This document shows positions 1 through 64,000 of a DNA stretch of 64,000 nt, piece by piece; positions within the stretch are counted from its first letter, which is position 1; the number at the start of each line of letters is the position of its first letter. The DNA comes from Thiomicrorhabdus cannonii (GTDB taxonomy: Bacteria > Pseudomonadota > Gammaproteobacteria > Thiomicrospirales > Thiomicrospiraceae): the NCBI RefSeq assembly GCF_013391695.1, contig NZ_JACBGH010000001.1, positions 372,001-436,000 on the forward strand. The letters run 5' to 3'. The translations under genes were made by a program, and so were the position numbers. The notes below the pieces were generated by a model. That model did not search any database. It saw only the letters and a list, made by a program, of their open reading frames with translations, and had not been told where the DNA came from.

Positions 1-466
1 TCGTGTCCGAACCACCACGCCCTAACGTCGTAATATCCCCTTCCGGCGTCACGCCCTGGAAACCGGCAACCACTACCACTTTACCGGCATTCAGCTGATC
101 GAAAATCTTCTGCGAATCAATCGCTTCGATACGCGCTTTGGTATGTGCCTCATCGGTTTTGATCGGCACCTGCCAACCGGTATAAGAAACGGCCGGATAA
201 CCTTTCTCCTGCAACGCCATGCTCAGAAGGGCGATCGTGACCTGCTCACCCGTCGTCAACAGCACATCCATTTCACGTTTTGAAGGGCGCTTTTGCACCT
301 CATTCGCTAAAGCAACCAAACGGTTGGTTTCACCGCTCATTGCTGAAACAGCGACCACCACCTGGTGTCCTTCATCGACAAATTTGGCGACTTTATTCGC
401 CACATTTTGGATACGCTCAATATTGCCTACCGAGGTACCGCCGTATTTTTGAACAATCAATGCCAT
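1..466 (-). CDS. lysC: Aspartate kinase, N-terminal part (cut by window edge)
   Basis: Aspartate kinase phosphorylates L-aspartate in the first step of lysine, threonine and methionine synthesis. The reverse-strand translation starts MALIVQKYGGTSVGN, with the family's KYGGTS nucleotide-binding motif at residues 7-12, followed by VAVSAMSGET and TTGEQVTIALLSMAL blocks typical of the kinase domain. About 155 codons are visible; the rest of the kinase domain and the regulatory ACT domains lie beyond position 1. It starts 36 nt after the alaS stop on the same strand, and alaS-lysC is a common gammaproteobacterial order, so co-transcription is likely. The ATG at 466 was chosen because KYGGTS lies just after it; the ribosome site is weak. 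Confidence 0.93.
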   Translation of the reverse strand, partial: MALIVQKYGGTSVGNIERIQNVANKVAKFVDEGHQVVVAVSAMSGETNRLVALANEVQKRPSKREMDVLLTTGEQVTIALLSMALQEKGYPAVSYTGWQVPIKTDEAHTKARIEAIDSQKIFDQLNAGKVVVVAGFQGVTPEGDITTLGRGGSDT

Positions 467-502
467 GATTTTTTTATGTCTTCTTCGTTATCGCTATACA
501 AC

Positions 503-3094
503 TTACTTGGATGAAACCCAAGCTTCCACCGAAGCCAACGCCTCATCCAGTTTACTTGGATCTTTACCGCCGGCCATCGCCATATCCGGACGCCCGCCGC
601 CTTTACCGCCAACCTGCAGGGCAACATGATTGACCAGCTCGCCGGCTTTGAAACGATCGGTCACCGACTTGCTGACGCCGGCCGCCAAACTGACCTTATC
701 GCCTTCTACCGCCGCCAGAATAATGACGGCTGGTTCCAACTTGTCTTTCAGCTTGTCCAGCGTTTCGCGCAGGGTATTGCTATCCGCGCCTTCCATCTTC
801 GCCGCCAGCATCTTCACGCCGTTCACTTCCTTGGCACTGCCGGCCAAATCCGCGCCTTGCGATGCCGCCATCTTGGCTTGCAACTGTTTCAGCTCTTTTT
901 CCAGCGTGCGGTAATCGGCCATGACCTGATTCACTTTGTCGGCGACCAGGTTTTTATCGGATTTAACGGTTTGCGCGATCTGCTCCAGACGCGCTTCGTC
1001 TTCGTAGATCATCGCCCAGGCTTTTTCGCCGGTGGCCGCTTCGATACGACGCACCCCGGACGCGATACCGCTTTCCGAAACAATACGGAAAGGCCCGATT
1101 TCGCCGACCGATTTAACGTGCGTTCCGCCGCACAGCTCGACCGAGAAATCCCCCATATCGACCACGCGGACGATATCGCCGTACTTCTCACCGAACAACG
1201 CCATCGCACCCATCGCCTTAGCCGATTCGATATCCATCTCGTTAGTGCCAACCGGATTGTTCAGCATGATGTTTTCATTGACCATCTGCTCGATCTTGCG
1301 CAAATCCGCCGCACTGATCGGCTCAAAATGCGAGAAGTCGAAACGCAGGCGATCCGGACTTACCAAAGAACCTTTCTGCTGCACGTGCGTGCCTAAGACA
1401 TTACGCAGTGCGGCGTGCAACAAGTGTGTGGCCGAGTGGTTCTTCTCGCTGGCGCGGCGATCCTGGATATTAATCTTGGCGTGAATGGTTTGACCCACGA
1501 CAATCGTGCCCGTCGTGGCTTTGCCGTGATGCAGGAAAAGCTTGCCTTGCTTATGCACATCATCCACATGGAAACTGTGCATGCCTTCGGTCAAACTGCC
1601 GCTGTCGCCGACCTGACCGCCCGACTCCGCATAGAACGGCGTCTGATCGAGAATGATGATGGCCGCTTCACCCTCAGTGATGCTCTGCACCGATTGCCCG
1701 TCCACAAAGATAGCCAAAATCTTCGCATCCGCCTCGTCGTTCATATAACCGATAAACTGGGTTTCACCTTCAAAATCCACACGGCTTTGCGCAGTACCGG
1801 CAAAGCTGCTGGCCGAACGCGCACGCTCACGCTGCGCTTCCATCGCTTTTTCAAAACCGGCTTCATCCACGCTCAACCCGCGTTCACGGGCCACATCGGC
1901 CGTCAAATCCACCGGGAAACCGTAGGTATCATACAATTTGAACGCCATCTCGCCTTCAATGACCGTTCCCGTCATCCCGGCAATGTACTCTTCCAACAGC
2001 TTCATGCCGTTTTCCAGGGTTTCGGCAAAACGTTCTTCTTCCAGCTTCAATACACGCTCTACGTTAGCCTGTTCCGCTTTCAATTCCGGATAGGCCGCCC
2101 CCATCTGCTCGACCAGTGTGCCCACCAGTTGATGGAAGAACGGCTGGCTTTGGCCCAATTTGTAGCCGTGGCGAATCGCACGGCGGATAATGCGGCGCAA
2201 TACATAACCGCGCCCTTCGTTGGACGGCATCACACCGTCGGCGATAATGAACGAACAGGAACGGATATGATCGGAAATCACGCGCAACGAGCTGTTGGTC
2301 AGGTCTTTTTCACCGGTCAGTTCGGAGGCTTTTTTCACCAACGCCTGGAACAGATCGATGTCATAGTTGTTATGCACACCCTGCATGACCGCCGCCAGAC
2401 GCTCCAAGCCCATTCCGGTATCCACCGAAGGTTTTGGCAGCGGCGTCAAAGTGCCGTCGGCCGAACGGTCGAATTGCATGAACACCAGGTTCCAGATTTC
2501 GATATAGCGGTCGCCGTCTTCGTCAGGTGACCCTGGAGGCCCGCCGGCGACATCCGCACCGTGGTCATAGAAAATTTCGGTACAAGGACCGCAAGGACCG
2601 GTATCCCCCATTGACCAGAAGTTGTCTTTGGCGCCGCAACGCGAGAAACGTTCGGCCGACACACCCACGTCTTTCAACCAGATGTCTTCGGCTTCCTTGT
2701 CCTCTTCAAAGACCGTGACCCACAACTTCTCTTCTGGCAGCTTCAGCTCTTTGGTCAGGAATTCCCACGCGAAGGCGATCGCCTCATGCTTGAAATAATC
2801 GCCGAAGCTGAAGTTACCCAACATTTCAAAGAACGTATGGTGACGCGCCGTGTAACCGACGTTTTCCAAGTCGTTGTGCTTGCCGCCGGCACGAATACAA
2901 CGCTGCACGGTGGTCGCACGATTGTAGTCGCGCTTTTCCAATCCCAGGAAGGTATCCTTGAACTGCACCATCCCGGCATTGGTAAACAACAGCGTCGGGT
3001 CATTGGCTGGCACTACCGGGCTCGAATGAATCGCGGTATGCTGCTTCTTCACAAAAAAGTCTATAAACGCTTTTCTGATTTCTGCACTGGTCAT
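503..3094 (-). CDS. alaS: Alanine--tRNA ligase
   Basis: Charges tRNA-Ala in the cytoplasm and edits mischarged Ser/Gly. At 863 residues it is close to the usual ~875. The N-terminal class II catalytic domain begins [14 protein letters not shown] and carries the [13 protein letters not shown] block. The editing domain has the zinc-type HSATHLLH motif near residue 553 and CGGTH near residue 655. The C-terminal C-Ala region ends with the Gly-rich [16 protein letters not shown] segment. The gene lies 69 nt downstream of recX and 36 nt upstream of lysC, all leftward, so it probably belongs to a recA-recX-alaS-lysC transcription run. No truncation or missing motif was seen. Confidence 0.98.
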
Positions 3095-3163
3095 AGGGTT
3101 AAAACCTTAAAAATGTATAAATCAATTCTGAACAATTCTGTTGTCAGCCCGCCCAACGGCAAA

Positions 3164-3799
3164 CTAACGGAACACTTTCCAAATCCACTCGGCCGGAAAA
3201 CCGCGGCTTTGCAAAAAACGCATACGCTTGGCCTGCTCATTGCGATTGGCGGGCTTATGCACATCGCCGTATTTTTTGATGAGCGCCTCGCGCATCACCT
3301 CCAGCCAATCGGCCTGGCCGATATCCAGCCCGGCCTCAATCGCACCGCTATCGCTGCAAGCCTGCTGCAGTTTCTGACCGATTTTCAAAGGCCCCTGGCC
3401 TTTGTCCATCATCGATGCCACCGCCTGCTCGATATAACGCTCGTCACTCTGCCAGTTCTGCTCTTTGCAGTACGCCAGCACCTCGTCAACCAGTTCGGCG
3501 ACCCGGCCTGTTGAGTTTTTTTCGGCGTTTTTTTCAAGTTCGGCAACATCGGCATTCTGTCCAAACCGCACAAACTTCTGCAGCAGTTTTTGCCGCAGTT
3601 CCTTGGCGCCGTGCTCGCGTATCGCCAGGAGCGCGACCGCTTTGGCTTCAATCTGCTGCCTTAGCGCTCGCTCCAGCGTTGCCGCTTCCTCGCCATCGTC
3701 AAACGGATTGTCGCTAAAATAATCGGTCGCACCTTGCGGTTGCCCGGCATTGTCCGACAGCAAACCACGTTCACGCAGAAAGGCTTCGGCCTCTTTCAC
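3164..3799 (-). CDS. recX: Regulatory protein RecX
   Basis: RecX binds RecA filaments and limits their extension. The 211-residue protein shows the family pattern of three-helix repeats: AIREHGAKELRQKLLQKF, a repeat around SDERYIEQAVASMMDKGQGP, and a C-terminal KRMRFLQSRGFPAEWIWKVFR. Its start is a GTG (3797-3799) with AAGGGA a few bases upstream. The gene lies 23 nt after recA, the usual arrangement. A copy of the dispersed 18-bp word lies inside the coding region (3501-3518) and encodes KNSTGRV between two repeats, which looks like an insertion tolerated in a linker. Confidence 0.9.
   Translation of the reverse strand: MKEAEAFLRERGLLSDNAGQPQGATDYFSDNPFDDGEEAATLERALRQQIEAKAVALLAIREHGAKELRQKLLQKFVRFGQNADVAELEKNAEKNSTGRVAELVDEVLAYCKEQNWQSDERYIEQAVASMMDKGQGPLKIGQKLQQACSDSGAIEAGLDIGQADWLEVMREALIKKYGDVHKPANRNEQAKRMRFLQSRGFPAEWIWKVFR
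3501..3518 (-). repeat. Dispersed 18-bp word, exact copy inside recX
   Basis: Reverse strand reads AAACTCAACAGGCCGGGT, identical to three other copies in the window (16747, 41601, 47541). It lies in frame within recX, so it is under coding constraint yet unchanged. Possible DNA uptake sequence. Confidence 0.8.
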
Positions 3800-3822
3800 T
3801 TATCCCTTCCGTATGGACCGGC

Positions 3823-4878
3823 TTATTCAGCCATGTCCAGGAAATCGCTCTCGGCGTTTTCAACCATTGCACTGGCTTTACCGCCGCGTGCCGGCATCAT
3901 ATTGGTCTTGATCTTCGCCATCAGTTCCTGGGCAACTTCTGGATTGTCGATCAGATATTGACGCGCATTGTCTTTACCTTGACCGATCTTGCTGCCGTTG
4001 TAGCTGTACCAGGAACCTGACTTCTCGATCAGTTTCTCCTGCACACCCAAATCAATGATTTCGCCTTCGCGGGAAATACCCTGACCGTAGAGGATGTCGA
4101 ACTCCACCTGTTTGAACGGAGGCGCCACCTTGTTCTTGACCACTTTCACGCGGGTTTCGTTACCCAGCACCTCTTCGCCTTTTTTGATCGCACCGATACG
4201 GCGGATGTCCAGACGAACCGATGCATAGAATTTCAACGCGTTACCGCCGGTGGTGGTTTCCGGGCTGCCGAACATCACGCCGATTTTCATACGGATCTGG
4301 TTGATGAAAATCACCAACGTATTGGTGCGTTTGATATTGGCAGTCAACTTACGCAGCGCCTGCGACATCAAACGTGCCTGCAGACCTACGTGGGAATCGC
4401 CCATATCGCCTTCAATTTCCGCTTTAGGCGTCAAGGCTGCGACCGAGTCGACCACCACAATATCCACCGCACCGGAACGCACCAGCGCATCGGTGATTTC
4501 CAGGGCCTGCTCGCCGGTATCCGGCTGCGACACCAACAGGTTGTCGATATCCACGCCCAGTTTTTCGGCATAGATCGGATCCAGCGCATGTTCGGCATCC
4601 ACAAACGCCGCGGTACCGCCGGCTTTCTGCGCTTCGGCAATCGCATGCAACGTCAACGTAGTTTTACCGGAAGATTCCGGACCGTAGATTTCAACGATAC
4701 GGCCGCGCGGCAAACCGCCTATGCCCAACGCCATATCCAAGCCCAAAGAACCGGTTGAAACCGCCTCTATATCACGCGATACGGTGCTGTCGCCCATGCG
4801 CATGATCGAACCTTTACCAAACTGTTTCTCAATTTGGCCCAAAGCGGCGGCCAGTGCTTTTTGCTTATTCTCATCCAT
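3823..4878 (-). CDS. recA: Recombinase RecA
   Basis: ATP-dependent strand-exchange protein for homologous recombination and co-protease for SOS induction. The 351 residues include the Walker A motif GPESSGKT at 66-73, [21 protein letters not shown] with loop L1, the L2-flanking [17 protein letters not shown], and an acidic C-terminus ending [10 protein letters not shown]. The AGGACCGTAGAAAG sequence before the ATG is a plausible ribosome site. No E. coli-type LexA box (CTGT-N8-ACAG) was found in the 327 nt upstream, so SOS control, if present, uses another sequence or promoter. Followed by recX after 23 nt. Confidence 0.98.
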
Positions 4879-4932
4879 CTTTCTACGGTCCTTTACCTTG
4901 GCTTTTTTAAATTTTTGCCCATTCTTCAGGCT

Positions 4933-4971
4933 AAAAAAGCGCGGCTTTGACGTCTTTAGCCGCGCTTTTTT
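4933..4971 (-). terminator. Rho-independent terminator-like hairpin upstream of recA
   Basis: AAAGCGCGGCT pairs with AGCCGCGCTTT around a GACGTC-containing loop, with T runs on both sides. It lies between pncC and recA on the leftward strand; bidirectional by sequence. Confidence 0.65.
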
Positions 4972-4989
4972 ATGATTCCGTCAGCAAAT

Positions 4990-5015
4990 AAAAAACCTGA
5001 CATTTATCAGGTTTT
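4990..5015 (-). terminator. Terminator downstream of pncC
   Basis: AAAACCTGA and TCAGGTTTT form a 9-bp stem with a 6-nt loop; the leftward transcript runs into a U tract. It is the first of two tandem hairpins between pncC and recA. Confidence 0.65.
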
Positions 5016-5205
5016 AGAAAACTTTCTCAAGTCGATATCAGGTCTATAATTAAGTCGATTTTGCCCTCGCCTTTTGACGAGACTTAAGCGCCTGAATAAC
5101 CGCGGGATTATCCCATAATTCGCATTTAAATCCTAGCAGGGCAATAAACAATTTTCAGCGGCGCATCTGCGTCCAAGGCTGACACCCTGCCTAATAAAAT
5201 GTTTT

Positions 5206-5697
5206 TCACCCCTGCGTATTCAAAAGCTTCATAATCCCCATCAATGCCGCCTCGGTGGTCTGCTCGCGCACCGCTTGGCGGTCGCCGTCAAACAGAAACG
5301 TCTGGCTCTCCACCTTGTCGTGCCCCTGCATCGCCCAGGCGATCCACACCGTGCCCACCGGCTTATCCGGCGATCCGCCGCCCGGCCCGGCAATACCGCT
5401 GCACGCCACACTCACCTTGGCGTGCGACTGCTGCAACGCGCCCAGCGCCATCTCCTCCACGCACTCACGGCTCACCGCGCCCTTTTTCTGAATCGTCGCT
5501 TCCTTGACGCCCAGCATCTCTTTTTTGGACTCATAACTATAGGTGATGTAAGCGCGATCAAACCAGGCGGTACTGCCGCCGATCGACGTCAACGCCTCGG
5601 CGATCATGCCACCGGTGCAGGATTCCGCCGTCACCACCATCGTGCCATGGTCCACCAATGCCTGACCTACTTCTTTCACCAAGGTTTCAAATCCCAT
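5206..5697 (-). CDS. pncC: Nicotinamide-nucleotide amidohydrolase (CinA C-terminal domain)
   Basis: Hydrolyses nicotinamide mononucleotide to nicotinate mononucleotide in NAD salvage. The stand-alone CinA-C domain shows TAESCTGGMIAEALTSIGGSTAWFDRAYITYS and GIAGPGGGSPDKPVGTVWIAW, both family signatures. I chose the ATG at 5697 (163 residues, close to the ~165 of E. coli PncC) because GGAG lies 9 nt upstream; the two ATGs at 5712 and 5715 have no ribosome site. In many gammaproteobacteria this gene is next to recA and divergent from mutS; here an AT-rich block separates it from mutS. Confidence 0.93.
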   Translation of the reverse strand: MGFETLVKEVGQALVDHGTMVVTAESCTGGMIAEALTSIGGSTAWFDRAYITYSYESKKEMLGVKEATIQKKGAVSRECVEEMALGALQQSHAKVSVACSGIAGPGGGSPDKPVGTVWIAWAMQGHDKVESQTFLFDGDRQAVREQTTEAALMGIMKLLNTQG

Positions 5698-5810
5698 CTT
5701 TAACGACTCCATCATTGCTATCGACGATAATATGCCCTAGCATACCCGTTTTTAGGGTTTATTCAACCTTATCCAACTTTATCCTTTTGAGTGACCGTTT
5801 CCGGAATAAC

Positions 5811-5855
5811 ATGAGCAAAACCCCGTCAGCAAACGCCGCCCCAAATATCAAATGA
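5811..5855 (+). other. Short reading frame, possibly a displaced gene 5' end
   Basis: ATG with a GGA 8 nt upstream opens a frame encoding MSKTPSANAAPNIK before a TGA that falls where the sequence turns AT-rich. It is rightward and sits where the start of mutS would be expected beside pncC. It could be the relic of an original mutS start left behind by insertion of the kinase block, or a chance frame. No product is claimed. Confidence 0.2.
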
Positions 5856-5923
5856 TCTGATACAAATGCCCTATTAAAAAGGGAAAAAGTGATTAAAATA
5901 AAATTCTGTTATTCGAAAAGAAA

Positions 5924-5971
5924 CGTCTATTTAGAATCTATTATTAAACTCACATTGATTCCGAATAGACG
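5924..5971. repeat. Imperfect inverted repeat
   Basis: Arms CGTCTATTTAGAATC and GATTCCGAATAGACG (13 of 15 pairing) enclose 18 nt. There is no U run, so it is not a typical terminator. It lies about 200 nt past the stop of the HD-GYP gene; function unknown. Confidence 0.4.
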
Positions 5972-6175
5972 AAGAAGCAAAATGTGAAAATGCTCAATGG
6001 CAAGAATATTGCAACCAGGTTCAGGCACATGATTCACTGAATATTTTACCGAGATAGTCTTTACTGATGAGATGCTTGGTTTCAGTAGAAGGGCTAATGC
6101 CACACAATAAAATCAGAATAAGTCCTGTGAATTAGACGTGGTACAAACACCCAATTTTAATCAAACGGTAACCAC

Positions 6176-7219
6176 TCAATCAAAGCAAGCCGTTTCTTCA
6201 AATTTGCTCTTAATATCAACGATTCTTGGTAATGAACGAACAAAATGAGGCACCAATTCTGGGTCAAAGTGAGAACCTGCATTTTGCTGAATGTAATCTG
6301 TAGCCGCTTCAACACTCCACGCTGTTTTATATGGACGCTCGGTCGTCAACGCATCAAATACATCTGCAATCGCAACAACTCTTGCAGAAAGAGGTATTTC
6401 TTCACCTTTAATTCCATCTGGATAGCCCTGCCCATCCCAGCGCTCATGATGAGCTAACGCCACCTCATAAGCCATCGCTAACAGCCCGGATTCGTGTTTT
6501 CCAATAATCTCGGCACCAAACCTGGGATGTTGCCTCATTAATGCCCACTCATCCTCATCCAGCTTTCCTTTTTTAAGAAGAATCTTGTCTGGAATCCCAA
6601 TCTTACCAATGTCATGCATTGGCGCTGCTTGGAAAAGCAACTCTGGCCATCCGGACTGTTCATCATCGATAAAAGACTCTGCAATAAACCTTGAATAATA
6701 TGACATCCTGATGACATGAAGCCCCGTTTCATTGTCTTTAAACTCGGCTGCCCTACCTAGTCGCTGAATAATTTCCAGGCGAGTATCGTGTAATTCTTTG
6801 GTACGCAATGCGACCTTTTTTTCTAACTCCCGACTCTGATGAGCCAAGGCCAGATGCGTCTTTACCCTAGCTTTGGCAATGGAAGGTTTTACCGGCTTGG
6901 TAATGTAATCCACAGCCCCTAGCGCAAGTCCCTTCTCCTCATGCACTTCCTCAACCATAGCCGTTACAAAAACAACAGGAATGGACCGCGTTGCAGGATT
7001 GCTCTTCAAGCGTTCACAAACTTCATAACCGTCCATTTCCGGCATCATGATGTCTAAAAGAATTAAATCTGGTCGTGGAACTTTGTTGGCAATCGCGAGG
7101 GCTCTTTCACCATTCAAAGCCACTTTGATCTTATAATCCTGCCCCAGGACTGAAGATAAAATATCAATATTTTCAGGCGTATCATCCACAATTAACAGGG
7201 TACTTTTGGTTTTATCCAT
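6176..7219 (-). CDS. Response regulator with HD-GYP domain (c-di-GMP phosphodiesterase)
   Basis: Two-domain cytoplasmic protein of 347 residues. The receiver domain (about 6-125) has the acidic pair VDD, phospho-acceptor D56 in LILLDIMMPEMDG, and K108 in TKPV. A short helix leads to an HD-GYP domain (about 150-340) with HD at 202-203 in MHDIGKIGIPDKILLK, HHERWDGQGYPDG with the GYP triplet at 265-267, and ARVVAIADVFDALTTERPYK. Intact metal ligands suggest an active cyclic-di-GMP phosphodiesterase of the RpfG type. It lies 90 nt downstream of a hybrid kinase on the same strand, the expected partner. GGAAGA precedes the ATG. Composition is AT-richer than the flanking housekeeping genes. Confidence 0.9.
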   Translation of the reverse strand: MDKTKSTLLIVDDTPENIDILSSVLGQDYKIKVALNGERALAIANKVPRPDLILLDIMMPEMDGYEVCERLKSNPATRSIPVVFVTAMVEEVHEEKGLALGAVDYITKPVKPSIAKARVKTHLALAHQSRELEKKVALRTKELHDTRLEIIQRLGRAAEFKDNETGLHVIRMSYYSRFIAESFIDDEQSGWPELLFQAAPMHDIGKIGIPDKILLKKGKLDEDEWALMRQHPRFGAEIIGKHESGLLAMAYEVALAHHERWDGQGYPDGIKGEEIPLSARVVAIADVFDALTTERPYKTAWSVEAATDYIQQNAGSHFDPELVPHFVRSLPRIVDIKSKFEETACFD

Positions 7220-7309
7220 TACATTCTTCCATTCTGCCCGCAGGACTCGCTAAGACTATAACCGTTTGTTATTACTAATTTTAAATCCATATAAATAGCT
7301 GAACGCTTT

Positions 7310-10300
7310 TTAAGATAACAGCCTACTTTCTATTTTTTCAGCCCAAATCAACGCCTCATCAAACTTATAACTTTTCACTTTGTTATTCAGAGCTTGAAAA
7401 TCCCCAGCAATTTTTTTTGGCATGGATTTTTTGTTTATTTCGTCCATAAAAGACACCGCATCAAAATCATCCTCTTTCAACAACGCTTTCAATAAAACCA
7501 ACTGCTCTAAAAAGCTATCCTTATCAAAAGGGGCTGTTGCTTCTATTTGAGATTCAGGTGTCACATCATTCATCAATACTTTTGACAAACCGTTCAACAC
7601 AACTAACAACGCTTTATTAACATGTTCAAGTTGGGTAACCACCTTTTCTAATTCTCTATTTTCCCCGTCACACATCTTTTCCAGCTGCTTGGCAGCTTCA
7701 TATATCTTTGACGCGCCAATATTTCCAGAAAGCCCCTTTAAAGTATGGGCTAACAACTGCGCCTGATTCCAATCCCCAACCTTAATGGCTTGCATAAATT
7801 CATGTTTAAAACTCTTTTGCGAATCCGCAAATTTTTTTAGCAACTTCAAATAAAGCTGATTATTGTAATTTGTGGTTTCCATCCCCTTTTGAATGTCTAT
7901 ACCCTCGATTTCTTGAGGAAGCTCGACCTTCTCATCTGATGCTTGGGACTGTGAAGTACGGAAAACATTATTTCGATTGCTTGGCGATATCCACTTAGCC
8001 ATTATTGAAAACAATTCCTCTGGTCTAATCGGCTTAGTGACTAAATCATTCATTCCAGATTCCAACGCTTTTTCTCTATCCTCTTCCAACGCATTGGCTG
8101 TAACAGCGATAATTGGCAGACTTGCATACTGCGGCATTGCACGAATTCTACGCGTTGCTTCAAAACCATCCATAACCGGCATCTGGCAATCCATTAAAAC
8201 GCCATCAAATTCATTTGCCTTTAACAGCTCCAAGGCTTCGACCCCATGATTTGCAATGCTAGCGGAGATATTTTGAGCGTTCATCAACTCAACAATTAAC
8301 TCTTGGTTGATATTGTTATCTTCAACCAATAACAAATGCGCCCCATGTAGCTGTTTGGCAACATTCTCAATAGATTCATGGTGTAGTTTAAGCTTGTCAA
8401 ACACCCCTTTGCCATTTTTACCGCCAATCACATCCACAATGGCATCATAAACACTCGAGTATGTTATGGGTTTGCTAATAAAGTGATGGATTTTTATATC
8501 ATCCGTCACTTCAGCCAATTTCTCGACGCCATGAGCGGTAACCATAATAATCTTGAGTAAATATTCAGCAAAATTATCCTGAATGTATTTGATAGTTTCT
8601 ATACCATCCATGCCTTGCATGAACCAATCGATCATAATGATATCGAAAGAAATGGCGTCTTCTGAGTCATGAAGAAGCTTTATAGCCTCCTCTCCACTTT
8701 CTACCATAGTGACCCTGAATCCAAAGTTCTCCAACATTTTGGTGAGAATGATGCGAGAGGTCACATTGTCTTCAACAACCAGAATATTTAACTCACCCAA
8801 GATGGACGACAGTTTTTCTGATTCTTGGTTTTCCATATCCTGTTCAAGCAGTTCTATCGTAAACGTGAACTCACTGCCTTTTCCAACTTCACTGGTTACA
8901 GAGATGCTTCCCCCCATCATCTCAACCAATTTATGCGTGATGACTAAACCTAACCCTGTGCCGCCAAACTTTCTAGTGGTTGATGAATCAGCTTGTGAGA
9001 AAGGTTGGAAGATTTTCGATAAAACCTCTTCAGACATTCCAATACCCGTATCCTTAACAGAGCCTTTTAGGACACATTTTTTCTGTTTAGTTTTTTTATC
9101 GTACTCCTCGTCCTGCAAACTGATCGAGATGACGACCTCTCCATTCGGCTCTGTAAACTTGATGGCATTGCTAGTCAAATTAAGAAGGATCTGGCCGATT
9201 CGAAGCGGATCACCTATAAACTCTGTCGGCATCTTAGGGTCCATCGAGTAAATCAACTCGATGTCCTTATTAAGTGCACTCATGCTTACAATATCCACCA
9301 AATCTTCCAAAACATCCCACATGGAAAATGAAGTTTGCTCAATGTGCAATTTGGCAGCCTCAATTTTAGAAAAATCGAGAATATCGTTAATAATCCTTAG
9401 CAACATTTCAGCTGAGTGGTTGGCCTTATAGATATAACTTTTGGTTTTGTCGGATAACTTATCGTCCATCAAAGCTAAATAAAGCATTCCTAGAATTGCA
9501 TTCATAGGGGTGCGAATTTCATGACTCATATTGGCCAGAAAATCCGACTTTACACGCGCCATACTTTCGGCGTTTTGTTTAGCGTCTAATAAGGATTGTT
9601 CATAGGCTTTATTCGCACTGATGTCCGAGATGATTGCCGTGAAGACACGCTTGTCGTCAAACACAATTTCTCCGACTTTAAGTGAAACTGGTACGGCAAC
9701 ACCATCTTTTCTAATCAGTTCATTCTCGACTAGCTTACCAATCACATTTTTCTGCCCTGTCCGCAAATAATTGCCGATCACTTGTTCATGCCTAATATTG
9801 AGTTCCTTGGGCACAAAGATATCGGGTAGTTTCCCTATGACTTCATCTCTTGAATATCCGGTCAAGGTCTCGGCGGCTTTATTGAACGATTTAATTCTGC
9901 CTTGCTCATTCACTGTAATGATAGCGTCGACGGTGCTATCGACGATGTTGGCATGAAAAAGTTCTGAATTCTGAACCTCTCTGTAAGACCTTAAAACTTG
10001 CCGATAAAGGTAATTAAATGCGATCAGATTGATTAAAATAAACGCGAAAACACTTAGTAACAGATAAGTTGAATTTAACTTTAATTCGTTTTCGACTCTC
10101 GTTTCTTCTAGCCTTAATCGATTATGCAGCGAAAAATAGAAATCATCGATTGGCGCAATGACAGCGTGCTTCGCCTCCAAATACTCCCCAGCGTAGAGCA
10201 ATTCCAAAGCTTGTCGCTGACTAAACTTGGTGTCATGCTGACTTCGCTCAAAAATTTCAAATGCTTTATTTTCAAACTGTGCTAACGCATCAGAATTTTT

Positions 10301-10729
10301 GTGTGCTAATTGCAACTTTGATTTTTCATAATCGGTAGCAGAAGACTCCATTAACCTTCTTTCAAAGGATCTTTCTAAGCCAGGGGGATGCTTTTCGGTT
10401 CTTACCGATTCAGGCAAATTCCAATAGGTGGGTGTCGAGTTTTGCGGGAGAGGCTCTTCTCCGTTTCGCATCCTAACAATATGCGTGAAGTTTTCTCGAT
10501 ATTTCAAATCGCCGGTAAAGACATAAGTTCTGGCAAATCGTGTCAGGTCATCTGATGACTGTCTAAGATAATCCGCTAAATGGTGCAGTTCATCAAACTC
10601 TTTATAAAACAGGACAAAGTCAGCTGTAATCTGCTCGTTCCTTTGCTGAACCCATAGCACTAATGCCAAAAGAAAGACCTCAATCAACAGGATAAGCGCA
10701 ATAACTTTTTTTAGACTAAGCTTTTTCAT
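7310..10729 (-). CDS. Hybrid sensor histidine kinase with two receivers and Hpt
   Basis: A 1139-residue membrane kinase carrying a whole phosphorelay. Membrane segments lie at about 8-26 and 221-243, enclosing a ~195-residue periplasmic sensor. A PAS domain follows (about 256-372), then HisKA with H403 in [14 protein letters not shown], an ATPase domain with N521 and the DTGIGM and GGTGLGL boxes (about 500-628), receiver 1 with D701 in [12 protein letters not shown], receiver 2 with D847 in [12 protein letters not shown], and an Hpt domain with H995 in [12 protein letters not shown]. The architecture is BarA/RpfC-like. The downstream HD-GYP regulator is the likely output, linking an unknown periplasmic signal to c-di-GMP breakdown. 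AT-rich composition and the position between pncC and mutS suggest acquisition by transfer. Confidence 0.9.
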
Positions 10730-11193
10730 TGGAATACGGCCTTGGGTATGGAACTATTAACAGTGGATACGAACTAATCAAAAACCTATATGGTCATATT
10801 AAATCAATAAAGCAATGAGACACCATATCAGCAACGATATTTTCCGAAACACTCCCCCACAGAAAGGAAAATTAATTAGCCCCCAAAAAATAGGGAGCTC
10901 AATTTTCCTGACGATTAGAAGTAAAGGTACTGTCTGATCGGAGTAAGAGCGGTTTTAATGAATGGGATAAAAATCCATGTTACAAACAACAATTTAAATT
11001 AAAAAAATCATAGACGCACTGCACAATGCCCATTCTCACTAAACTATCTGCAGCGCGCATTTCACCGATAGGTTTATTTCAATCGCAGGAACAGCATGGG
11101 GTTTTATGTTAGTATTGGCGTCCAAGGCGGCACAGCAACGCTTGCAGAAAACCTGAATTCAACAAGCCCTTTAATCTTTACCCCATCAAATCA
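10730..11193. other. Intergenic region between the kinase operon and mutS
   Basis: 464 nt that must carry the divergent promoters for the kinase (leftward) and mutS (rightward). It is AT-rich up to about 11,050 and then returns to the housekeeping composition. A GC-cored hairpin lies at 10866-10908. No gene or clear promoter pair was identified. Confidence 0.5.
10866..10908. repeat. Hairpin upstream of the kinase gene
   Basis: GGAAAATT...AATTTTCC form an 8-bp outer stem, with an inner stem between AGCCCCC and GGGAGCT around an A-rich loop. No U run follows, so it is more likely an operator or a structural relic than a terminator. Confidence 0.35.
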
Positions 11194-13794
11194 ATGACAA
11201 ATAACCAGCAACACACCCCAATGATGCATCAATACTTGGCCATCAAGGCCGAGCATCCCAACCATCTGCTGTTCTATCGCATGGGGGATTTTTATGAACT
11301 GTTTTACGAAGACGCCCAAAAGGCGGCGCGCCTGCTCGATATCACCCTGACGGCTCGCGGCAAATCCGCCGGCCAGCCGATTCCGATGGCGGGCATTCCG
11401 CATCACGCCGCCGACGGTTATCTGGCCAAACTGGTCAAACTCGGCGAATCGGTCGCCATCTGCGAACAGGTCGGCGATCCGGCCACCAGCAAAGGCCCGG
11501 TGGAACGCAAGGTGGTGCGCATTATCACACCGGGTACCTTGGTGGAAGAGATCCTGCTGGAAGAGTCGCGCGAAAACCTGCTGGCCGCCATCAACCTGCA
11601 CAACGGACTGTTCGGCTTGGCGGCGCTGGACGTCGCCGGCGGGCGTTTCGAGGCGACACAACTCGATAACGTCAACCAACTGGCGGCCGAACTGGAACGC
11701 CTCAAACCGGCCGAACTGCTGCTGTCCGACGACGATGCGCTCTTGGCCGCGTTGCCGGAAGCCATTCAAAACCGAACAGGCCGGGTCCGCTACCCCGCCT
11801 GGCATTTCGAGCCGCAAAGCGCCAAAAAACGCCTGACCGACCATTTCAAAACCCAGGACCTGCTGGCATTCGGCTGCGAAAGCAAACCGGCGGTCATCGC
11901 CTCGGCCGGCGGCATTTTGCATTACGCCAAAACCATGCTGCAAAACGGTCTGGAACATGTGCACAGTCTGCACACCTACCAGACCGACGACACCCTGGTG
12001 CTCGACGCCATCAGCCGCCGCAATTTGGAAATCGACCTCAATCTCAGCGGCGGCACGCATAACACGCTGGCGGCGATTCTCGACCACACCGCCACCGCCA
12101 TGGGCAGCCGTCTGCTGAAGCGCTGGTTGAACCAGCCGCTGCGCAATCAGACTGTGCTCAATGCGCGCTTGGATGCCATCGACGACCTGATCCAGCAGCA
12201 AAACGACACCTTGCTGCGCCAATCGCTCAAACAGATCGGCGATATGGAGCGTATTCTCAGCCGTGTCGCGCTCTATTCGGCACGCCCGCGCGACCTGTTG
12301 CAACTGGGTCGCGCCCTGCAAACCCTGCCCGAATTGCACACGCTTCTGGAAACTCAACAGGCCGGTAAACTCCTGCAGCTTGGCCAACAGATCGGCCGCT
12401 ATCCCGAATTGGCCGAACTGCTGGATCGTGCCATCTGCGACAATCCGCCGATGCTGATCCGCGACGGCGGCGTGATTGCCGAAGGTTACGATGCCGAACT
12501 CGACGAACTGCGCAACCTCAAACACGAAGCCGGCGACTACCTGCTGCAACTCGAACAGCGCGAACGCGAACGCACCGGCATCAGCACGCTCAAGGTCGGT
12601 TACAACCGCGTGCACGGTTACTATATCGAAGTCAGCAAACTGCAAAGCGAACAGGTACCGGCCGACTATCAGCGCCGCCAGACGCTGAAAGGTCAGGAAC
12701 GCTACATCATCCCCGAACTCAAAACCTTTGAAGACAAGGTATTGAGCGCCGGCGAAAAAGCCTTGGCGCGCGAAAAATGGCTCTACCAGCAGTTGTTGGA
12801 AACCCTCAACGCATCGCTGAAAGCGTTGCAAACCACCGCGCTGGCGCTGGCGGAACTCGACGTGCTCGTCAATTTGGCCATGCAGGCGCAGGCGTTGAAT
12901 CTGTGCCGCCCGCAACTCGCCGACGAACCCGGCCTGTTCATTTTAAAAGGCCGTCATTTGACGGTTGAAGCGCTCTCCAAAGAACCTTTTATTCCCAACG
13001 ACACCGACTTCAATCCGGCACGCCAGCTGCAGATTATCACCGGCCCCAACATGGGCGGTAAATCGACCTATATGCGTCAGACCGCGCTGATTGCGCTGAT
13101 GGCGTATATCGGCAGCTACGTGCCGGCTGACGAAGCGCGTATCGGCCCGATTGACCGCATCTTCACACGCATCGGCGCCTCCGACGACCTGACCTCGGGG
13201 CGTTCGACCTTTATGGTGGAGATGACCGAAACCGCCAATATCCTGCATCATGCCACCGCCGAATCGCTGATACTGATGGACGAGGTCGGCCGCGGCACCT
13301 CCACCTTTGACGGCCTGGCGCTGGCTTGGGCGATTGCGGAACATTTGGCCACCCATATCAAGGGTTTCTGTCTGTTCGCCACCCACTATTTTGAACTGAC
13401 CACACTGGCCGAACAGTTCTCAAATACGGCCAATGTCCATCTGGATGCGATCGAACACGGCGACAAGATTGTCTTTTTGCACCAGTTGCAGGAGGGCCCC
13501 GCCTCGCAGAGTTACGGGCTACAAGTTGCGGCGCTGGCGGGTGTACCGCAGGCGGTCATCAAGCGCGCCAAACAGCATCTGACCAGTTTGGAAAACCAGA
13601 GCGTGGCGAGCCTGCAACAGCCGCAAAACCGCAGCGTGCCGCAGCAGCAGTTCGAGCTGTTTGCCGAGCCGGCGCCCGATCCGGTCGCCGAAGCCCTGAA
13701 AGAGACGGTTGAGAGTCTGAACCCTGACGAGATGACACCTAAAATGGCGCTGGACGCCCTTTACACCCTTAAAGCGCTCTTAAAGCAAAGCTGA
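11194..13794 (+). CDS. mutS: DNA mismatch repair protein MutS
   Basis: Recognises base mismatches and small loops and recruits MutL. The 866-residue protein has the mismatch-probing Phe33-x-Glu35 in [13 protein letters not shown], a connector and lever region, a clamp with [12 protein letters not shown], the ATPase Walker [10 protein letters not shown] near residue 616, then [16 protein letters not shown] and FATHYFELT. The length is typical. The ATG at 11194 is the only start before HTPMMHQY; no strong ribosome site precedes it, and the N-terminus (MTNNQQ) may have been re-formed if the neighbouring block was inserted. Two copies of the dispersed 18-bp word lie within the coding region. Confidence 0.97.
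11769..11786 (+). repeat. Dispersed 18-bp word, 16/18 copy inside mutS
   Basis: Ends in the invariant core AACAGGCCGGGT, with two differences in the first six bases. Encodes NRTGRV in the MutS connector region. Confidence 0.6.
12350..12367 (+). repeat. Dispersed 18-bp word, 16/18 copy inside mutS
   Basis: Matches AAACTCAACAGGCCGG exactly over 16 bases; the last two bases differ. Encodes ETQQAGK in the MutS lever region. Confidence 0.55.
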
Positions 13795-13802
13795 AAAATC
13801 AC

Positions 13803-14678
13803 ATGACAGAACAAACCAAACAAGCCTATATCGTTGATGTCAGTGCCGAAAACCTCGCCGAACTGATCGAGTTTTCCCACAAGATTCCGCTGTGGCTGCA
13901 ATTCTGGCAACCGCAGAACGAACCGAGCATCGCCGCCGTGCACCATCTTATTGGTCTGGCGCAGCAGCGCGCCGGCGATTTCATTCTCGCCAAAGTGCAT
14001 ATCGGCCAGCAGAGCGAAATCGCGCAACGCCTTGGCGTCACCCAAGCCCCGACCAGCAAACTGATTGTGAAAGGCGAAATCGTCGCGCAAAGCGATGAAC
14101 TGCTGACTGAACAGCAATACCGCGAACTGCTTGCGCCGCATGTGCCCGCCGAAGCCTCCGACGTGCTGCGCCAGCAGGCACAGATCGCTTTTGCCGAAGG
14201 CGACCCCGAGCAGGCACTGCAACTGCTGGCGCAGGCGACTGCGGTTAATCCCAACAATTTTCTGGTGCACCTCGATCTGGTGCAGATGTACCTGCTGCAA
14301 GGCCATCTGGACAAGGCGCAGACGCTGTTCGACAAACTGCCGGACGAAGCCAAACAGTCCGCCGACGGCAAACGCACTCTGGGCCTGTTGTTCTTTTCCG
14401 GCATTGTCGCCGAAGCCGACGACCTGCCCAGCATACAACAGGCGTTAGGCGAGAATCCGCAAAATCCGGCGGCGCTCTACGCGCTGGCCGGCTATCTGGT
14501 GCTGCACAATCAACCCGAACAGGCGATGGAAGCGTTATTTACCCTTTTCAAAACCGATCGTGGCTATAATGAAGGCGCTGCGCAAAAAGCCTTAATCCAA
14601 CTGTTTGCGATGCTGGCGCCGACCCATCCGCAATGGGTTGCGCAGGCGCGCCGCACCTTGCAAGGTTTACTCTATTAA
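13803..14678 (+). CDS. Thioredoxin-like protein with TPR repeats (YbbN/CnoX type)
   Basis: 291 residues: an N-terminal thioredoxin-fold domain (about 1-110) followed by tetratricopeptide-type repeats. In the thioredoxin active-site position WCxxC is replaced by WQPQNEP, so both redox cysteines are absent. The cis-proline region VTQAPTSKLIVKGEIV is kept. The TPR part shows AFAEGDPEQALQLLAQATAVNPNN and related blocks. This matches the YbbN/CnoX co-chaperone family, which hands substrates to GroEL or DnaK. It starts 8 nt after mutS and probably shares its transcript. The function here is inferred from architecture. Confidence 0.8.
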   Translation: MTEQTKQAYIVDVSAENLAELIEFSHKIPLWLQFWQPQNEPSIAAVHHLIGLAQQRAGDFILAKVHIGQQSEIAQRLGVTQAPTSKLIVKGEIVAQSDELLTEQQYRELLAPHVPAEASDVLRQQAQIAFAEGDPEQALQLLAQATAVNPNNFLVHLDLVQMYLLQGHLDKAQTLFDKLPDEAKQSADGKRTLGLLFFSGIVAEADDLPSIQQALGENPQNPAALYALAGYLVLHNQPEQAMEALFTLFKTDRGYNEGAAQKALIQLFAMLAPTHPQWVAQARRTLQGLLY

Positions 14679-14700
14679 TTTTTCAACCGGGAGAATACAA

Positions 14701-15243
14701 ATGGAATTGAAAAACACCCCTGACAGTTACGGCTTGGTAAGCCGCGCCAACCACTGGCTTTCGGCCTTTCTGGTGATTGCCGCGATTGCCATCGGCATCT
14801 ATATGGGCGAGCTGCCGAAAGGCGAAGAGAAGTTCGAGCTGGTTAGCCTGCATAAATCGCTGGGCGTGGGGATTCTGATGCTGATGCTGCTGCGCCTGGC
14901 CTGGTTGAAACTGAGCCCGAATCCGGAGCAGATTTCCAACAACAAATTCGAACACATCCTTGGTCACAGCGTTAAAGGGCTGCTTTATCTTGCCCTGTTG
15001 CTGATGCCGATTTCGGGCTGGATCATGTCGAACGCCGGCGGCCACGAGGTCAGTTTCTTCCAGTTCTTCACCCTGCCTACGCTGGTGGATGAGAACCACG
15101 ACCTGCATGAAATCGCCGAAGGGTTTCACGCGTTTTTCGGCTGGAGCCTGATTGCCATTATCGCCCTGCATATTGCCGGTGCGCTCAAGCATCATCTGGT
15201 TTACAAAGACAATACCCTAAAACGTATGTTGGGTAGAAAGTAA
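14701..15243 (+). CDS. Cytochrome b561 family protein
   Basis: 180-residue inner-membrane di-haem cytochrome b with four membrane segments. The start is the ATG at 14701 with GGGAG 7 nt upstream. Histidine candidates for haem ligation are RANHWLSAF, LHKSLGVG, EGFHAFFGW and LHIAGALKHH. Bacterial b561 proteins pass electrons between quinol and periplasmic or membrane partners; the substrate cannot be told from sequence. It lies 22 nt after the thioredoxin/TPR gene and is followed by a strong terminator, so it closes the mutS transcript. Confidence 0.88.
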   Translation: MELKNTPDSYGLVSRANHWLSAFLVIAAIAIGIYMGELPKGEEKFELVSLHKSLGVGILMLMLLRLAWLKLSPNPEQISNNKFEHILGHSVKGLLYLALLLMPISGWIMSNAGGHEVSFFQFFTLPTLVDENHDLHEIAEGFHAFFGWSLIAIIALHIAGALKHHLVYKDNTLKRMLGRK

Positions 15244-15256
15244 GCCCTCCGACAGC

Positions 15257-15284
15257 CGGCCGCTCTTGCGGCCGTTTTTCTTTT
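15257..15284 (+). terminator. Terminator after cytochrome b561
   Basis: Perfect 7-bp stem CGGCCGC/GCGGCCG with a TCTT loop, followed by TTTTTCTTTT. Confidence 0.85.
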
Positions 15285-15309
15285 AACGCCAAACCTTACA
15301 ACAAACACT

Positions 15310-16146
15310 ATGAAATTCTATCTGCACCACACGCTCTGCCTCGGTATTGCCGGTAACTTTGCCCACCATTTGGAGCAAGCCGGCGAAAACGCCGATTTTG
15401 TCAACGTCACCACCGCATGCGAAAACGCCCCCAAAGGGCTTTTTCCCTATTACGTGCCGGGCAGTTCCGGCTTTACCGGCATCTATCCGCTGAGCCACGA
15501 TACGATCCGTTACCCTGAAGCCATGGAGCACAACGCCCATCTGCAACTTGAGGCGGAAGTCTGCGTGGTATTTGGCGTCACTTATGTCGACCATCGCGTC
15601 AGCGACCTCACCCCCAAAGCCTTCGCCGCCTTCAACGACTGCTCAATCCGCAAGGAAGGCGCCAAAAAGATCAGCGAAAAGAAAAACTGGGGCGAAAACA
15701 GTAAAGGCGTGTCGGCCGATTTTCTGCCTTTGACGCGTTTCGAGCGCGGCGGCGAAATGGATCCGTTTCATATCGCCTCGTTTGTGGAACGCGACGGCCA
15801 ACTGCACGCCTACGGCGAAGACAGTCCGGTGCTGACCTACAACTACTTCTACGGCCAGCTGAAAGAGTGGATTATCGACAAGCTCAATCATCAGGCCGAT
15901 TTCGGTCCGCTGGAAGATTTGGCGGCAATTCTGCGCGAAGCGGAGTATCCTGAACAGATTATGATCAGCCTGGGCGCGACCAGTTATACCGCCTTTGGCG
16001 AAAGCGAGTTTCTGCAACCCTGCGACAAGCTCAGCGTCTATGTGTATGACGCCGTCCAGAACACCCTGGAAGCCGTCACCCGCCACGCCAGAGGCGAAAA
16101 CGTCGCGCTCAAGAACACTTCGCTGTTGCAGCAACTGGTTATTTAA
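15310..16146 (+). CDS. DUF5718 family protein
   Basis: 278-residue cytoplasmic protein with the family opening CLGIAGNFAHHLEQAGE. Later blocks (LQLEAEVCVVFGVTY, AFNDCSIRKEGAKKISEKKNWG, LTYNYFYGQLKEWI, SLGATSYTAFGE) loosely recall the fumarylacetoacetate-hydrolase fold, where an acidic residue and an ND-S-R segment bind metal; this resemblance is my inference. Its function is unknown. It begins after a terminator, so it has its own promoter, and is followed 24 nt later by a DUF1415 gene in a probable two-gene operon. No clear ribosome site precedes the ATG. Confidence 0.75.
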   Translation: MKFYLHHTLCLGIAGNFAHHLEQAGENADFVNVTTACENAPKGLFPYYVPGSSGFTGIYPLSHDTIRYPEAMEHNAHLQLEAEVCVVFGVTYVDHRVSDLTPKAFAAFNDCSIRKEGAKKISEKKNWGENSKGVSADFLPLTRFERGGEMDPFHIASFVERDGQLHAYGEDSPVLTYNYFYGQLKEWIIDKLNHQADFGPLEDLAAILREAEYPEQIMISLGATSYTAFGESEFLQPCDKLSVYVYDAVQNTLEAVTRHARGENVALKNTSLLQQLVI

Positions 16147-16170
16147 GAGGCCAATTAAGAGGTTTTTACC

Positions 16171-16746
16171 ATGCACAATCTGCCCGAACACGCCCCCATC
16201 GTCGAAGACATCCAGCGCTGGCTGGAACAGGTCGTCATCGGCCTCAACCTCTGTCCTTTCGCGGCCAAACCGTTTTTGGACAAACAGGTCAGAATCAGCG
16301 TCACTGCCTGCACCGACGTGGACTGCCTGCTGGATGTATTGGAAACCGAACTGGAAATCATGGCGGAACACCGTCCGCAAGAGATCGAAACCACCCTTAT
16401 AGTGGTACCCAATATGCTCGGCGATTTTTACGACTACAACGACTTTCTCGACCAGGCCGAAGCGCTGCTTGACGAGCAAGGCTGGACAGGGCATTTTCAG
16501 CTGGCGAGTTTCCACCCGCACTACCAGTTTGCCGAAACCCGGCCGGAAGACTGCGAGAACCTCACCAACCGCGCCCCCTACCCGGTTTTGCATCTGATCC
16601 GCGAGGCGAGTCTGGAAAAAATGCTGGAACACTACCCGCATCCGGAGCAGATACCGGAACGCAATATCGAGCGCGTCTGCAATCTGGATGACGCCCAAAA
16701 AGCGGCGCTATTCCCTTATCTGTTTTCAGCCAAAAAACCGCACTGA
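16171..16746 (+). CDS. DUF1415 family protein
   Basis: 191 residues, no signal peptide or membrane segment. The opening PIVEDIQRWLEQVVIGLNLCPFA, then IVVPNMLGDFYDYNDFLD, FQLASFHPHYQFA and NLTNRAPYPVLHLIREASLE are typical of DUF1415, a widely conserved proteobacterial family without a known role. The ATG is preceded by AGAGG at good spacing. It forms a likely operon with the DUF5718 gene. Its stop codon is immediately followed by an exact copy of the dispersed 18-bp word. Confidence 0.85.
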   Translation: MHNLPEHAPIVEDIQRWLEQVVIGLNLCPFAAKPFLDKQVRISVTACTDVDCLLDVLETELEIMAEHRPQEIETTLIVVPNMLGDFYDYNDFLDQAEALLDEQGWTGHFQLASFHPHYQFAETRPEDCENLTNRAPYPVLHLIREASLEKMLEHYPHPEQIPERNIERVCNLDDAQKAALFPYLFSAKKPH

Positions 16747-16764
16747 AAACTCAACAGGCCGGGT
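16747..16764 (+). repeat. Dispersed 18-bp word, exact copy
   Basis: AAACTCAACAGGCCGGGT directly after the DUF1415 stop codon. With the oppositely oriented core at 16831 it could form a 12-bp stem at this convergent gene junction. Confidence 0.8.
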
Positions 16765-16786
16765 ATTTCGCAGCGTTTAGATTCGT

Positions 16787-17233
16787 TCAAACACGCGAAA
16801 ATCCGCTGTAACGCTCCAAAAAGCGTTGCAACCCGGCCTGTTCAAATGCTTTTTGATTCCAGTTTTCGGCCGACAAAACCCTCGAATATTCGGGCTTAAT
16901 CACATACAACTGCACCTCAACCTCACCTTGTGGCGTGCTCATCACACAAACATCACGAAAATAATACTCTCCCTCAAACTCATCCAGACGCCGCAAATCC
17001 GCCGCATTCACGCCCAGATACACTCTGCCGCTGACCGCCGCATCGGCACCCGCCTGCACCACTCCCGGATAATCCTCACCCAACACGGCAAACCGCCGGT
17101 AACCACTGACAATTCCATCCACCGATGCATAACGGCCGGACACAATCTGCGACCATACCGGCGCATACATCAACGAACCATAGGTAAAGACATTCACGCT
17201 TTCAGAAAGAGCTTCTTCTCTATTTTCCGGCAT
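16787..17233 (-). CDS. Gamma-glutamylcyclotransferase family (AIG2-like) protein
   Basis: 148 residues with the family's substrate-binding YGSLM motif near the N-terminus, a GYRRFAV segment, and a catalytic-type acidic residue in RLDEFEGEYYFRD. Such enzymes release 5-oxoproline from gamma-glutamyl compounds, but the AIG2-like branch has mixed or unknown substrates. I chose the ATG at 17233 because GGGGAG lies 8 nt upstream; the GTG at 17242 has that site too close. The C-terminal codons overlap a copy of the dispersed word (16831-16848). Convergent with DUF1415. Confidence 0.82.
   Translation of the reverse strand: MPENREEALSESVNVFTYGSLMYAPVWSQIVSGRYASVDGIVSGYRRFAVLGEDYPGVVQAGADAAVSGRVYLGVNAADLRRLDEFEGEYYFRDVCVMSTPQGEVEVQLYVIKPEYSRVLSAENWNQKAFEQAGLQRFLERYSGFSRV
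16831..16848 (-). repeat. Dispersed word, 12-bp core copy in a coding end
   Basis: Core AACAGGCCGGGT is exact on the reverse strand; the outer six bases diverge. It encodes FEQAGL in the AIG2-like protein. Confidence 0.5.
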
Positions 17234-17343
17234 CACAGACACTCCCCATAAATCACATACTTGTTTTGCTTCTACCTGTTACAAACGTTACTATCTTACT
17301 CAATGCCTATGCAATTGTTGACGCACTTTTATAAGGTCTGCAG

Positions 17344-20064
17344 ATGAATCACACCGACATGACAACACAACCCTGGCATCAGCTGGACCACCATGACGTG
17401 CTCACACAACTGGCCAGCAGCGAAAGCGGTTTGTCCTCAACAGAAGCCGAAACGCGGCTGCAAACCTATGGCCCCAACCGCCTGCCAGCCCCGCCTAAAC
17501 CCAGCCTGTTCAAACGCTTTCTGCTGCAATTCCATAACATCCTGATTTATGTATTGCTAGGCTCTGCCAGCATCACCCTGCTGCTCGGGCATCTGGCGGA
17601 TACCGCCGTCATCCTCGCGGTGGTGCTCATCAATGCGGTCATCGGCGTGATTCAGGAAGGCAAGGCCGAACAGGCGATGGAGGCGATCCGTGATCTGCTC
17701 GCGCCGCAGGCAGCGGTGATTCGCGACGGCAAACGCCTGAGCCTGCCGGGCGAGCAACTCGTGCCCGGCGACATCGTCCTGCTCGAAGCCGGCGACAAAG
17801 TACCCGCCGACCTGCGCCTGCTGGCAAGCCACGGCCTGCAGATTCAGGAAGCCATTTTGACCGGCGAATCCGTTGCCGCCGAAAAACAGACGCAAACGGT
17901 CAATGCCGACGCCGCGCTGGGCGACCGCACCTGCATGGCGTTCAGCGGCACCACCGTCACCAACGGACAAGGCAAGGGCGTGGTGGTCGCGACCGCGGCG
18001 GGCACTGAAATCGGCCGTATCAGCGGCATGCTCTCGGAGGTCAGCACTCTAACCACGCCGCTGATCGAACAGACGGACCACTTCGCCAAATGGCTGACCT
18101 GGGTGATTCTCGGCGCGGCGCTCTTCATTTTCGGTTATGGCATTCTGGTCTATCAACAGGATGTCACCGAACTGTTCCTGGCCGTGGTCGGCCTTTCGGT
18201 CGCCGCCATTCCCGAAGGCTTGCCGGCGGTGCTCACCATCACCCTCGCCGTCGGCGTCAAAGCCATGGCCAAGCGTCAGGCGATTGTGCGCCGCCTGCCG
18301 GCCATCGAAACCATCGGCGCGGTGTCGGTGATCTGCACCGATAAAACCGGCACCCTCACGCGCAATGAAATGAGTGTCGACCACTTTTTGAACACGGACG
18401 GCGCTTTTGAGGTGGAAAGCAACGGCTACGCGCCGGTCGGTGCCATCACTCAAAACGGCACCAACACAACTACCACCTCGCAACAGCAGGCGCTGTTAAT
18501 GGAAGTCGGCAACGCCGTGGTGCTGTGCAATGACGCCGAATTAAGCAACCTCAACGAAACCTGGCAGGTTCACGGCGACCCGATGGAGGGCGCGCTGCTC
18601 GCCTTTGCCGAAAAATGCGGCGTCTCCATTCAGGATAGTCGCCACCACTGGTCACGCACCGACCTGATACCGTTTGATGCCGCCCACAAATTCATGGCCA
18701 CGCTGCATCACGACCACGAAAACCATGCTCTGATTGTCGTTAAGGGCGCGCCCGAAAAAATTCTGCAACTGTGCGAATTCCAACGTCAGTCCGACGGCGG
18801 CAGCGCGCCAATCGAACGCGATTTCTGGCATAACAAAGCGGAATGGATGGCGGCGCAAGGTCAGCGCCTGCTGGCGATAGCCGTCAAGACCGTTCCCCCC
18901 GAACACACGGTGATGGAACGGGCCGATCTCGATAACGGCCTGGTGATGCTCGGATTGGTCGGCCTGATCGACCCGCCGCGTCCCGAATCGATTGCCGCGG
19001 TGGCGGAGTGTCGCCAGGCCGGTATCCGCATCAAAATGATTACCGGCGACCATGCCCTGACCGCCAGCGCCATCGCCAAACAGATCGGTTTGCAGCACCC
19101 GCAGGCAATGCTGACCGGTGTCGAAATCGACCAGCTCGACGACGACGCCTTACGTGCCAAAGTGCTGGAAACCGATGTCTTTGCACGCACCAGCCCGGAG
19201 CACAAACTGCGGCTGGTCGAGGCCTTGCAGGCACACGGTCTGATCGTGGCGATGACCGGCGACGGCGTCAACGACGCCCCGGCATTGAAACGCGCCGACG
19301 CCGGCATCGCCATGGGCAAAAAAGGCAGCGAAGCCGCCAAGGAAGCCTCCGAACTGGTATTGGCCGACGACAACTTCGCTACCATCGCCGCCGCCGTGCG
19401 CGAAGGACGCACCGCCTACGCCAATATCAAAAAAGTCATCAGCTGGACGTTGCCGACCAGCACCGGCGAAGCGGCGGTCATTACCCTCGCCATTCTGGTC
19501 GGCCTGACGCTGCCGGTCACCGCCATTCAAATCCTCTGGATCAATCTGGTGACCGCCATCACGCTCGGCATCGCGCTGGCCTTTGAACCCACCGACAACC
19601 AGACCATGAAACATCCGCCGCGGGCACGCAACCAGCCCTTGCTGGACCGCTCCTTGGTATGGCATATCGTGCTGGTCAGCGGATTGTTTATCGTCGGCGT
19701 TTTCGGACTTTACAGCTACGCCATCGCCGAAGGCCGCGCACTTGAGGAGGCACGCACCATCGCCGTCAACACGCTGGTGGTCATGGAAATTTTTCATCTG
19801 CTGTTTATCCGCAATATGGACAAACCCAGCCTGACATTACAGGATGTGCGCGGCACGCCCGCGGTATGGACGGCGATTGGACTGGTGCTGAGCGCGCAGC
19901 TGCTCATCACCTATTTCCCCGCTATGCAAAGCCTGTTTCAAACCCGCGCGCTGGGTTGGAGCGAGCTCGGCTGGGTGCTCACTAGCGGCATAATGCTGTT
20001 TGTACTGCTTGAACTGGAAAAACGCTTGCGACTGACCTGGTTAGCGCGCCGCACACGTGCTTAA
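17344..20064 (+). CDS. Cation-transporting P-type ATPase (P2-type)
   Basis: 906-residue inner-membrane pump. It shows the actuator motif TGES near residue 172, the phosphorylated aspartate of DKTGT near 333, the hinge GDGVNDAPALKRADAGIAMG near 638, and PEGLP in membrane segment 4, which places it near Ca2+ and Na+/K+ type P2 ATPases. In segment 5 the glutamate of STGEAA is kept, but in segment 6 the Ca-site aspartate of NLVTD is alanine (NLVTA), so calcium specificity should not be assumed. The ATG at 17344 has AAGG upstream. Stand-alone gene, ending 4 nt inside the convergent nitrilase gene. Confidence 0.93.
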   Translation: MNHTDMTTQPWHQLDHHDVLTQLASSESGLSSTEAETRLQTYGPNRLPAPPKPSLFKRFLLQFHNILIYVLLGSASITLLLGHLADTAVILAVVLINAVIGVIQEGKAEQAMEAIRDLLAPQAAVIRDGKRLSLPGEQLVPGDIVLLEAGDKVPADLRLLASHGLQIQEAILTGESVAAEKQTQTVNADAALGDRTCMAFSGTTVTNGQGKGVVVATAAGTEIGRISGMLSEVSTLTTPLIEQTDHFAKWLTWVILGAALFIFGYGILVYQQDVTELFLAVVGLSVAAIPEGLPAVLTITLAVGVKAMAKRQAIVRRLPAIETIGAVSVICTDKTGTLTRNEMSVDHFLNTDGAFEVESNGYAPVGAITQNGTNTTTTSQQQALLMEVGNAVVLCNDAELSNLNETWQVHGDPMEGALLAFAEKCGVSIQDSRHHWSRTDLIPFDAAHKFMATLHHDHENHALIVVKGAPEKILQLCEFQRQSDGGSAPIERDFWHNKAEWMAAQGQRLLAIAVKTVPPEHTVMERADLDNGLVMLGLVGLIDPPRPESIAAVAECRQAGIRIKMITGDHALTASAIAKQIGLQHPQAMLTGVEIDQLDDDALRAKVLETDVFARTSPEHKLRLVEALQAHGLIVAMTGDGVNDAPALKRADAGIAMGKKGSEAAKEASELVLADDNFATIAAAVREGRTAYANIKKVISWTLPTSTGEAAVITLAILVGLTLPVTAIQILWINLVTAITLGIALAFEPTDNQTMKHPPRARNQPLLDRSLVWHIVLVSGLFIVGVFGLYSYAIAEGRALEEARTIAVNTLVVMEIFHLLFIRNMDKPSLTLQDVRGTPAVWTAIGLVLSAQLLITYFPAMQSLFQTRALGWSELGWVLTSGIMLFVLLELEKRLRLTWLARRTRA

Positions 20065-20828
20065 CGGCGATCGCCGAGAAAGGGAAACTGCGTGCGGATA
20101 GCCTGCACGCGGGCGGGGTCGATTTCGGCGGATTGCCAGCGTTGCGTGGCATCCGCATAGGCCACTGTCTCCCCCCACGGATCGATAAGCATGGAACCGC
20201 CCGCATAGCGCAAACCGTTGCCGTCCGTGCCGATGCGGTTGACGCCCACCACATAACACTGGTTTTCAATCGCCCGGGCGCGCAGCAGCGTTTCCCAATG
20301 CAGCTGACGGCTTGCCGGCCAGTTGGCAATCACAAAGACCAGTTCGGCATCTGGCACTACCTGACGGAACAGCTCCGGAAAACGCAAGTCATAACAGATA
20401 AACACACTACAGCTCACGCCGTCGATCTCGAACAGCACGCTCTGCTGTCCGGCTTCATAGTGCTCGCCCTCACCGGCAACATTGAACGTGCGGTTCTTGC
20501 GGTAGGAGGCCAGTTCCCGACCTTTCGAGTCAAACACCAAAGCGCAGTTACTGGCTTTGGGTCCGTTACCTTGTAACGCGACGCCCGCAATCAAGTAAAT
20601 GCCGTAGCGCTCGCTCCATTGCTGCAAAGCGGCATAGACGGTGCCCTGTCTGGATTGCGCAATGCGCCCGGTCTGCATTGAAAAGCCGCTGGCAAACAGC
20701 TCCGGCAACACCACCACCCGCGTCTCCGGATTGGCCAGCATCGCCTGTTGCAGTTCCACTTCCAAACGCTGCAGGCTCGCCTCGCAGTCTTCCCACACCG
20801 GCTCGAATTGCATCATCAAAATCTGCAT
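20061..20828 (-). CDS. Omega-amidase-type nitrilase family protein (YafV-like)
   Basis: 255-residue cytoplasmic carbon-nitrogen hydrolase with the complete catalytic triad: E43 in LPELFASGF, K111 in YRKNRTF and C145 in ICYDLRFPELFR. The LPELFASGFSM start and SQALRARAIENQCYV-like tail region match YafV/omega-amidases, which deaminate alpha-ketoglutaramate from methionine salvage or glutamine transamination. Its substrate is inferred from the subfamily. No operon partner; its promoter must lie in the 232-nt gap that carries the repeats at 20.9 kb. Confidence 0.85.
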   Translation of the reverse strand: MQILMMQFEPVWEDCEASLQRLEVELQQAMLANPETRVVVLPELFASGFSMQTGRIAQSRQGTVYAALQQWSERYGIYLIAGVALQGNGPKASNCALVFDSKGRELASYRKNRTFNVAGEGEHYEAGQQSVLFEIDGVSCSVFICYDLRFPELFRQVVPDAELVFVIANWPASRQLHWETLLRARAIENQCYVVGVNRIGTDGNGLRYAGGSMLIDPWGETVAYADATQRWQSAEIDPARVQAIRTQFPFLGDRR

Positions 20829-20889
20829 CTTTCACCTCACTTGGCATACTCCACACAGTGTAAAAGAATTCGGCCAAAAAGCCTGCAAA

Positions 20890-20907
20890 AAACTCAACAG
20901 GCCGGGG
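20890..20907 (+). repeat. Dispersed 18-bp word, 17/18 copy
   Basis: AAACTCAACAGGCCGGG followed by G instead of T. It lies just outside the CACAGAG palindrome. A 9-bp remnant in inverse orientation (AGGCCGGGT, 21028-21036) lies on the other side. Confidence 0.7.
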
Positions 20908-20917
20908 TGGTTATCTA

Positions 20918-21005
20918 CCACAGAGTCACAGAGACACAGAGCTATGAAGAATTTAGAGTTTAAGCGTAATGACTCAAAAAACTCCGTGCCTCTGTGTCTC
21001 TGTGG
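20918..21005. repeat. CACAGAG-type palindromic intergenic element
   Basis: Two 24-bp arms built of CACAGAG / CTCTGTG repeats (20918-20941 and 20982-21005) pair at 21 of 24 positions around a 40-nt spacer. From memory, intergenic palindromes of this kind recur in many bacterial genomes and look like small non-autonomous or REP-like elements. It codes for nothing convincing. Confidence 0.7.
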
Positions 21006-21060
21006 TTCAAATCGCTTTTGGCTTTTAACCCGGCCTATATATTGCGTTTTTTAAAGTCGA

Positions 21061-21408
21061 TTAAAGTTGCCCGTGGGCGATGAGCGGCAATACGCGGTAA
21101 CTGATGGTGGCGGTCGGCAATTCGGCTTTCAAGCTCGACAGAATCTGGTTGACCAGCGCCAGATCACACTCGATCTGCACCATCACCTTATGCTGATAAC
21201 CCGCCACCTGTTCGCGCAGCGTCAGCCTTTCCTGCGGCTGGCCATAGCCCTGCACGTCAATCACCGAGAAGAACAGCGGCGGGTTTTCAGCCAGCAGGCA
21301 ATCCACCACCTCGTTGACCTGCGCGACCGGCAGAATCAGGTGCAGCACCACCGCCGTGTCCGTGGTGCGCTCCAATGGGTGACTGAAATCGAAAGTCTGC
21401 GTTGTCAT
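21061..21408 (-). CDS. DUF3240 family protein linked to metal efflux
   Basis: 115 residues, cytoplasmic. The sequence (VVLHLILPVAQVNEVVDCLL, FSVIDVQGYG, VMVQIECDLALVNQILSSL) fits DUF3240, a small ferredoxin-like family usually encoded after CzcA/CusA-type RND pumps. Its ATG overlaps the RND gene's TGA (ATGA), implying translational coupling and a role tied to the pump, perhaps regulatory or metal-sensing; that role is inferred. Confidence 0.82.
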   Translation of the reverse strand: MTTQTFDFSHPLERTTDTAVVLHLILPVAQVNEVVDCLLAENPPLFFSVIDVQGYGQPQERLTLREQVAGYQHKVMVQIECDLALVNQILSSLKAELPTATISYRVLPLIAHGQL

Positions 21409-24400
21409 ACGGTTTTACCCTCCTGTTGTGTCAGCCCCAAGGCGCGCGCGCCGAACAGACGGTAGATAATCGGCAGAATCAGCAGTGTCAATAAGGTTGA
21501 AGAGATCAGACCGCCAATCACCACGATCGCCAACGGACGCTGGATTTCCGAACCTGGCCCGCTGGCGAACACCAACGGAATCAAACCCAAAGCCGCGATG
21601 CTTGCCGTCATCAACACCGGACGCAAGCGGCGCATGGCGCCTTCAATCACCACCTCCTGAATCGCCATGCCCTGCGCCAACAGTTGGTTGAAATAACTCA
21701 TCATCACCACGCCGTTCAAGACCGCAATCCCCAGCAGCGCAATAAAGCCAACCGAGGCCGGCACCGACAGGTACTCGCCGGTCAACCACAGCGCCACCAC
21801 TCCGCCGATCAAGGCAAACGGAATATTGGAGAGCACCATCGCCGCCTGTCCGGCCGAGCGGAAGGTGGAGAACAGAATCATAAAAATCAGCACCAGCGCC
21901 ACCGGCACCACAATGCTCAGGCGTTCGGCGGCGCGCTGCTGGTTCTCGAACTCCCCGCCCCACACAAAGTAGTAACCCGCCGGCGTCGGCAGCTGCGCCG
22001 CCTTGGCTTTGGCCTCTTCCACAAAACTCACCAGATCGCGCCCGCTGACATTGGCGACCACCACCGAGAAGCGTTTGCCGAGTTCGCGCTTGACCGCCAC
22101 CGGCCCGTCCACTTCCTGCACCTCAACAACCTGATTGAGCATCACGCTCTGGCCGTTTTCCAACACAATCGGCTGGTTTAGAAACGCCATTTGCGAGGCA
22201 CGCTGTGCTGCGTCGGCACGAATCAGCAACGGCACCTGACGGTTACCCTGATAGATAACGCCCAATCGCATGCCTTCCAGATAAGCACGCAGGCGCGCTT
22301 CCAACTCGTTCACCGACAAGCCCAAGCGACCGGCTTTGAGCGCATCGACTTTCAACTGCAGATATTTCATGCCGTCGTTCTGCGAGGTGAACACGTCTTC
22401 CGCACCGTCGATAGTTTCCACCAGCGCCGCCATTTGCTCGGCCAACGCACTAAGTTCAGCAGCGTCATCACCGAAAATCTTGATGGCCACATCGCCGCGC
22501 GCACCGGTCAACATCTCATCGACACGCATCTGAATCGGTTGGGTAAAGGCGTAGTTGATGCCCGGAAACTGGCTTTCCAATACCTGACGAATCTCCTCGA
22601 TCAACTCGTCTTTCGTCTGCATACGCCAGGTTTCCTTGGGCTTGAGCACCAGAAAGCTGTCGGTATCGTTCAAACTCATCGGGTCCAGACCGATTTCGTC
22701 CGACCCCAGACGCGCCACAATGCGCTCCACCTCGGGAACCTGCTGCAACAGCGCCTGCTGAATTTTCATGTCCAGATCACGCGAGGCTTCCAACGACACC
22801 GACGGCACTTTCTCGATCTGCACAATCAGGTCGCCCTCGTCCATTTGCGGCATAAAGGTCTTACCCACCTGCGTATAGAGCACGCCGGCCAGCGCCAACG
22901 CCGCAACCGCGGCTGCCAACACGATTTTGTCATGTGCCAGCGCCCAGATTAACAACGGACGGTAGCCTTGCGAAACCTTGCGCATCAGCCACGGCAAATC
23001 ATGCGACGGCTTGCCGAGAATAAACGAGGCAATGACCGGAATAATCGTCAGCGACAGCAGCAAGGCACTGCCCAACGCAAACACGATTGTCAGGGCCACC
23101 GGCACAAACAGTTTGCCCTCCAACCCCTGTAACGTCAGCAACGGCAGGAACACGATCATAATAATGCCGATACCCGAAATCACCGGCACCGCCACTTCCT
23201 GCAACGCGCGGAAAATAATATGCAGTTTAGGCAAACGGCCATGATGCAGATGCGCCTCCTTGGCCTGATGGGTGACGATGTTTTCGACCACCACCACGGC
23301 CGCATCCACCAGCATCCCGATGGCAATCGCCAAACCGCCGAGCGACATCAGGTTGGCCGACAGCCCGAACCAGTTCATGAAAATAAAGGTCATCAACGCC
23401 GCCAATGGCAACACCAGCGCCACGGTGACCGCGGCACGCACATTCCCCAAAAACAGCAACAGCAGCAGAATCACCAGCACCACCGCTTCCACCAACGCCT
23501 TGGAAACAGTATGGATCGCTTTGTCGATCAGATGGCCGCGATCATAGAAAATATCCACACTGATGCCTTGCGGCAGTGCCGGTTTCAAGGCTTCCAGCTG
23601 CGCACGCACCGCTTTGATGACATCGCTGGTATTGGCGCCGCGCAGACCGATGACCAAGCCTTCGACCGCTTCGGCCTTGCCGTTTTGCGTGACCGCGCCG
23701 TAACGCGTCAGCGACTCAATGCGTACCTTGGCAAGGTCGCGCACGCGAATCACCTGCTCGCCGCGTGTCGCCACCACGATGGCGCCGATATCCTCCAGCG
23801 AATTCAGATTACCGATACTGCGCACCAGCAACGCCTCTTCGCCCTGCGTCAGCCGTCCGGCGCCGTCATTGCGGTTATTGTCGAGTAGCGCCGTTTCCAA
23901 AGCGTCAAACGGGATCTGCATCGCCGCCATTTTGAGGCTGTCCGGTACCACGGCAAACACCCGCGCCTCGCCGCCCAGCGCATTCACATCGGCCACGCCG
24001 GGCACGGCACGCAACGCCGGACGAATCACCCAATCCAGCAGGTCGCGTTTTTCCATATTGTTGAGGGTGTCGCCTTCAATGGTGAACATGAAAATGTCGC
24101 CCAGCGGTGTCGTCATCGGCGCAATCCCGCCGGAGATGCCTTCCGGCAAACTCACCCCCGCCAAACGCTCGGCAATCTGCTGGCGCGCCCAATAGATATC
24201 AGTGCCTTCGACAAAATCGATGGTGATATCGGCAATACCGTATTTGCCCATGGAGCGCAGCATCTGCTGATTGGGTACGCCCAACAACTCCATCTCGATC
24301 GGCACGATAATGCGCGATTCGACTTCCGACGGCGTCATGCCCGGCGCTTTCATAATGATTTTGACCTGTGTCGGCGACACATCCGGAAAGGCGTCGATCG

Positions 24401-24503
24401 GCGTTTTCTGAAACGCCATCCAGCCGGCACCAATCAACCCCACCGCCAGCAACAGCGCCATCATGCGCTGTGCGAGGAAAAAACTCATAAAACGTGACAA
24501 CAT
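21405..24503 (-). CDS. Heavy-metal efflux RND permease (CzcA/CusA family)
   Basis: About 1032 residues from the ATG at 24503. Inner-membrane proton-driven pump of a tripartite exporter. It shows the HME-RND hallmarks: DAFPDVSPTQVKI after the first membrane helix, a large periplasmic loop, and in membrane helix 4 IGMLVDAAVVVVEN with the proton-relay Asp and Glu. The VDAA form is nearer the CusA and HME5-type branches than classical CzcA (VDGA), so the metal (Cu/Ag versus divalent ions) is left open. It lies 5 nt after the adaptor gene and overlaps DUF3240, within an operon led by the outer-membrane gene. Confidence 0.92.
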   Translation of the reverse strand: MLSRFMSFFLAQRMMALLLAVGLIGAGWMAFQKTPIDAFPDVSPTQVKIIMKAPGMTPSEVESRIIVPIEMELLGVPNQQMLRSMGKYGIADITIDFVEGTDIYWARQQIAERLAGVSLPEGISGGIAPMTTPLGDIFMFTIEGDTLNNMEKRDLLDWVIRPALRAVPGVADVNALGGEARVFAVVPDSLKMAAMQIPFDALETALLDNNRNDGAGRLTQGEEALLVRSIGNLNSLEDIGAIVVATRGEQVIRVRDLAKVRIESLTRYGAVTQNGKAEAVEGLVIGLRGANTSDVIKAVRAQLEALKPALPQGISVDIFYDRGHLIDKAIHTVSKALVEAVVLVILLLLLFLGNVRAAVTVALVLPLAALMTFIFMNWFGLSANLMSLGGLAIAIGMLVDAAVVVVENIVTHQAKEAHLHHGRLPKLHIIFRALQEVAVPVISGIGIIMIVFLPLLTLQGLEGKLFVPVALTIVFALGSALLLSLTIIPVIASFILGKPSHDLPWLMRKVSQGYRPLLIWALAHDKIVLAAAVAALALAGVLYTQVGKTFMPQMDEGDLIVQIEKVPSVSLEASRDLDMKIQQALLQQVPEVERIVARLGSDEIGLDPMSLNDTDSFLVLKPKETWRMQTKDELIEEIRQVLESQFPGINYAFTQPIQMRVDEMLTGARGDVAIKIFGDDAAELSALAEQMAALVETIDGAEDVFTSQNDGMKYLQLKVDALKAGRLGLSVNELEARLRAYLEGMRLGVIYQGNRQVPLLIRADAAQRASQMAFLNQPIVLENGQSVMLNQVVEVQEVDGPVAVKRELGKRFSVVVANVSGRDLVSFVEEAKAKAAQLPTPAGYYFVWGGEFENQQRAAERLSIVVPVALVLIFMILFSTFRSAGQAAMVLSNIPFALIGGVVALWLTGEYLSVPASVGFIALLGIAVLNGVVMMSYFNQLLAQGMAIQEVVIEGAMRRLRPVLMTASIAALGLIPLVFASGPGSEIQRPLAIVVIGGLISSTLLTLLILPIIYRLFGARALGLTQQEGKTV

Positions 24504-24508
24504 GAGAC

Positions 24509-25693
24509 TCACTCTCCCGATTCGGTTTGCGCCGCCATCACCGACAACATCGCCGCGGTGCCAAGCGTCAACACGCTCCAATGGGCAATATCCTCAGGGG
24601 CGTCATCCTTAAAACTCACCACGGCGGTTTGCCCGGGCTGCTCCAGTGTCTCTACCGCCAACGGGCTGATCCGGCTGGCATCGCGCGGCGAACGCATAAA
24701 CAGCGTGTTCTGTCCATCAACCTTGGTGACCGCACTTAACGGCACGGTGAAATGGCGACCTGTGGCCATGTCTTTAACAAAACTCACCTCCACCAGCGCG
24801 CCCACCGTCAGCTGCCACTGCGGATTGGGGAACAGGCAATGCACCTCCACCTGTTGCGTCAACGGATCGGCCTGATGGCTGACATAAGCGATCTCGCCGT
24901 CGATCCCTTCGTGCAAAAGTTGCGCTTTTTGCCCGACATGCAGTGTTCTGGCGACCTCGATCGGCACGTTGACACCGGCGACCAGCTTATCCAGTTCGGC
25001 AAATTTGGCGACCGCTTCACCGGCCTGCAGGCGCGTGCCGGCACTCAGACTTAATTCAAACAGTTCACCGTCAGCCGGCGCACGGATGGCAATGGTGGGC
25101 GACTGCAACTGATTACTGCTTTTCAGGCGGTTCACCGCCTCCTCCGCCATCCCCATCAGCAACAAATCCTGGGACTGCTGCTGTGCCTGCTGCTTGAGTC
25201 GGGTCACTTGCGACTCGGACGACTGCAGCTGCTTCTGCGACACGCTGCCGGCTTGAATCAGCTTGCGCGCACGGCTGACTTCGGCTTCGGCCACCGCCAG
25301 TTCGCTCAAAGTCGCCAGATAGGCTTTCTGCAATTTCAGCAGTTCGGCGCTCTGCAACTCCACAATCGCCTCACCGGCTTTGACCGCACCGTGGACTTTG
25401 AGAATACGCGTCACCAGTCCGTCGACCGGTGTGGCCAATAATTGGATGTGCGGTGCCGGCAGCGACAACAGCGCCGGATAACCATAGGAGGTCGCGCTGT
25501 CCGCCGGTTTGAGACCGGTAAACGCCATGCCCATCGACAGTTGCTGGGAGGGCGACAGTTGCAGCCCCGGCTGTGCGCTGAGGGCCGCGTGGCTCCACAT
25601 CAAACCGCCAAGCAGCGGAAGCGCCAGAGCCATCCCCCACAACGGGCGTTGGATACGGTTGGAAATCTGATGGATAAGATGTCGGTTTTGCAT
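24509..25693 (-). CDS. RND efflux periplasmic adaptor (CzcB/CusB-like)
   Basis: 394 residues joining the inner-membrane pump to the outer-membrane channel. An N-terminal membrane anchor or signal (about 18-40) is followed by a biotinyl/lipoyl half-motif PVDGLVTRILKVHGAVKAGEAIVEL, a coiled-coil hairpin rich in Gln (SVSQKQLQSSESQVTRLKQQAQQQ), and the second lipoyl half APADGELFELSLSAGTRLQAGE, then beta-barrel and membrane-proximal domains. AGGA lies 7 nt before the ATG. No extra metal-binding N-terminal domain is visible. Confidence 0.9.
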   Translation of the reverse strand: MQNRHLIHQISNRIQRPLWGMALALPLLGGLMWSHAALSAQPGLQLSPSQQLSMGMAFTGLKPADSATSYGYPALLSLPAPHIQLLATPVDGLVTRILKVHGAVKAGEAIVELQSAELLKLQKAYLATLSELAVAEAEVSRARKLIQAGSVSQKQLQSSESQVTRLKQQAQQQSQDLLLMGMAEEAVNRLKSSNQLQSPTIAIRAPADGELFELSLSAGTRLQAGEAVAKFAELDKLVAGVNVPIEVARTLHVGQKAQLLHEGIDGEIAYVSHQADPLTQQVEVHCLFPNPQWQLTVGALVEVSFVKDMATGRHFTVPLSAVTKVDGQNTLFMRSPRDASRISPLAVETLEQPGQTAVVSFKDDAPEDIAHWSVLTLGTAAMLSVMAAQTESGE

Positions 25694-25754
25694 AGTTATG
25701 TCCTAAGCTGTTTTACAATCGGCCGACTCGGTCACTGCCTTATGCAGCGTGTTT

Positions 25755-25772
25755 AGCCGGCCTGTTGAATTT
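25755..25772 (-). repeat. Dispersed 18-bp word, 16/18 copy
   Basis: Reverse-strand AAATTCAACAGGCCGGCT, in the 92-nt gap between the outer-membrane and adaptor genes of the efflux operon. Confidence 0.6.
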
Positions 25773-25785
25773 TAAATACGTGCTC

Positions 25786-27084
25786 TCAAGAAGCGCTCAC
25801 AACCCATTCCAATCCCAGTCCTAATGCCTGGCGCAGACGGGCCTTGGCCTGACCCACGGCAACAACCTGCAGGTCTTCATCCAGCAGGGCCTGCAACATC
25901 TGCGACTGCACCTGCAACAGCGTCTGGATAGGGGTTTCTCCAAGGGAATAGGCCTGTTCCGCCATGCTCAAGGCCTCCGCACTCACCTCGCGCTGCTGGC
26001 GGGAAACCGTCAGAAGTGCCTGCTCCTGTTGCAACGCCTGTTGCGCCAGCATTACCTCGCTGTGCAGTTGCTGCCGGGTTTTCTGCAGGGCGATTTGCTG
26101 CGCGCTGACCGCCTGTTGCTGCTCTTGCTGCGTGGTCTGATAGCTCGCCGATTTGCCGAGCGGCAGACGCATCTGCACAATCAGGCTGGTGCGTGCCGCA
26201 GTGGCGTCATCCTCTTCCGATTTGGCGCCGACAAACACATTGGGTTTAGTTTGCGCCTGAACCAAGGTGACCTGCTGTTGAGCCTCGGCCTGCTGCAACT
26301 GCTGCTCGGCCCACTGCCATTGCGGATGCTGCGCCAACAACGCATTCAAATCGCCGTTTTGCGCGGGAACGCTCTCTTCGATTTGCAACGGCAGGGAATC
26401 GAAACCGCTCCAATACTGATAGGCGGCCAGTCGTTGCTGATAGACGTTATAGGCGGCCAAGGTCTGTTTTTCGGCCGAAAGCCGCTCTTTTTGCACCAGC
26501 ACCGCATCCATTTTCGGCACCTCGCCGCTGTCGGCCGATGCACTCACTTTGTCGGCCAAAGCCGCAATCAGCCCCTGATTCTGCTGCAAGCGCTGCCATT
26601 GCACCTCGGCCCGCTTGAGTTCCCACACCAGCTGGCGCGTCAGTGCCGCCGCCTGCCATTGCAGCAATTTGGCATAACGTTCGCCGTGTTGCTGATAGCT
26701 TTCGCCAAGCTGTTGATAAGACTGCCGTTGGTTCAGCGACAGATCAAAATCGACGCCGCTTTCCCAACTCTTAAAGCCGGTATTGTCGGTCAGCGCATCG
26801 TTTTCGTGGCGCACCGTCAGATTCACGCCGTTGGCGAACCAGCTGTCGCCTGCCTGGAGGTATCGGCTCGACAAGGCATCGAACTGCGGCAACGCCTGTT
26901 TGTCGGGCTGCTTGGCCATCACGGCCTGCCACACACTTTGCAGCGATTCGGGAGACGGTGAACCGGCATGGACGTTGGTTGCCAGCAAGCAACTCAACGC
27001 CAGCACCAGTGGACGATTGGTTTGGAACGGAGATTTAAGAAAACCGTGAATGACGGTTTGAAAACACAGCAACGCTGTTGGCAT
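25786..27084 (-). CDS. TolC-like outer-membrane efflux protein
   Basis: 432 residues from the ATG at 27084, which has GGAG 6 nt upstream; an in-frame ATG at 27096 lacks a ribosome site. The N-terminus has a hydrophobic export signal ending near HAGS. The rest is alpha-helical and very rich in Gln (QLGESYQQHGERYAKLLQWQ, QQEQQQAVSAQQIALQKTRQQL), as in CzcC-type outer-membrane factors. It is the first gene of the efflux operon and lies just downstream of a direct-repeat operator and -10-like hexamer (27124-27156). Confidence 0.87.
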   Translation of the reverse strand: MPTALLCFQTVIHGFLKSPFQTNRPLVLALSCLLATNVHAGSPSPESLQSVWQAVMAKQPDKQALPQFDALSSRYLQAGDSWFANGVNLTVRHENDALTDNTGFKSWESGVDFDLSLNQRQSYQQLGESYQQHGERYAKLLQWQAAALTRQLVWELKRAEVQWQRLQQNQGLIAALADKVSASADSGEVPKMDAVLVQKERLSAEKQTLAAYNVYQQRLAAYQYWSGFDSLPLQIEESVPAQNGDLNALLAQHPQWQWAEQQLQQAEAQQQVTLVQAQTKPNVFVGAKSEEDDATAARTSLIVQMRLPLGKSASYQTTQQEQQQAVSAQQIALQKTRQQLHSEVMLAQQALQQEQALLTVSRQQREVSAEALSMAEQAYSLGETPIQTLLQVQSQMLQALLDEDLQVVAVGQAKARLRQALGLGLEWVVSAS

Positions 27085-27123
27085 AGCACACTCCATTAAG
27101 GGAATTTTGATTCATTCCCGTTT

Positions 27124-27156
27124 ACTCTACAAAAGCAAGCTGAAATGAAGCTGAAA
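27124..27156 (-). promoter_or_regulatory. Operator and promoter of the metal-efflux operon
   Basis: On the reverse strand the half-site TTTCAGCTT occurs twice (27156-27148 and 27145-27137), one DNA turn (11 bp) apart, followed 6 bp later by a -10-like TAGAGT (27129-27124). The same arrangement stands before the regulator gene at 29.25 kb (17 of 21 bases shared, identical 6-bp spacing). This is typical of class II promoters of OmpR/PhoP-family regulators. Confidence 0.72.
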
Positions 27157-27185
27157 TGTGCTTATAAATAAGAAGACGAAACGTT

Positions 27186-28544
27186 TTAAAGTGGCAGACG
27201 CACCGTGACCTGCAGCCCGCTCAGCGCCGCCTCATGCGGCAGCCAGCGTTCGCCGGAACCGTATTTGACTTCGCCGCCGTAGGCTGCCACCACCTGAGCC
27301 ACAATCGACAATCCCAAACCGTGGCCAGGCTGGGATTCATCGAGACGCGCGCCGCGCTGCTGCATGGCCAGAACATCCGCTGCCGACACGCCGCTGCCGT
27401 CGTCTTCAATCTGCATCAACAGGCAGGGCTGCTGGTTAAAAAGCGCCTGTTTGACGACGATGCGGATATGCGTACGGCTCCATTTGGCGGCATTGTCGAG
27501 CAGATTGCCGAGCAGCTCGAACATATCTTCGCGGTCAAACGGCGTGGCTTCCTGCAAGGCCACATGGCACTCGAAGCGCAGGGATTTATCGCGATAGAGC
27601 GATTGCAGGGTTTGCAGCAGATCATCCAAATCGTCCGGAAAGCGGAAAGCATTCAAAACCATGCCGCTGCCGGCGGTGCGCGCCAGGCCCAATTCGCGCT
27701 CAATCAAATCCAGCACGCGTTTTGCCTGCTCTTGCAAACGCTGCTGCAATTCGGGATGCGCCTGCAGGCGCGTATCGTCAAGCAATTGATAGATCAGATT
27801 CAGCGGCGACTTTAACGCATGCGCCAGATTGCCGGTGGCCTGGCGTGAACGCGCCAGACGGGCGTGCAACTGCGACAAGGCCTGATTGAGCGTTTCCACC
27901 AGCGGCATGATTTCCGCCGGCACCTCGGTATGAATGCTCACCTCTTTGCCTTGCTGCACCTCGCCGAGCGCCGCCCTTACCGGCTGCAACGTATCAAACC
28001 CGCGCTGCAGAATCTTGCGCTGACTCCACAACAACAGTATCAATCCCAACAGCGAAAACAGCGCAAAGATGCCGTCAAACCAGCGCAGCGCCTGTCGGAT
28101 CGGCGTATGGTCCTCGGCCACAAACAAATGACCTTCATAGCCGTGAACGTTAAAGCGGGTATGCAGAACCAGCGCCTCGGTATCGCCGGGCGCGCGGGTT
28201 TCATACGAACCGGCTGGTGAATTGATGGGGCTGTAGAGCGGGAAATCCCCCATGGAGGGAGACGACAAGGAGGCGATCAGCGGGTTGTCGGACTTGACCA
28301 GATAGTAGTGCCCCGACAGTGGACGCTGGTAAATCACTTCGGCGGCATTTTCGCCCATCTGCCAGCGGCCGTTTTCCAGCGAAAGGTGCTTGATAAGGGT
28401 TTCGGCATCATGCTCCAGACGGGTCACAATATAACGCTCGGTCAGCTGGTGAATGGTATAGGTGGTCACCCACCAGAACACCACAAAAATGGCCGCCAAA
28501 CTCAGCGTCAAGCCGTAAGTCAGTTGTTTTTGCAAGGATTGCAT
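27186..28544 (-). CDS. Sensor histidine kinase (PhoQ-like HisKA family)
   Basis: 452-residue inner-membrane kinase. Membrane segments at about 9-30 and 154-174 enclose a periplasmic sensor of ~120 residues; a HAMP-like linker follows. The phospho-acceptor is H242 in GNLAHALKSPLNLIYQL, whose LAH-LKxPL form is like PhoQ and related kinases. The ATPase domain has a LLGNLLDNAAKWS N-box, EDDGSG and GHGLGLSI. It starts 7 nt after the regulator gene. Position and shared operators make it the likely sensor for the adjacent metal-efflux operon. Confidence 0.9.
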   Translation of the reverse strand: MQSLQKQLTYGLTLSLAAIFVVFWWVTTYTIHQLTERYIVTRLEHDAETLIKHLSLENGRWQMGENAAEVIYQRPLSGHYYLVKSDNPLIASLSSPSMGDFPLYSPINSPAGSYETRAPGDTEALVLHTRFNVHGYEGHLFVAEDHTPIRQALRWFDGIFALFSLLGLILLLWSQRKILQRGFDTLQPVRAALGEVQQGKEVSIHTEVPAEIMPLVETLNQALSQLHARLARSRQATGNLAHALKSPLNLIYQLLDDTRLQAHPELQQRLQEQAKRVLDLIERELGLARTAGSGMVLNAFRFPDDLDDLLQTLQSLYRDKSLRFECHVALQEATPFDREDMFELLGNLLDNAAKWSRTHIRIVVKQALFNQQPCLLMQIEDDGSGVSAADVLAMQQRGARLDESQPGHGLGLSIVAQVVAAYGGEVKYGSGERWLPHEAALSGLQVTVRLPL

Positions 28545-28551
28545 GATCGCC

Positions 28552-29223
28552 TCACTTTACCGATAGATAGCGGTAGCCCTGGCCGCGCTGGGTCTGGATT
28601 CGCTCTTTGCCGATCAATTTGCGCAGGCGGCGGATATACACCTCCAGCACATTGCTGTCGCGGTCATAATGCTGGTCGACGATTTTCGCCATAATCTCCG
28701 ATTTGGCGTGCAATTTATCCGGCTGGCTCATCAGCAGCCGCAGCAGCCGGAATTCGGTATGGGTTAGATCATGCATCTGCCCATCGGGGGTCTGCAAACG
28801 CTGGGTTTGCAGATTCAAACGCAACCCGCCATCCTCAATTTCGTGATTTACGCCCACCTCCCCCTGCGAGCGGCGCAGCAGATTCTGAATGCGCACCAGC
28901 AACTCTTCAAAATGGAACGGCTTACCCACATAATCATCCGCGCCGGCCTTGAGCCCTTCCACCCTCTCCTGCCACGCATTACGCGCGGTGAGTATCAGTA
29001 CCGGCGTGGCATTTTGGGCCTCGCGCAGGTTTTTTAAAATGGACAGGCCGGGTATTTTAGGCAAGCCCAGATCCAGAATCAGCAGATCATAGGGATGCTC
29101 CTCCAGCAGATAGGCCGCCTCCTCGCCATCAAGTGCGCAGTCCACCACAAAACCGTGCTGCGTGAGCTGCCGGCTCAAGGTCTCCACCAACAGAGTTTCA
29201 TCTTCCGCCAATAAAATTTTCAT
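28552..29223 (-). CDS. OmpR/PhoB-family response regulator of the efflux locus
   Basis: 223 residues from the ATG at 29223, which has GAAGAGA about 9 nt upstream. The receiver domain opens MKILLAEDETLL and has phospho-acceptor D51 in LILDLGLP and K at GKPF. The C-terminal winged helix ends RDSNVLEVYIRRLRKLIG...GQGYRYLS, the classical OmpR-type recognition pattern. It heads a two-gene operon with the kinase and has its own copy of the direct-repeat operator upstream, so autoregulation is likely. A copy of the dispersed word core (29043-29053) lies in the coding region and encodes part of KIPGL. Confidence 0.92.
   Translation of the reverse strand: MKILLAEDETLLVETLSRQLTQHGFVVDCALDGEEAAYLLEEHPYDLLILDLGLPKIPGLSILKNLREAQNATPVLILTARNAWQERVEGLKAGADDYVGKPFHFEELLVRIQNLLRRSQGEVGVNHEIEDGGLRLNLQTQRLQTPDGQMHDLTHTEFRLLRLLMSQPDKLHAKSEIMAKIVDQHYDRDSNVLEVYIRRLRKLIGKERIQTQRGQGYRYLSVK
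29036..29053 (+). repeat. Dispersed word, 15/18 copy inside the regulator gene
   Basis: Core ACAGGCCGGGT exact, three differences in the 5' part, opposite strand to the gene. Confidence 0.45.
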
Positions 29224-29248
29224 AGTCAACGTCTCTTCAAGACACTCC

Positions 29249-29281
29249 ATCTTAAACGTCCAGCCTGAATTAAAGCTGAAA
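29249..29281 (-). promoter_or_regulatory. Operator and promoter of the regulator operon
   Basis: Reverse strand TTTCAGCTT followed after 2 nt by ATTCAGGCTG, then 6 bp and a -10-like TAAGAT (29254-29249). It aligns base by base with the operator at 27124-27156, supporting positive autoregulation plus activation of the efflux genes. Confidence 0.72.
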
Positions 29282-29311
29282 ACCGCCCAAAGCGCAAAAA
29301 CTTGACCTAAT

Positions 29312-29344
29312 AAAAAAGCCCGCTCCTCGAAGAGGAACGGGCTT
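29312..29344 (-). terminator. Terminator after ybiT
   Basis: AAGCCCG-TTCCTC / GAGGAG-CGGGCTT stem with a short TTCG-containing loop, then TTTTTT on the reverse strand, 37 nt past the ybiT stop. Confidence 0.82.
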
Positions 29345-29381
29345 GAAACGCTCGGCAACAAGCCTGACTGACTTAGTTGTC

Positions 29382-30986
29382 TTAGTTGTCGAGTGTCGCC
29401 AGATAGGACTCGTAGTCGCCGCGCCAGTCTTCGATGCCCTTCTCGCTCATCACCAACACGCGCGTCGCCAGGGAGGAGACGAATTCACGGTCGTGCGACA
29501 CGAAAATCACCGTACCGGGATAGTCTTCCAGCGCCTGGTTCAAGGATTCGATCGATTCCATATCCAGGTGGTTGGTGGGTTCGTCCATAATCAGCACGTT
29601 GGGTTTCTGCAACATCAATTTGCCGAACAGCATACGCCCCTGCTCGCCCCCGGAGAGCACCTTGACCGATTTGCCGATCTCTTTCTGCGAGAACAACAGG
29701 CGGCCCAAGACGGCACGCACCGCCTGCTCGTCGTCGGAGGGCGCTTTCCACTGCGTCATCCAGTCGAGCAGACTTAAATCCTCTTCGAAATCGGCGGCGT
29801 GATCCTGCGCGTAATAACCGATTTTGACGTTTTCCGACCACTTGACCACACCGGAGGTCAACTCGGTGTCGCCCACCAGACATTTAAGGAAGGTGGTTTT
29901 ACCGATACCGTTGCCGCCGATGACCGCCAGCTTCTCTTCCACCTCCAGCATCATGCTGAAGTCTTTGATGACCGGATTGTCGCCGTTGTCGGCATCATGG
30001 TAGGTTTTGCTCAGATGCTCTATTTCCAGCGCCAGACGGAACAGTTTTCTCTCCTGTTCAAAACGGATGAACGGGTTCACGCGGCTCGAAGGTTTGACCT
30101 CTTCAAGCTGGATCTTGTCGATCAACTTGGCGCGCGAGGTGGCCTGTTTGGCTTTGGAAGCGTTGGCGGAGAAACGGCTCACGAAGGTTTTCAGCTCGTT
30201 GATCTGCGCCTGCTTTTTGGCGTTGTCGGCCAACAGACGCTCACGCGCCTGGGTCGCGGCCATCATGTATTCGTCGTAGTTGCCTGGATAGAGGCGCAGC
30301 TGACCGTAATCCAGGTCGGCCATGTGGGTACAGACGCTGTTCAAAAAGTGACGGTCGTGGGAGATGATGATCATCGTACTCTTACGCTCGTTAAGCACGT
30401 TCTCCAACCAGCGGATGGTGTCGATATCCAGGTTGTTAGTCGGCTCGTCGAGCAACAGAATGTCCGGATCGGCAAACAGCGCCTGCGCCAGCAGCACACG
30501 CAGTTTCCAACCGGGGGCGACTTCACTCATCAAGCCGTAATGCTGCTCGACCGGAATCCCCACGCCAATCAAGAGTTCGCCGGCACGCGATTCGGCGGTG
30601 TAGCCGTCCATTTCACCGAATTTGACTTCCAGATCGGCGACTTTCATGCCGTCCTCTTCGGACATTTCCGGCAGAGAATAGATGCGGTCACGCTCGCGCT
30701 TGACCTCCCACAACTCCGGCTGGCCCATGATCACGGTATCCACGACGGTGTACTGCTCATAGGCAAACTGATCCTGTTTCAGTTTACCCAGACGGTCATT
30801 GGGATCGAGCATCACCGTGCCCGAGGTCGGTTCCAGATCGCCGCCCAGAATTTTCATAAAGGTGGATTTGCCGCAGCCGTTGGCGCCGATCAGGCCGTAA
30901 CGGTTGCCGTCGCCGAACTTGACGGAAATGTCTTCGAAAAGCGGTTTTTCACCAAACTGCATGGTGATATTAGCGGTTGAAATCAA
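29382..30986 (-). CDS. ybiT: ABC-F family ATPase YbiT
   Basis: 534 residues without membrane segments: two ABC ATPase domains, as in ribosome-associated ABC-F translation factors. Walker [10 protein letters not shown] and signature before [14 protein letters not shown] in the first; [18 protein letters not shown] and [14 protein letters not shown] in the second. The linker has the basic [16 protein letters not shown] helix and [22 protein letters not shown]. From recalled sequence it is closely similar to E. coli YbiT along its length. The start appears to be a TTG (30984-30986) with GGG 7 nt upstream, giving the same N-terminal length as YbiT. Monocistronic. Confidence 0.93.
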
Positions 30987-31126
30987 TGTCTTACCCTACA
31001 CTGTTAGCATTTATCCCACTGACTTACCTGTTTGATAAGTCTGGAATTTTACGATTTTAAAATGGGCGCTATTGTGCCACAAAACGCCACTGTTTTCGAG
31101 TTAGAACACGACAATGAAGGGACAAT

Positions 31127-31164
31127 AAAAAACCGGCACATAGCGTACACCTTGTGCCGGCTTT
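31127..31164 (-). terminator. Terminator after the GGDEF-EAL gene
   Basis: GCCGGCAC/GTGCCGG stem around a 14-nt loop, followed on the reverse strand by TTTTTT, 21 nt past the stop. Confidence 0.8.
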
Positions 31165-31184
31165 CAGTAACAGGTCACAGCAAC

Positions 31185-34040
31185 TTACAGCAGATTCCGC
31201 AGGTAACGCCCCATATGCTCCGCCGACAGCGGCGGACTGTACAGATAGCCTTGCAGCTGCTCGCAGTGATTTTCCACCAGAAAGGCGCGCTGCTCGGGCG
31301 TTTCCACCCCTTCGGCAATGACGCGCAGGCCGAGATTCTCCGCCATGGCAATAATGGTTTTGGTAATGACTGCATCTTCGTCGTCGTGCGGCAGATCGCG
31401 CACAAACGACTGGTCGATTTTAAGCTTGCTGACCGGCAAGCGTTTCAGATAGGCCAGCGACGAGTAACCGGTGCCGAAATCGTCGACGGCCACACGAATC
31501 CCCAGATCGCGTATCTGTTGCAGCTTGGCGGTCATCTCGTCGAGATTTTTCATAATGTCGCTTTCGGTGATCTCGAACTCCAGCCAGTGCGGATCGCAGC
31601 CGGTGGCTTGCAACAGCGCCTGCAAATGATCGATGAAATCGGTCTGCTGCAACTGCTTGACCGCCAGATTGAGCGACAGGATGCCGTCGAACAAACCCTC
31701 GCCGCGCCATTGATACAGCTGACGCATCGCCTGCTGCATGACCAGCCGGTCGAGCTCCACAATCAGGCCGATCTCCTCGGCAATAGGAATGAATTTGGCC
31801 GGCGAAACGATGCCCATTTGCGGATGCTGCCAGCGCACCAGAGCCTCCAGTCCCACCAGTTTGTCCTGCTTGGCATCCACCTGCGGCTGGTAGTACACCA
31901 CAAATTCCTGATGCGATATCGCCAGACGCAGACTGGTCTGCATGGCGATATGTTCAAACGCCATCAGGGTCATGTCGTCGGTGTAGAACTGGAAGTTATT
32001 GCGCCCTTCGTCCTTGGCGCGGTACATGGCCGCATCGGCGCATTTGAGCAAGGCTTCGTAGGTGTTGGCGTCTTTGGGATAAAGGCTGATACCGACGCTG
32101 CCCGACAGGAAAAACACATGCTCCCCGACCTTGATCGGCTGACGGGTCGCCTCAATAATCTTTTGCGCCAGATCGGTGGCTTCGTGCGGATGCTTTAACG
32201 ACTCCTGAACAATGGTAAATTCGTCGCCGCCGAGACGGGCCAGCGTATCCCCCTCTGTGGTAATGGCCTTGAGATTGTTGGCCACCTGCTGCAATACCTG
32301 ATCGCCGACGTCGTGTCCCAGGGAATCATTGATTTTCTTGAACTGGTCCAAATCCACAAAAAACAGCGCAAACTGGGTGTTTTTCAACCTGGCCTGTTCA
32401 ATCGCGTGTTCGATGCGATCCTGCAGCAGAACGCGGTTGGGCAACTGCGTCAGCGCATCGTGATGCGCCTGATGGTGCAGAATTTCGGCCTGTTCCTTGA
32501 GCTTGTGTTCCATCTCGCGAATCGAGGTGATGTCCTCGTAGGAACCCAACATGCCGATGGTATTGCCATCACCGTCTTTCAGCGGCACGCGCGAGGTCAG
32601 CCAGACACGCATGTTGCCCTCGTCATCCATGCTGACGTCTTCGTTGTGCAGACGGGTTTCGGCGCTATGCACAATTTTCATATCGCCATAATAGTAGTGA
32701 TCGCCCTCGGTCTCGCCCCAAGGCATATCGTAGTCGGTTTTGCCGATCAGCTCGGCCCGATCGGTTATGCCGGCGTCCTGCAAAAACAGTTCGTTGGCGC
32801 CGAGATAACGCCCCAGATAATCTTTCCAGAAGATACGCACCGGTACGCTGCTCAGGATGTTCTCCAACAACTGGTTCTGATGCAACAACTCGGTTTCGGT
32901 ACGTTTCAGTTCGGTGATGTCGGTATCGAACAGTACAACGGCATCATGCCCCTGAAAACGGACATGCTGCAAACTGGCTTTAACCGGATAAGTGGAGCCG
33001 TCCTTGCGCTGATGCACACTGACATTGCTCACCGTTTGCTGGGTCGACTCCAACGATTTGAGGTGAGTCACGATGTCCGGTGTCAAAAACGGATTGGTAT
33101 CGTAGACGGTCAGCTGTTTCAGCTCCTCCAGAGAGTACCCGAGGTTGTCGAGCGCGCTCTGGTTGGCGTACAGATAATTGAGCGTGTTGTAATCGAAGAT
33201 ATAGACTTCCTGATGGGATTTTTCCAGCAGGATGGCCAACTCCTCGTTGCGCTGTTTTAACTCCACCAGATGGGTCACATCCATCGAAGAGCCGACCATT
33301 TTCACCGGCTGACCGGCGGCATCGTAAATAACATGGCCGCTGACTTCGACAATGGCGGTGCTGCCGTCGGAACGGATATGGGTATGCGTCATGCGCTGCG
33401 GTTTGCCGGTGCGGATAGCCTCTTGCAGCTTGGCCTTAATCGCCGGAATCTCGTCGGGTGCGGCATGTGCCAAGAAGTTTTCATAACTTGGGGTGAAGTG
33501 CTGGGGGTCTTCGCGGTAAATCTCATACAGCGAGGCCGACCACTCGATCTGCATGGTGCGCAAATCCAACTCCCACGTTCCCACCCTCGCCAAATGCTGG
33601 GTGTCGTCCAGACGCTTTTCGCTGAGCGCCAGCTGCGCCTGTGATGCGGCCAGCGCCTCGGTCAACAGCGCTATACTGCGCTGCATTTTCTCCATCGAAT
33701 CGAGCACGTCAAACGCCAACAGGCGATAGAACCCGCCATCCAGCATGAGCTCCCGGCTGCTCAACAGAAACCAACGCGATTGGCTGTCGCCGCATACCAA
33801 CTGCAACGGTGTGTTTTGCGGTGCGTTTGTCCACAGGTTCTGCCAAGGATCGGCGTCGGGACACAAGGTCTCGCAACACAGGCCGAACTGCTCGCTAAAC
33901 GCCTGATTGACGAAATAGACCTGCTCTGCAACCACTGCGTTTTCCAGAGACAACAACATCACGGGAACGGTCTGTGCGTTCAACTCGGCCAAAAATTCCG
34001 TAACATCATTAACATCGGTGGGAAGGTGTGAAAGGGTCAT
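31185..34040 (-). CDS. PAS-GGDEF-EAL protein (c-di-GMP turnover)
   Basis: About 951 residues from the ATG at 34040; longer in-frame starts exist but have no ribosome site either. No membrane segment is evident, so it is probably cytosolic. Several PAS folds come first: around YFVNQAFSEQFG, LARVGTWELDLRT, VYIFDYNTLNYLYANQSAL and VRIFWKDYLGRYLGAN. A GGDEF domain follows with intact ARLGGDEF near residue 602, then an EAL domain with LEALVRWQHP near 730 and the DDFGTGYSSL loop. The inhibitory I-site (RxxD before GGDEF) is lost: TEGD stands in its place. Both activities may be present; the stimulus is unknown. Confidence 0.9.
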   Translation of the reverse strand: MTLSHLPTDVNDVTEFLAELNAQTVPVMLLSLENAVVAEQVYFVNQAFSEQFGLCCETLCPDADPWQNLWTNAPQNTPLQLVCGDSQSRWFLLSSRELMLDGGFYRLLAFDVLDSMEKMQRSIALLTEALAASQAQLALSEKRLDDTQHLARVGTWELDLRTMQIEWSASLYEIYREDPQHFTPSYENFLAHAAPDEIPAIKAKLQEAIRTGKPQRMTHTHIRSDGSTAIVEVSGHVIYDAAGQPVKMVGSSMDVTHLVELKQRNEELAILLEKSHQEVYIFDYNTLNYLYANQSALDNLGYSLEELKQLTVYDTNPFLTPDIVTHLKSLESTQQTVSNVSVHQRKDGSTYPVKASLQHVRFQGHDAVVLFDTDITELKRTETELLHQNQLLENILSSVPVRIFWKDYLGRYLGANELFLQDAGITDRAELIGKTDYDMPWGETEGDHYYYGDMKIVHSAETRLHNEDVSMDDEGNMRVWLTSRVPLKDGDGNTIGMLGSYEDITSIREMEHKLKEQAEILHHQAHHDALTQLPNRVLLQDRIEHAIEQARLKNTQFALFFVDLDQFKKINDSLGHDVGDQVLQQVANNLKAITTEGDTLARLGGDEFTIVQESLKHPHEATDLAQKIIEATRQPIKVGEHVFFLSGSVGISLYPKDANTYEALLKCADAAMYRAKDEGRNNFQFYTDDMTLMAFEHIAMQTSLRLAISHQEFVVYYQPQVDAKQDKLVGLEALVRWQHPQMGIVSPAKFIPIAEEIGLIVELDRLVMQQAMRQLYQWRGEGLFDGILSLNLAVKQLQQTDFIDHLQALLQATGCDPHWLEFEITESDIMKNLDEMTAKLQQIRDLGIRVAVDDFGTGYSSLAYLKRLPVSKLKIDQSFVRDLPHDDEDAVITKTIIAMAENLGLRVIAEGVETPEQRAFLVENHCEQLQGYLYSPPLSAEHMGRYLRNLL

Positions 34041-34202
34041 CAAAACGGTTCGGTTATTATGAATCGGTATCATGCTGCCACACGGCGGCGGCATCCAATC
34101 CCTGCACTGCCACTTACTTGCAGGGAAACCAAAAGATAACAGAAAGCGCCAACGCAATCCATAATTTCAGTGCGGAAATTATCGTATTTCGGTAACAGCA
34201 TA

Positions 34203-34252
34203 CAAAAAAGCCCCGTCAAACTCAGCAGGCCGGCTGAATTGGACGGGGCTGG
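34203..34252 (-). terminator. Terminator of htpG with a dispersed-word copy in its loop
   Basis: AGCCCCGTC (34209-34217) pairs with GACGGGGCT (34242-34250); the reverse transcript then reads into U6. The loop holds AAACTCAGCAGGCCGGCT (34218-34235), a 16/18 copy of the dispersed word, itself able to form a small TCAGC/GCTGA stem. Confidence 0.82.
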
Positions 34253-34274
34253 ATCGCTAAAAGCGCAGCGACAA

Positions 34275-36164
34275 TTAAAGCATTTCGCTCAACAGCGCAT
34301 TCATGCGTTTGATGAACGCGGCCGGCTCTTCAAGCTGATCGCCCTCGGCCAGTTGCGCCTGCTCCAGCAGGAACAACGACCACTCTTTGAGCTTGGCTTC
34401 ATCCTCGACGGAATCCAGCTTCTTGACCAGAGCATGCTCCGGATTCAGCTCCAGCACCGGCTTCTGCTTGGGCACGCTCTGCCCCATCTGCTCCATCAGA
34501 CGCGCCATGTGCGCCGACATATCGCCGGCCGCACTGACGACACACGCCGGGGAGTCGGTCAGACGGTGGGTAATCTTGACGTCCGACACCTGCTCTTCCA
34601 GTGCTTTCTTGACCTTCTCGGTCAAGGCTTCACGCGCCTTTTTCTCGTCGTCGGAGAGGGTTTTTTCGGCCTCTTCGTCAAGCTTCAGATCGGCCGAGGT
34701 GACCGACTGCAGCGACTTGCCTTCAAACTCAAACAGATGCGATACCAACCACTCGTCGATACGGTCGGAAAGCAACAACACCTCGATGCCTTTCTTGCGG
34801 AAAATCTCCAGATGCGGGCTGCCTTTGGCCGCTGCATGGGTATCGGCGACGATATAGTAGATCTTGTCCTGATCGGCCGGCATGCGGTCGATATACTGCT
34901 GCAAGGAGATGCGCTGCTCGGCGGCATCATCGTGCGTGCTGGCAAAACGCAACAGGCCGGCAATCTTCTCCTTGTTGGCGTAATCTTCGATCACCCCCTC
35001 TTTCATCACCTGGCCGAATTGCTCCCAGAAGGTGTTGTAGGCGCTTTGATCCTCGTCCTTGGCAAGTTTCGCCAGGTGATCCAAGACACGTTTTACCGAA
35101 GCGGAGCGAATCTTATCGACGACCTTGTTGCTTTGCAGGATTTCGCGCGACACGTTCAGCGGCAGATCGGCCGAGTCGATCACCCCGCGCACAAAACGCA
35201 GATAGGCCGGCATCAGATGTTCGGCGTCATCCATAATGAAAACGCGCTTCACATACAACTTCAAACCGTAACGGCGCTCACGGTCGTAGAGGTCAAACGG
35301 CGCTTTTTTAGGGATATACAGCAAAGAGGTGTATTCGAGCGTGCCTTCGACCTTGTTGTGGATGTGCGCCAGCGGCTCGGTAAAGTCATGCGACAACGTC
35401 TGGTAGAAGTTGGTGTAATCCTCGTCCGTCAGATCCGACTTGGACTGCGTCCAGATCGCCGTGGCTTTGTTGACCTGCTCCAGTTCATCGGTGGTTTTCT
35501 GCTCTTTGGCGTCATTGTCCCACTCGGTTTTGAACATTTTGATCGGGAAATTGATGTGATCCGAATAGGTCGTAATGATGTTTTTGAGACGGTAATTGTC
35601 CAGGAACTCGTCCATATCGGCCTTAAGATGCAGCACGATCTCGGTGCCTTTGGTCGGCTTTTCCACGGTTTCCAGCGTGTACTCGCCTTCGCCCTTGGAA
35701 ACCCAGCGCGTGCCCTCGGCGGTCGGCGTGCCGGCTTTGCGGGTAATCAACTCCACTTCGTCGGCCACAATAAACGACGAATAGAAACCGACCCCGAACT
35801 GACCGATCAGGTTGGAGTCTTTGGCCTGATCGCCTGTCAGACTTTCCAGAAACTTCTTGGTGCCGGAGTTGGCGATCGTCCCGATATTGGCGATCACCTC
35901 ATCGCGCGTCATGCCGATGCCGTTGTCGCGGATGGTGACAGTACGCGCGTTCTTGTCAAACCAGACGCTGATCGCCAGCTCGTCCTCGCCTTCATGCAGG
36001 CTGTCGTCCGATACCGCCTGAAAACGCAACTTGTCCAACGCGTCGGAGGCGTTGGAGATCAGCTCGCGCAAAAAGATCTCCTTGTTGGAATACAAGGCGT
36101 GAATCATCAATTTTAACAGTTGGTTGACTTCCGTCTGAAACGCATGGGTTTCTACTACACTCAT
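34275..36164 (-). CDS. htpG: Molecular chaperone HtpG (Hsp90)
   Basis: 629 residues. ATP-dependent dimeric cytoplasmic chaperone. It opens with [38 protein letters not shown], interrupted here only for quotation by domain: the GHKL ATPase includes [22 protein letters not shown] and [11 protein letters not shown]. The middle domain has [15 protein letters not shown]-like and [11 protein letters not shown] segments, and the C-terminal dimerisation domain ends [10 protein letters not shown]. Start ATG 36164 has GGAG 7 nt upstream; the TTG before it does not. A clear sigma-32 promoter (36246-36274) precedes it and a terminator follows, so it is a monocistronic heat-shock gene. Confidence 0.97.
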
Positions 36165-36203
36165 CAATCGTCTCCAATGATGTTACAAATAGTTGGCTTA
36201 AAA

Positions 36204-36221
36204 ATTCTCAACAGGCCGGGT
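36204..36221 (+). repeat. Dispersed 18-bp word, 16/18 copy in the htpG leader
   Basis: ATTCTCAACAGGCCGGGT; lies between the heat-shock promoter and the htpG start, so it would be transcribed in the leader. Confidence 0.65.
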
Positions 36222-36245
36222 ATACGGCTTAAAAAGGTCTTATAC

Positions 36246-36274
36246 AACTGGGGATAATACGGCTATTTTTCAAG
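36246..36274 (-). promoter_or_regulatory. Heat-shock (sigma-32) promoter of htpG
   Basis: Reverse strand CTTGAAA (36274-36268), 14-bp spacer, CCCCAGTT (36253-36246); the sigma-32 consensus is CTTGAAA and CCCCATNT with 11-16 bp. The start codon lies about 80 nt further on. Confidence 0.82.
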
Positions 36275-36285
36275 TGCCCAAAAGC

Positions 36286-36308
36286 AAAAAAGCGCGGAAA
36301 ACCGCGCT
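36286..36308 (-). terminator. Terminator after the exported protein gene
   Basis: AGCGCGG/CCGCGCT stem with a TTTT loop, then TTTTTT on the reverse strand; separates the upstream gene from the htpG promoter. Confidence 0.82.
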
Positions 36309-36349
36309 AAACAGGAGGTGAAATTCACAGCAAGCGTGAATGCAGGCTA

Positions 36350-37273
36350 TTAATAAAGGCCGCTTTCCTTTTCGACCGCCTGGTTTTTGGCGACCGCCTT
36401 CAACGCCTTGATAATGTCATCCGGCGCATTGGAGATACTCATAAAACTGCCGTCCCCCATCATCGACAGGCTTGGCCAGTTCAAGGCAATACGGAATTTA
36501 CCGTTCAAGGCGACAACTTCATCGTCCACCACCAGCAACTCGTAAGGAAAATGCGCGGCGTGGCTTTCGACATTCACATCGATTTTCGACTGGATAAACT
36601 GGTCGGCCGCCTCACCGTTCGTCAAGGCAACGCCAAACACGCTCATCTTGGTACCCGGGATATCAATACGGTAAACCTTTTTGGCGCCTGCTTTGCCCGA
36701 TGCCAGTCCTGCCTCGACCTTTTTGACCGCTTCATCATAAGAACCGTATTCGGCCAATTCGTCCTCATCGTCAAAGTACGGCATCATCATTTTATAGTGA
36801 TACTCGCGCAACTCATCGGCACTCAAGCCCTTCTCGGCACCAAACTCCTTGGTTGCGCCGAGTGCGGCCTGCATGGCTTTTTGCACCGGCATAATATCGC
36901 CTTTCATGCGATAGGCGTTCCACATATACACCGGGTTGGTATAGCTAACCTGCACCTGACCGTTGCGATTGACGATCGAAACACGCTCCATTGCGCCAAA
37001 CCCGCCCTTTTCGGAGGCCGCCGCCAAGGCTTTCAAGGCATTGTTGGTAACCACCAACACCTGCGTATCCGCGTTGGGCGCATAACTGCCGACCACTTCA
37101 AAGCCGTTGTTTTGCAGGGCATTTTGCGTTTTGGCAACGACACTTTGCAGATCAGCAGATTCAACGCTTCCCAAAATAAAAGGCATATGGTTCGATGCCC
37201 AAGCCGCTGCCGAGGTACTGCTTAAGATCAGTCCGAAAAGAGCCGAAGCCCAAAGTTTGTGTAGCTGTTTCAT
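36350..37273 (-). CDS. Exported protein of unknown function (DUF302-like N-terminal part)
   Basis: 307 residues with a Sec signal peptide (about 1-27, cleavage near AWASNH). The mature part starts with a repeat-like segment (VVAKTQNALQNNGFEVVGSYAPNADTQVLVVTN) that recalls the DUF302 fold, a guess from pattern only. Other blocks are YTNPVYMWNAYRMKGDI, KMMMPYFDDEDELAEYGSYDEAVKKVEAGLA and AHFPYELLVVDDEVVALNGKFRIALNWPSL. There are no cysteines and no lipobox, so it is probably a soluble periplasmic protein. AAGGA precedes the ATG. It stands alone between terminators and no neighbour explains its role. Confidence 0.6.
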   Translation of the reverse strand: MKQLHKLWASALFGLILSSTSAAAWASNHMPFILGSVESADLQSVVAKTQNALQNNGFEVVGSYAPNADTQVLVVTNNALKALAAASEKGGFGAMERVSIVNRNGQVQVSYTNPVYMWNAYRMKGDIMPVQKAMQAALGATKEFGAEKGLSADELREYHYKMMMPYFDDEDELAEYGSYDEAVKKVEAGLASGKAGAKKVYRIDIPGTKMSVFGVALTNGEAADQFIQSKIDVNVESHAAHFPYELLVVDDEVVALNGKFRIALNWPSLSMMGDGSFMSISNAPDDIIKALKAVAKNQAVEKESGLY

Positions 37274-37470
37274 GTTGTATCCTTCTTTCTGCGTACTGTT
37301 AGCAAAAAATCCTTAGCAAAAGTCGCTCTGATTCATGTCGGCGTTGTGACGCTCTGTTTCTGTCCGGCAACCATTGTCATAAATTTTTTTAAAGTTTGAA
37401 AAGCAAATATTTTTATGACCTAATAAACACCCGGTAAGTAATAAACAGTAATCGCTCAGAAAAAAGCTAT

Positions 37471-37496
37471 AAAAAAAACCCCATAAAGGGGTTTTA
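37471..37496 (-). terminator. Terminator of the chemotaxis operon
   Basis: AAAACCCC/GGGGTTTT stem with an ATAAA loop; T runs on both strands, 23 nt past the last gene's stop. Confidence 0.8.
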
Positions 37497-37518
37497 GTAA
37501 TCAGGCGTCAACACAGTA

Positions 37519-38106
37519 TTAAAACAGTTCAATCTCGTCGTCTGCCGCTTGCTCTTCCTCATGCATCCTCTCCAGCATGCGCTGACGCATGATGTTAATC
37601 GCCTCTTCAGTCGGAATATGCTGATCGAAAATCAGCTCAAACAGCTCTTCCTCTTCACGCATCGTGGTGCCCTTGCGCACGCTTTGCTTGAAAGCCTCCC
37701 ACTCTTCGCGATTTTTGACGCGCATCTCATGAGAGACGATTTCCGCCAATCCGGACAAACCATGCGAGACATGATTGAGGCGTTGACTCAGCTTGTCATA
37801 AAACTGGAAAGCAATGATCGCCTGCTGCATTTTGGCCGCCAATTCGGCGGTATGACTGGTGAGCAATGCATTGTGCTCCTGCACCGCTGCATTATCACCG
37901 ACCGCTTGCAAAATATTGGCGCTGGAGTTCTGGATTTCCTCTATGTGCTGCGACATAAACGTAAAGGAGTCGATTAAGGTATTAACGGAGTGATCGCCTT
38001 CGGTAATCGAAAGATCGATTTGAGCCACCGATAAATTTAAAACCAGAATGGTCTGCTGAACCTCTTCAGCCCCCAAAGCAAATCCTTCCGCAAACTCCGT
38101 TGTCAT
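37519..38106 (-). CDS. CheZ-like chemotaxis protein (predicted CheY-P phosphatase)
   Basis: 195 residues, soluble and almost entirely helical, last gene of a cheD-cheA operon. The central helix AFQFYDKLSQRLNHV carries D104 and Q108, the same D-x3-Q spacing as the catalytic Asp143/Gln147 of E. coli CheZ (DLTGQ). The C-terminus is acidic and ends DDEIELF, comparable in place to the CheZ C-terminal peptide that binds CheY, and shares ELF with the end of CheD. These points make a CheZ-type phosphatase likely, but overall similarity is low and I do not claim the symbol. GAGGAG precedes the ATG; 60 nt after cheA. Confidence 0.5.
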   Translation of the reverse strand: MTTEFAEGFALGAEEVQQTILVLNLSVAQIDLSITEGDHSVNTLIDSFTFMSQHIEEIQNSSANILQAVGDNAAVQEHNALLTSHTAELAAKMQQAIIAFQFYDKLSQRLNHVSHGLSGLAEIVSHEMRVKNREEWEAFKQSVRKGTTMREEEELFELIFDQHIPTEEAINIMRQRMLERMHEEEQAADDEIELF

Positions 38107-38166
38107 CCAAACTCCTCAATTAATCTATTTTTTTTATACCGTCATGCAGGCCGCAAAGGGCTTTTG

Positions 38167-40263
38167 TTAAGCCACATTCATTTGTGGATGCACGCCGCCT
38201 TTATGGCTGGAAACCGCCTCTTTAACATCCAGAATCAACGACACCGTGCCATCGCCCAGAATGGTTGCACCGGCAATGCCGTCAATTTTCATGAAGTTGC
38301 TTTCCAGGCTCTTAATCACCACTTGCTGTTGCCCTAACAGGTCATCCACAAAAATGCCGGCACGCTTGCCGCCGTCTTCAACCACCACCAACAAGCCTTC
38401 CGACAAATCTTCACAGGCATCTTTGACGCCCAGTTTCTGATGCAGGCGGATCACCGGAATATAGGTATCACGCAACTTGTAAAGTTCGGCCTGGCCGGCA
38501 ATGCCTTTGACCAGGGCTTTGTCCACCTGAATAGACTCGATAATCGAAACCAGCGGGAAAACATAGGTTTCGCTGCCGACTTTACACAACTGTCCGTCGA
38601 GGATCGCCAGCGTCAATGGCAGGCGAATCGTGAAAACACTTCCCTCACCCTGCTTGGTTTTGACCTCGACCGATCCGCCCAGCCCTTTGATATTACGGCG
38701 TACCACGTCCATACCCACGCCACGCCCGGAAATATCACTGACCACATCGGCGGTTGAGAAGCCCGGATGGAAAATCAGATCGATAATCTCCTCACGCGAC
38801 AAATTGTGATCCGGTTCGATGACGCCTTTTTCAATCGCTTTGGCTTCCACTTTGGCATAGTTGATGCCGGCACCGTCATCGGTAATCTGAATCAGGATAT
38901 TGCCGCCTTCATGGAAAGCGGCCATTTTCACCGTGCCTTTTTCAGGCTTACCTGCCGCAACACGAACATCAGGATTTTCGATACCATGATCGATCGAGTT
39001 GCGCACAATGTGCACCAGCGGATCGGTCAGCTGTTCCAGCATGGTCTTATCCAGTTCGGTGCCCTCACCTTCCATAACCAGCTCGATCTGTTTGCCCAGT
39101 TTCTGGCTGACGTCATGCACGATACGCGGCATACGGTTAAAAGCAAAACTCACCGGCAGCATACGGATATTCATGACGCTTTCCTGCAGCTCGCGGGTAT
39201 GTCTCTCGAGATGCGTCAGCCCCTCCTTGAGTTTGTCGATCCACTCGGAACTGCCGCTTCCCTGTTCCTGCTCAGCCTGCTCGCCGAACTGACTCAACAT
39301 CGACTGGGTGATGACCAGTTCACCGACCAGGTTCACCATCTGGTCGATCTTGCTCAGATCGACACGGATAGAACCTTCCTGTTTGGGTGCGGCCTTGGCA
39401 TCGGCCTTAACTTCGGCAGTTTCTTTGGCCGCAGGTGCGGCGGCTTTTCGCGCTTCCGCAATCGGGGTAACCGTAGCAACCTGCGGTGCAGCGACCTTAG
39501 GCGCCGCCTCAGGCTGTTCTACAACCTGGACTTCAGGCTGGGATTGCTCGGGGGCCTGGATCGTAATGTCGGCGCCGTCGCCATCAATCCACTCAAATAC
39601 TTCTTTAATGTCGTCTTCTTTGACATCATCACCGCTAAGTGTCAGCTCCCAGTTGATATAGAGATTTTCCGGTTCAAACGTTTCAATCGCCGGCAGGGCT
39701 GACAAATCCGCCTTGGCCGTTAACTCGCCCAAGGTTTCAAGTTCTCTGAAAATGCGCAACGGCTCGTTACCGGTTTGCAGCAACTCCTTTTCAGGAACGA
39801 TTTTGATCTGCCACGTACCGCCGCCAACCTGGGGAGCGACCTGGGCGGCTGCCTGTGCCGGAGCCTCGGCCTCATCCCCCATCCCCAGAATACGTTCCAA
39901 CTCACCCTGCACCTGGGCGGCACGCGCTTCATCAATCGGCTGGTGGTTTTGCAGTTTGGTGAGCATATCGCGCAACACGTCAACCGCCGCCAGCATCGCA
40001 TGGATAGCCGGCTGGGTCACGTCGCGGCGGCCGTCACGCATCTCATCCAACAGGGTTTCCAAAACATGGGTAAAGCCGGCGATTTCAATAAAACCGAAGG
40101 TACCACTTCCCCCTTTGATGGAGTGCGCCGCACGGAAAATTTCGTTAATCTTCTCATTGTCAGGCGTGCCGGGCGGCAAATCCAGCAGCCCGCGCTCCAT
40201 GACATCCAAACCTTCAAAACTCTCTTCCAGATAAGTTTGGCGAAACGTTTCCATCATATCCAT
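38167..40263 (-). CDS. cheA: Chemotaxis histidine kinase CheA
   Basis: 698 residues, cytoplasmic receptor-coupled kinase that phosphorylates CheY. Domains in order: P1 Hpt with H47 in RAAHSIKGGSGTFGF, a P2-like segment around TWQIKIVPEKELL to GDGADITIQ, an Ala/Pro/Lys-rich linker (about 240-300), P3 dimerisation (IDQMVNLVGELVITQSML), P4 ATPase with HIVRNSIDHGIE, DDGAGIN and GRGVGMDVV, and P5 CheW-like domain ending near DVKEAV. All key residues are present. GAGG lies 9 nt before the ATG. It is 11 nt after cheD and is followed by the CheZ-like gene; cheY, cheW and receptors are not in the window. Confidence 0.95.
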   Translation of the reverse strand: MDMMETFRQTYLEESFEGLDVMERGLLDLPPGTPDNEKINEIFRAAHSIKGGSGTFGFIEIAGFTHVLETLLDEMRDGRRDVTQPAIHAMLAAVDVLRDMLTKLQNHQPIDEARAAQVQGELERILGMGDEAEAPAQAAAQVAPQVGGGTWQIKIVPEKELLQTGNEPLRIFRELETLGELTAKADLSALPAIETFEPENLYINWELTLSGDDVKEDDIKEVFEWIDGDGADITIQAPEQSQPEVQVVEQPEAAPKVAAPQVATVTPIAEARKAAAPAAKETAEVKADAKAAPKQEGSIRVDLSKIDQMVNLVGELVITQSMLSQFGEQAEQEQGSGSSEWIDKLKEGLTHLERHTRELQESVMNIRMLPVSFAFNRMPRIVHDVSQKLGKQIELVMEGEGTELDKTMLEQLTDPLVHIVRNSIDHGIENPDVRVAAGKPEKGTVKMAAFHEGGNILIQITDDGAGINYAKVEAKAIEKGVIEPDHNLSREEIIDLIFHPGFSTADVVSDISGRGVGMDVVRRNIKGLGGSVEVKTKQGEGSVFTIRLPLTLAILDGQLCKVGSETYVFPLVSIIESIQVDKALVKGIAGQAELYKLRDTYIPVIRLHQKLGVKDACEDLSEGLLVVVEDGGKRAGIFVDDLLGQQQVVIKSLESNFMKIDGIAGATILGDGTVSLILDVKEAVSSHKGGVHPQMNVA

Positions 40264-40274
40264 AGCAAATAACC

Positions 40275-40817
40275 TCAGAACAGTTCTACATCACCTTCAA
40301 CAGGCTTAGATCCAATATTGTTAATATAGCGATTTTCTTGATCAGCCAGCGACTGATTATGCATCGGATTCAGACGACGCACTCTGACTCGACCGGTCAA
40401 CGGGTAATACAGCACCTTGCGCGGATACACATCGCCAATATCCTGGGAGACGACTTTGAAACCCTCAGTGTATACATAATCAAAAGCGAATCCGATATTG
40501 TACCAACCGATGTTGGTCATCGAACTCATAATGCGGCCGCCGCCAAACAGCTTGAACTCCAGACGCTCACGCTTGGCGCCCCTCGATAGAAGCGCGTTGA
40601 CGAGATTTTCCATTGCATAGTTGCCGTAACGGTTGGCATCCGACAATTCGCCGACACGCGAATTACCTTTGTCCACAGGCAACATAAAGTGATTCATACC
40701 GCCGACACCGGCAATAGGATCGCGCACACAGGCGGAAATGCAAGAACCCAGAACCGTTTCAATACGCTCGTTTTCATGGGTGACATAAAACTCACCCGGC
40801 AGTATTTTGATCGTCAT
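40275..40817 (-). CDS. cheD: Chemoreceptor glutamine deamidase CheD
   Basis: About 180 residues from the ATG at 40817 (AGAAGGG just upstream); an in-frame ATG at 40850 would add 11 residues but lacks a ribosome site. The family's catalytic pair is visible: Cys in ETVLGSCISACVRD and His in GGMNHFMLP, with a Thr/Ser in the later FGGGRIMSSMTNIG region. CheD deamidates receptor glutamines and in some bacteria docks on CheC or CheA. The C-terminus ends GDVELF, sharing ELF with the end of the CheZ-like protein two genes downstream. It is the first gene of the operon. Confidence 0.9.
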   Translation of the reverse strand: MTIKILPGEFYVTHENERIETVLGSCISACVRDPIAGVGGMNHFMLPVDKGNSRVGELSDANRYGNYAMENLVNALLSRGAKRERLEFKLFGGGRIMSSMTNIGWYNIGFAFDYVYTEGFKVVSQDIGDVYPRKVLYYPLTGRVRVRRLNPMHNQSLADQENRYINNIGSKPVEGDVELF

Positions 40818-40993
40818 GATCCCTTCTGCCGGATCGACACTTTTTTGCATAATAAAATCTAAAACTCGTCCAAGCTATTATTATTGTTAGAGGTACGGAC
40901 TACAATCAATCTATCAGCACGCCTAAGACGGGCCTTGCCTCTTCCAGCGGTTCCGTGGACTATATTCGCATTGTTTACATGGGGTATCAAGAT

Positions 40994-41548
40994 TTAAGAA
41001 GATGAATTTTTCTTTAACAACGCCCTTAACCCTTTATTCTGCTCCCTCTTGGCCTTAAAAAAGGCGCTGATCTTTTGGCTGCAGGCGTCTTGCAACACTC
41101 CCGCCGTGACCTCAAGGCGATGGTTTAGCAACGGCGAATCCACCAGATTAAACACCGATTGCGCCGCGCCGGTTCGCAAATCCGGCGCGCCGTACACCAG
41201 CCGTTTGACCCGCGCATGCACCATGGCACCGGCACACATCGGACAGGGTTCCAACGTCACATATAAAGTGGCCTCCACCAGCCGGTAGTTCTCGACAACT
41301 TCACCCGCACGCCGCAGCGCAAGAATTTCGGCGTGCGCGGTCGGATCATGCCGCTGAATCGGCTGGTTCCACCCTTCGGCAATCAGCTCGTTGTGCAGCA
41401 CCACCACCGCACCGACCGGCACCTCGCCTTCCGCCTCGGAGCGCTCCGCCAAACGATAGGCATGCGCCATCCAGAAGGCATCCTGTTCCGCCTGACTCAG
41501 CCCTTCCGGACAACGGATAGGCTCCATATCCTCTGCTTCCACTTTCAC
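40994..41548 (-). CDS. tadA: tRNA adenosine(34) deaminase TadA
   Basis: Converts A34 to inosine in tRNA-Arg(ACG). Up to 184 residues, with the zinc deaminase motifs HAE in DPTAHAEILALR and PCxxC in LEPCPMCAGAMVHARVKRLVYGA. The start is uncertain: GTG 41548 sits directly on the AGGAA ribosome site, GTG 41542 has better spacing, and ATG 41527 gives the shortest form; all keep the catalytic domain. It stands alone between the chemotaxis operon and the guaA terminators. Confidence 0.93.
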   Translation of the reverse strand: MKVEAEDMEPIRCPEGLSQAEQDAFWMAHAYRLAERSEAEGEVPVGAVVVLHNELIAEGWNQPIQRHDPTAHAEILALRRAGEVVENYRLVEATLYVTLEPCPMCAGAMVHARVKRLVYGAPDLRTGAAQSVFNLVDSPLLNHRLEVTAGVLQDACSQKISAFFKAKREQNKGLRALLKKNSSS

Positions 41549-41561
41549 TTCCTATCAAACA

Positions 41562-41589
41562 AAAAAGGCTTTCAATTTGAAAGCCTTTT
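41562..41589 (-). terminator. Terminator between guaA and tadA
   Basis: AAAGGCTTTCAA pairs with TTGAAAGCCTTT with almost no loop; T runs on both strands. Second of two hairpins after guaA. Confidence 0.78.
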
Positions 41590-41600
41590 GCAACTTTAGC

Positions 41601-41650
41601 AAACTCAACAGGCCGGGTAGAAAACGACTTTACCCGGCCTGTTGAATTTT
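41601..41650. repeat. Inverted pair of the dispersed 18-bp word
   Basis: Exact copy AAACTCAACAGGCCGGGT at 41601-41618 faces a 17/18 copy at 41632-41649, with 13 nt between. The hairpin starts directly at the guaA stop codon. Opposed uptake-sequence pairs used as terminators are known in Neisseria. Confidence 0.8.
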
Positions 41651-43231
41651 TTATTCCCACTCGATTGTCGCTGGCGGCTTGCTCGAAATATCGTACACCA
41701 CACGCGAAACACGCGGAATTTCGTTGATAATGCGGTTGGAGACTTTTTCCAGGAACTCGTATGGCAGATGCGCCCAGCGCGCCGTCATAAAGTCGATGGT
41801 TTCGACCGCGCGCAACGCAATCACATAATCGTAACGGCGCGCATCGCCGACCACACCGACCGATTTGACCGGCAAAAACACCGCAAAGGCTTGCGAGGTT
41901 TTGTCGTACAGATCCGCCGCACGCAACTCTTCGATGAAGATATGATCCGCCAGACGCAGAATGTCGGCATACTCTTTTTTGACTTCACCCAAGATACGCA
42001 CGCCCAACCCCGGACCCGGGAACGGATGACGATAAACCATGTCGTAAGGCAAGCCGAGCGCCACACCGAGTTTACGCACTTCATCCTTGAACAGTTCACG
42101 CAACGGCTCGATCAACGACATTTCCATATCTTCCGGCAGGCCGCCGACGTTATGGTGCGACTTGATGACCTTGGCTTTACCGGTTTTAGAACCCGCCGAT
42201 TCGATCACATCCGGATAAATCGTCCCTTGCGCCAACCACTTAACGCCTTTCAGCTTGGCTGATTCTGCATCAAACACCTCGATAAATTCGCGGCCGATGA
42301 TCTTACGCTTGACTTCCGGATCGGTCGCGCCGGCCAAGGCACCCATGAAACGGGCTTCGGCATCGGCACGGATGACGCGAATCCCCATGTTCTGGGCAAA
42401 CATCGCCATGACCTGATCGCCTTCCTGATAACGCAACAAACCGTGATCCACAAACACACAGGTCAGCTGATCGCCAATCGCCTTGTGCAGCAGTGCCGCC
42501 ACCACGGAGGAATCCACGCCGCCGGACAGCCCCAGCATCACCTGATCAGAACCGACCTGTTCGCGAATACGGGCGATACTGTCATCAATGATATTTTGCG
42601 TCGTCCACAGCTTTTCACAGCCGCACAACTCCACCACAAAACGCTCGATAATACGTTTGCCCTGTTTGGTATGCGTCACTTCCGGGTGGAACTGAATCGC
42701 ATAAAAACCTTTATCTTCATTTGCCATGCCGGCAATCGGGCAGCTCGGCGTGCTCGCCATCAGCTTGAAGCCTTCCGGCATCACATCGACGCGGTCGCCG
42801 TGCGACATCCACACATCCAACATGCCGTAGCCTTCAGGCGTAACATGGTCTTCGATGTCAATGAACAATTTGGTGTGACCGTGCGCCCGCACCTGAGCGT
42901 AACCGTATTCATGCTCGTCGGCGTGAATCACCTTGCCGCCGAGCTGTTCCGCCATGGTCTGCATACCATAACAGATGCCCAGTACCGGCACACCCAGTTC
43001 AAATACCACCTCGGGCGCCGCAGGGGCGTTATCACCGATGACCGTTTCCGGACCGCCCGACAGAATAATGCCGCGGGCGCCGAAATCGGTCACGGCTTGC
43101 GGATCGATATCCCAAGGTTCCACTTCGCAGTAGACCCCAATTTCACGGATACGACGCGCTATGAGCTGGGTATATTGCGAACCGAAGTCCAAAATGAGAA
43201 TTCGATGTTCATGGATGTTTGCTTGACTCAT
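41651..43231 (-). CDS. guaA: GMP synthase (glutamine-hydrolysing)
   Basis: Converts XMP to GMP using glutamine and ATP. 526 residues from the ATG at 43231 (GGAA 5 nt upstream), matching the usual ~525. The class I amidotransferase half has nucleophile C88 in GICYGMQTM and HPEVTHT; the ATP-pyrophosphatase half has the P-loop [13 protein letters not shown] near residue 230, and the C-terminal dimer domain ends [17 protein letters not shown]. guaB lies 72 nt upstream with a terminator-like hairpin between, so the two may be only partly co-transcribed. Confidence 0.97.
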
Positions 43232-43274
43232 AAGGGTTCCAAAAATCAATAGGCGTTAAATACTAGAAATAAGA

Positions 43275-43296
43275 AAAGGCCTGCTTGGCAGGCCTA
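43275..43296 (-). terminator. Hairpin between guaB and guaA
   Basis: AGGCCTGC/GCAGGCCT stem with a 3-4 nt loop, then TTTTC on the reverse strand; likely an attenuating terminator within guaBA. Confidence 0.65.
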
Positions 43297-43303
43297 AAGA
43301 TGA

Positions 43304-44794
<1,491 letters not shown>

Positions 44795-44926
44795 CTAATC
44801 AGTTATTTTTCTAAACACCCCGGCCAACTCTTAAATAAAACATGAAAACCTTAATTTTCAACACCTTACCAATAAAAAGCCGAATTTATACGTGAAAAAT
44901 AGCCAATTTTTAATTTATTAGCAGCC

Positions 44927-44955
44927 ATTATAAAGATTGACACGACCGGGGTAAA
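44927..44955 (-). promoter_or_regulatory. Sigma-70 promoter of guaB
   Basis: Reverse strand TTTACC (44955-44950), 17-bp spacer, perfect TATAAT (44932-44927). Leader of about 155 nt to the guaB ATG. Confidence 0.65.
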
Positions 44956-44966
44956 CTGAATAACGT
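44937..44966 (+). promoter_or_regulatory. Promoter of the small lipoprotein gene
   Basis: Perfect -35 TTGACA (44937-44942), then 18 bp and a weak -10 TAACGT (44961-44966). It overlaps the guaB promoter on the other strand. Confidence 0.45.
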
Positions 44967-45086
44967 ATGCATCTAAACGAAAACAGTAAAAAAACTGTTC
45001 GTTATTAGCTTTTATATGACAAAGACTTCACCTAGAATAAGGTGGGCTAAACAGAATAGAGCTCTTTCAACTGGAGGAAAACAATA

Positions 45087-45419
45087 ATGAAGAAATTTTT
45101 AATCGGTGCCGCTTTTGTCTATGCTACCGCCAGCCTGACTGGCTGCACAGGCAACGAAACCAAGGCTGAAACTTACGATGCCATCGTAGCGGATGCAACG
45201 GCTGCTCATGCAGAAGCCAAGAAAATGAACAACGTCTGGAAGCAGAAAGCAATGAAACTGTCTTACGTTGATCATTACCTGGATTTGGCGGCCAAAGCCA
45301 AAGAGAAAGGCGATGAAGCTGGCGCAATCAAACACGCCAAAGCAGCTCAAAAAACAGCCCACGCTGAAGTTGCTCAAATGAACAACAATCAAAACATCAA
45401 AGCAGCTTGGGAAAAATAA
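45087..45419 (+). CDS. Small lipoprotein, similar in pattern to SoxXA-binding proteins
   Basis: 110 residues with a lipoprotein signal ending in the lipobox LTGC (C20), so it is probably anchored in a membrane facing the periplasm. The mature part is helical, with Ala/Lys-rich repeats (AEAKKMNNVWKQKAMKL, AAKAKEKGDEAGAIKHAKAAQKTAHAE). The W before a kinase-like stretch of short helices and the G-D-x-x-x-A-I/V-K-x-A-K-x-A block resemble SoxXA-binding proteins of sulfur oxidisers. I am moderately unsure; a generic small periplasmic lipoprotein is the alternative. Strong ribosome site GGAGG, own promoter and terminator suggest high expression. Confidence 0.55.
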   Translation: MKKFLIGAAFVYATASLTGCTGNETKAETYDAIVADATAAHAEAKKMNNVWKQKAMKLSYVDHYLDLAAKAKEKGDEAGAIKHAKAAQKTAHAEVAQMNNNQNIKAAWEK

Positions 45420-45437
45420 TCCCTCTGTTCAGATGAT

Positions 45438-45468
45438 CAAAAAAACCGGCTTAATGCCGGTTTTTTTA
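45438..45468. terminator. Bidirectional terminator
   Basis: AAAACCGGC/GCCGGTTTT stem with a TTAAT loop and T runs on both strands, between two convergent genes. Confidence 0.87.
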
Positions 45469-45488
45469 TGGCCGTCATTTTTTAATGA

Positions 45489-46157
45489 CTACTTGAAATA
45501 TTCCCGATCATTAAACGAACTGACCCACTGCGGCTTAAACAGCACCAGCGCCGTCATCAGCATGCCGTTCAAAAATCCCTCCGGAACGACCAACAACGGA
45601 ATATACGGTATAAAACTCTGCTTCAATACCGACAAACTGTGAATTTCCGCAGCGTACATCACCGTCGCGATCAATCCCAACGACAGCAAACTTCCCACTG
45701 CCGCCGATAAAAAACCGTTAAAAAACACAAATACAAAAAAGTTGTGATCCAGAAACCGGTAGGCCCAACGCGCCATCCACCAGGTGATGAAAATCGGCAC
45801 CGCCCCCATCAGCACGGCATTCATACCGAACGCCAACCATCCCAAATCCTGCTGAAACGTCACCCCAGCCATCGCCAGACTCACAGCCATCAGCGCAAAT
45901 TGCGGCCCAAACAACAACGTCAAGGTCGTCATCAACAGAAAATGGAAGCCGATACCGTTATCCAGCTGCGCCCCGAACTGCCAGACCAGAAACACGACCA
46001 GCGCCGCACCCAGCAATACGTGCTGCGCGCTCCTGTCCCCGTTGACCTTATACCAGGGCGCAGTGCGTAGCGCCCAAATCAGCAACGCTGCCCAAATCAG
46101 CAGACTTCCGACCATCCAGGGCAGATTCAAACCCACAGTTGCTAAATTCATATCCAT
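45489..46157 (-). CDS. CbiM-like energy-coupling factor permease
   Basis: 222-residue integral membrane protein with about six segments, e.g. WMVGSLLIWAALLIWAL, HVLLGAALVVFLVWQFG and LLMTTLTLLFGPQFALMAVSLAM. The GIGFHFLLMTTLTLLFGP and FLNGMLMTALVLFKP stretches fit the CbiM/COG3235 family of metal or vitamin uptake permeases. No ATPase or T-component gene lies nearby, so it must act alone or with distant partners. AGG-TTGGA precedes the ATG. Substrate unknown. Confidence 0.72.
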   Translation of the reverse strand: MDMNLATVGLNLPWMVGSLLIWAALLIWALRTAPWYKVNGDRSAQHVLLGAALVVFLVWQFGAQLDNGIGFHFLLMTTLTLLFGPQFALMAVSLAMAGVTFQQDLGWLAFGMNAVLMGAVPIFITWWMARWAYRFLDHNFFVFVFFNGFLSAAVGSLLSLGLIATVMYAAEIHSLSVLKQSFIPYIPLLVVPEGFLNGMLMTALVLFKPQWVSSFNDREYFK

Positions 46158-46257
46158 TCCAACCTAAAATTAATTGATGCCCGCCAAGCAACGCATAACC
46201 TCGATAAACGTGTACAATAGGTTCACATTATAAAGGACTCTGCTTCAACTGTTAGCC

Positions 46258-46656
46258 ATGAACCGTTTTAAAATCCTGTTTGCCCTCGTTTACGATCTGA
46301 TTCTACTCCTCGCCGTCTGGTTTTTTGCCGCACTGCCCTATGTGCTTTGGCAAGGAGAGAATTTTCAAAACAGCCCAGTCGCGAGCTTAGGATTCCAGCT
46401 TTATCTGTTAGCCATCACCTATTTGTATCTGACCTATTTTTGGACTAACAGCGGTCAAACCCCCGGCCTGCGCACCTGGAAATTGCAGCTGGTGCGCGAA
46501 GACGGTTACCTGCTGACGCGCCATAATGCCAACGTGCGCTTTATCTGGGCGGTGCTGTTCTGTCTGATTGGCTGGCTCACCCTTTTTCTCTCTCCCAAAC
46601 AACAATCTTTGCAGGACATCCTGGCAAAGACTAAAATAGTCCCCATTTCAGATTAA
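46258..46656 (+). CDS. RDD family membrane protein
   Basis: 132 residues with three membrane segments (about 8-29, 46-66, 92-112). The family's Arg/Asp positions are seen in MNRFKILFALVYDLILL, and the loop YFWTNSGQTPGLRTWKLQLVREDG followed by SLQDILAKTKIV is typical of RDD proteins, whose role (possibly ion or small-molecule transport) is poorly known. It lies 45 nt upstream of serB on the same strand. Confidence 0.85.
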   Translation: MNRFKILFALVYDLILLLAVWFFAALPYVLWQGENFQNSPVASLGFQLYLLAITYLYLTYFWTNSGQTPGLRTWKLQLVREDGYLLTRHNANVRFIWAVLFCLIGWLTLFLSPKQQSLQDILAKTKIVPISD

Positions 46657-46701
46657 GACTTGAGCCGATCACGGCCCACTACCCACACCAACAGGACAAC
46701 T

Positions 46702-47532
46702 ATGGCAACCTTAATCATTCACACTAATGTCTTGAACTTTGAACAAAGCAAAACACTGGAACGCAAATTCGGCAAACTGACTGCCGTGCAAAACCACTTC
46801 CGCGCCGAAGTCGAAACCGCGCCCACGCATGAAGAGCTTAGCCAGTTGCGTGAAGAGTTGCTGCTGGACATCAACGTCCTGCCGGCCAATTTCGATGCCG
46901 ATGCGATCAAACTCGTGATCAGCGACATGGATTCCACCCTGATCAGCATCGAGTGTATTGACGAGATTGCCGATTTCATCAATGTCAAACCGCAAGTGGC
47001 TGCCATTACCGAAGCCGCGATGCGCGGCGAATTGAATTTTGAACAATCGCTGACACAGCGTGTTTCCCTGCTCAAAGGGCTGGATCAATCCGCCCTGCAG
47101 CACGTTTATGACGAACGTCTGACGCTCAACCCCGGCGCGGAAATCTGGATTGACGGCCTCAAAGCCAATGGCATTAAGTTCGCACTGGTTTCCGGCGGCT
47201 TCACCTTCTTTACCGAACGCCTGCAAAAGCGTCTTGGAATCGATTTTACCCGTGCCAACACGCTGTCCATCAGCGACGGCAAATTGGACGGCACCGTGGT
47301 TGACGGCATTATCGGCGCCAAAGCCAAAGCGGATTTTCTGATTGAACTGTGTGACCAGATGGAAATCCTGATGAGTCAAACCATTGCGGTCGGCGACGGC
47401 GCCAATGATTTGATGATGATGCAGGAAGCCGGCTTGAGCGTTGCCTACCACGCCAAACCCAAAGTCCAGGAACAGGCCGACACCGCCCTCAATTATCGCG
47501 GGCTGGACGCCATTCTCGACTTTATCGCCTAA
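46702..47532 (+). CDS. serB: Phosphoserine phosphatase SerB
   Basis: Last step of serine synthesis. 276 residues from the ATG at 46702, which has AGGA 5 nt upstream. A short N-terminal region precedes the HAD domain with DxD motif D75/D77 in VISDMDSTLI, ECIDEIAD, the S/T motif ALVSGGFTFFTERL, and the third motif QTIAVGDGANDLMMMQEAG. A complete enzyme. It follows the RDD gene and ends shortly before an exact copy of the dispersed word. Confidence 0.95.
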   Translation: MATLIIHTNVLNFEQSKTLERKFGKLTAVQNHFRAEVETAPTHEELSQLREELLLDINVLPANFDADAIKLVISDMDSTLISIECIDEIADFINVKPQVAAITEAAMRGELNFEQSLTQRVSLLKGLDQSALQHVYDERLTLNPGAEIWIDGLKANGIKFALVSGGFTFFTERLQKRLGIDFTRANTLSISDGKLDGTVVDGIIGAKAKADFLIELCDQMEILMSQTIAVGDGANDLMMMQEAGLSVAYHAKPKVQEQADTALNYRGLDAILDFIA

Positions 47533-47540
47533 ACACCCCT

Positions 47541-47558
47541 ACCCGGCCTGTTGAGTTT
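47541..47558 (-). repeat. Dispersed 18-bp word, exact copy
   Basis: Reverse strand AAACTCAACAGGCCGGGT, 8 nt after the serB stop; single, not paired. Confidence 0.8.
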
Positions 47559-47575
47559 TTCAAAGGCCCAAAAAG

Positions 47576-47603
47576 CAAAAAGCCGGAACATGTCCGGCTT
47601 TGT
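47576..47603 (-). terminator. Terminator after the metallo-hydrolase gene
   Basis: AAGCCGGA/TCCGGCTT stem with a short loop and TTTTT on the reverse strand; the convergent serB may use it as well. Confidence 0.8.
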
Positions 47604-47621
47604 CATTTCAGCGATTTACGC

Positions 47622-48614
47622 TTAGAACATGCTCTTTTCGACTTCCGCAACCGCCACGGCAATAAACTTGCCGACTGTGCCTTCATATCCAGGCCACTGG
47701 CTCGCCACATCCTTCATAAAAGGCTCAGCCATAATTTTCGGCTTCATTTCAAAATCCGACAAACCTTCATCGTAGTACTTGGCGGCATTCTCATAAATCA
47801 CTTCACAGAAGGTCTGCATATCTTCGCAGATAGACACATTGTCGTGCGGACCATGCCCCAGGATATAGTGGTTACAACCCAGTGCTTTAGCCTGCTTCAT
47901 GGTCTCGATCGTTCCCTTGAAAGAGCCGTCCGCCATATTGGCTACACGGCGCATGGCGGTATCGCCCAGAAACGCAACCTTATCTTCCACCACTTCCACA
48001 ATCAGATCCGACTCGGTATGCGCACGGCCAAACTGGTGGATCTTCAAGGTAGTATCGCCAAGCTTAACGGTTTCGCCGCCGTTAAACGTTTTGGTTGGCA
48101 AGGTCACGACCGTACCGGAAATACCGTTATTGGAGTTGCGCTGCATAAAGCCATACCAGAAATCGCCACCGCCGGATTTAATATTCTGAATGGCCGTTGG
48201 GTGGCTATAGATGTCAACATTCGGATAGGCTTCGACAAACGCGTGGTTACCCAGGAAGTGGTCACCGTGATAGTGAGTGTTAATCACCATAATGACCGGC
48301 TTGTCGGTAACCTTCTTGATTTGACGCAGCACCATCTCACCAATCTGCACCGAACTGCCGGTATCGACAACCACTACGCCTTTGCTCGTGACAATAAAGC
48401 CCGGGTTGTTGAAGAAAGCATGGTTTTCCGGAGATGGCTCGGGATCGGCCGCCAAAATATAGTAACAACGATCCGACACCTTGGTGGCCGGCACATCATA
48501 CATCGGATCGGCTTTGACCATCAGCTCGTCCGCATACAAAGGCTTAAGCGCAGACACACCAATCAAACCGGCCGTTAAACCAAACGCAGACTTCAATAAT
48601 TCGCGACGTTTCAT
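47622..48614 (-). CDS. Exported metallo-beta-lactamase-fold hydrolase (SoxH-like)
   Basis: 330 residues. The N-terminus MKRRELLKSAFGLTAGLIG is a twin-arginine-type signal, cleavage near LYADE. The zinc-binding HxHxDH motif is seen at 114-119 in NTHYHGDHFLGNHAF, followed by GRAHTESDLIV, FLGDTAMRR and a last His in YILGHGPHD. It resembles SoxH and the quinoprotein-relay metallohydrolases of thiosulfate and methylotroph loci. Substrate unknown. GAGGAG lies 10 nt before the ATG. No sox genes adjoin it here. Confidence 0.8.
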   Translation of the reverse strand: MKRRELLKSAFGLTAGLIGVSALKPLYADELMVKADPMYDVPATKVSDRCYYILAADPEPSPENHAFFNNPGFIVTSKGVVVVDTGSSVQIGEMVLRQIKKVTDKPVIMVINTHYHGDHFLGNHAFVEAYPNVDIYSHPTAIQNIKSGGGDFWYGFMQRNSNNGISGTVVTLPTKTFNGGETVKLGDTTLKIHQFGRAHTESDLIVEVVEDKVAFLGDTAMRRVANMADGSFKGTIETMKQAKALGCNHYILGHGPHDNVSICEDMQTFCEVIYENAAKYYDEGLSDFEMKPKIMAEPFMKDVASQWPGYEGTVGKFIAVAVAEVEKSMF

Positions 48615-48706
48615 CTGGAAACCACTCCTCTATTTCCAATTACAATTTAACGAGCCAATATACCGATACAGACAACAAACCGCAATACGCAATCTCTTCT
48701 AGCAAC

Positions 48707-48741
48707 TTAAGGAACCTCTGATTAAATAAGAGCTTCCTTAA
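48707..48741. repeat. Long hairpin upstream of exbB
   Basis: TTAAGGAA pairs with TTCCTTAA; after one mismatch, CTCT pairs with AGAG, leaving a 9-nt loop. No U run follows. Could be a metal or iron operator, or a structural relic. Confidence 0.4.
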
Positions 48742-48820
48742 CACTCTTTAAAGGCTTTAAGGTTGCATTGCCCCGCCGCATTTGGCAGACTAAGCCGATT
48801 TAAACAACACAGATCTAGCC

Positions 48821-48838
48821 ACCCGGCCTGTTCACTTC
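48821..48838 (-). repeat. Dispersed word, 12-bp core copy
   Basis: AACAGGCCGGGT core exact on the reverse strand; just upstream of exbB. Confidence 0.5.
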
Positions 48839-48852
48839 TAAATAATGGCGCT

Positions 48853-49284
48853 ATGGAATTCTTAAAACTCTACCTCGACCCCTTTATTTTCGGGACCCTC
48901 GGTCTAATGGGCTTTATTGCCTTATGGATCACCCTTGAAAGAACCTTCTATTACCAGAAACTCAACCTCAACGACTTCAATCAGGGTGAACTCCTGCAAA
49001 TCGCCATCACCAAAAACCTGACCACCCTCTCCACCATCGGCGCCAATGCGCCTTATGTCGGATTGCTGGGAACGGTGCTTGGCATCCTCATCACCTTTTT
49101 CGACCTTGGACAAGAACAAAGCATCGACACCGGCGCGATTATGACCGGTCTGGCACTGGCGCTCAAAGCCACCGCGGCCGGCATCGCCATCGCCATTCCC
49201 AGCATCATGAGTTACAACGGCCTGATGCGCCGTGTCGATGTGCTGCAAGCGCAATTCACCGCCCAGCAAGCGCCTAAGCCATGA
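48853..49284 (+). CDS. exbB: TonB-system energizer ExbB, short form
   Basis: 143 residues from the ATG at 48853. Three membrane segments (about 11-29, 65-85, 98-120) with the MotA/TolQ/ExbB core APYVGLLGTVLGILITF and ALKATAAGIAIAIPSIMSYN. The cytoplasmic loop after the first segment is very short, unlike the ~240-residue ExbB of E. coli, and like the ~150-residue ExbB of Helicobacter and Campylobacter. It conducts protons with ExbD to energise TonB. Overlaps exbD by ATGA. Confidence 0.88.
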   Translation: MEFLKLYLDPFIFGTLGLMGFIALWITLERTFYYQKLNLNDFNQGELLQIAITKNLTTLSTIGANAPYVGLLGTVLGILITFFDLGQEQSIDTGAIMTGLALALKATAAGIAIAIPSIMSYNGLMRRVDVLQAQFTAQQAPKP

Positions 49285-49670
49285 AACGCTTCGATTCCAT
49301 CAACGTCATCCCCCTTATCGACGTTATGCTGGTGCTGCTGGCCATCGTCCTGACCACCGCGAGCTTTATCGTCAAAGACAGTCTGAACATCGAACTGCCG
49401 GAAACGCAAAGCACCCAGGCCTATAAACCGCCGCAGGAGCAGAAGCCGTTTAAACTCCATATTGACCACAGCAACCAACTGTTTGTAAACGAAACGCCCC
49501 GCAACCTGCTCGAACTGGACGGCATTTTCAGCCAACTGGATTCGCAGCAAGCCATTACCCTGGAAGTGGACAAACACGCTAATTTCGGCACTTTCGTTGA
49601 ACTGGTCGACACCCTTAAACGGCATAAACTACACAACCTGACGATTCTGACCCAAGCCAAAGCGTCATGA
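49281..49670 (+). CDS. exbD: Biopolymer transport protein ExbD
   Basis: 129 residues: one N-terminal membrane helix with the essential Asp in [17 protein letters not shown], then a periplasmic ExbD/TolR domain ending AKAS. Overlaps exbB and tonB by 4 nt each (ATGA), a tightly coupled three-gene operon. It forms the proton channel with ExbB. Confidence 0.93.
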
Positions 49671-50410
49671 AATCCTGCTCCACCAAAGCACTGCTGCTCT
49701 CTATCGTCATTTACGGCCTGTTGCTGACCGTGGGGGTTTGGCTGTTTAACCGCCCGATTGAAGAGATCAAACCATTGCAAACCGTGCCGATTAGCTTGGC
49801 CATGTTTCAAACACCGAGCGCGGAACCTAAGCCCGAACCTAAGCCCGAACCTAAGCCCGAACCTAAGCCCGAACCTAAGCCCGAACCTAAGCCCGAACCT
49901 AAGCCCGAACCTAAACCCGAGCCTAAACCCGAGCCTAAACCCGAGCCTAAACCCGAGCCTAAACCCGAGCCTAAACCCGAGCCTAAACCCGAGCCTAAAC
50001 CCGAGCCTAAACCCGAGCCTAAACCCGAGCCTAAACCCGAGCCTCAAATCACCGCTACCAAAACAGAGGCGGCCCCCATTGCCCAATTCAGTGCGCAACA
50101 GACCGCCAATGACGAGCAGCAATATCTGTCAGAGCTGCGCAATACCATTATGCAACACGCGGCGCACAGCTATCCCCGTCAGGCCAAACGCCGTCACTGG
50201 GAGGGGATTGCGACTCTCCAATTCACACTTCTGCCCGACGGCAGAATAACCGGTCTTGCGCTACTCGACTCCTCGGGCAAAAGCCTGCTCGATGAAGCCG
50301 CTTTGGACATTATCCGGGAGCGCATGGCCAATCGTTTCCGGCCTTTTCCCGACTCCGTTTCGCGCCGTCAGTGGTCGATTCAAGTTCCCGTAAGCTTCCG
50401 TTTGCAATAA
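49667..50410 (+). CDS. tonB: TonB energy-transducing protein with long KPEP repeat
   Basis: 247 residues: N-terminal anchor (about 10-28), a periplasm-spanning Pro/Lys/Glu stretch (about 54-126), and a C-terminal TonB domain with [24 protein letters not shown] and [15 protein letters not shown]. It passes proton-motive energy to outer-membrane receptors for iron chelates or vitamins. The spanning region is 18 uniform PKPE units, coded by a 12-bp tandem repeat. No receptor gene is adjacent. Confidence 0.92.
49826..50041 (+). repeat. 12-bp tandem repeat (18 units) in tonB
   Basis: Seven units of CCTAAGCCCGAA are followed by eleven of CCTAAACCCGAG, all in frame and encoding PKPE. The two homogeneous blocks point to two recent expansions by slippage or unequal exchange. 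Confidence 0.95.
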
Positions 50411-50501
50411 AACACTTCCTCAACTCGCAACGCCGACTATTTAGCTCTTAACGCAAAAATGTTAAGATGTGCGCCTTTAATGAATAACCGAGGAATTGAG
50501 T

Positions 50502-50939
50502 GTGGAATTCATCCCACCCAAACAAACTATCGAAGAAGTGCAGGCCGACTTAATCAAGCGCTTTACCCATTTCGCCAACCCGAAAGACCGCTATAAGTAC
50601 CTGATTGATATGGGCAAACAACTGCAGCAGATGGATAGTGACTTTGCCACCGAAGAAAACCGTATTCACGGCTGTCAGTCACAGGTTTGGATTCATATTG
50701 AAGAGCACGACGGGCGTTTGTATATGCAGGCCAAAAGCGATGCCGCCATCGTGTCCGGGCTGATCGCCCTGCTGTTACGTGTTTATAACGGCCGCACACC
50801 ACAGGAAGTGGCCACGGCGCCATTGGAGTTTCTGGGAAAAATCGGCCTTTTACAGCAACTCAGCCCAAACCGCTCAACCGGTTTATACCACATGATTAAA
50901 CGCATTCAGGCCGAAGGCCAGAAACGTTTAACTGCCTAA
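50502..50939 (+). CDS. sufE: Cysteine desulfuration protein SufE family
   Basis: 145 residues from a GTG at 50502 with AGGA 7 nt upstream (the TTG 6 nt earlier is too close to it). The persulfide-accepting C58 is in ENRIHGCQSQVW, and the family blocks KDRYKYLIDMGKQL and SGLIALLLRVYNGRTPQEV are present. It takes sulfur from a SufS/CsdA desulfurase for Fe-S assembly. No suf genes are adjacent, so it could equally be a CsdE-like protein. Confidence 0.88.
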   Translation: MEFIPPKQTIEEVQADLIKRFTHFANPKDRYKYLIDMGKQLQQMDSDFATEENRIHGCQSQVWIHIEEHDGRLYMQAKSDAAIVSGLIALLLRVYNGRTPQEVATAPLEFLGKIGLLQQLSPNRSTGLYHMIKRIQAEGQKRLTA

Positions 50940-50977
50940 CAACTGCGGCACCCTCCCTGTGTGGATGCCGACAACCT

Positions 50978-51475
50978 TTAGCCGGCCACGGCGACCAACC
51001 CTCTTTTTCTTGCCAGAATATCGGCGCGACTGGGCAGCTTCGCCAGACTGTCCGCATCGGCTTTAACGCGCTTGATAACATTGGTTCGATTATCCAACAG
51101 CAGCGCTTCGTCTTCATGCTCGACCAACAAGAGAATATGCTCGTTGTGAATCAGATAATGCATGGATTCGGGCGCAATCCCCGCCTTAAGCAGGAAATAC
51201 TCCTTGAGCATGACAAACTCTTCGCAATCGCCCGCGGCCAATTGCCAGCTCTGCTCCGGCCCGACCCATTTTTCCGACAGGCCGAAAAGCTGCTGGTCTT
51301 CCACATAAGTCAGGTGAGCGTTCACCTTAAGATTAATGGCCGACACCTTCAGAAAGAATGGATTCCCCCCTACCACTTTGGCCATTTTGCTGGCCGCTTC
51401 ATCCAGTGAACCCGCATAGGCCTTGGAAAAAACCGGCAAGGCCACCACCAAAAAAAGGACAATTCCGCGCATCAT
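50978..51475 (-). CDS. Exported transglutaminase-like cysteine protease (BTLCP family)
   Basis: 165 residues with a Sec signal (about 1-21). The papain-like triad is visible: C84 in AAGDCEEFVMLKEYFL, H113 in NEHILLLVEH and D128 in LLLDNRTN. This is the pattern of the bacterial transglutaminase-like cysteine protease family, which includes LapG, the c-di-GMP-controlled protease that releases surface adhesins. No LapD or adhesin gene is adjacent, so its substrate is open. Convergent with sufE. Confidence 0.75.
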   Translation of the reverse strand: MMRGIVLFLVVALPVFSKAYAGSLDEAASKMAKVVGGNPFFLKVSAINLKVNAHLTYVEDQQLFGLSEKWVGPEQSWQLAAGDCEEFVMLKEYFLLKAGIAPESMHYLIHNEHILLLVEHEDEALLLDNRTNVIKRVKADADSLAKLPSRADILARKRGLVAVAG

Positions 51476-51555
51476 TCTGCTCTTATCTCATTATTCGTTT
51501 AAACAGCACACGGTTAAGCAGGCAGAGTGCCAACCAGGCGTTTTATTCCCTATAA

Positions 51556-51586
51556 ACAAAAAACCCGCGCTTTTGGCGCGGGTTCG
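51556..51586 (-). terminator. Terminator after htpX
   Basis: ACCCGCGC/GCGCGGGT stem with a CAAAA-type loop, then TTTTTTG on the reverse strand. Confidence 0.85.
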
Positions 51587-51611
51587 ATCAACCAATCCCT
51601 ATTTAAAAGGA

Positions 51612-52511
51612 TTAGGCGACTTTCAATGCATTGCTAGGCGTCGCTTCCAGGCGTGCAATACGGTCTTCCAAATCCGGATGAGACTTGAACAAATCACCGA
51701 AAGAAGACTTCTTCGCAGAGATACCGAAGGCGGCCATCTGATCCGGCAATTCGCCCGGGTGCATGGTCTGCAAGCGGCGCAAGGCTGCAATCATGTTCTC
51801 TTTACCGGCCAGGTAAGCCCCACCGTTGTCGGCATGGAACTCGCGGTAACGCGAGAAAGCCATCGCCACCATGCTCGCCAGAATACCGAACAGAATCTGC
51901 GCCACCAGATCGGTAATAATAAACGCCCAGCTATGGCCTTCTTCTTCATTTTTCAGCACCACGCGGTCAACCACGTAAGCGACGATTTTGGCAAAGAAAA
52001 TCACAAAGGTGTTCAATACGCCTTGCAACAGTGCCATCGTTACCATGTCACCATTGGCGACGTGCGCCACTTCGTGACCCAATACCGCTTCCACTTCGTT
52101 CTGGCGCATAGAGCGCAACAAACCGGTCGATACCGCCACCAGCGAGTTGTTTTTGGTCATACCGGTCGCAAACGCATTCGGTTCCGGCGAATCGTAAATC
52201 GCCACTTCCGGTGTCTTGATACCGGCTTTTGCCGCCTGGCGGCTCACCGTTTCCAACAACCACTGTTCGTCCGCGTTACGTGGTTGCTCGATCACCTGCG
52301 CACCGGTGGTCATTTTCGCCATCCATTTTGACATCGCCAACGACACGAAAGAGCCGGCAAAACCGAAGATCAACGCAAACATGAACAGATTGCTCAAATT
52401 AAGGCTGGTGCCTTCCATGTAATTGCCCACACCCAGAAGGTTCATGGTAATCATCGCCACCGCAATGACCGCAATGTTTGTCAGTAAAAACAGACCAATA
52501 CGTTTAAACAT
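51612..52511 (-). CDS. htpX: Membrane protease HtpX
   Basis: 299-residue M48 zinc metalloprotease of inner-membrane quality control. Start ATG 52511 with AAGGAG upstream. Two N-terminal membrane segments (about 4-24, 36-56) precede the catalytic VLGHEVAHVANGD (HExxH), followed by two more segments and the third ligand Glu near SRYREFHADNGGAYLAG. The C-terminus ends LEATPSNALKVA. The promoter (52591-52619) fits sigma-70 and partly sigma-32, consistent with envelope or heat stress control. Confidence 0.95.
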   Translation of the reverse strand: MFKRIGLFLLTNIAVIAVAMITMNLLGVGNYMEGTSLNLSNLFMFALIFGFAGSFVSLAMSKWMAKMTTGAQVIEQPRNADEQWLLETVSRQAAKAGIKTPEVAIYDSPEPNAFATGMTKNNSLVAVSTGLLRSMRQNEVEAVLGHEVAHVANGDMVTMALLQGVLNTFVIFFAKIVAYVVDRVVLKNEEEGHSWAFIITDLVAQILFGILASMVAMAFSRYREFHADNGGAYLAGKENMIAALRRLQTMHPGELPDQMAAFGISAKKSSFGDLFKSHPDLEDRIARLEATPSNALKVA

Positions 52512-52590
52512 ATTTTTCTCCTTAGAAAAAATCGGTGTCGGCATAACCAGCAATCAGAGAGTTCTGCAGCCTGATTAAGCCCTTAACGCT

Positions 52591-52619
52591 ACTATAAGGA
52601 TTTTTTATATCCTTTCAAG
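52591..52619 (-). promoter_or_regulatory. Promoter of htpX
   Basis: Reverse strand TTGAAA (52618-52613), 16 bp, TATAGT (52596-52591). The extended CTTGAAA with CCTTAT 13 bp on also approaches the sigma-32 pattern. Confidence 0.6.
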
Positions 52620-52650
52620 AAAAGAAAAAATAATTTTTCACAAAACAGCC

Positions 52651-52690
52651 AAAAAAAAACTGAACAGGCCGGGTAGCCGGTTCAGTTTTC
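52651..52690 (-). terminator. Terminator of gatB built on a dispersed-word copy
   Basis: AAAACTGAAC pairs with GTTCAGTTTT over 10 bp, with GGC/GCC inside, and the reverse transcript runs into nine U. One arm and the loop hold AAACTGAACAGGCCGGGT (52657-52674), a 17/18 copy of the dispersed word. Confidence 0.82.
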
Positions 52691-52733
52691 AATTGCCCGT
52701 CGGGCGATTCTAAAACCCTCAAAATCAGGCGGT

Positions 52734-54167
52734 TCAACCGCCCAGCTTGGCTTTCAGAATCTGGTTGACCTGGCCGGGGTTGGCCTGACCGCCGGAGGCT
52801 TTCATAATCTGCCCGACAAAGTAACCCAGCATCTTCTCCTGACCGGCCTTGTACGCCTCGACTTGAGCAGGGTTGTTGGCCAACACCTCTTCCACCAGCG
52901 CTTCGATCGCGCCGCTATCGGTAATCTGCTTCAAGCCCTTGCTGGCAATGATGTCGTCTGCCGAACCTTCGCCGCTCCACATCGCATCAAACACCTGCTT
53001 GGCGAGCTTGCCGGAGATGGTATTGTCCTGGATACGGGCAATCATCCCCGCCAGATGCTGCGCAGAAATCGGCGATTGCGAAATCGACAGGCCGGCTCTG
53101 TTCAAGGCCCCGGACAGGTCACTCATAATCCAGTTGGCGCATACCTTGGCGTCCTTGCCGCCGGTGGCCGCCAATACGGCTTCAAAATACTCCGCCAGCT
53201 CGCGTGATCCGGTCAGCACACCGGCATCGTAGTCGCTCAAACCAAACTCGGCAACGTAACGCGCCCGTTTTGCGTCCGGCAATTCCGGCATCTGCGCACG
53301 CACCGCCTCGATATCCTCATCGGTAATCACCACCGGCAACAGGTCGGGACACGGGAAATAACGGTAGTCGTTGGCCTCTTCCTTAGAGCGCATGGAGCGC
53401 GTCACATCATTGTCGGCGTCATACAGGCGGGTTTCCTGCACGATCTTGCCGCCGCTTTCCAGCACTTCAATCTGACGGGCAATTTCAAACTCAATCGCCT
53501 TCTCGATAAAACGGAACGAGTTGATATTTTTCAACTCGGTGCGCGTGCCCAGCGGTGCGCCCGGACGGCGTACCGAGACGTTGGAATCGACACGGAAAGA
53601 GCCTTCCTGCATATTGCCGTCACAAATCCCCAGGTACTGCACCAACTCATGCATTTTGCGCGCATAGGCCACCGCTTCCTTGGCGGAACGCATATCCGGC
53701 TCGGAAACGATTTCCAGCAGCGGCGTGCCGGCACGGTTCAAATCGATGCCACTCATGCCCGGCAGAATACCATGCACCGACTTACCGGCATCTTCCTCCA
53801 GGTGAGCGCGTGTCACACCGATGATTTTCTTGACGCCGTCCACCTCGATTTCCAGCGTGCCTTTGCCGACAATCGGATATTGCAGCTGCGAGGTCTGATA
53901 GCCCTTCGGCAGATCAGGATAAAAATAATTCTTACGCTCAAAAACAGACTTCTTGCCGATCTCGGCATTCAACGCCAGCGCCAGACGGATCGACTTGCCG
54001 ATGACCGCCTCGTTCAACACCGGCAGCATGCCCGGCATCCCCAGATCAATCGAACAGGCCTGCGTGTTCGGCTGGGCGCCATACGCAATGGAGGAGCCCG
54101 AAAAAATCTTGGTATTGGTCGTCAACTGCGCGTGGATTTCCAATCCGATTACCACTTCCCAACTCAT
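52734..54167 (-). CDS. gatB: Asp-tRNA(Asn)/Glu-tRNA(Gln) amidotransferase subunit B
   Basis: 477 residues from the ATG at 54167 (AAGGAG 8 nt upstream; the GTG at 54176 overlaps that site). It binds the misacylated tRNA and activates it with ATP. Signature [18 protein letters not shown] at the N-terminus, [30 protein letters not shown]-like [21 protein letters not shown], and the C-terminal YqeY-like tail [17 protein letters not shown]. Third gene of gatCAB. It implies indirect synthesis of Gln-tRNA and/or Asn-tRNA. Confidence 0.96.
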
Positions 54168-54185
54168 TGTGTTCACTCCTTCCTG

Positions 54186-55640
54186 TTACTGGTATTGCGC
54201 CGGCATCTGTTTATGCCAGTCGGTCGCCTGCTGATATTGATGGGCAATATTCAACAGCTTCGCTTCACTGAAATAAGGACCCACAATATGCAGCCCCACA
54301 GGACGGTTGTTCACAAAACCGGCCGGCACGGAAAGCCCCGGCAAACCGGCCAAATTGACGGGAATCGTGTAAAGATCGGCCAGATACATGCTGGTCGGGT
54401 CATCGGTTTTTTCACCGATATTGAATGCCGGCGTCGGCGCGACCGGCCCCATAATCACATCGCACTGTTCGAATGCGCGCGTGAAATCATCGCGCACCAT
54501 GCGGCGCAACTTCTGCGCCTTCAGATAATAGGCGTCATAGAAACCGGCCGACAGCGCATAGGCACCGACCATGATACGGCGCTTGACCTCGGCACCAAAA
54601 CCTTCGGCACGCGAGCGCGTGTAAAGGTCTTGCAGATCTTTCGGTTTCTCGCAACGATGGCCGAAACGCACCCCGTCAAAACGCGACAGGTTGGATGAGG
54701 CTTCCGCCGGTGCAAGAACATAGTAAGAAGGCACGGCCAAATCCTTGTTCGGCAGGCTGACTTCAACGATTTCAGCGCCCTGCTTCTGGATTTCGGCAAT
54801 CGCGTCTCTGACCACTTTCTCGACCTGTGGATCCAAGCCTTCACCAAAATATTCGGCCGGCACACCCACTTTCAAACCGTTGAGCGGCTGATTCAGCTCG
54901 GCGGCATAATCCGCACCATCGCGCTGTAAGCTGGTTGAATCACGCTCGTCAAAGCCGGCCATCGCATTGAGCAACCAGGCCGCCTCTTCCGCGGAACGCG
55001 TCATCGGGCCGGCCTGGTCAAAACTGGAGGCATAGGCCACAATACCAAAACGCGACACGGTGCCGTAGGTCGGCTTGATGCCGGTAATACCGCAGAAAGC
55101 CGCCGGTTGGCGGATTGACCCGCCCGTATCGGTGCCGGTCGCCATTGGCGCCAGACCGGCTGCAATCACCGCTGCCGCACCGCCCGACGACCCGCCGGGC
55201 ACGGCCTGATGATCCCACGGGTTTCTGGTCGGACCATAATAACTGCTCTCCGACGACGACCCCATCGCGAACTCGTCCATATTGGTCTTGCCCAAAATCG
55301 GCATACCGACCTTCTTCAGCTGCGTCACCACATGGGCGTCATAAGGGGCGATAAAGTTATCCAGCATTTTCGAGCTGCACGAGGTCTTGACGCCGTCGGT
55401 ACAGAAAATATCCTTGTGCGCCACCGGAATGCCGGTCAATAACTCAGCGGTTCCATTCTGTAGGCGTTCGTCCGCTTGCTTGGCCATCTCCATCGCCAAT
55501 TCCGGCGTAACCGTCACATACGCGTTCAACTCGCCGTCATATTTAGCAATGCGGTCAAGATAGTGCTGCGTCAATTGCACGCTGGTGATCTCACCGGCGT
55601 GGAGCTTTTCGCTCATCTGTTTAATCGTTAAATTATGCAT
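54186..55640 (-). CDS. gatA: Asp-tRNA(Asn)/Glu-tRNA(Gln) amidotransferase subunit A
   Basis: 484 residues from the ATG at 55640. The amidase-signature glutaminase supplies ammonia to GatB. Catalytic Lys in [10 protein letters not shown], and the Ser-cisSer pair in [30 protein letters not shown]-type block (split: [11 protein letters not shown] and [12 protein letters not shown]). Ends near the conserved [11 protein letters not shown]. 30 nt after gatC and 18 nt before gatB. Confidence 0.97.
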
Positions 55641-55670
55641 CTTTTCTACTCTTTCCAAATCTCGCGCAAC

Positions 55671-55958
55671 TTACTCAATGACCTGCGGCACCAAATACAA
55701 CCCTTCCGACGTCGCCGGCGCGACACTTTGCAGCTTTTCATGCTGGTCGGTTTCGCTAATCACGTCGCGGCGCAAGCGCTGCACCTGATCCAAAGGATGC
55801 GCCATGGGCTCGACACCCTGCGTATCCGCCGCTTCCATCTGTGCAAACAGATCCAAAATATTCGACAACTTCGCGGCGACCTCGTCCACCTCGCCATCTT
55901 GTACCGCAATGGCCGCCAAACGCGAGATATACTCGACTTCGGTTTTTCCTAAAGACAC
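55671..55958 (-). CDS. gatC: Asp-tRNA(Asn)/Glu-tRNA(Gln) amidotransferase subunit C
   Basis: 95 residues from a GTG at 55958, with GAGGAG about 7 nt upstream. Stabilises the GatA-GatB complex. VSLGKTEVEYISRLAAIAV and LSNILDLFAQMEAADTQGVEPMAHPLD are family hallmarks. First gene of the operon, divergent from mreB. Confidence 0.93.
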   Translation of the reverse strand: MSLGKTEVEYISRLAAIAVQDGEVDEVAAKLSNILDLFAQMEAADTQGVEPMAHPLDQVQRLRRDVISETDQHEKLQSVAPATSEGLYLVPQVIE

Positions 55959-56281
55959 ACCTAACTCCTCATGCTTTTGCGTACGTGAATGCACCCGCAC
56001 GCAACCAGCCCAATTCAGACAAAAAACAATGCCGCGTAACATACCACATTTTGCGGTTACACTAAAGAGCCAAGCCGCCTGCCGGGCGCTTAAATAATGC
56101 TCCGCCATATGCGCCGGATTACAGGCAATTCCAGCTTCCTCTTGCTAGAAAAACCCATTAAAAACCCTTGAAAACACCCCTAATATTTTTTATCCGTCAA
56201 TCCATTTTTTTCTACTTCGATTCAACCAGTTGTTATAGAATAACCGGATTATTTTTGCCTACTCTTCGAGGACAAGACCGC
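55959..56281. other. Divergent intergenic region gatC / mreB
   Basis: 323 nt that must hold promoters for gatCAB (leftward) and the mreBCD cluster (rightward). The part from about 56140 is AT-rich and T-rich. No gene, repeat or confident promoter pair was seen. Confidence 0.5.
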
Positions 56282-57334
56282 ATGTTTCGCAAACTAATGG
56301 GACTTTTTTCCAACGACCTTTCCATCGACCTTGGAACCGCCAATACACTGATCTACGTGCGCGGCAAAGGCATGGTACTAAACGAACCTTCCGTCGTTTC
56401 TATCCGTAATAACCGCCGCGGCTCGGGCTCCAACAGCCGCTCAATCGTCGCCGTGGGTGAAAATGCCAAACTGATGCTCGGCAAGGAAAACCAGGATATT
56501 CAAACCATCCGCCCGCTGAAGGACGGCGTTATCGCCGATTTCGAAGTCACCGAAAAAATGTTGCAGGCCTTTATCCGCAAAGTGCATGAAGCCAAATTCT
56601 TCCAGCCAAGCCCACGCGTCCTCATCTGCGTGCCTTGCGGTTCTACGCAGGTGGAGCGTCGTGCGATTCGTGAGTCTGCAGCCGGTGCCGGCGCCCGTGA
56701 AGTTTATCTTATCGAAGAACCGATGGCGGCCGCCATTGGTGCCGGCATGCCGGTCAGCGAACCAACCGGTTCCATGGTTGTTGATATCGGCGGCGGCACC
56801 ACCGAGGTCGCCACACTGTCACTGAACGGCATTGTCTGGTCCGACTCCGTTAAAGTCGGCGGCGACCGTTTCGACGACGCCATTATCAAATACGTACGCC
56901 GCAACTACGGCATGGTGATTGGCGAGAGTACCGCAGAAAAGATCAAGAAAACCATCGGTACTGCTTATCACATGGTTGAGCCCGATACGATGGAAGTACA
57001 CGGCAGCAATATCGCCGAAGCGGTACCGCGCCGCTTTACATTGAACAGCAACGAAGTGTTGGAAGCCCTGCAAGAGCCGCTTTCGGCGATTGTCAGTGCG
57101 GTGCGTACCGCATTGGAAAACACCCCGCCTGAACTGGGTGCCGACATTGCCGAGCACGGCATTGTGCTGACCGGCGGTGGCGCATTGCTTCGCAACCTGA
57201 ATACATTGCTGTCCGAAGAAACCGGCATTCCGGTGATTATTGCCGATGACCCGCTGACCTGCGTGGCTCGCGGAGGCGGACGTGCACTTGAATTGATGGA
57301 CGAAAAAGGTTTGGACGTTTTCTCGTTTGAATAA
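56282..57334 (+). CDS. mreB: Rod shape-determining protein MreB
   Basis: 350-residue bacterial actin directing lateral wall synthesis. Start ATG 56282 has AGGA 9 nt upstream. It begins [23 protein letters not shown] with an amphipathic N-terminal membrane-binding helix, then phosphate-1 [24 protein letters not shown] (phosphate 2) and [12 protein letters not shown] (adenosine motif). First gene of a rightward run to dat. Confidence 0.97.
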
Positions 57335-57434
57335 TTTGTCCTACCCGTCTGGCGGCGCACACCAAACGCCGCCAGGCTTATAATTCAGGAGCAAAACCAT
57401 CAATCCCAACGTTTCCAGCCCGCAACAAGAGGGG

Positions 57435-58232
57435 ATGCAATTTGTCGTTGCATTTATCTTCGCGATTGCCTTGATGGCGGCCGATCACTACGGCCACCTG
57501 CTGGGCAGTGTGCGCAGCGCGCTGCTGACGACACTAAATCCCATCGAACATCTCGCGCAAATACCGTCGCAACTCTACGAAACCGTCACTCAGGACTTCA
57601 CCTCCATTGACGAACTGCGCCAGGAAAATCAAAAACTCAAAACCGAGTTATTGCTGATCAAAGCCAAAATGCAGCAACACGCCAATATGGAACTCGAAAT
57701 TGAGCGTTTGCAGGCATTACTGGGCACAACGGGGAAGATACGCAATCAAAATGTGCAGATTGCCACCATCACCTTTTTCAGCAGCAACCCCCTTTCACAA
57801 TTCCTTTCACTCAACAAAGGCCAGCTCGACAACATCCGGCCGCATCAGGTCGTGATTGATGACCAGGGCATTATGGGACAGATCATCGACACCACACCGA
57901 CCTCCTCACGGGTGCTGCTGATCAGCGACCCCGATCATCAACTGCCGGTGCGCATCCAGCGTACCGGCCAGCGCGGCATTCTGACAGGCACCGGACACGA
58001 CCAGCTGACATTGCGCTTTATTCCCAAAAACAGCTCGCTGCAGATCGGGGATATCATCGAAAGCTCAGGCATGGGAGGGATTTTCCCGGAAGGCTATCCT
58101 GCCGCCAAAATCACCCAGATCAACGAACTGAAAGAAGAACCTTATCTTGAAGTGCTTGCCGAGCCTATCGCCAAGCTCCGCCAGGCCCACAAAGTGTTAA
58201 TCCTCTCCAGACAAGAGGTTGCAAATGACTGA
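57435..58232 (+). CDS. mreC: Rod shape-determining protein MreC
   Basis: 265 residues or more. One N-terminal membrane helix (QFVVAFIFAIALMAADHYG), a coiled coil (DELRQENQKLKTELLLIKAKMQQHANMELEIERLQALL), and the periplasmic beta domain with GQLDNIRPHQVVIDDQGIMGQI and LISDPDHQLPVRI. It bridges MreB and the wall synthases. The ATG at 57435 has purines directly against it and no properly spaced ribosome site. An in-frame ATC at 57399 has AGGAG exactly 7 nt upstream and would add 12 residues, so initiation at AUC is possible. Overlaps mreD by 8 nt. Confidence 0.92.
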   Translation: MQFVVAFIFAIALMAADHYGHLLGSVRSALLTTLNPIEHLAQIPSQLYETVTQDFTSIDELRQENQKLKTELLLIKAKMQQHANMELEIERLQALLGTTGKIRNQNVQIATITFFSSNPLSQFLSLNKGQLDNIRPHQVVIDDQGIMGQIIDTTPTSSRVLLISDPDHQLPVRIQRTGQRGILTGTGHDQLTLRFIPKNSSLQIGDIIESSGMGGIFPEGYPAAKITQINELKEEPYLEVLAEPIAKLRQAHKVLILSRQEVAND

Positions 58233-58728
58233 TCGCTTTATCAATGTCGCATTCCATCAAGCGCGCTGGCTCGTCATTTTCAGCTACTTTGTCGGCATTA
58301 CGCTGGACACCATGCTGGTATTGAACAGCGCCAACCTGTATCTGCCGCCTTTCACCCTGCTGCTGTTGCTTTACTGGTCAGCGCAATTTCTCAAACAGAC
58401 ACACTTTATCAGTGCCTTTCTACTCGGGTTGCTGCTGGATGCGCTGTACCAAACGACGCTCGGAGCGCACGCCCTGCAATTTATTGTTGTGACCTTCATC
58501 ATGTTGCGCTATCGCCTGCTTTTCCGCTCGCACTCCGTGTTGCAACAAGCCCTGGTGATTTTCTTCTATCTTTATGCCTACCAGCTTTTGAGCTTTGTCG
58601 TTCTGGCGCCGGTGTTGCCAAGCGATGCACAAGTCGCCTACTGGCTCATGCCCTTTTCCTGTCTGCTGATCTGGCCTGTGCTGGCATTAAGCCTGCGCTG
58701 GCTGACGCAACGACTCATCAGAGCCTAA
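58225..58728 (+). CDS. mreD: Rod shape-determining protein MreD
   Basis: 167-residue membrane protein with about five segments; start ATG 58225 with GAGG 6 nt upstream, inside the end of mreC. Contains FLLGLLLDALYQTTLGAHALQFIVV, the family's signature region. Part of the elongasome with MreC and RodA. Confidence 0.9.
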   Translation: MTDRFINVAFHQARWLVIFSYFVGITLDTMLVLNSANLYLPPFTLLLLLYWSAQFLKQTHFISAFLLGLLLDALYQTTLGAHALQFIVVTFIMLRYRLLFRSHSVLQQALVIFFYLYAYQLLSFVVLAPVLPSDAQVAYWLMPFSCLLIWPVLALSLRWLTQRLIRA

Positions 58729-58737
58729 TCGACGACC

Positions 58738-60561
58738 ATGAGCGAACGTCTCGACTTCAACAGCGATGCAGAAGCCTTTGCGGAAAAAAAGCTGTTCCGT
58801 AACCGTTTGCTCTTCGGCTTTATTTTTGTACTGACTTTGTTTGGCGTTTTAATCGGCCGCATGGTTTATCTGCAATGGTTCAACTTCGAACACTACCATT
58901 TGCTGGCGGAAGACAACCGCATCTCCATCGAAACGCTGCCCCCGACCCGCGGCAAAATATACGACCGCAACCATGTACTGCTGGCGGATAACCAACCGGT
59001 TTTCACCCTCAAGTTTACCCGCGAGAAAATCGACGACCTTGCCCAGACAGAAGCTTTTATCAGTGAACTGTTACCCAATCTGAGCGAAGCGCAACGCCAT
59101 AAATTTTTTGAAAAGCTGCGCCGTACCGGACGCTCCAGATCGATTCTGCTACCTTATAGCTTGAGCGAAGAAGAGGCCGCGCAGTTCGCCGTACAAAGCT
59201 ATCAACACCCCGGACTCTCGCTGACAGCCCGACTCAAACGGGTCTACCCGTTCGGGCCGACTGCGGTTCACGCTCTGGGCTATGTGGGGCGGATTAACAG
59301 CAAGGAGCTGAGCCAACTCGATGAACGCGATTACCGCGGCACGGAGGTCATCGGCAAACTCGGCATCGAAAAATACTACGAATCCAGACTGCACGGCGAG
59401 CCCGGCATCCAGCAGGTTGAAACCAATGCCAAAGGACGCGTGTTACGCAAACTGGAAAACATTCCGGCCATTCCGGGCGACGACATTCAGCTGACACTGG
59501 ACATCCAACTGCAGCAATATGCCGAATCGCTTTTCAGCGAGCATAAACGCGGCTCCATTATCGCCCTCGACCCTAAAACCGGTGAGGTGCTGGCGTATGT
59601 CAGCATGCCGGTATTTGATCCCAATCTGTTTGTGGACGGCATCGACCAGACCACCTACTCGGCGCTGTTGAACAACCCGCACAGACCCATGATTAACCGC
59701 GGCATTAACGGACAATACCCTCCCGGCTCAACCATCAAACCTTTTGTCGCGCTGGGCGCGATCGAAAACAACTATATTTCGCCTTTGAAAAAAATATTTG
59801 ATCCCGGTTATTTCGAATACAAAAACCACCGCTACCGTGACTGGAAACGCACCGGACATGGTCTGGTCGACATGAATGACGCCATTACGCAGTCGTGTGA
59901 CACCTATTTCTACGAACTCAGCCTGGATATGGGGATCGACGCCATACACGACGCGCTGGCGCCCTTCGGCTTCGGCAATGTCACACAGATTGACATCCCC
60001 GGAGAATCCAAAGGGATTCTGCCTTCCCAGGAGTGGAAAAAAACCACCAAAGGCGAACCCTGGTATCGCGGCGAAACCATCATCAGCTCAATCGGCCAGG
60101 GTTACAACCTAACCACTCCGGTGCAACTGGCGAAAGCGACGGCCATCCTCGCGAATGGCGGTAAAATCATTCAGCCGCACCTGCTAAAAGATGCCAAACT
60201 GCCTGCACCACAGCAAATTGAAATAAAAGACATTCAAAACTGGAACCGCGTGATTGCGGCGATGCACAACGTCATGCACAGCCCAAGAGGCACCGCCCGC
60301 AAGCACGGTCAGGGCTTGGGATTTGAGATGGCCGGCAAAACCGGTACCGCCCAGGTTTTCAGTTTGAATGAGGCGGATTACGATGCCGACAGTATCGACA
60401 AACGTCTGCACGACCACTCCTTATTTGTTGGTTTCGGCCCGATCGAAAATCCGCAAATTGCCGTGGCCGTGATTGTTGAAAATGGCGGTAGCGGTAGCGG
60501 CACGGCAGCGCCCATGGCGGTTGATGTCATCAAAAAATACCTGGAACTCAACACCCCCTAA
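58738..60561 (+). CDS. mrdA: Penicillin-binding protein 2
   Basis: 607 residues, class B transpeptidase for cell elongation. One membrane anchor (about 22-42), a dimerisation domain (LPPTRGKIYDRNHVLLADNQPVF), and a transpeptidase domain with SxxK in YPPGSTIKPF, SxD as SCDTYFYEL (as in other PBP2 enzymes) and KTG in AGKTGTAQV. All catalytic residues present. Between mreD and rodA, its transglycosylase partner. Confidence 0.96.
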   Translation: MSERLDFNSDAEAFAEKKLFRNRLLFGFIFVLTLFGVLIGRMVYLQWFNFEHYHLLAEDNRISIETLPPTRGKIYDRNHVLLADNQPVFTLKFTREKIDDLAQTEAFISELLPNLSEAQRHKFFEKLRRTGRSRSILLPYSLSEEEAAQFAVQSYQHPGLSLTARLKRVYPFGPTAVHALGYVGRINSKELSQLDERDYRGTEVIGKLGIEKYYESRLHGEPGIQQVETNAKGRVLRKLENIPAIPGDDIQLTLDIQLQQYAESLFSEHKRGSIIALDPKTGEVLAYVSMPVFDPNLFVDGIDQTTYSALLNNPHRPMINRGINGQYPPGSTIKPFVALGAIENNYISPLKKIFDPGYFEYKNHRYRDWKRTGHGLVDMNDAITQSCDTYFYELSLDMGIDAIHDALAPFGFGNVTQIDIPGESKGILPSQEWKKTTKGEPWYRGETIISSIGQGYNLTTPVQLAKATAILANGGKIIQPHLLKDAKLPAPQQIEIKDIQNWNRVIAAMHNVMHSPRGTARKHGQGLGFEMAGKTGTAQVFSLNEADYDADSIDKRLHDHSLFVGFGPIENPQIAVAVIVENGGSGSGTAAPMAVDVIKKYLELNTP

Positions 60562-60580
60562 AAGCAGTCAGTGACACGTT

Positions 60581-61708
60581 ATGAAAATCACCTTGAACCC
60601 CTCTCACAACGTCTATCGCCGCAATAAGACGATTTTGCAGATGCTGCATATCGATGGCTGGCTGCTTCTGGGCATTTTATTACTCTTGGCGGCAAGTACA
60701 CTTTTGGTGTACAGCGCCTCCGGCGGCGAAGTCGAAGTGGTGACACGCCATTTGATGCGTATAGGTTTTGCTTTCGCACTGATGCTGCTCTTTGCGCAGA
60801 TTCCGCCCAACATCCTCTATGTCTTCACCCCCTGGCTGTTCGGCGCAGGCATTGTGATGCTGATTGGCGTATTGCTGTTCGGAGACATCGGCAAAGGCGC
60901 GCAGCGCTGGCTGGAACTGGGGCCTATTCGCTTCCAGCCTTCTGAACTGATGAAACTGGTATTGCCGATGACGGTTGCCTGGCTGTTTGCGCACTCCAAT
61001 TTCCCACCCAGCTATAAACGCCTCGGCGCCGGTGCCGCTTTGATTGCGCTGACGGCCGGACTCATTGTGGTGCAGCCCGATTTGGGCACCTCCATCCTGA
61101 TTGCGATGAGCGGTCTTTTTGTACTGTTTTTCGCCGGCCTGCCGTGGAAGATCATCTTCGGATCAATCCTCTCCGTCGTGGCCAGCCTGCCGGTGGTATG
61201 GCATCTGATGCACGACTATCAGAAACAGCGCGTACTGACGTTTTTGGACCCCGAATCCGACCCTTTAGGCAGCGGCTACCATATCATCCAGTCCAAAATC
61301 GCCATCGGTTCGGGGGGAGTTGAAGGCAAAGGCTTTATGGGCAGCACCCAGGCCCATTTGGAATTTCTACCCGAAAGCACCACCGACTTTATCTTCTCGG
61401 TGCTTTCCGAGGAGTTCGGCTTGGTCGGCGTGATACTGTTGCTGGCAATGTATGTGTTTGTCATCGCCCGTGGACTCTATATCGCCTCACAGGCGCAGGA
61501 CAATTTCACCCGCCTGATCGCCTCGAGCATGATGATGACCCTGTTTGTGTATGCCTTCGTCAATATCGGCATGGTCAGCGGCTTGCTGCCAGTTGTCGGT
61601 CTGCCTCTTCCGCTCATCAGTTACGGCGGCAGCGCCCTGGTGACCCTGATGATCAGCTTCGGCATTCTGATGTCAATTCACACCCACAAAAAAATGTTGG
61701 CCAAATAA
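60581..61708 (+). CDS. rodA: Peptidoglycan glycosyltransferase RodA
   Basis: 375-residue SEDS-family polymerase with about ten membrane segments. Family blocks: LGPIRFQPSELMKL, VVQPDLGTSILIAMSG, GSGYHIIQSKIAIGSGG, THLEFLPESTTDFIFSVLSEEFG-like AHLEFLPESTTDFIFSVL, and GLLPVVGLPLPLISYGGSAL near the end. Works with PBP2. Follows mrdA by 19 nt. Confidence 0.96.
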   Translation: MKITLNPSHNVYRRNKTILQMLHIDGWLLLGILLLLAASTLLVYSASGGEVEVVTRHLMRIGFAFALMLLFAQIPPNILYVFTPWLFGAGIVMLIGVLLFGDIGKGAQRWLELGPIRFQPSELMKLVLPMTVAWLFAHSNFPPSYKRLGAGAALIALTAGLIVVQPDLGTSILIAMSGLFVLFFAGLPWKIIFGSILSVVASLPVVWHLMHDYQKQRVLTFLDPESDPLGSGYHIIQSKIAIGSGGVEGKGFMGSTQAHLEFLPESTTDFIFSVLSEEFGLVGVILLLAMYVFVIARGLYIASQAQDNFTRLIASSMMMTLFVYAFVNIGMVSGLLPVVGLPLPLISYGGSALVTLMISFGILMSIHTHKKMLAK

Positions 61709-61735
61709 CACTGCGCTTATCCGGTTTCTTTATTC

Positions 61736-61763
61736 GGTTTCTTTATCCGCCGGATAAGAAACC
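61736..61763. repeat. Near-perfect hairpin after rodA
   Basis: GGTTTCTTTATCCG faces CGGATAAGAAACC with one bulged base. A partial direct copy GGTTTCTTTATTC lies 13 nt before it. No T run; it may slow or end rodA transcription. Confidence 0.4.
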
Positions 61764-61912
61764 TTCAACAAACCCTTGAGATGGCACCAAACTCCGCTGT
61801 TCGGCCGTTCAGATTTGCGGCGAATTATGGTAAATTATCGCTCTTACAGAATTCATTGAATTCAACGCGCTAGAATCCGCTTTTTAACCCCACTGCCCCT
61901 AAACAAGGCCCG

Positions 61913-63112
61913 ATGACTATGCAACTATTCAAACTTCCATTCCTGATGCTTCTGCTTGTTCTGACTCCGTTCATGGCGCAGGCAAACCCACAGCCCCTTC
62001 CCGAACCTGCCGAGATTCCGCATGTTGTTCCCTCTCCACCGCAAATAGCCGGAACTTCTCACCTGCTGATCGATTTTGACAGCGGCAAAGTACTGGCGGC
62101 CAAAGACCCCGATGCGCGCATCGAACCGGCCAGTTTGACCAAGATCATGACAGGTTACGTGGTTATCAACGAGTTGACCAACGGCAACATGAGCCTGGAC
62201 GAAATGGTCACCATCAGCGAAAAAGCCTGGAAAATGCCCGGCTCGAAAATGTTCATTGAAGTCGGCAAACAGGTATCGGTACGCGATTTGATCAAAGGCA
62301 TGGTGATCCAATCGGGTAATGACGCCAGTGTCGCTTTGGCCGAATATGTCGCCGGCAGTGAAGGGGTGTTTGCACAGCTCATGAACAAATATGCCAAAGC
62401 GCTGGGCATGAACAATACCCACTTTGTAAACGCTACCGGCATGCCTGATCCCGACCATTACACCACCGCGAATGACCTGGCTATCTTGACCAAGGCGCTG
62501 ATCACCAAATTCCCGGAAGAGTACAAATGGTATTCAGAGAAAAAATTCACCTACAACGGCATCACCCAATACAACCGCAATAAACTGCTGTGGCAAGACC
62601 CGACGGTGGACGGTCTGAAAACCGGCCATACCGAAACCGCCGGTTACTGTCTGGTTTCCTCCGCCAAGCGCGACGACATGCGTCTGATCAGTGTGGTACT
62701 GGGCACCAACAGCATGGAACAGCGCATCCAGGAAACCCAGAAACTGTTGAACTACGGTTTCCGTTTCTTTGAAACCCATCCGCTCTACAAAGCCAACCAG
62801 CGTCTGAATGATGTCAAAGTGTGGGAAGGCAGCAAAGATCTGTTGGGCGTGGGGCTGCAAAACGACCTGTTTGTGACCATTCCGCGCGGCCAATATAAAA
62901 ACCTGGTGATTGAAAGCACTCTGGAGCCTGAAATCGTCGCGCCGATCACAACCAATCAGCCGCTGGGCACCCTGCATGTGTCGCTGAACGGCCAGACCGT
63001 TGCCGATCAGCCGCTGGTGGCGCTTTCGGACGTGGAAGAAGGTTCGTTCTTCAAGAAACTGATCGATCAGATCAAACGCATGTTCAGTTCACTGTTCAGC
63101 TTTTTAGATTAA
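61913..63112 (+). CDS. dacA: D-alanyl-D-alanine carboxypeptidase (PBP5/6 family)
   Basis: 399 residues. Sec signal (about 1-25, cleavage near AQANP), then a penicillin-binding domain with SxxK in ASLTKIMTGYVV, SGN in QSGNDASVALAEYV, and KTG in DGLKTGHTETAGYCL. A C-terminal beta domain ends in an amphipathic helix (FFKKLIDQIKRMFSSLFSFLD) that anchors the enzyme to the inner membrane. It trims pentapeptides in the periplasm. Own start region with AAGG before the ATG; 204 nt after rodA. Confidence 0.95.
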   Translation: MTMQLFKLPFLMLLLVLTPFMAQANPQPLPEPAEIPHVVPSPPQIAGTSHLLIDFDSGKVLAAKDPDARIEPASLTKIMTGYVVINELTNGNMSLDEMVTISEKAWKMPGSKMFIEVGKQVSVRDLIKGMVIQSGNDASVALAEYVAGSEGVFAQLMNKYAKALGMNNTHFVNATGMPDPDHYTTANDLAILTKALITKFPEEYKWYSEKKFTYNGITQYNRNKLLWQDPTVDGLKTGHTETAGYCLVSSAKRDDMRLISVVLGTNSMEQRIQETQKLLNYGFRFFETHPLYKANQRLNDVKVWEGSKDLLGVGLQNDLFVTIPRGQYKNLVIESTLEPEIVAPITTNQPLGTLHVSLNGQTVADQPLVALSDVEEGSFFKKLIDQIKRMFSSLFSFLD

Positions 63113-63140
63113 TTTTTCGTGTGTTAGGAACCGCATTTAT

Positions 63141-64000
63141 ATGAGCCAAAATCTTTCCGTCGTCAGCCAACAGATCGTCTATCTGAACGGCGAATATATT
63201 CCCATGTCAGAATCGCAGATCTCCACGCAGGATCGCGGTTTTCTGTTTGGCGACGGTGTTTACGAGGTCATCCCGGTTTATCAGCAAAAACTGTTTGCCT
63301 GGGAAGAACATCTGCAACGCCTCAAGAACAGTCTGGCGGCGGTGAGCATTCCCAACCCGCTGACGGATGACGCCTGGCTCGATTTGCTCAACACCCTGAT
63401 TGCCAAACACCCCTGGCAAGACCAGTTCGTTTACCTGCAAGTGACCCGCGGCATTCAGATGCAGCGTGACCACCTGCCTGCGGACTGTCTGACGCCGACC
63501 ATCTATGCCTATACCAACCCGTTGAAACCGGTTGATGCCAAAATCCTCACGCAGGGCATTCAGGTGGTCACCCTTGAAGATATCCGCTGGCTGCGTTGCG
63601 ACATCAAAGCCATCGCCCTGCTGCCGAATGTATTGATGAAACTGGCGGCCAAACACCAAGGGGCCGACGATGCGATTTTGGTGGGCCGCGACGGCACGAT
63701 TTCCGAAGGCAGCGCCAGCAACGTCGTCATCGTTAAAAACGGCGAACTGCTCACGCCGCCTAACAGCCATAAACTGTTGCCGGGGGTCACGCGCATCGTG
63801 ATCGAACGCGTTGCCGCCTCGCATCAGCTGTCTTTTGTAGAACGCGAACTGACCCTGCAGGATTTACAAAGCGCCGATGAAATCTGGCTGACCAGCTCCA
63901 CCAAAGAGGCGTTGCCGGTCACCCTGCTGGACGGAGTGAAAGTCGGTTCCGGTGTTCCCGGCCCGGTGTGGAACAGAATGCGTGACCACTATCAGCAATA
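63141..64000 (+). CDS. dat: D-amino-acid aminotransferase (3' end at window edge)
   Basis: PLP fold-type IV transaminase interconverting D-alanine and D-glutamate with their keto acids. Start ATG 63141 with AGGAA upstream. 286 codons are visible and the last two bases are TA, so the stop or the final few residues lie just outside. Motifs: YLNGEYIPMSE, DRGFLFGDGVYEVIPVY, the PLP lysine K156 in RCDIKAIALLPNVL, and SEGSASNVVIV. The length is already near the usual ~285. It follows dacA by 28 nt, as in other gammaproteobacteria (dacA-dat-ybeD-lipB). Confidence 0.93.
   Translation, partial: MSQNLSVVSQQIVYLNGEYIPMSESQISTQDRGFLFGDGVYEVIPVYQQKLFAWEEHLQRLKNSLAAVSIPNPLTDDAWLDLLNTLIAKHPWQDQFVYLQVTRGIQMQRDHLPADCLTPTIYAYTNPLKPVDAKILTQGIQVVTLEDIRWLRCDIKAIALLPNVLMKLAAKHQGADDAILVGRDGTISEGSASNVVIVKNGELLTPPNSHKLLPGVTRIVIERVAASHQLSFVERELTLQDLQSADEIWLTSSTKEALPVTLLDGVKVGSGVPGPVWNRMRDHYQQ

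Follow-up and report, generated by a model that had tools for sequence, protein, structure and literature searches.

The described systems closest to the one analyzed here include BqsR/CarR of Pseudomonas aeruginosa, the OmpR-class regulator of the Fe2+-responsive BqsRS system. The BqsR operator is TTAAG-N6-TTAAG, one of its pentamers doubling as a contact for RNA polymerase (PMC4682146), and the kinase partner of BqsR, BqsS, directly senses Fe2+ (PMC12666569). For FeuP of Sinorhizobium meliloti, a candidate site TTCA-N7-TTCA has been reported (PMC3616915). The CusRS, CzcRS and SilRS systems do the same job as the system described below, each being a local two-component system beside an HME-RND pump. 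The box recognized by PmrA is TTAAG-like. A direct description of TTTCAG/TTCAG operators was not found in the literature.

The locus lies in a 64,000-nucleotide stretch of the Thiomicrorhabdus cannonii genome (to be referred to as the window). All of its features are on the minus strand, in the order ABC-F gene, terminator-like hairpin, site 2, regulator, kinase, site 1, TolC-like gene, adaptor, RND pump and DUF3240 gene. The hairpin (13 bp, followed by a T-run; 29316–29344) is located at the end of the upstream ABC-F gene, and a similar one is present in the nearest relative (G016). As the hairpin and T-run would terminate the ABC-F gene, the regulator (28552–29223) probably needs a promoter of its own. 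The sensor histidine kinase (27186–28544) has a PhoQ/PmrB-like kinase core. The pump operon consists of a TolC-like outer-membrane factor (25786–27084, with an alternative start at 27096; PF02321), a periplasmic adaptor of the CusB/HlyD type (24509–25693; PF16576), an HME-RND pump of the CusA/CzcA family (21405–24506) and, in last position, a DUF3240 protein (21061–21408; PF11582). The pump scores 1020.8 bits against the CusA/CzcA HME-RND model TIGR00914, above the curated cut-off of 701. Its best solved relative in a search of the Protein Data Bank is ZneA (687 bits), followed by CusA (580 bits), and the first place of ZneA only hints at divalent cations for this pump. In the alignment with CusA, the pump apparently has acidic residues in place of the second and third methionines of the CusA metal-binding triad.

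The regulator combines a receiver domain (PF00072, 6e-28) with a winged-helix domain (Trans_reg_C, PF00486, 1e-19), the domain composition of the OmpR/PhoB class. PmrA/BasR is its best full-length match in the Protein Data Bank, and the PmrA model NF007928 is its best NCBIfam match, yet the score of 190.4 bits lies below the curated cut-off of 330. Among receiver-only chains, the closest to the regulator is one named CarR, which we take to be the P. aeruginosa protein. There is a difference from the CusRS, CzcRS and SilRS systems. The regulator (167.8 bits against the CzcR/SilR/CopR model TIGR01387, cut-off 279) and the kinase (65.8 bits against the CzcS/SilS/CopS model TIGR01386, cut-off 292.6) are both under the curated cut-offs and fall outside those subfamilies. 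By similarity scores, rather than by a tree, the regulator is nearer to PmrA/BqsR than to the heavy-metal regulators CusR/CzcR. The periplasmic region of the kinase carries TRLxHDxE and SGHYF motifs that are common to its relatives, and no metal-specific sensor domain was recognized.

Site 1, at the predicted pump promoter (27136–27156), has the form TTTCAG-N5-TTTCAG, with half-sites at 27151–27156 and 27140–27145. Read on the reverse strand from 27156 down to 27124, the sequence is TTTCAGCTTCATTTCAGCTTG-CTTTTG-TAGAGT, where TAGAGT (27124–27129) is a -10-like hexamer that has TAnnnT counterparts at equal spacing in relatives. Site 2, at the predicted regulator promoter (29261–29281), has the form TTTCAG-N5-ATTCAG, with half-sites at 29276–29281 and 29265–29270. 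From 29281 down to 29249 it reads TTTCAGCTTTAATTCAGGCTG-GACGTT-TAAGAT, ending in the -10-like hexamer TAAGAT (29249–29254). Direct comparison agrees with the original prediction that the two sites share 17 of 21 bases and that a TANNNT-type hexamer follows 6 bp past each of them. Their arrangement, tandem direct repeats with a period of about 11 bp near the -35 position, is that of OmpR/PhoB-class operators.

The operator resembles that of BqsR in its pentamers placed 11 bp apart around an N6 spacer, the middle base being different (TTCAG here, TTAAG for BqsR). Many sites are predicted in the genome for BqsR, compared to two here, where the predicted target is an HME-RND pump. The core and the period of 11 are also found in the FeuP candidate site. 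In comparison, FeuP belongs to a different lineage and has glucan export and symbiosis genes as its targets.

The sites are rare in the genome, where all genome-wide statements refer to pattern searches. The operator pattern proposed earlier, TTCAGCT-N4-TTCAGSY, has exactly two matches without mismatch in the window, namely sites 1 and 2. With TTTCAGNTTNNWTTCAGNT-N8-TANNNT and at most one mismatch, the same two sites are the sole matches in the 2.49-Mb genome, and the reversed pattern, as a control under the same conditions, has none. TANNNT is built into this search pattern; the hexamer had already emerged, with identical spacing, in an earlier scan that did not include it. A weight matrix trained solely on the pump sites of relatives gives 44.3 for site 1 and 25.7 for site 2, compared with 5.9 for the next best position in the 64 kb. 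The metal-efflux regulon of the original prediction would consist of the two sites themselves, and no site beyond them was found in the genome. Other genomic places with two mismatches (L003–L008) were considered as regulon members and are not counted, because their matrix scores are all below 9. A tandem repeat with a 12-bp period (TTAGGCTCGGGT; window positions 49909–50034) contains many weak matches to the pattern and is unrelated to the operator. It largely accounts for the excess of three-mismatch matches in the window.

The operator is present in 27 of the 32 Thiomicrorhabdus genomes, and the reversed-pattern control gave zero matches in the same 32. The genus consensus is TTTCAGnTTCA(A/T)TTCAGnTT(C/G), followed by six less conserved bases and TAnnnT, and site 1 matches it without mismatch. 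In all 20 of the syntenic loci examined, the order is regulator, kinase, operator and pump genes; in one locus (L087), similarity did not reveal the outer-membrane and adaptor genes. The regulator and the operator are both present in 26 of the 32 genomes and both missing in 4, and the two discordant genomes (G016 and G023) are accounted for by contig ends. The hypergeometric chance of such agreement, computed by hand and ignoring relatedness, is about 7e-4. An orthologous pump (at least 65% identity) is found in 29 genomes. In genome G021 (L211:4058-9572), which retains a pump of 67% identity, the regulator, kinase and operator are all absent from the vicinity of the pump and an unrelated gene lies upstream, an apparent natural loss of control.

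Because the pump copy is kept throughout the genus, the regulator very probably docks at site 1. Sequence comparison supports the earlier interpretation in part: the sites behave like operators of the OmpR/PhoB-family regulator encoded next to them, and the pump promoter is marked in this way genus-wide. Both sites are real and are very probably operators of this regulator.

Further matches were observed elsewhere in the genus. In G008, an operator match (L097:2398-2430) lies upstream of a DUF2202 lipoprotein, which suggests a further regulon member in that genome. In G024, a second exact operator (L095:79-111) is located at a contig edge and reads off the contig. In many Thiomicrorhabdus genomes (L185–L191, L193–L196 and L200), a variant of the word, TTTCAT-N5-(A/T)TTCAG/T, is found together with a -10-like hexamer ahead of a membrane protein that carries a LuxR-type HTH (GerE), and coaBC-like genes lie alongside in several of these loci. 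No homologue of this membrane protein was found in the genome of the window.

The position of the sites relative to the promoters bears on how they would act. As the original prediction stated, the sites overlap the position where a -35 element would lie. Inspection of the consensus columns finds no TTGACA-like element at 16–18 bp from the hexamer. Scanning for sigma-70 promoters yields no consensus match at site 1 or site 2, as expected since the -35 is missing. The absent -35 fits a sigma-70 promoter that depends on an activator. An operator that overlaps the promoter core could also serve a repressor, with the bound regulator blocking RNA polymerase. This is very unlikely, since a promoter with no TTGACA-like -35 at 16–18 bp from the consensus hexamer needs help, and BqsR, with an equal layout, is an activator.

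It is highly likely, instead, that the sites are operators through which the neighboring OmpR/PhoB-class regulator activates both the pump operon and its own gene, from sigma-70 promoters that have a -10 and no -35. In the proposed mechanism, a dimer of the phosphorylated regulator would bind the two TTCAG half-sites, which are 11 bp, or one helical turn, apart and lie on the same face of the DNA. The bound dimer would be centered at the expected -35 position and would contact RNA polymerase. From site 1, it would activate the operon of the tripartite HME-RND pump (TolC-like factor, adaptor, pump and DUF3240 protein). From site 2, it would raise expression of the regulator and the kinase themselves, a positive feedback loop. 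The signal read by the kinase in the periplasm is presumably the substrate of the pump, and this is probably a metal cation. Three elements of this mechanism are inferred: binding by the protein, a positive direction of control, and a metal signal.

The case for site 2 is different from that for site 1. In the 20 relatives scanned, the 350 bp ahead of the regulator gave no counterpart of it, a comparison that leaves aside the nearest relative, G016, where the contig stops at the terminator that precedes the regulator. The second half of site 2 (ATTCAGGC) is also weaker, and its matrix score of 25.7 is below the range of the pump sites (35–51). Site 2 could for these reasons be a chance or decayed look-alike, with site 1 the genuine operator and no autoregulation through site 2. 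We consider this unlikely. The score corresponds to p of about 1e-10 to 1e-9 per position, and the chance of reaching it anywhere in the 138-bp region upstream of the regulator, on both strands, is about 3e-8 to 3e-7, depending on base composition. Site 2 is the sole other match in the genome, and it is placed between the terminator and the start codon of the regulator, on the right strand and with the same -10 spacing as site 1. Moreover, in other families the operator stands at the head of an operon that contains the regulator. Autoregulation through site 2 is likely in T. cannonii, yet it looks lineage-specific, because a site at the regulator gene was found in this genome only. The suggestion that the regulator and the pump are switched on together stands for this genome, where both carry sites. 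It does not extend to the relatives scanned, in none of which a copy at the regulator gene was found, and joint switching would be a local feature.

The operator is also found outside Thiomicrorhabdus. Five further genomes in a sample of 369 from the class have exact matches, and the reversed control has none in the same sample. In the first (G093), the order is operator-OEP-MFP-RND, with a pump of 64% identity, in the same locus as cytochrome b561-PepSY-regulator-kinase, and in the second (G194) it is regulator-kinase-operator-OEP. The third (G074) has operator-cytochrome b561-PepSY-regulator-kinase, G277 is similar, and in G168 the operator is upstream of a cytochrome b gene. Many of the 80 named relatives of the regulator have PepSY directly upstream. 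The loci of these 80 relatives contain TTCAG-N6-TTCAG 13 times, one of them in Thiomicrorhabdus; the 12 occurrences in the 79 other loci compare with about 1 expected and are mostly just upstream of the regulator. An unbiased scan of these 79 loci for repeated pentamers places GTTCA/TTCAG at the top at period 11 only. Together, the matches in other families, the excess of TTCAG-N6-TTCAG and the pentamer scan indicate that the operator belongs to a branch of regulators and not to this locus alone.

These observations bear on whether a different transcription factor, encoded elsewhere, binds the repeats, the neighborhood of the two-component system being incidental. Words of this type could be read by several factors, because in some relatives the related TTTCAT-N5-TTCAG/T lies, at another place, ahead of the membrane LuxR-type protein. 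A foreign factor is nevertheless extremely unlikely here, as the operator co-occurs with and adjoins this regulator both genus-wide and in other families, and related regulators of the OmpR family are known to use tandem pentamers at 11 bp.

With the adjacent regulator as the protein that would read the repeats, a broader history can be put forward tentatively, with somewhat less than even confidence. A widespread branch of BqsR/FeuP/PmrA-like two-component systems may read TTCAG-N6-TTCAG across the Proteobacteria and, in most lineages, control cytochrome b561/PepSY operons. It may have been rewired to an HME-RND pump in Thiomicrorhabdus and a few others, with a second, autoregulatory copy added in this species.

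The paired sites are, as predicted here, an ordinary but newly mapped switch, with an operator that resembles the BqsR and FeuP sites. They provide an operator, open to testing, for a branch of two-component systems that is widespread and little studied, and would tie that branch to metal efflux in the sulfur oxidizers of Thiomicrorhabdus. They also offer a natural comparison, in which a pump, a cytochrome/PepSY operon or the two together appear to have come under one regulator, whose own gene would be subject to feedback in some cases and not in others.
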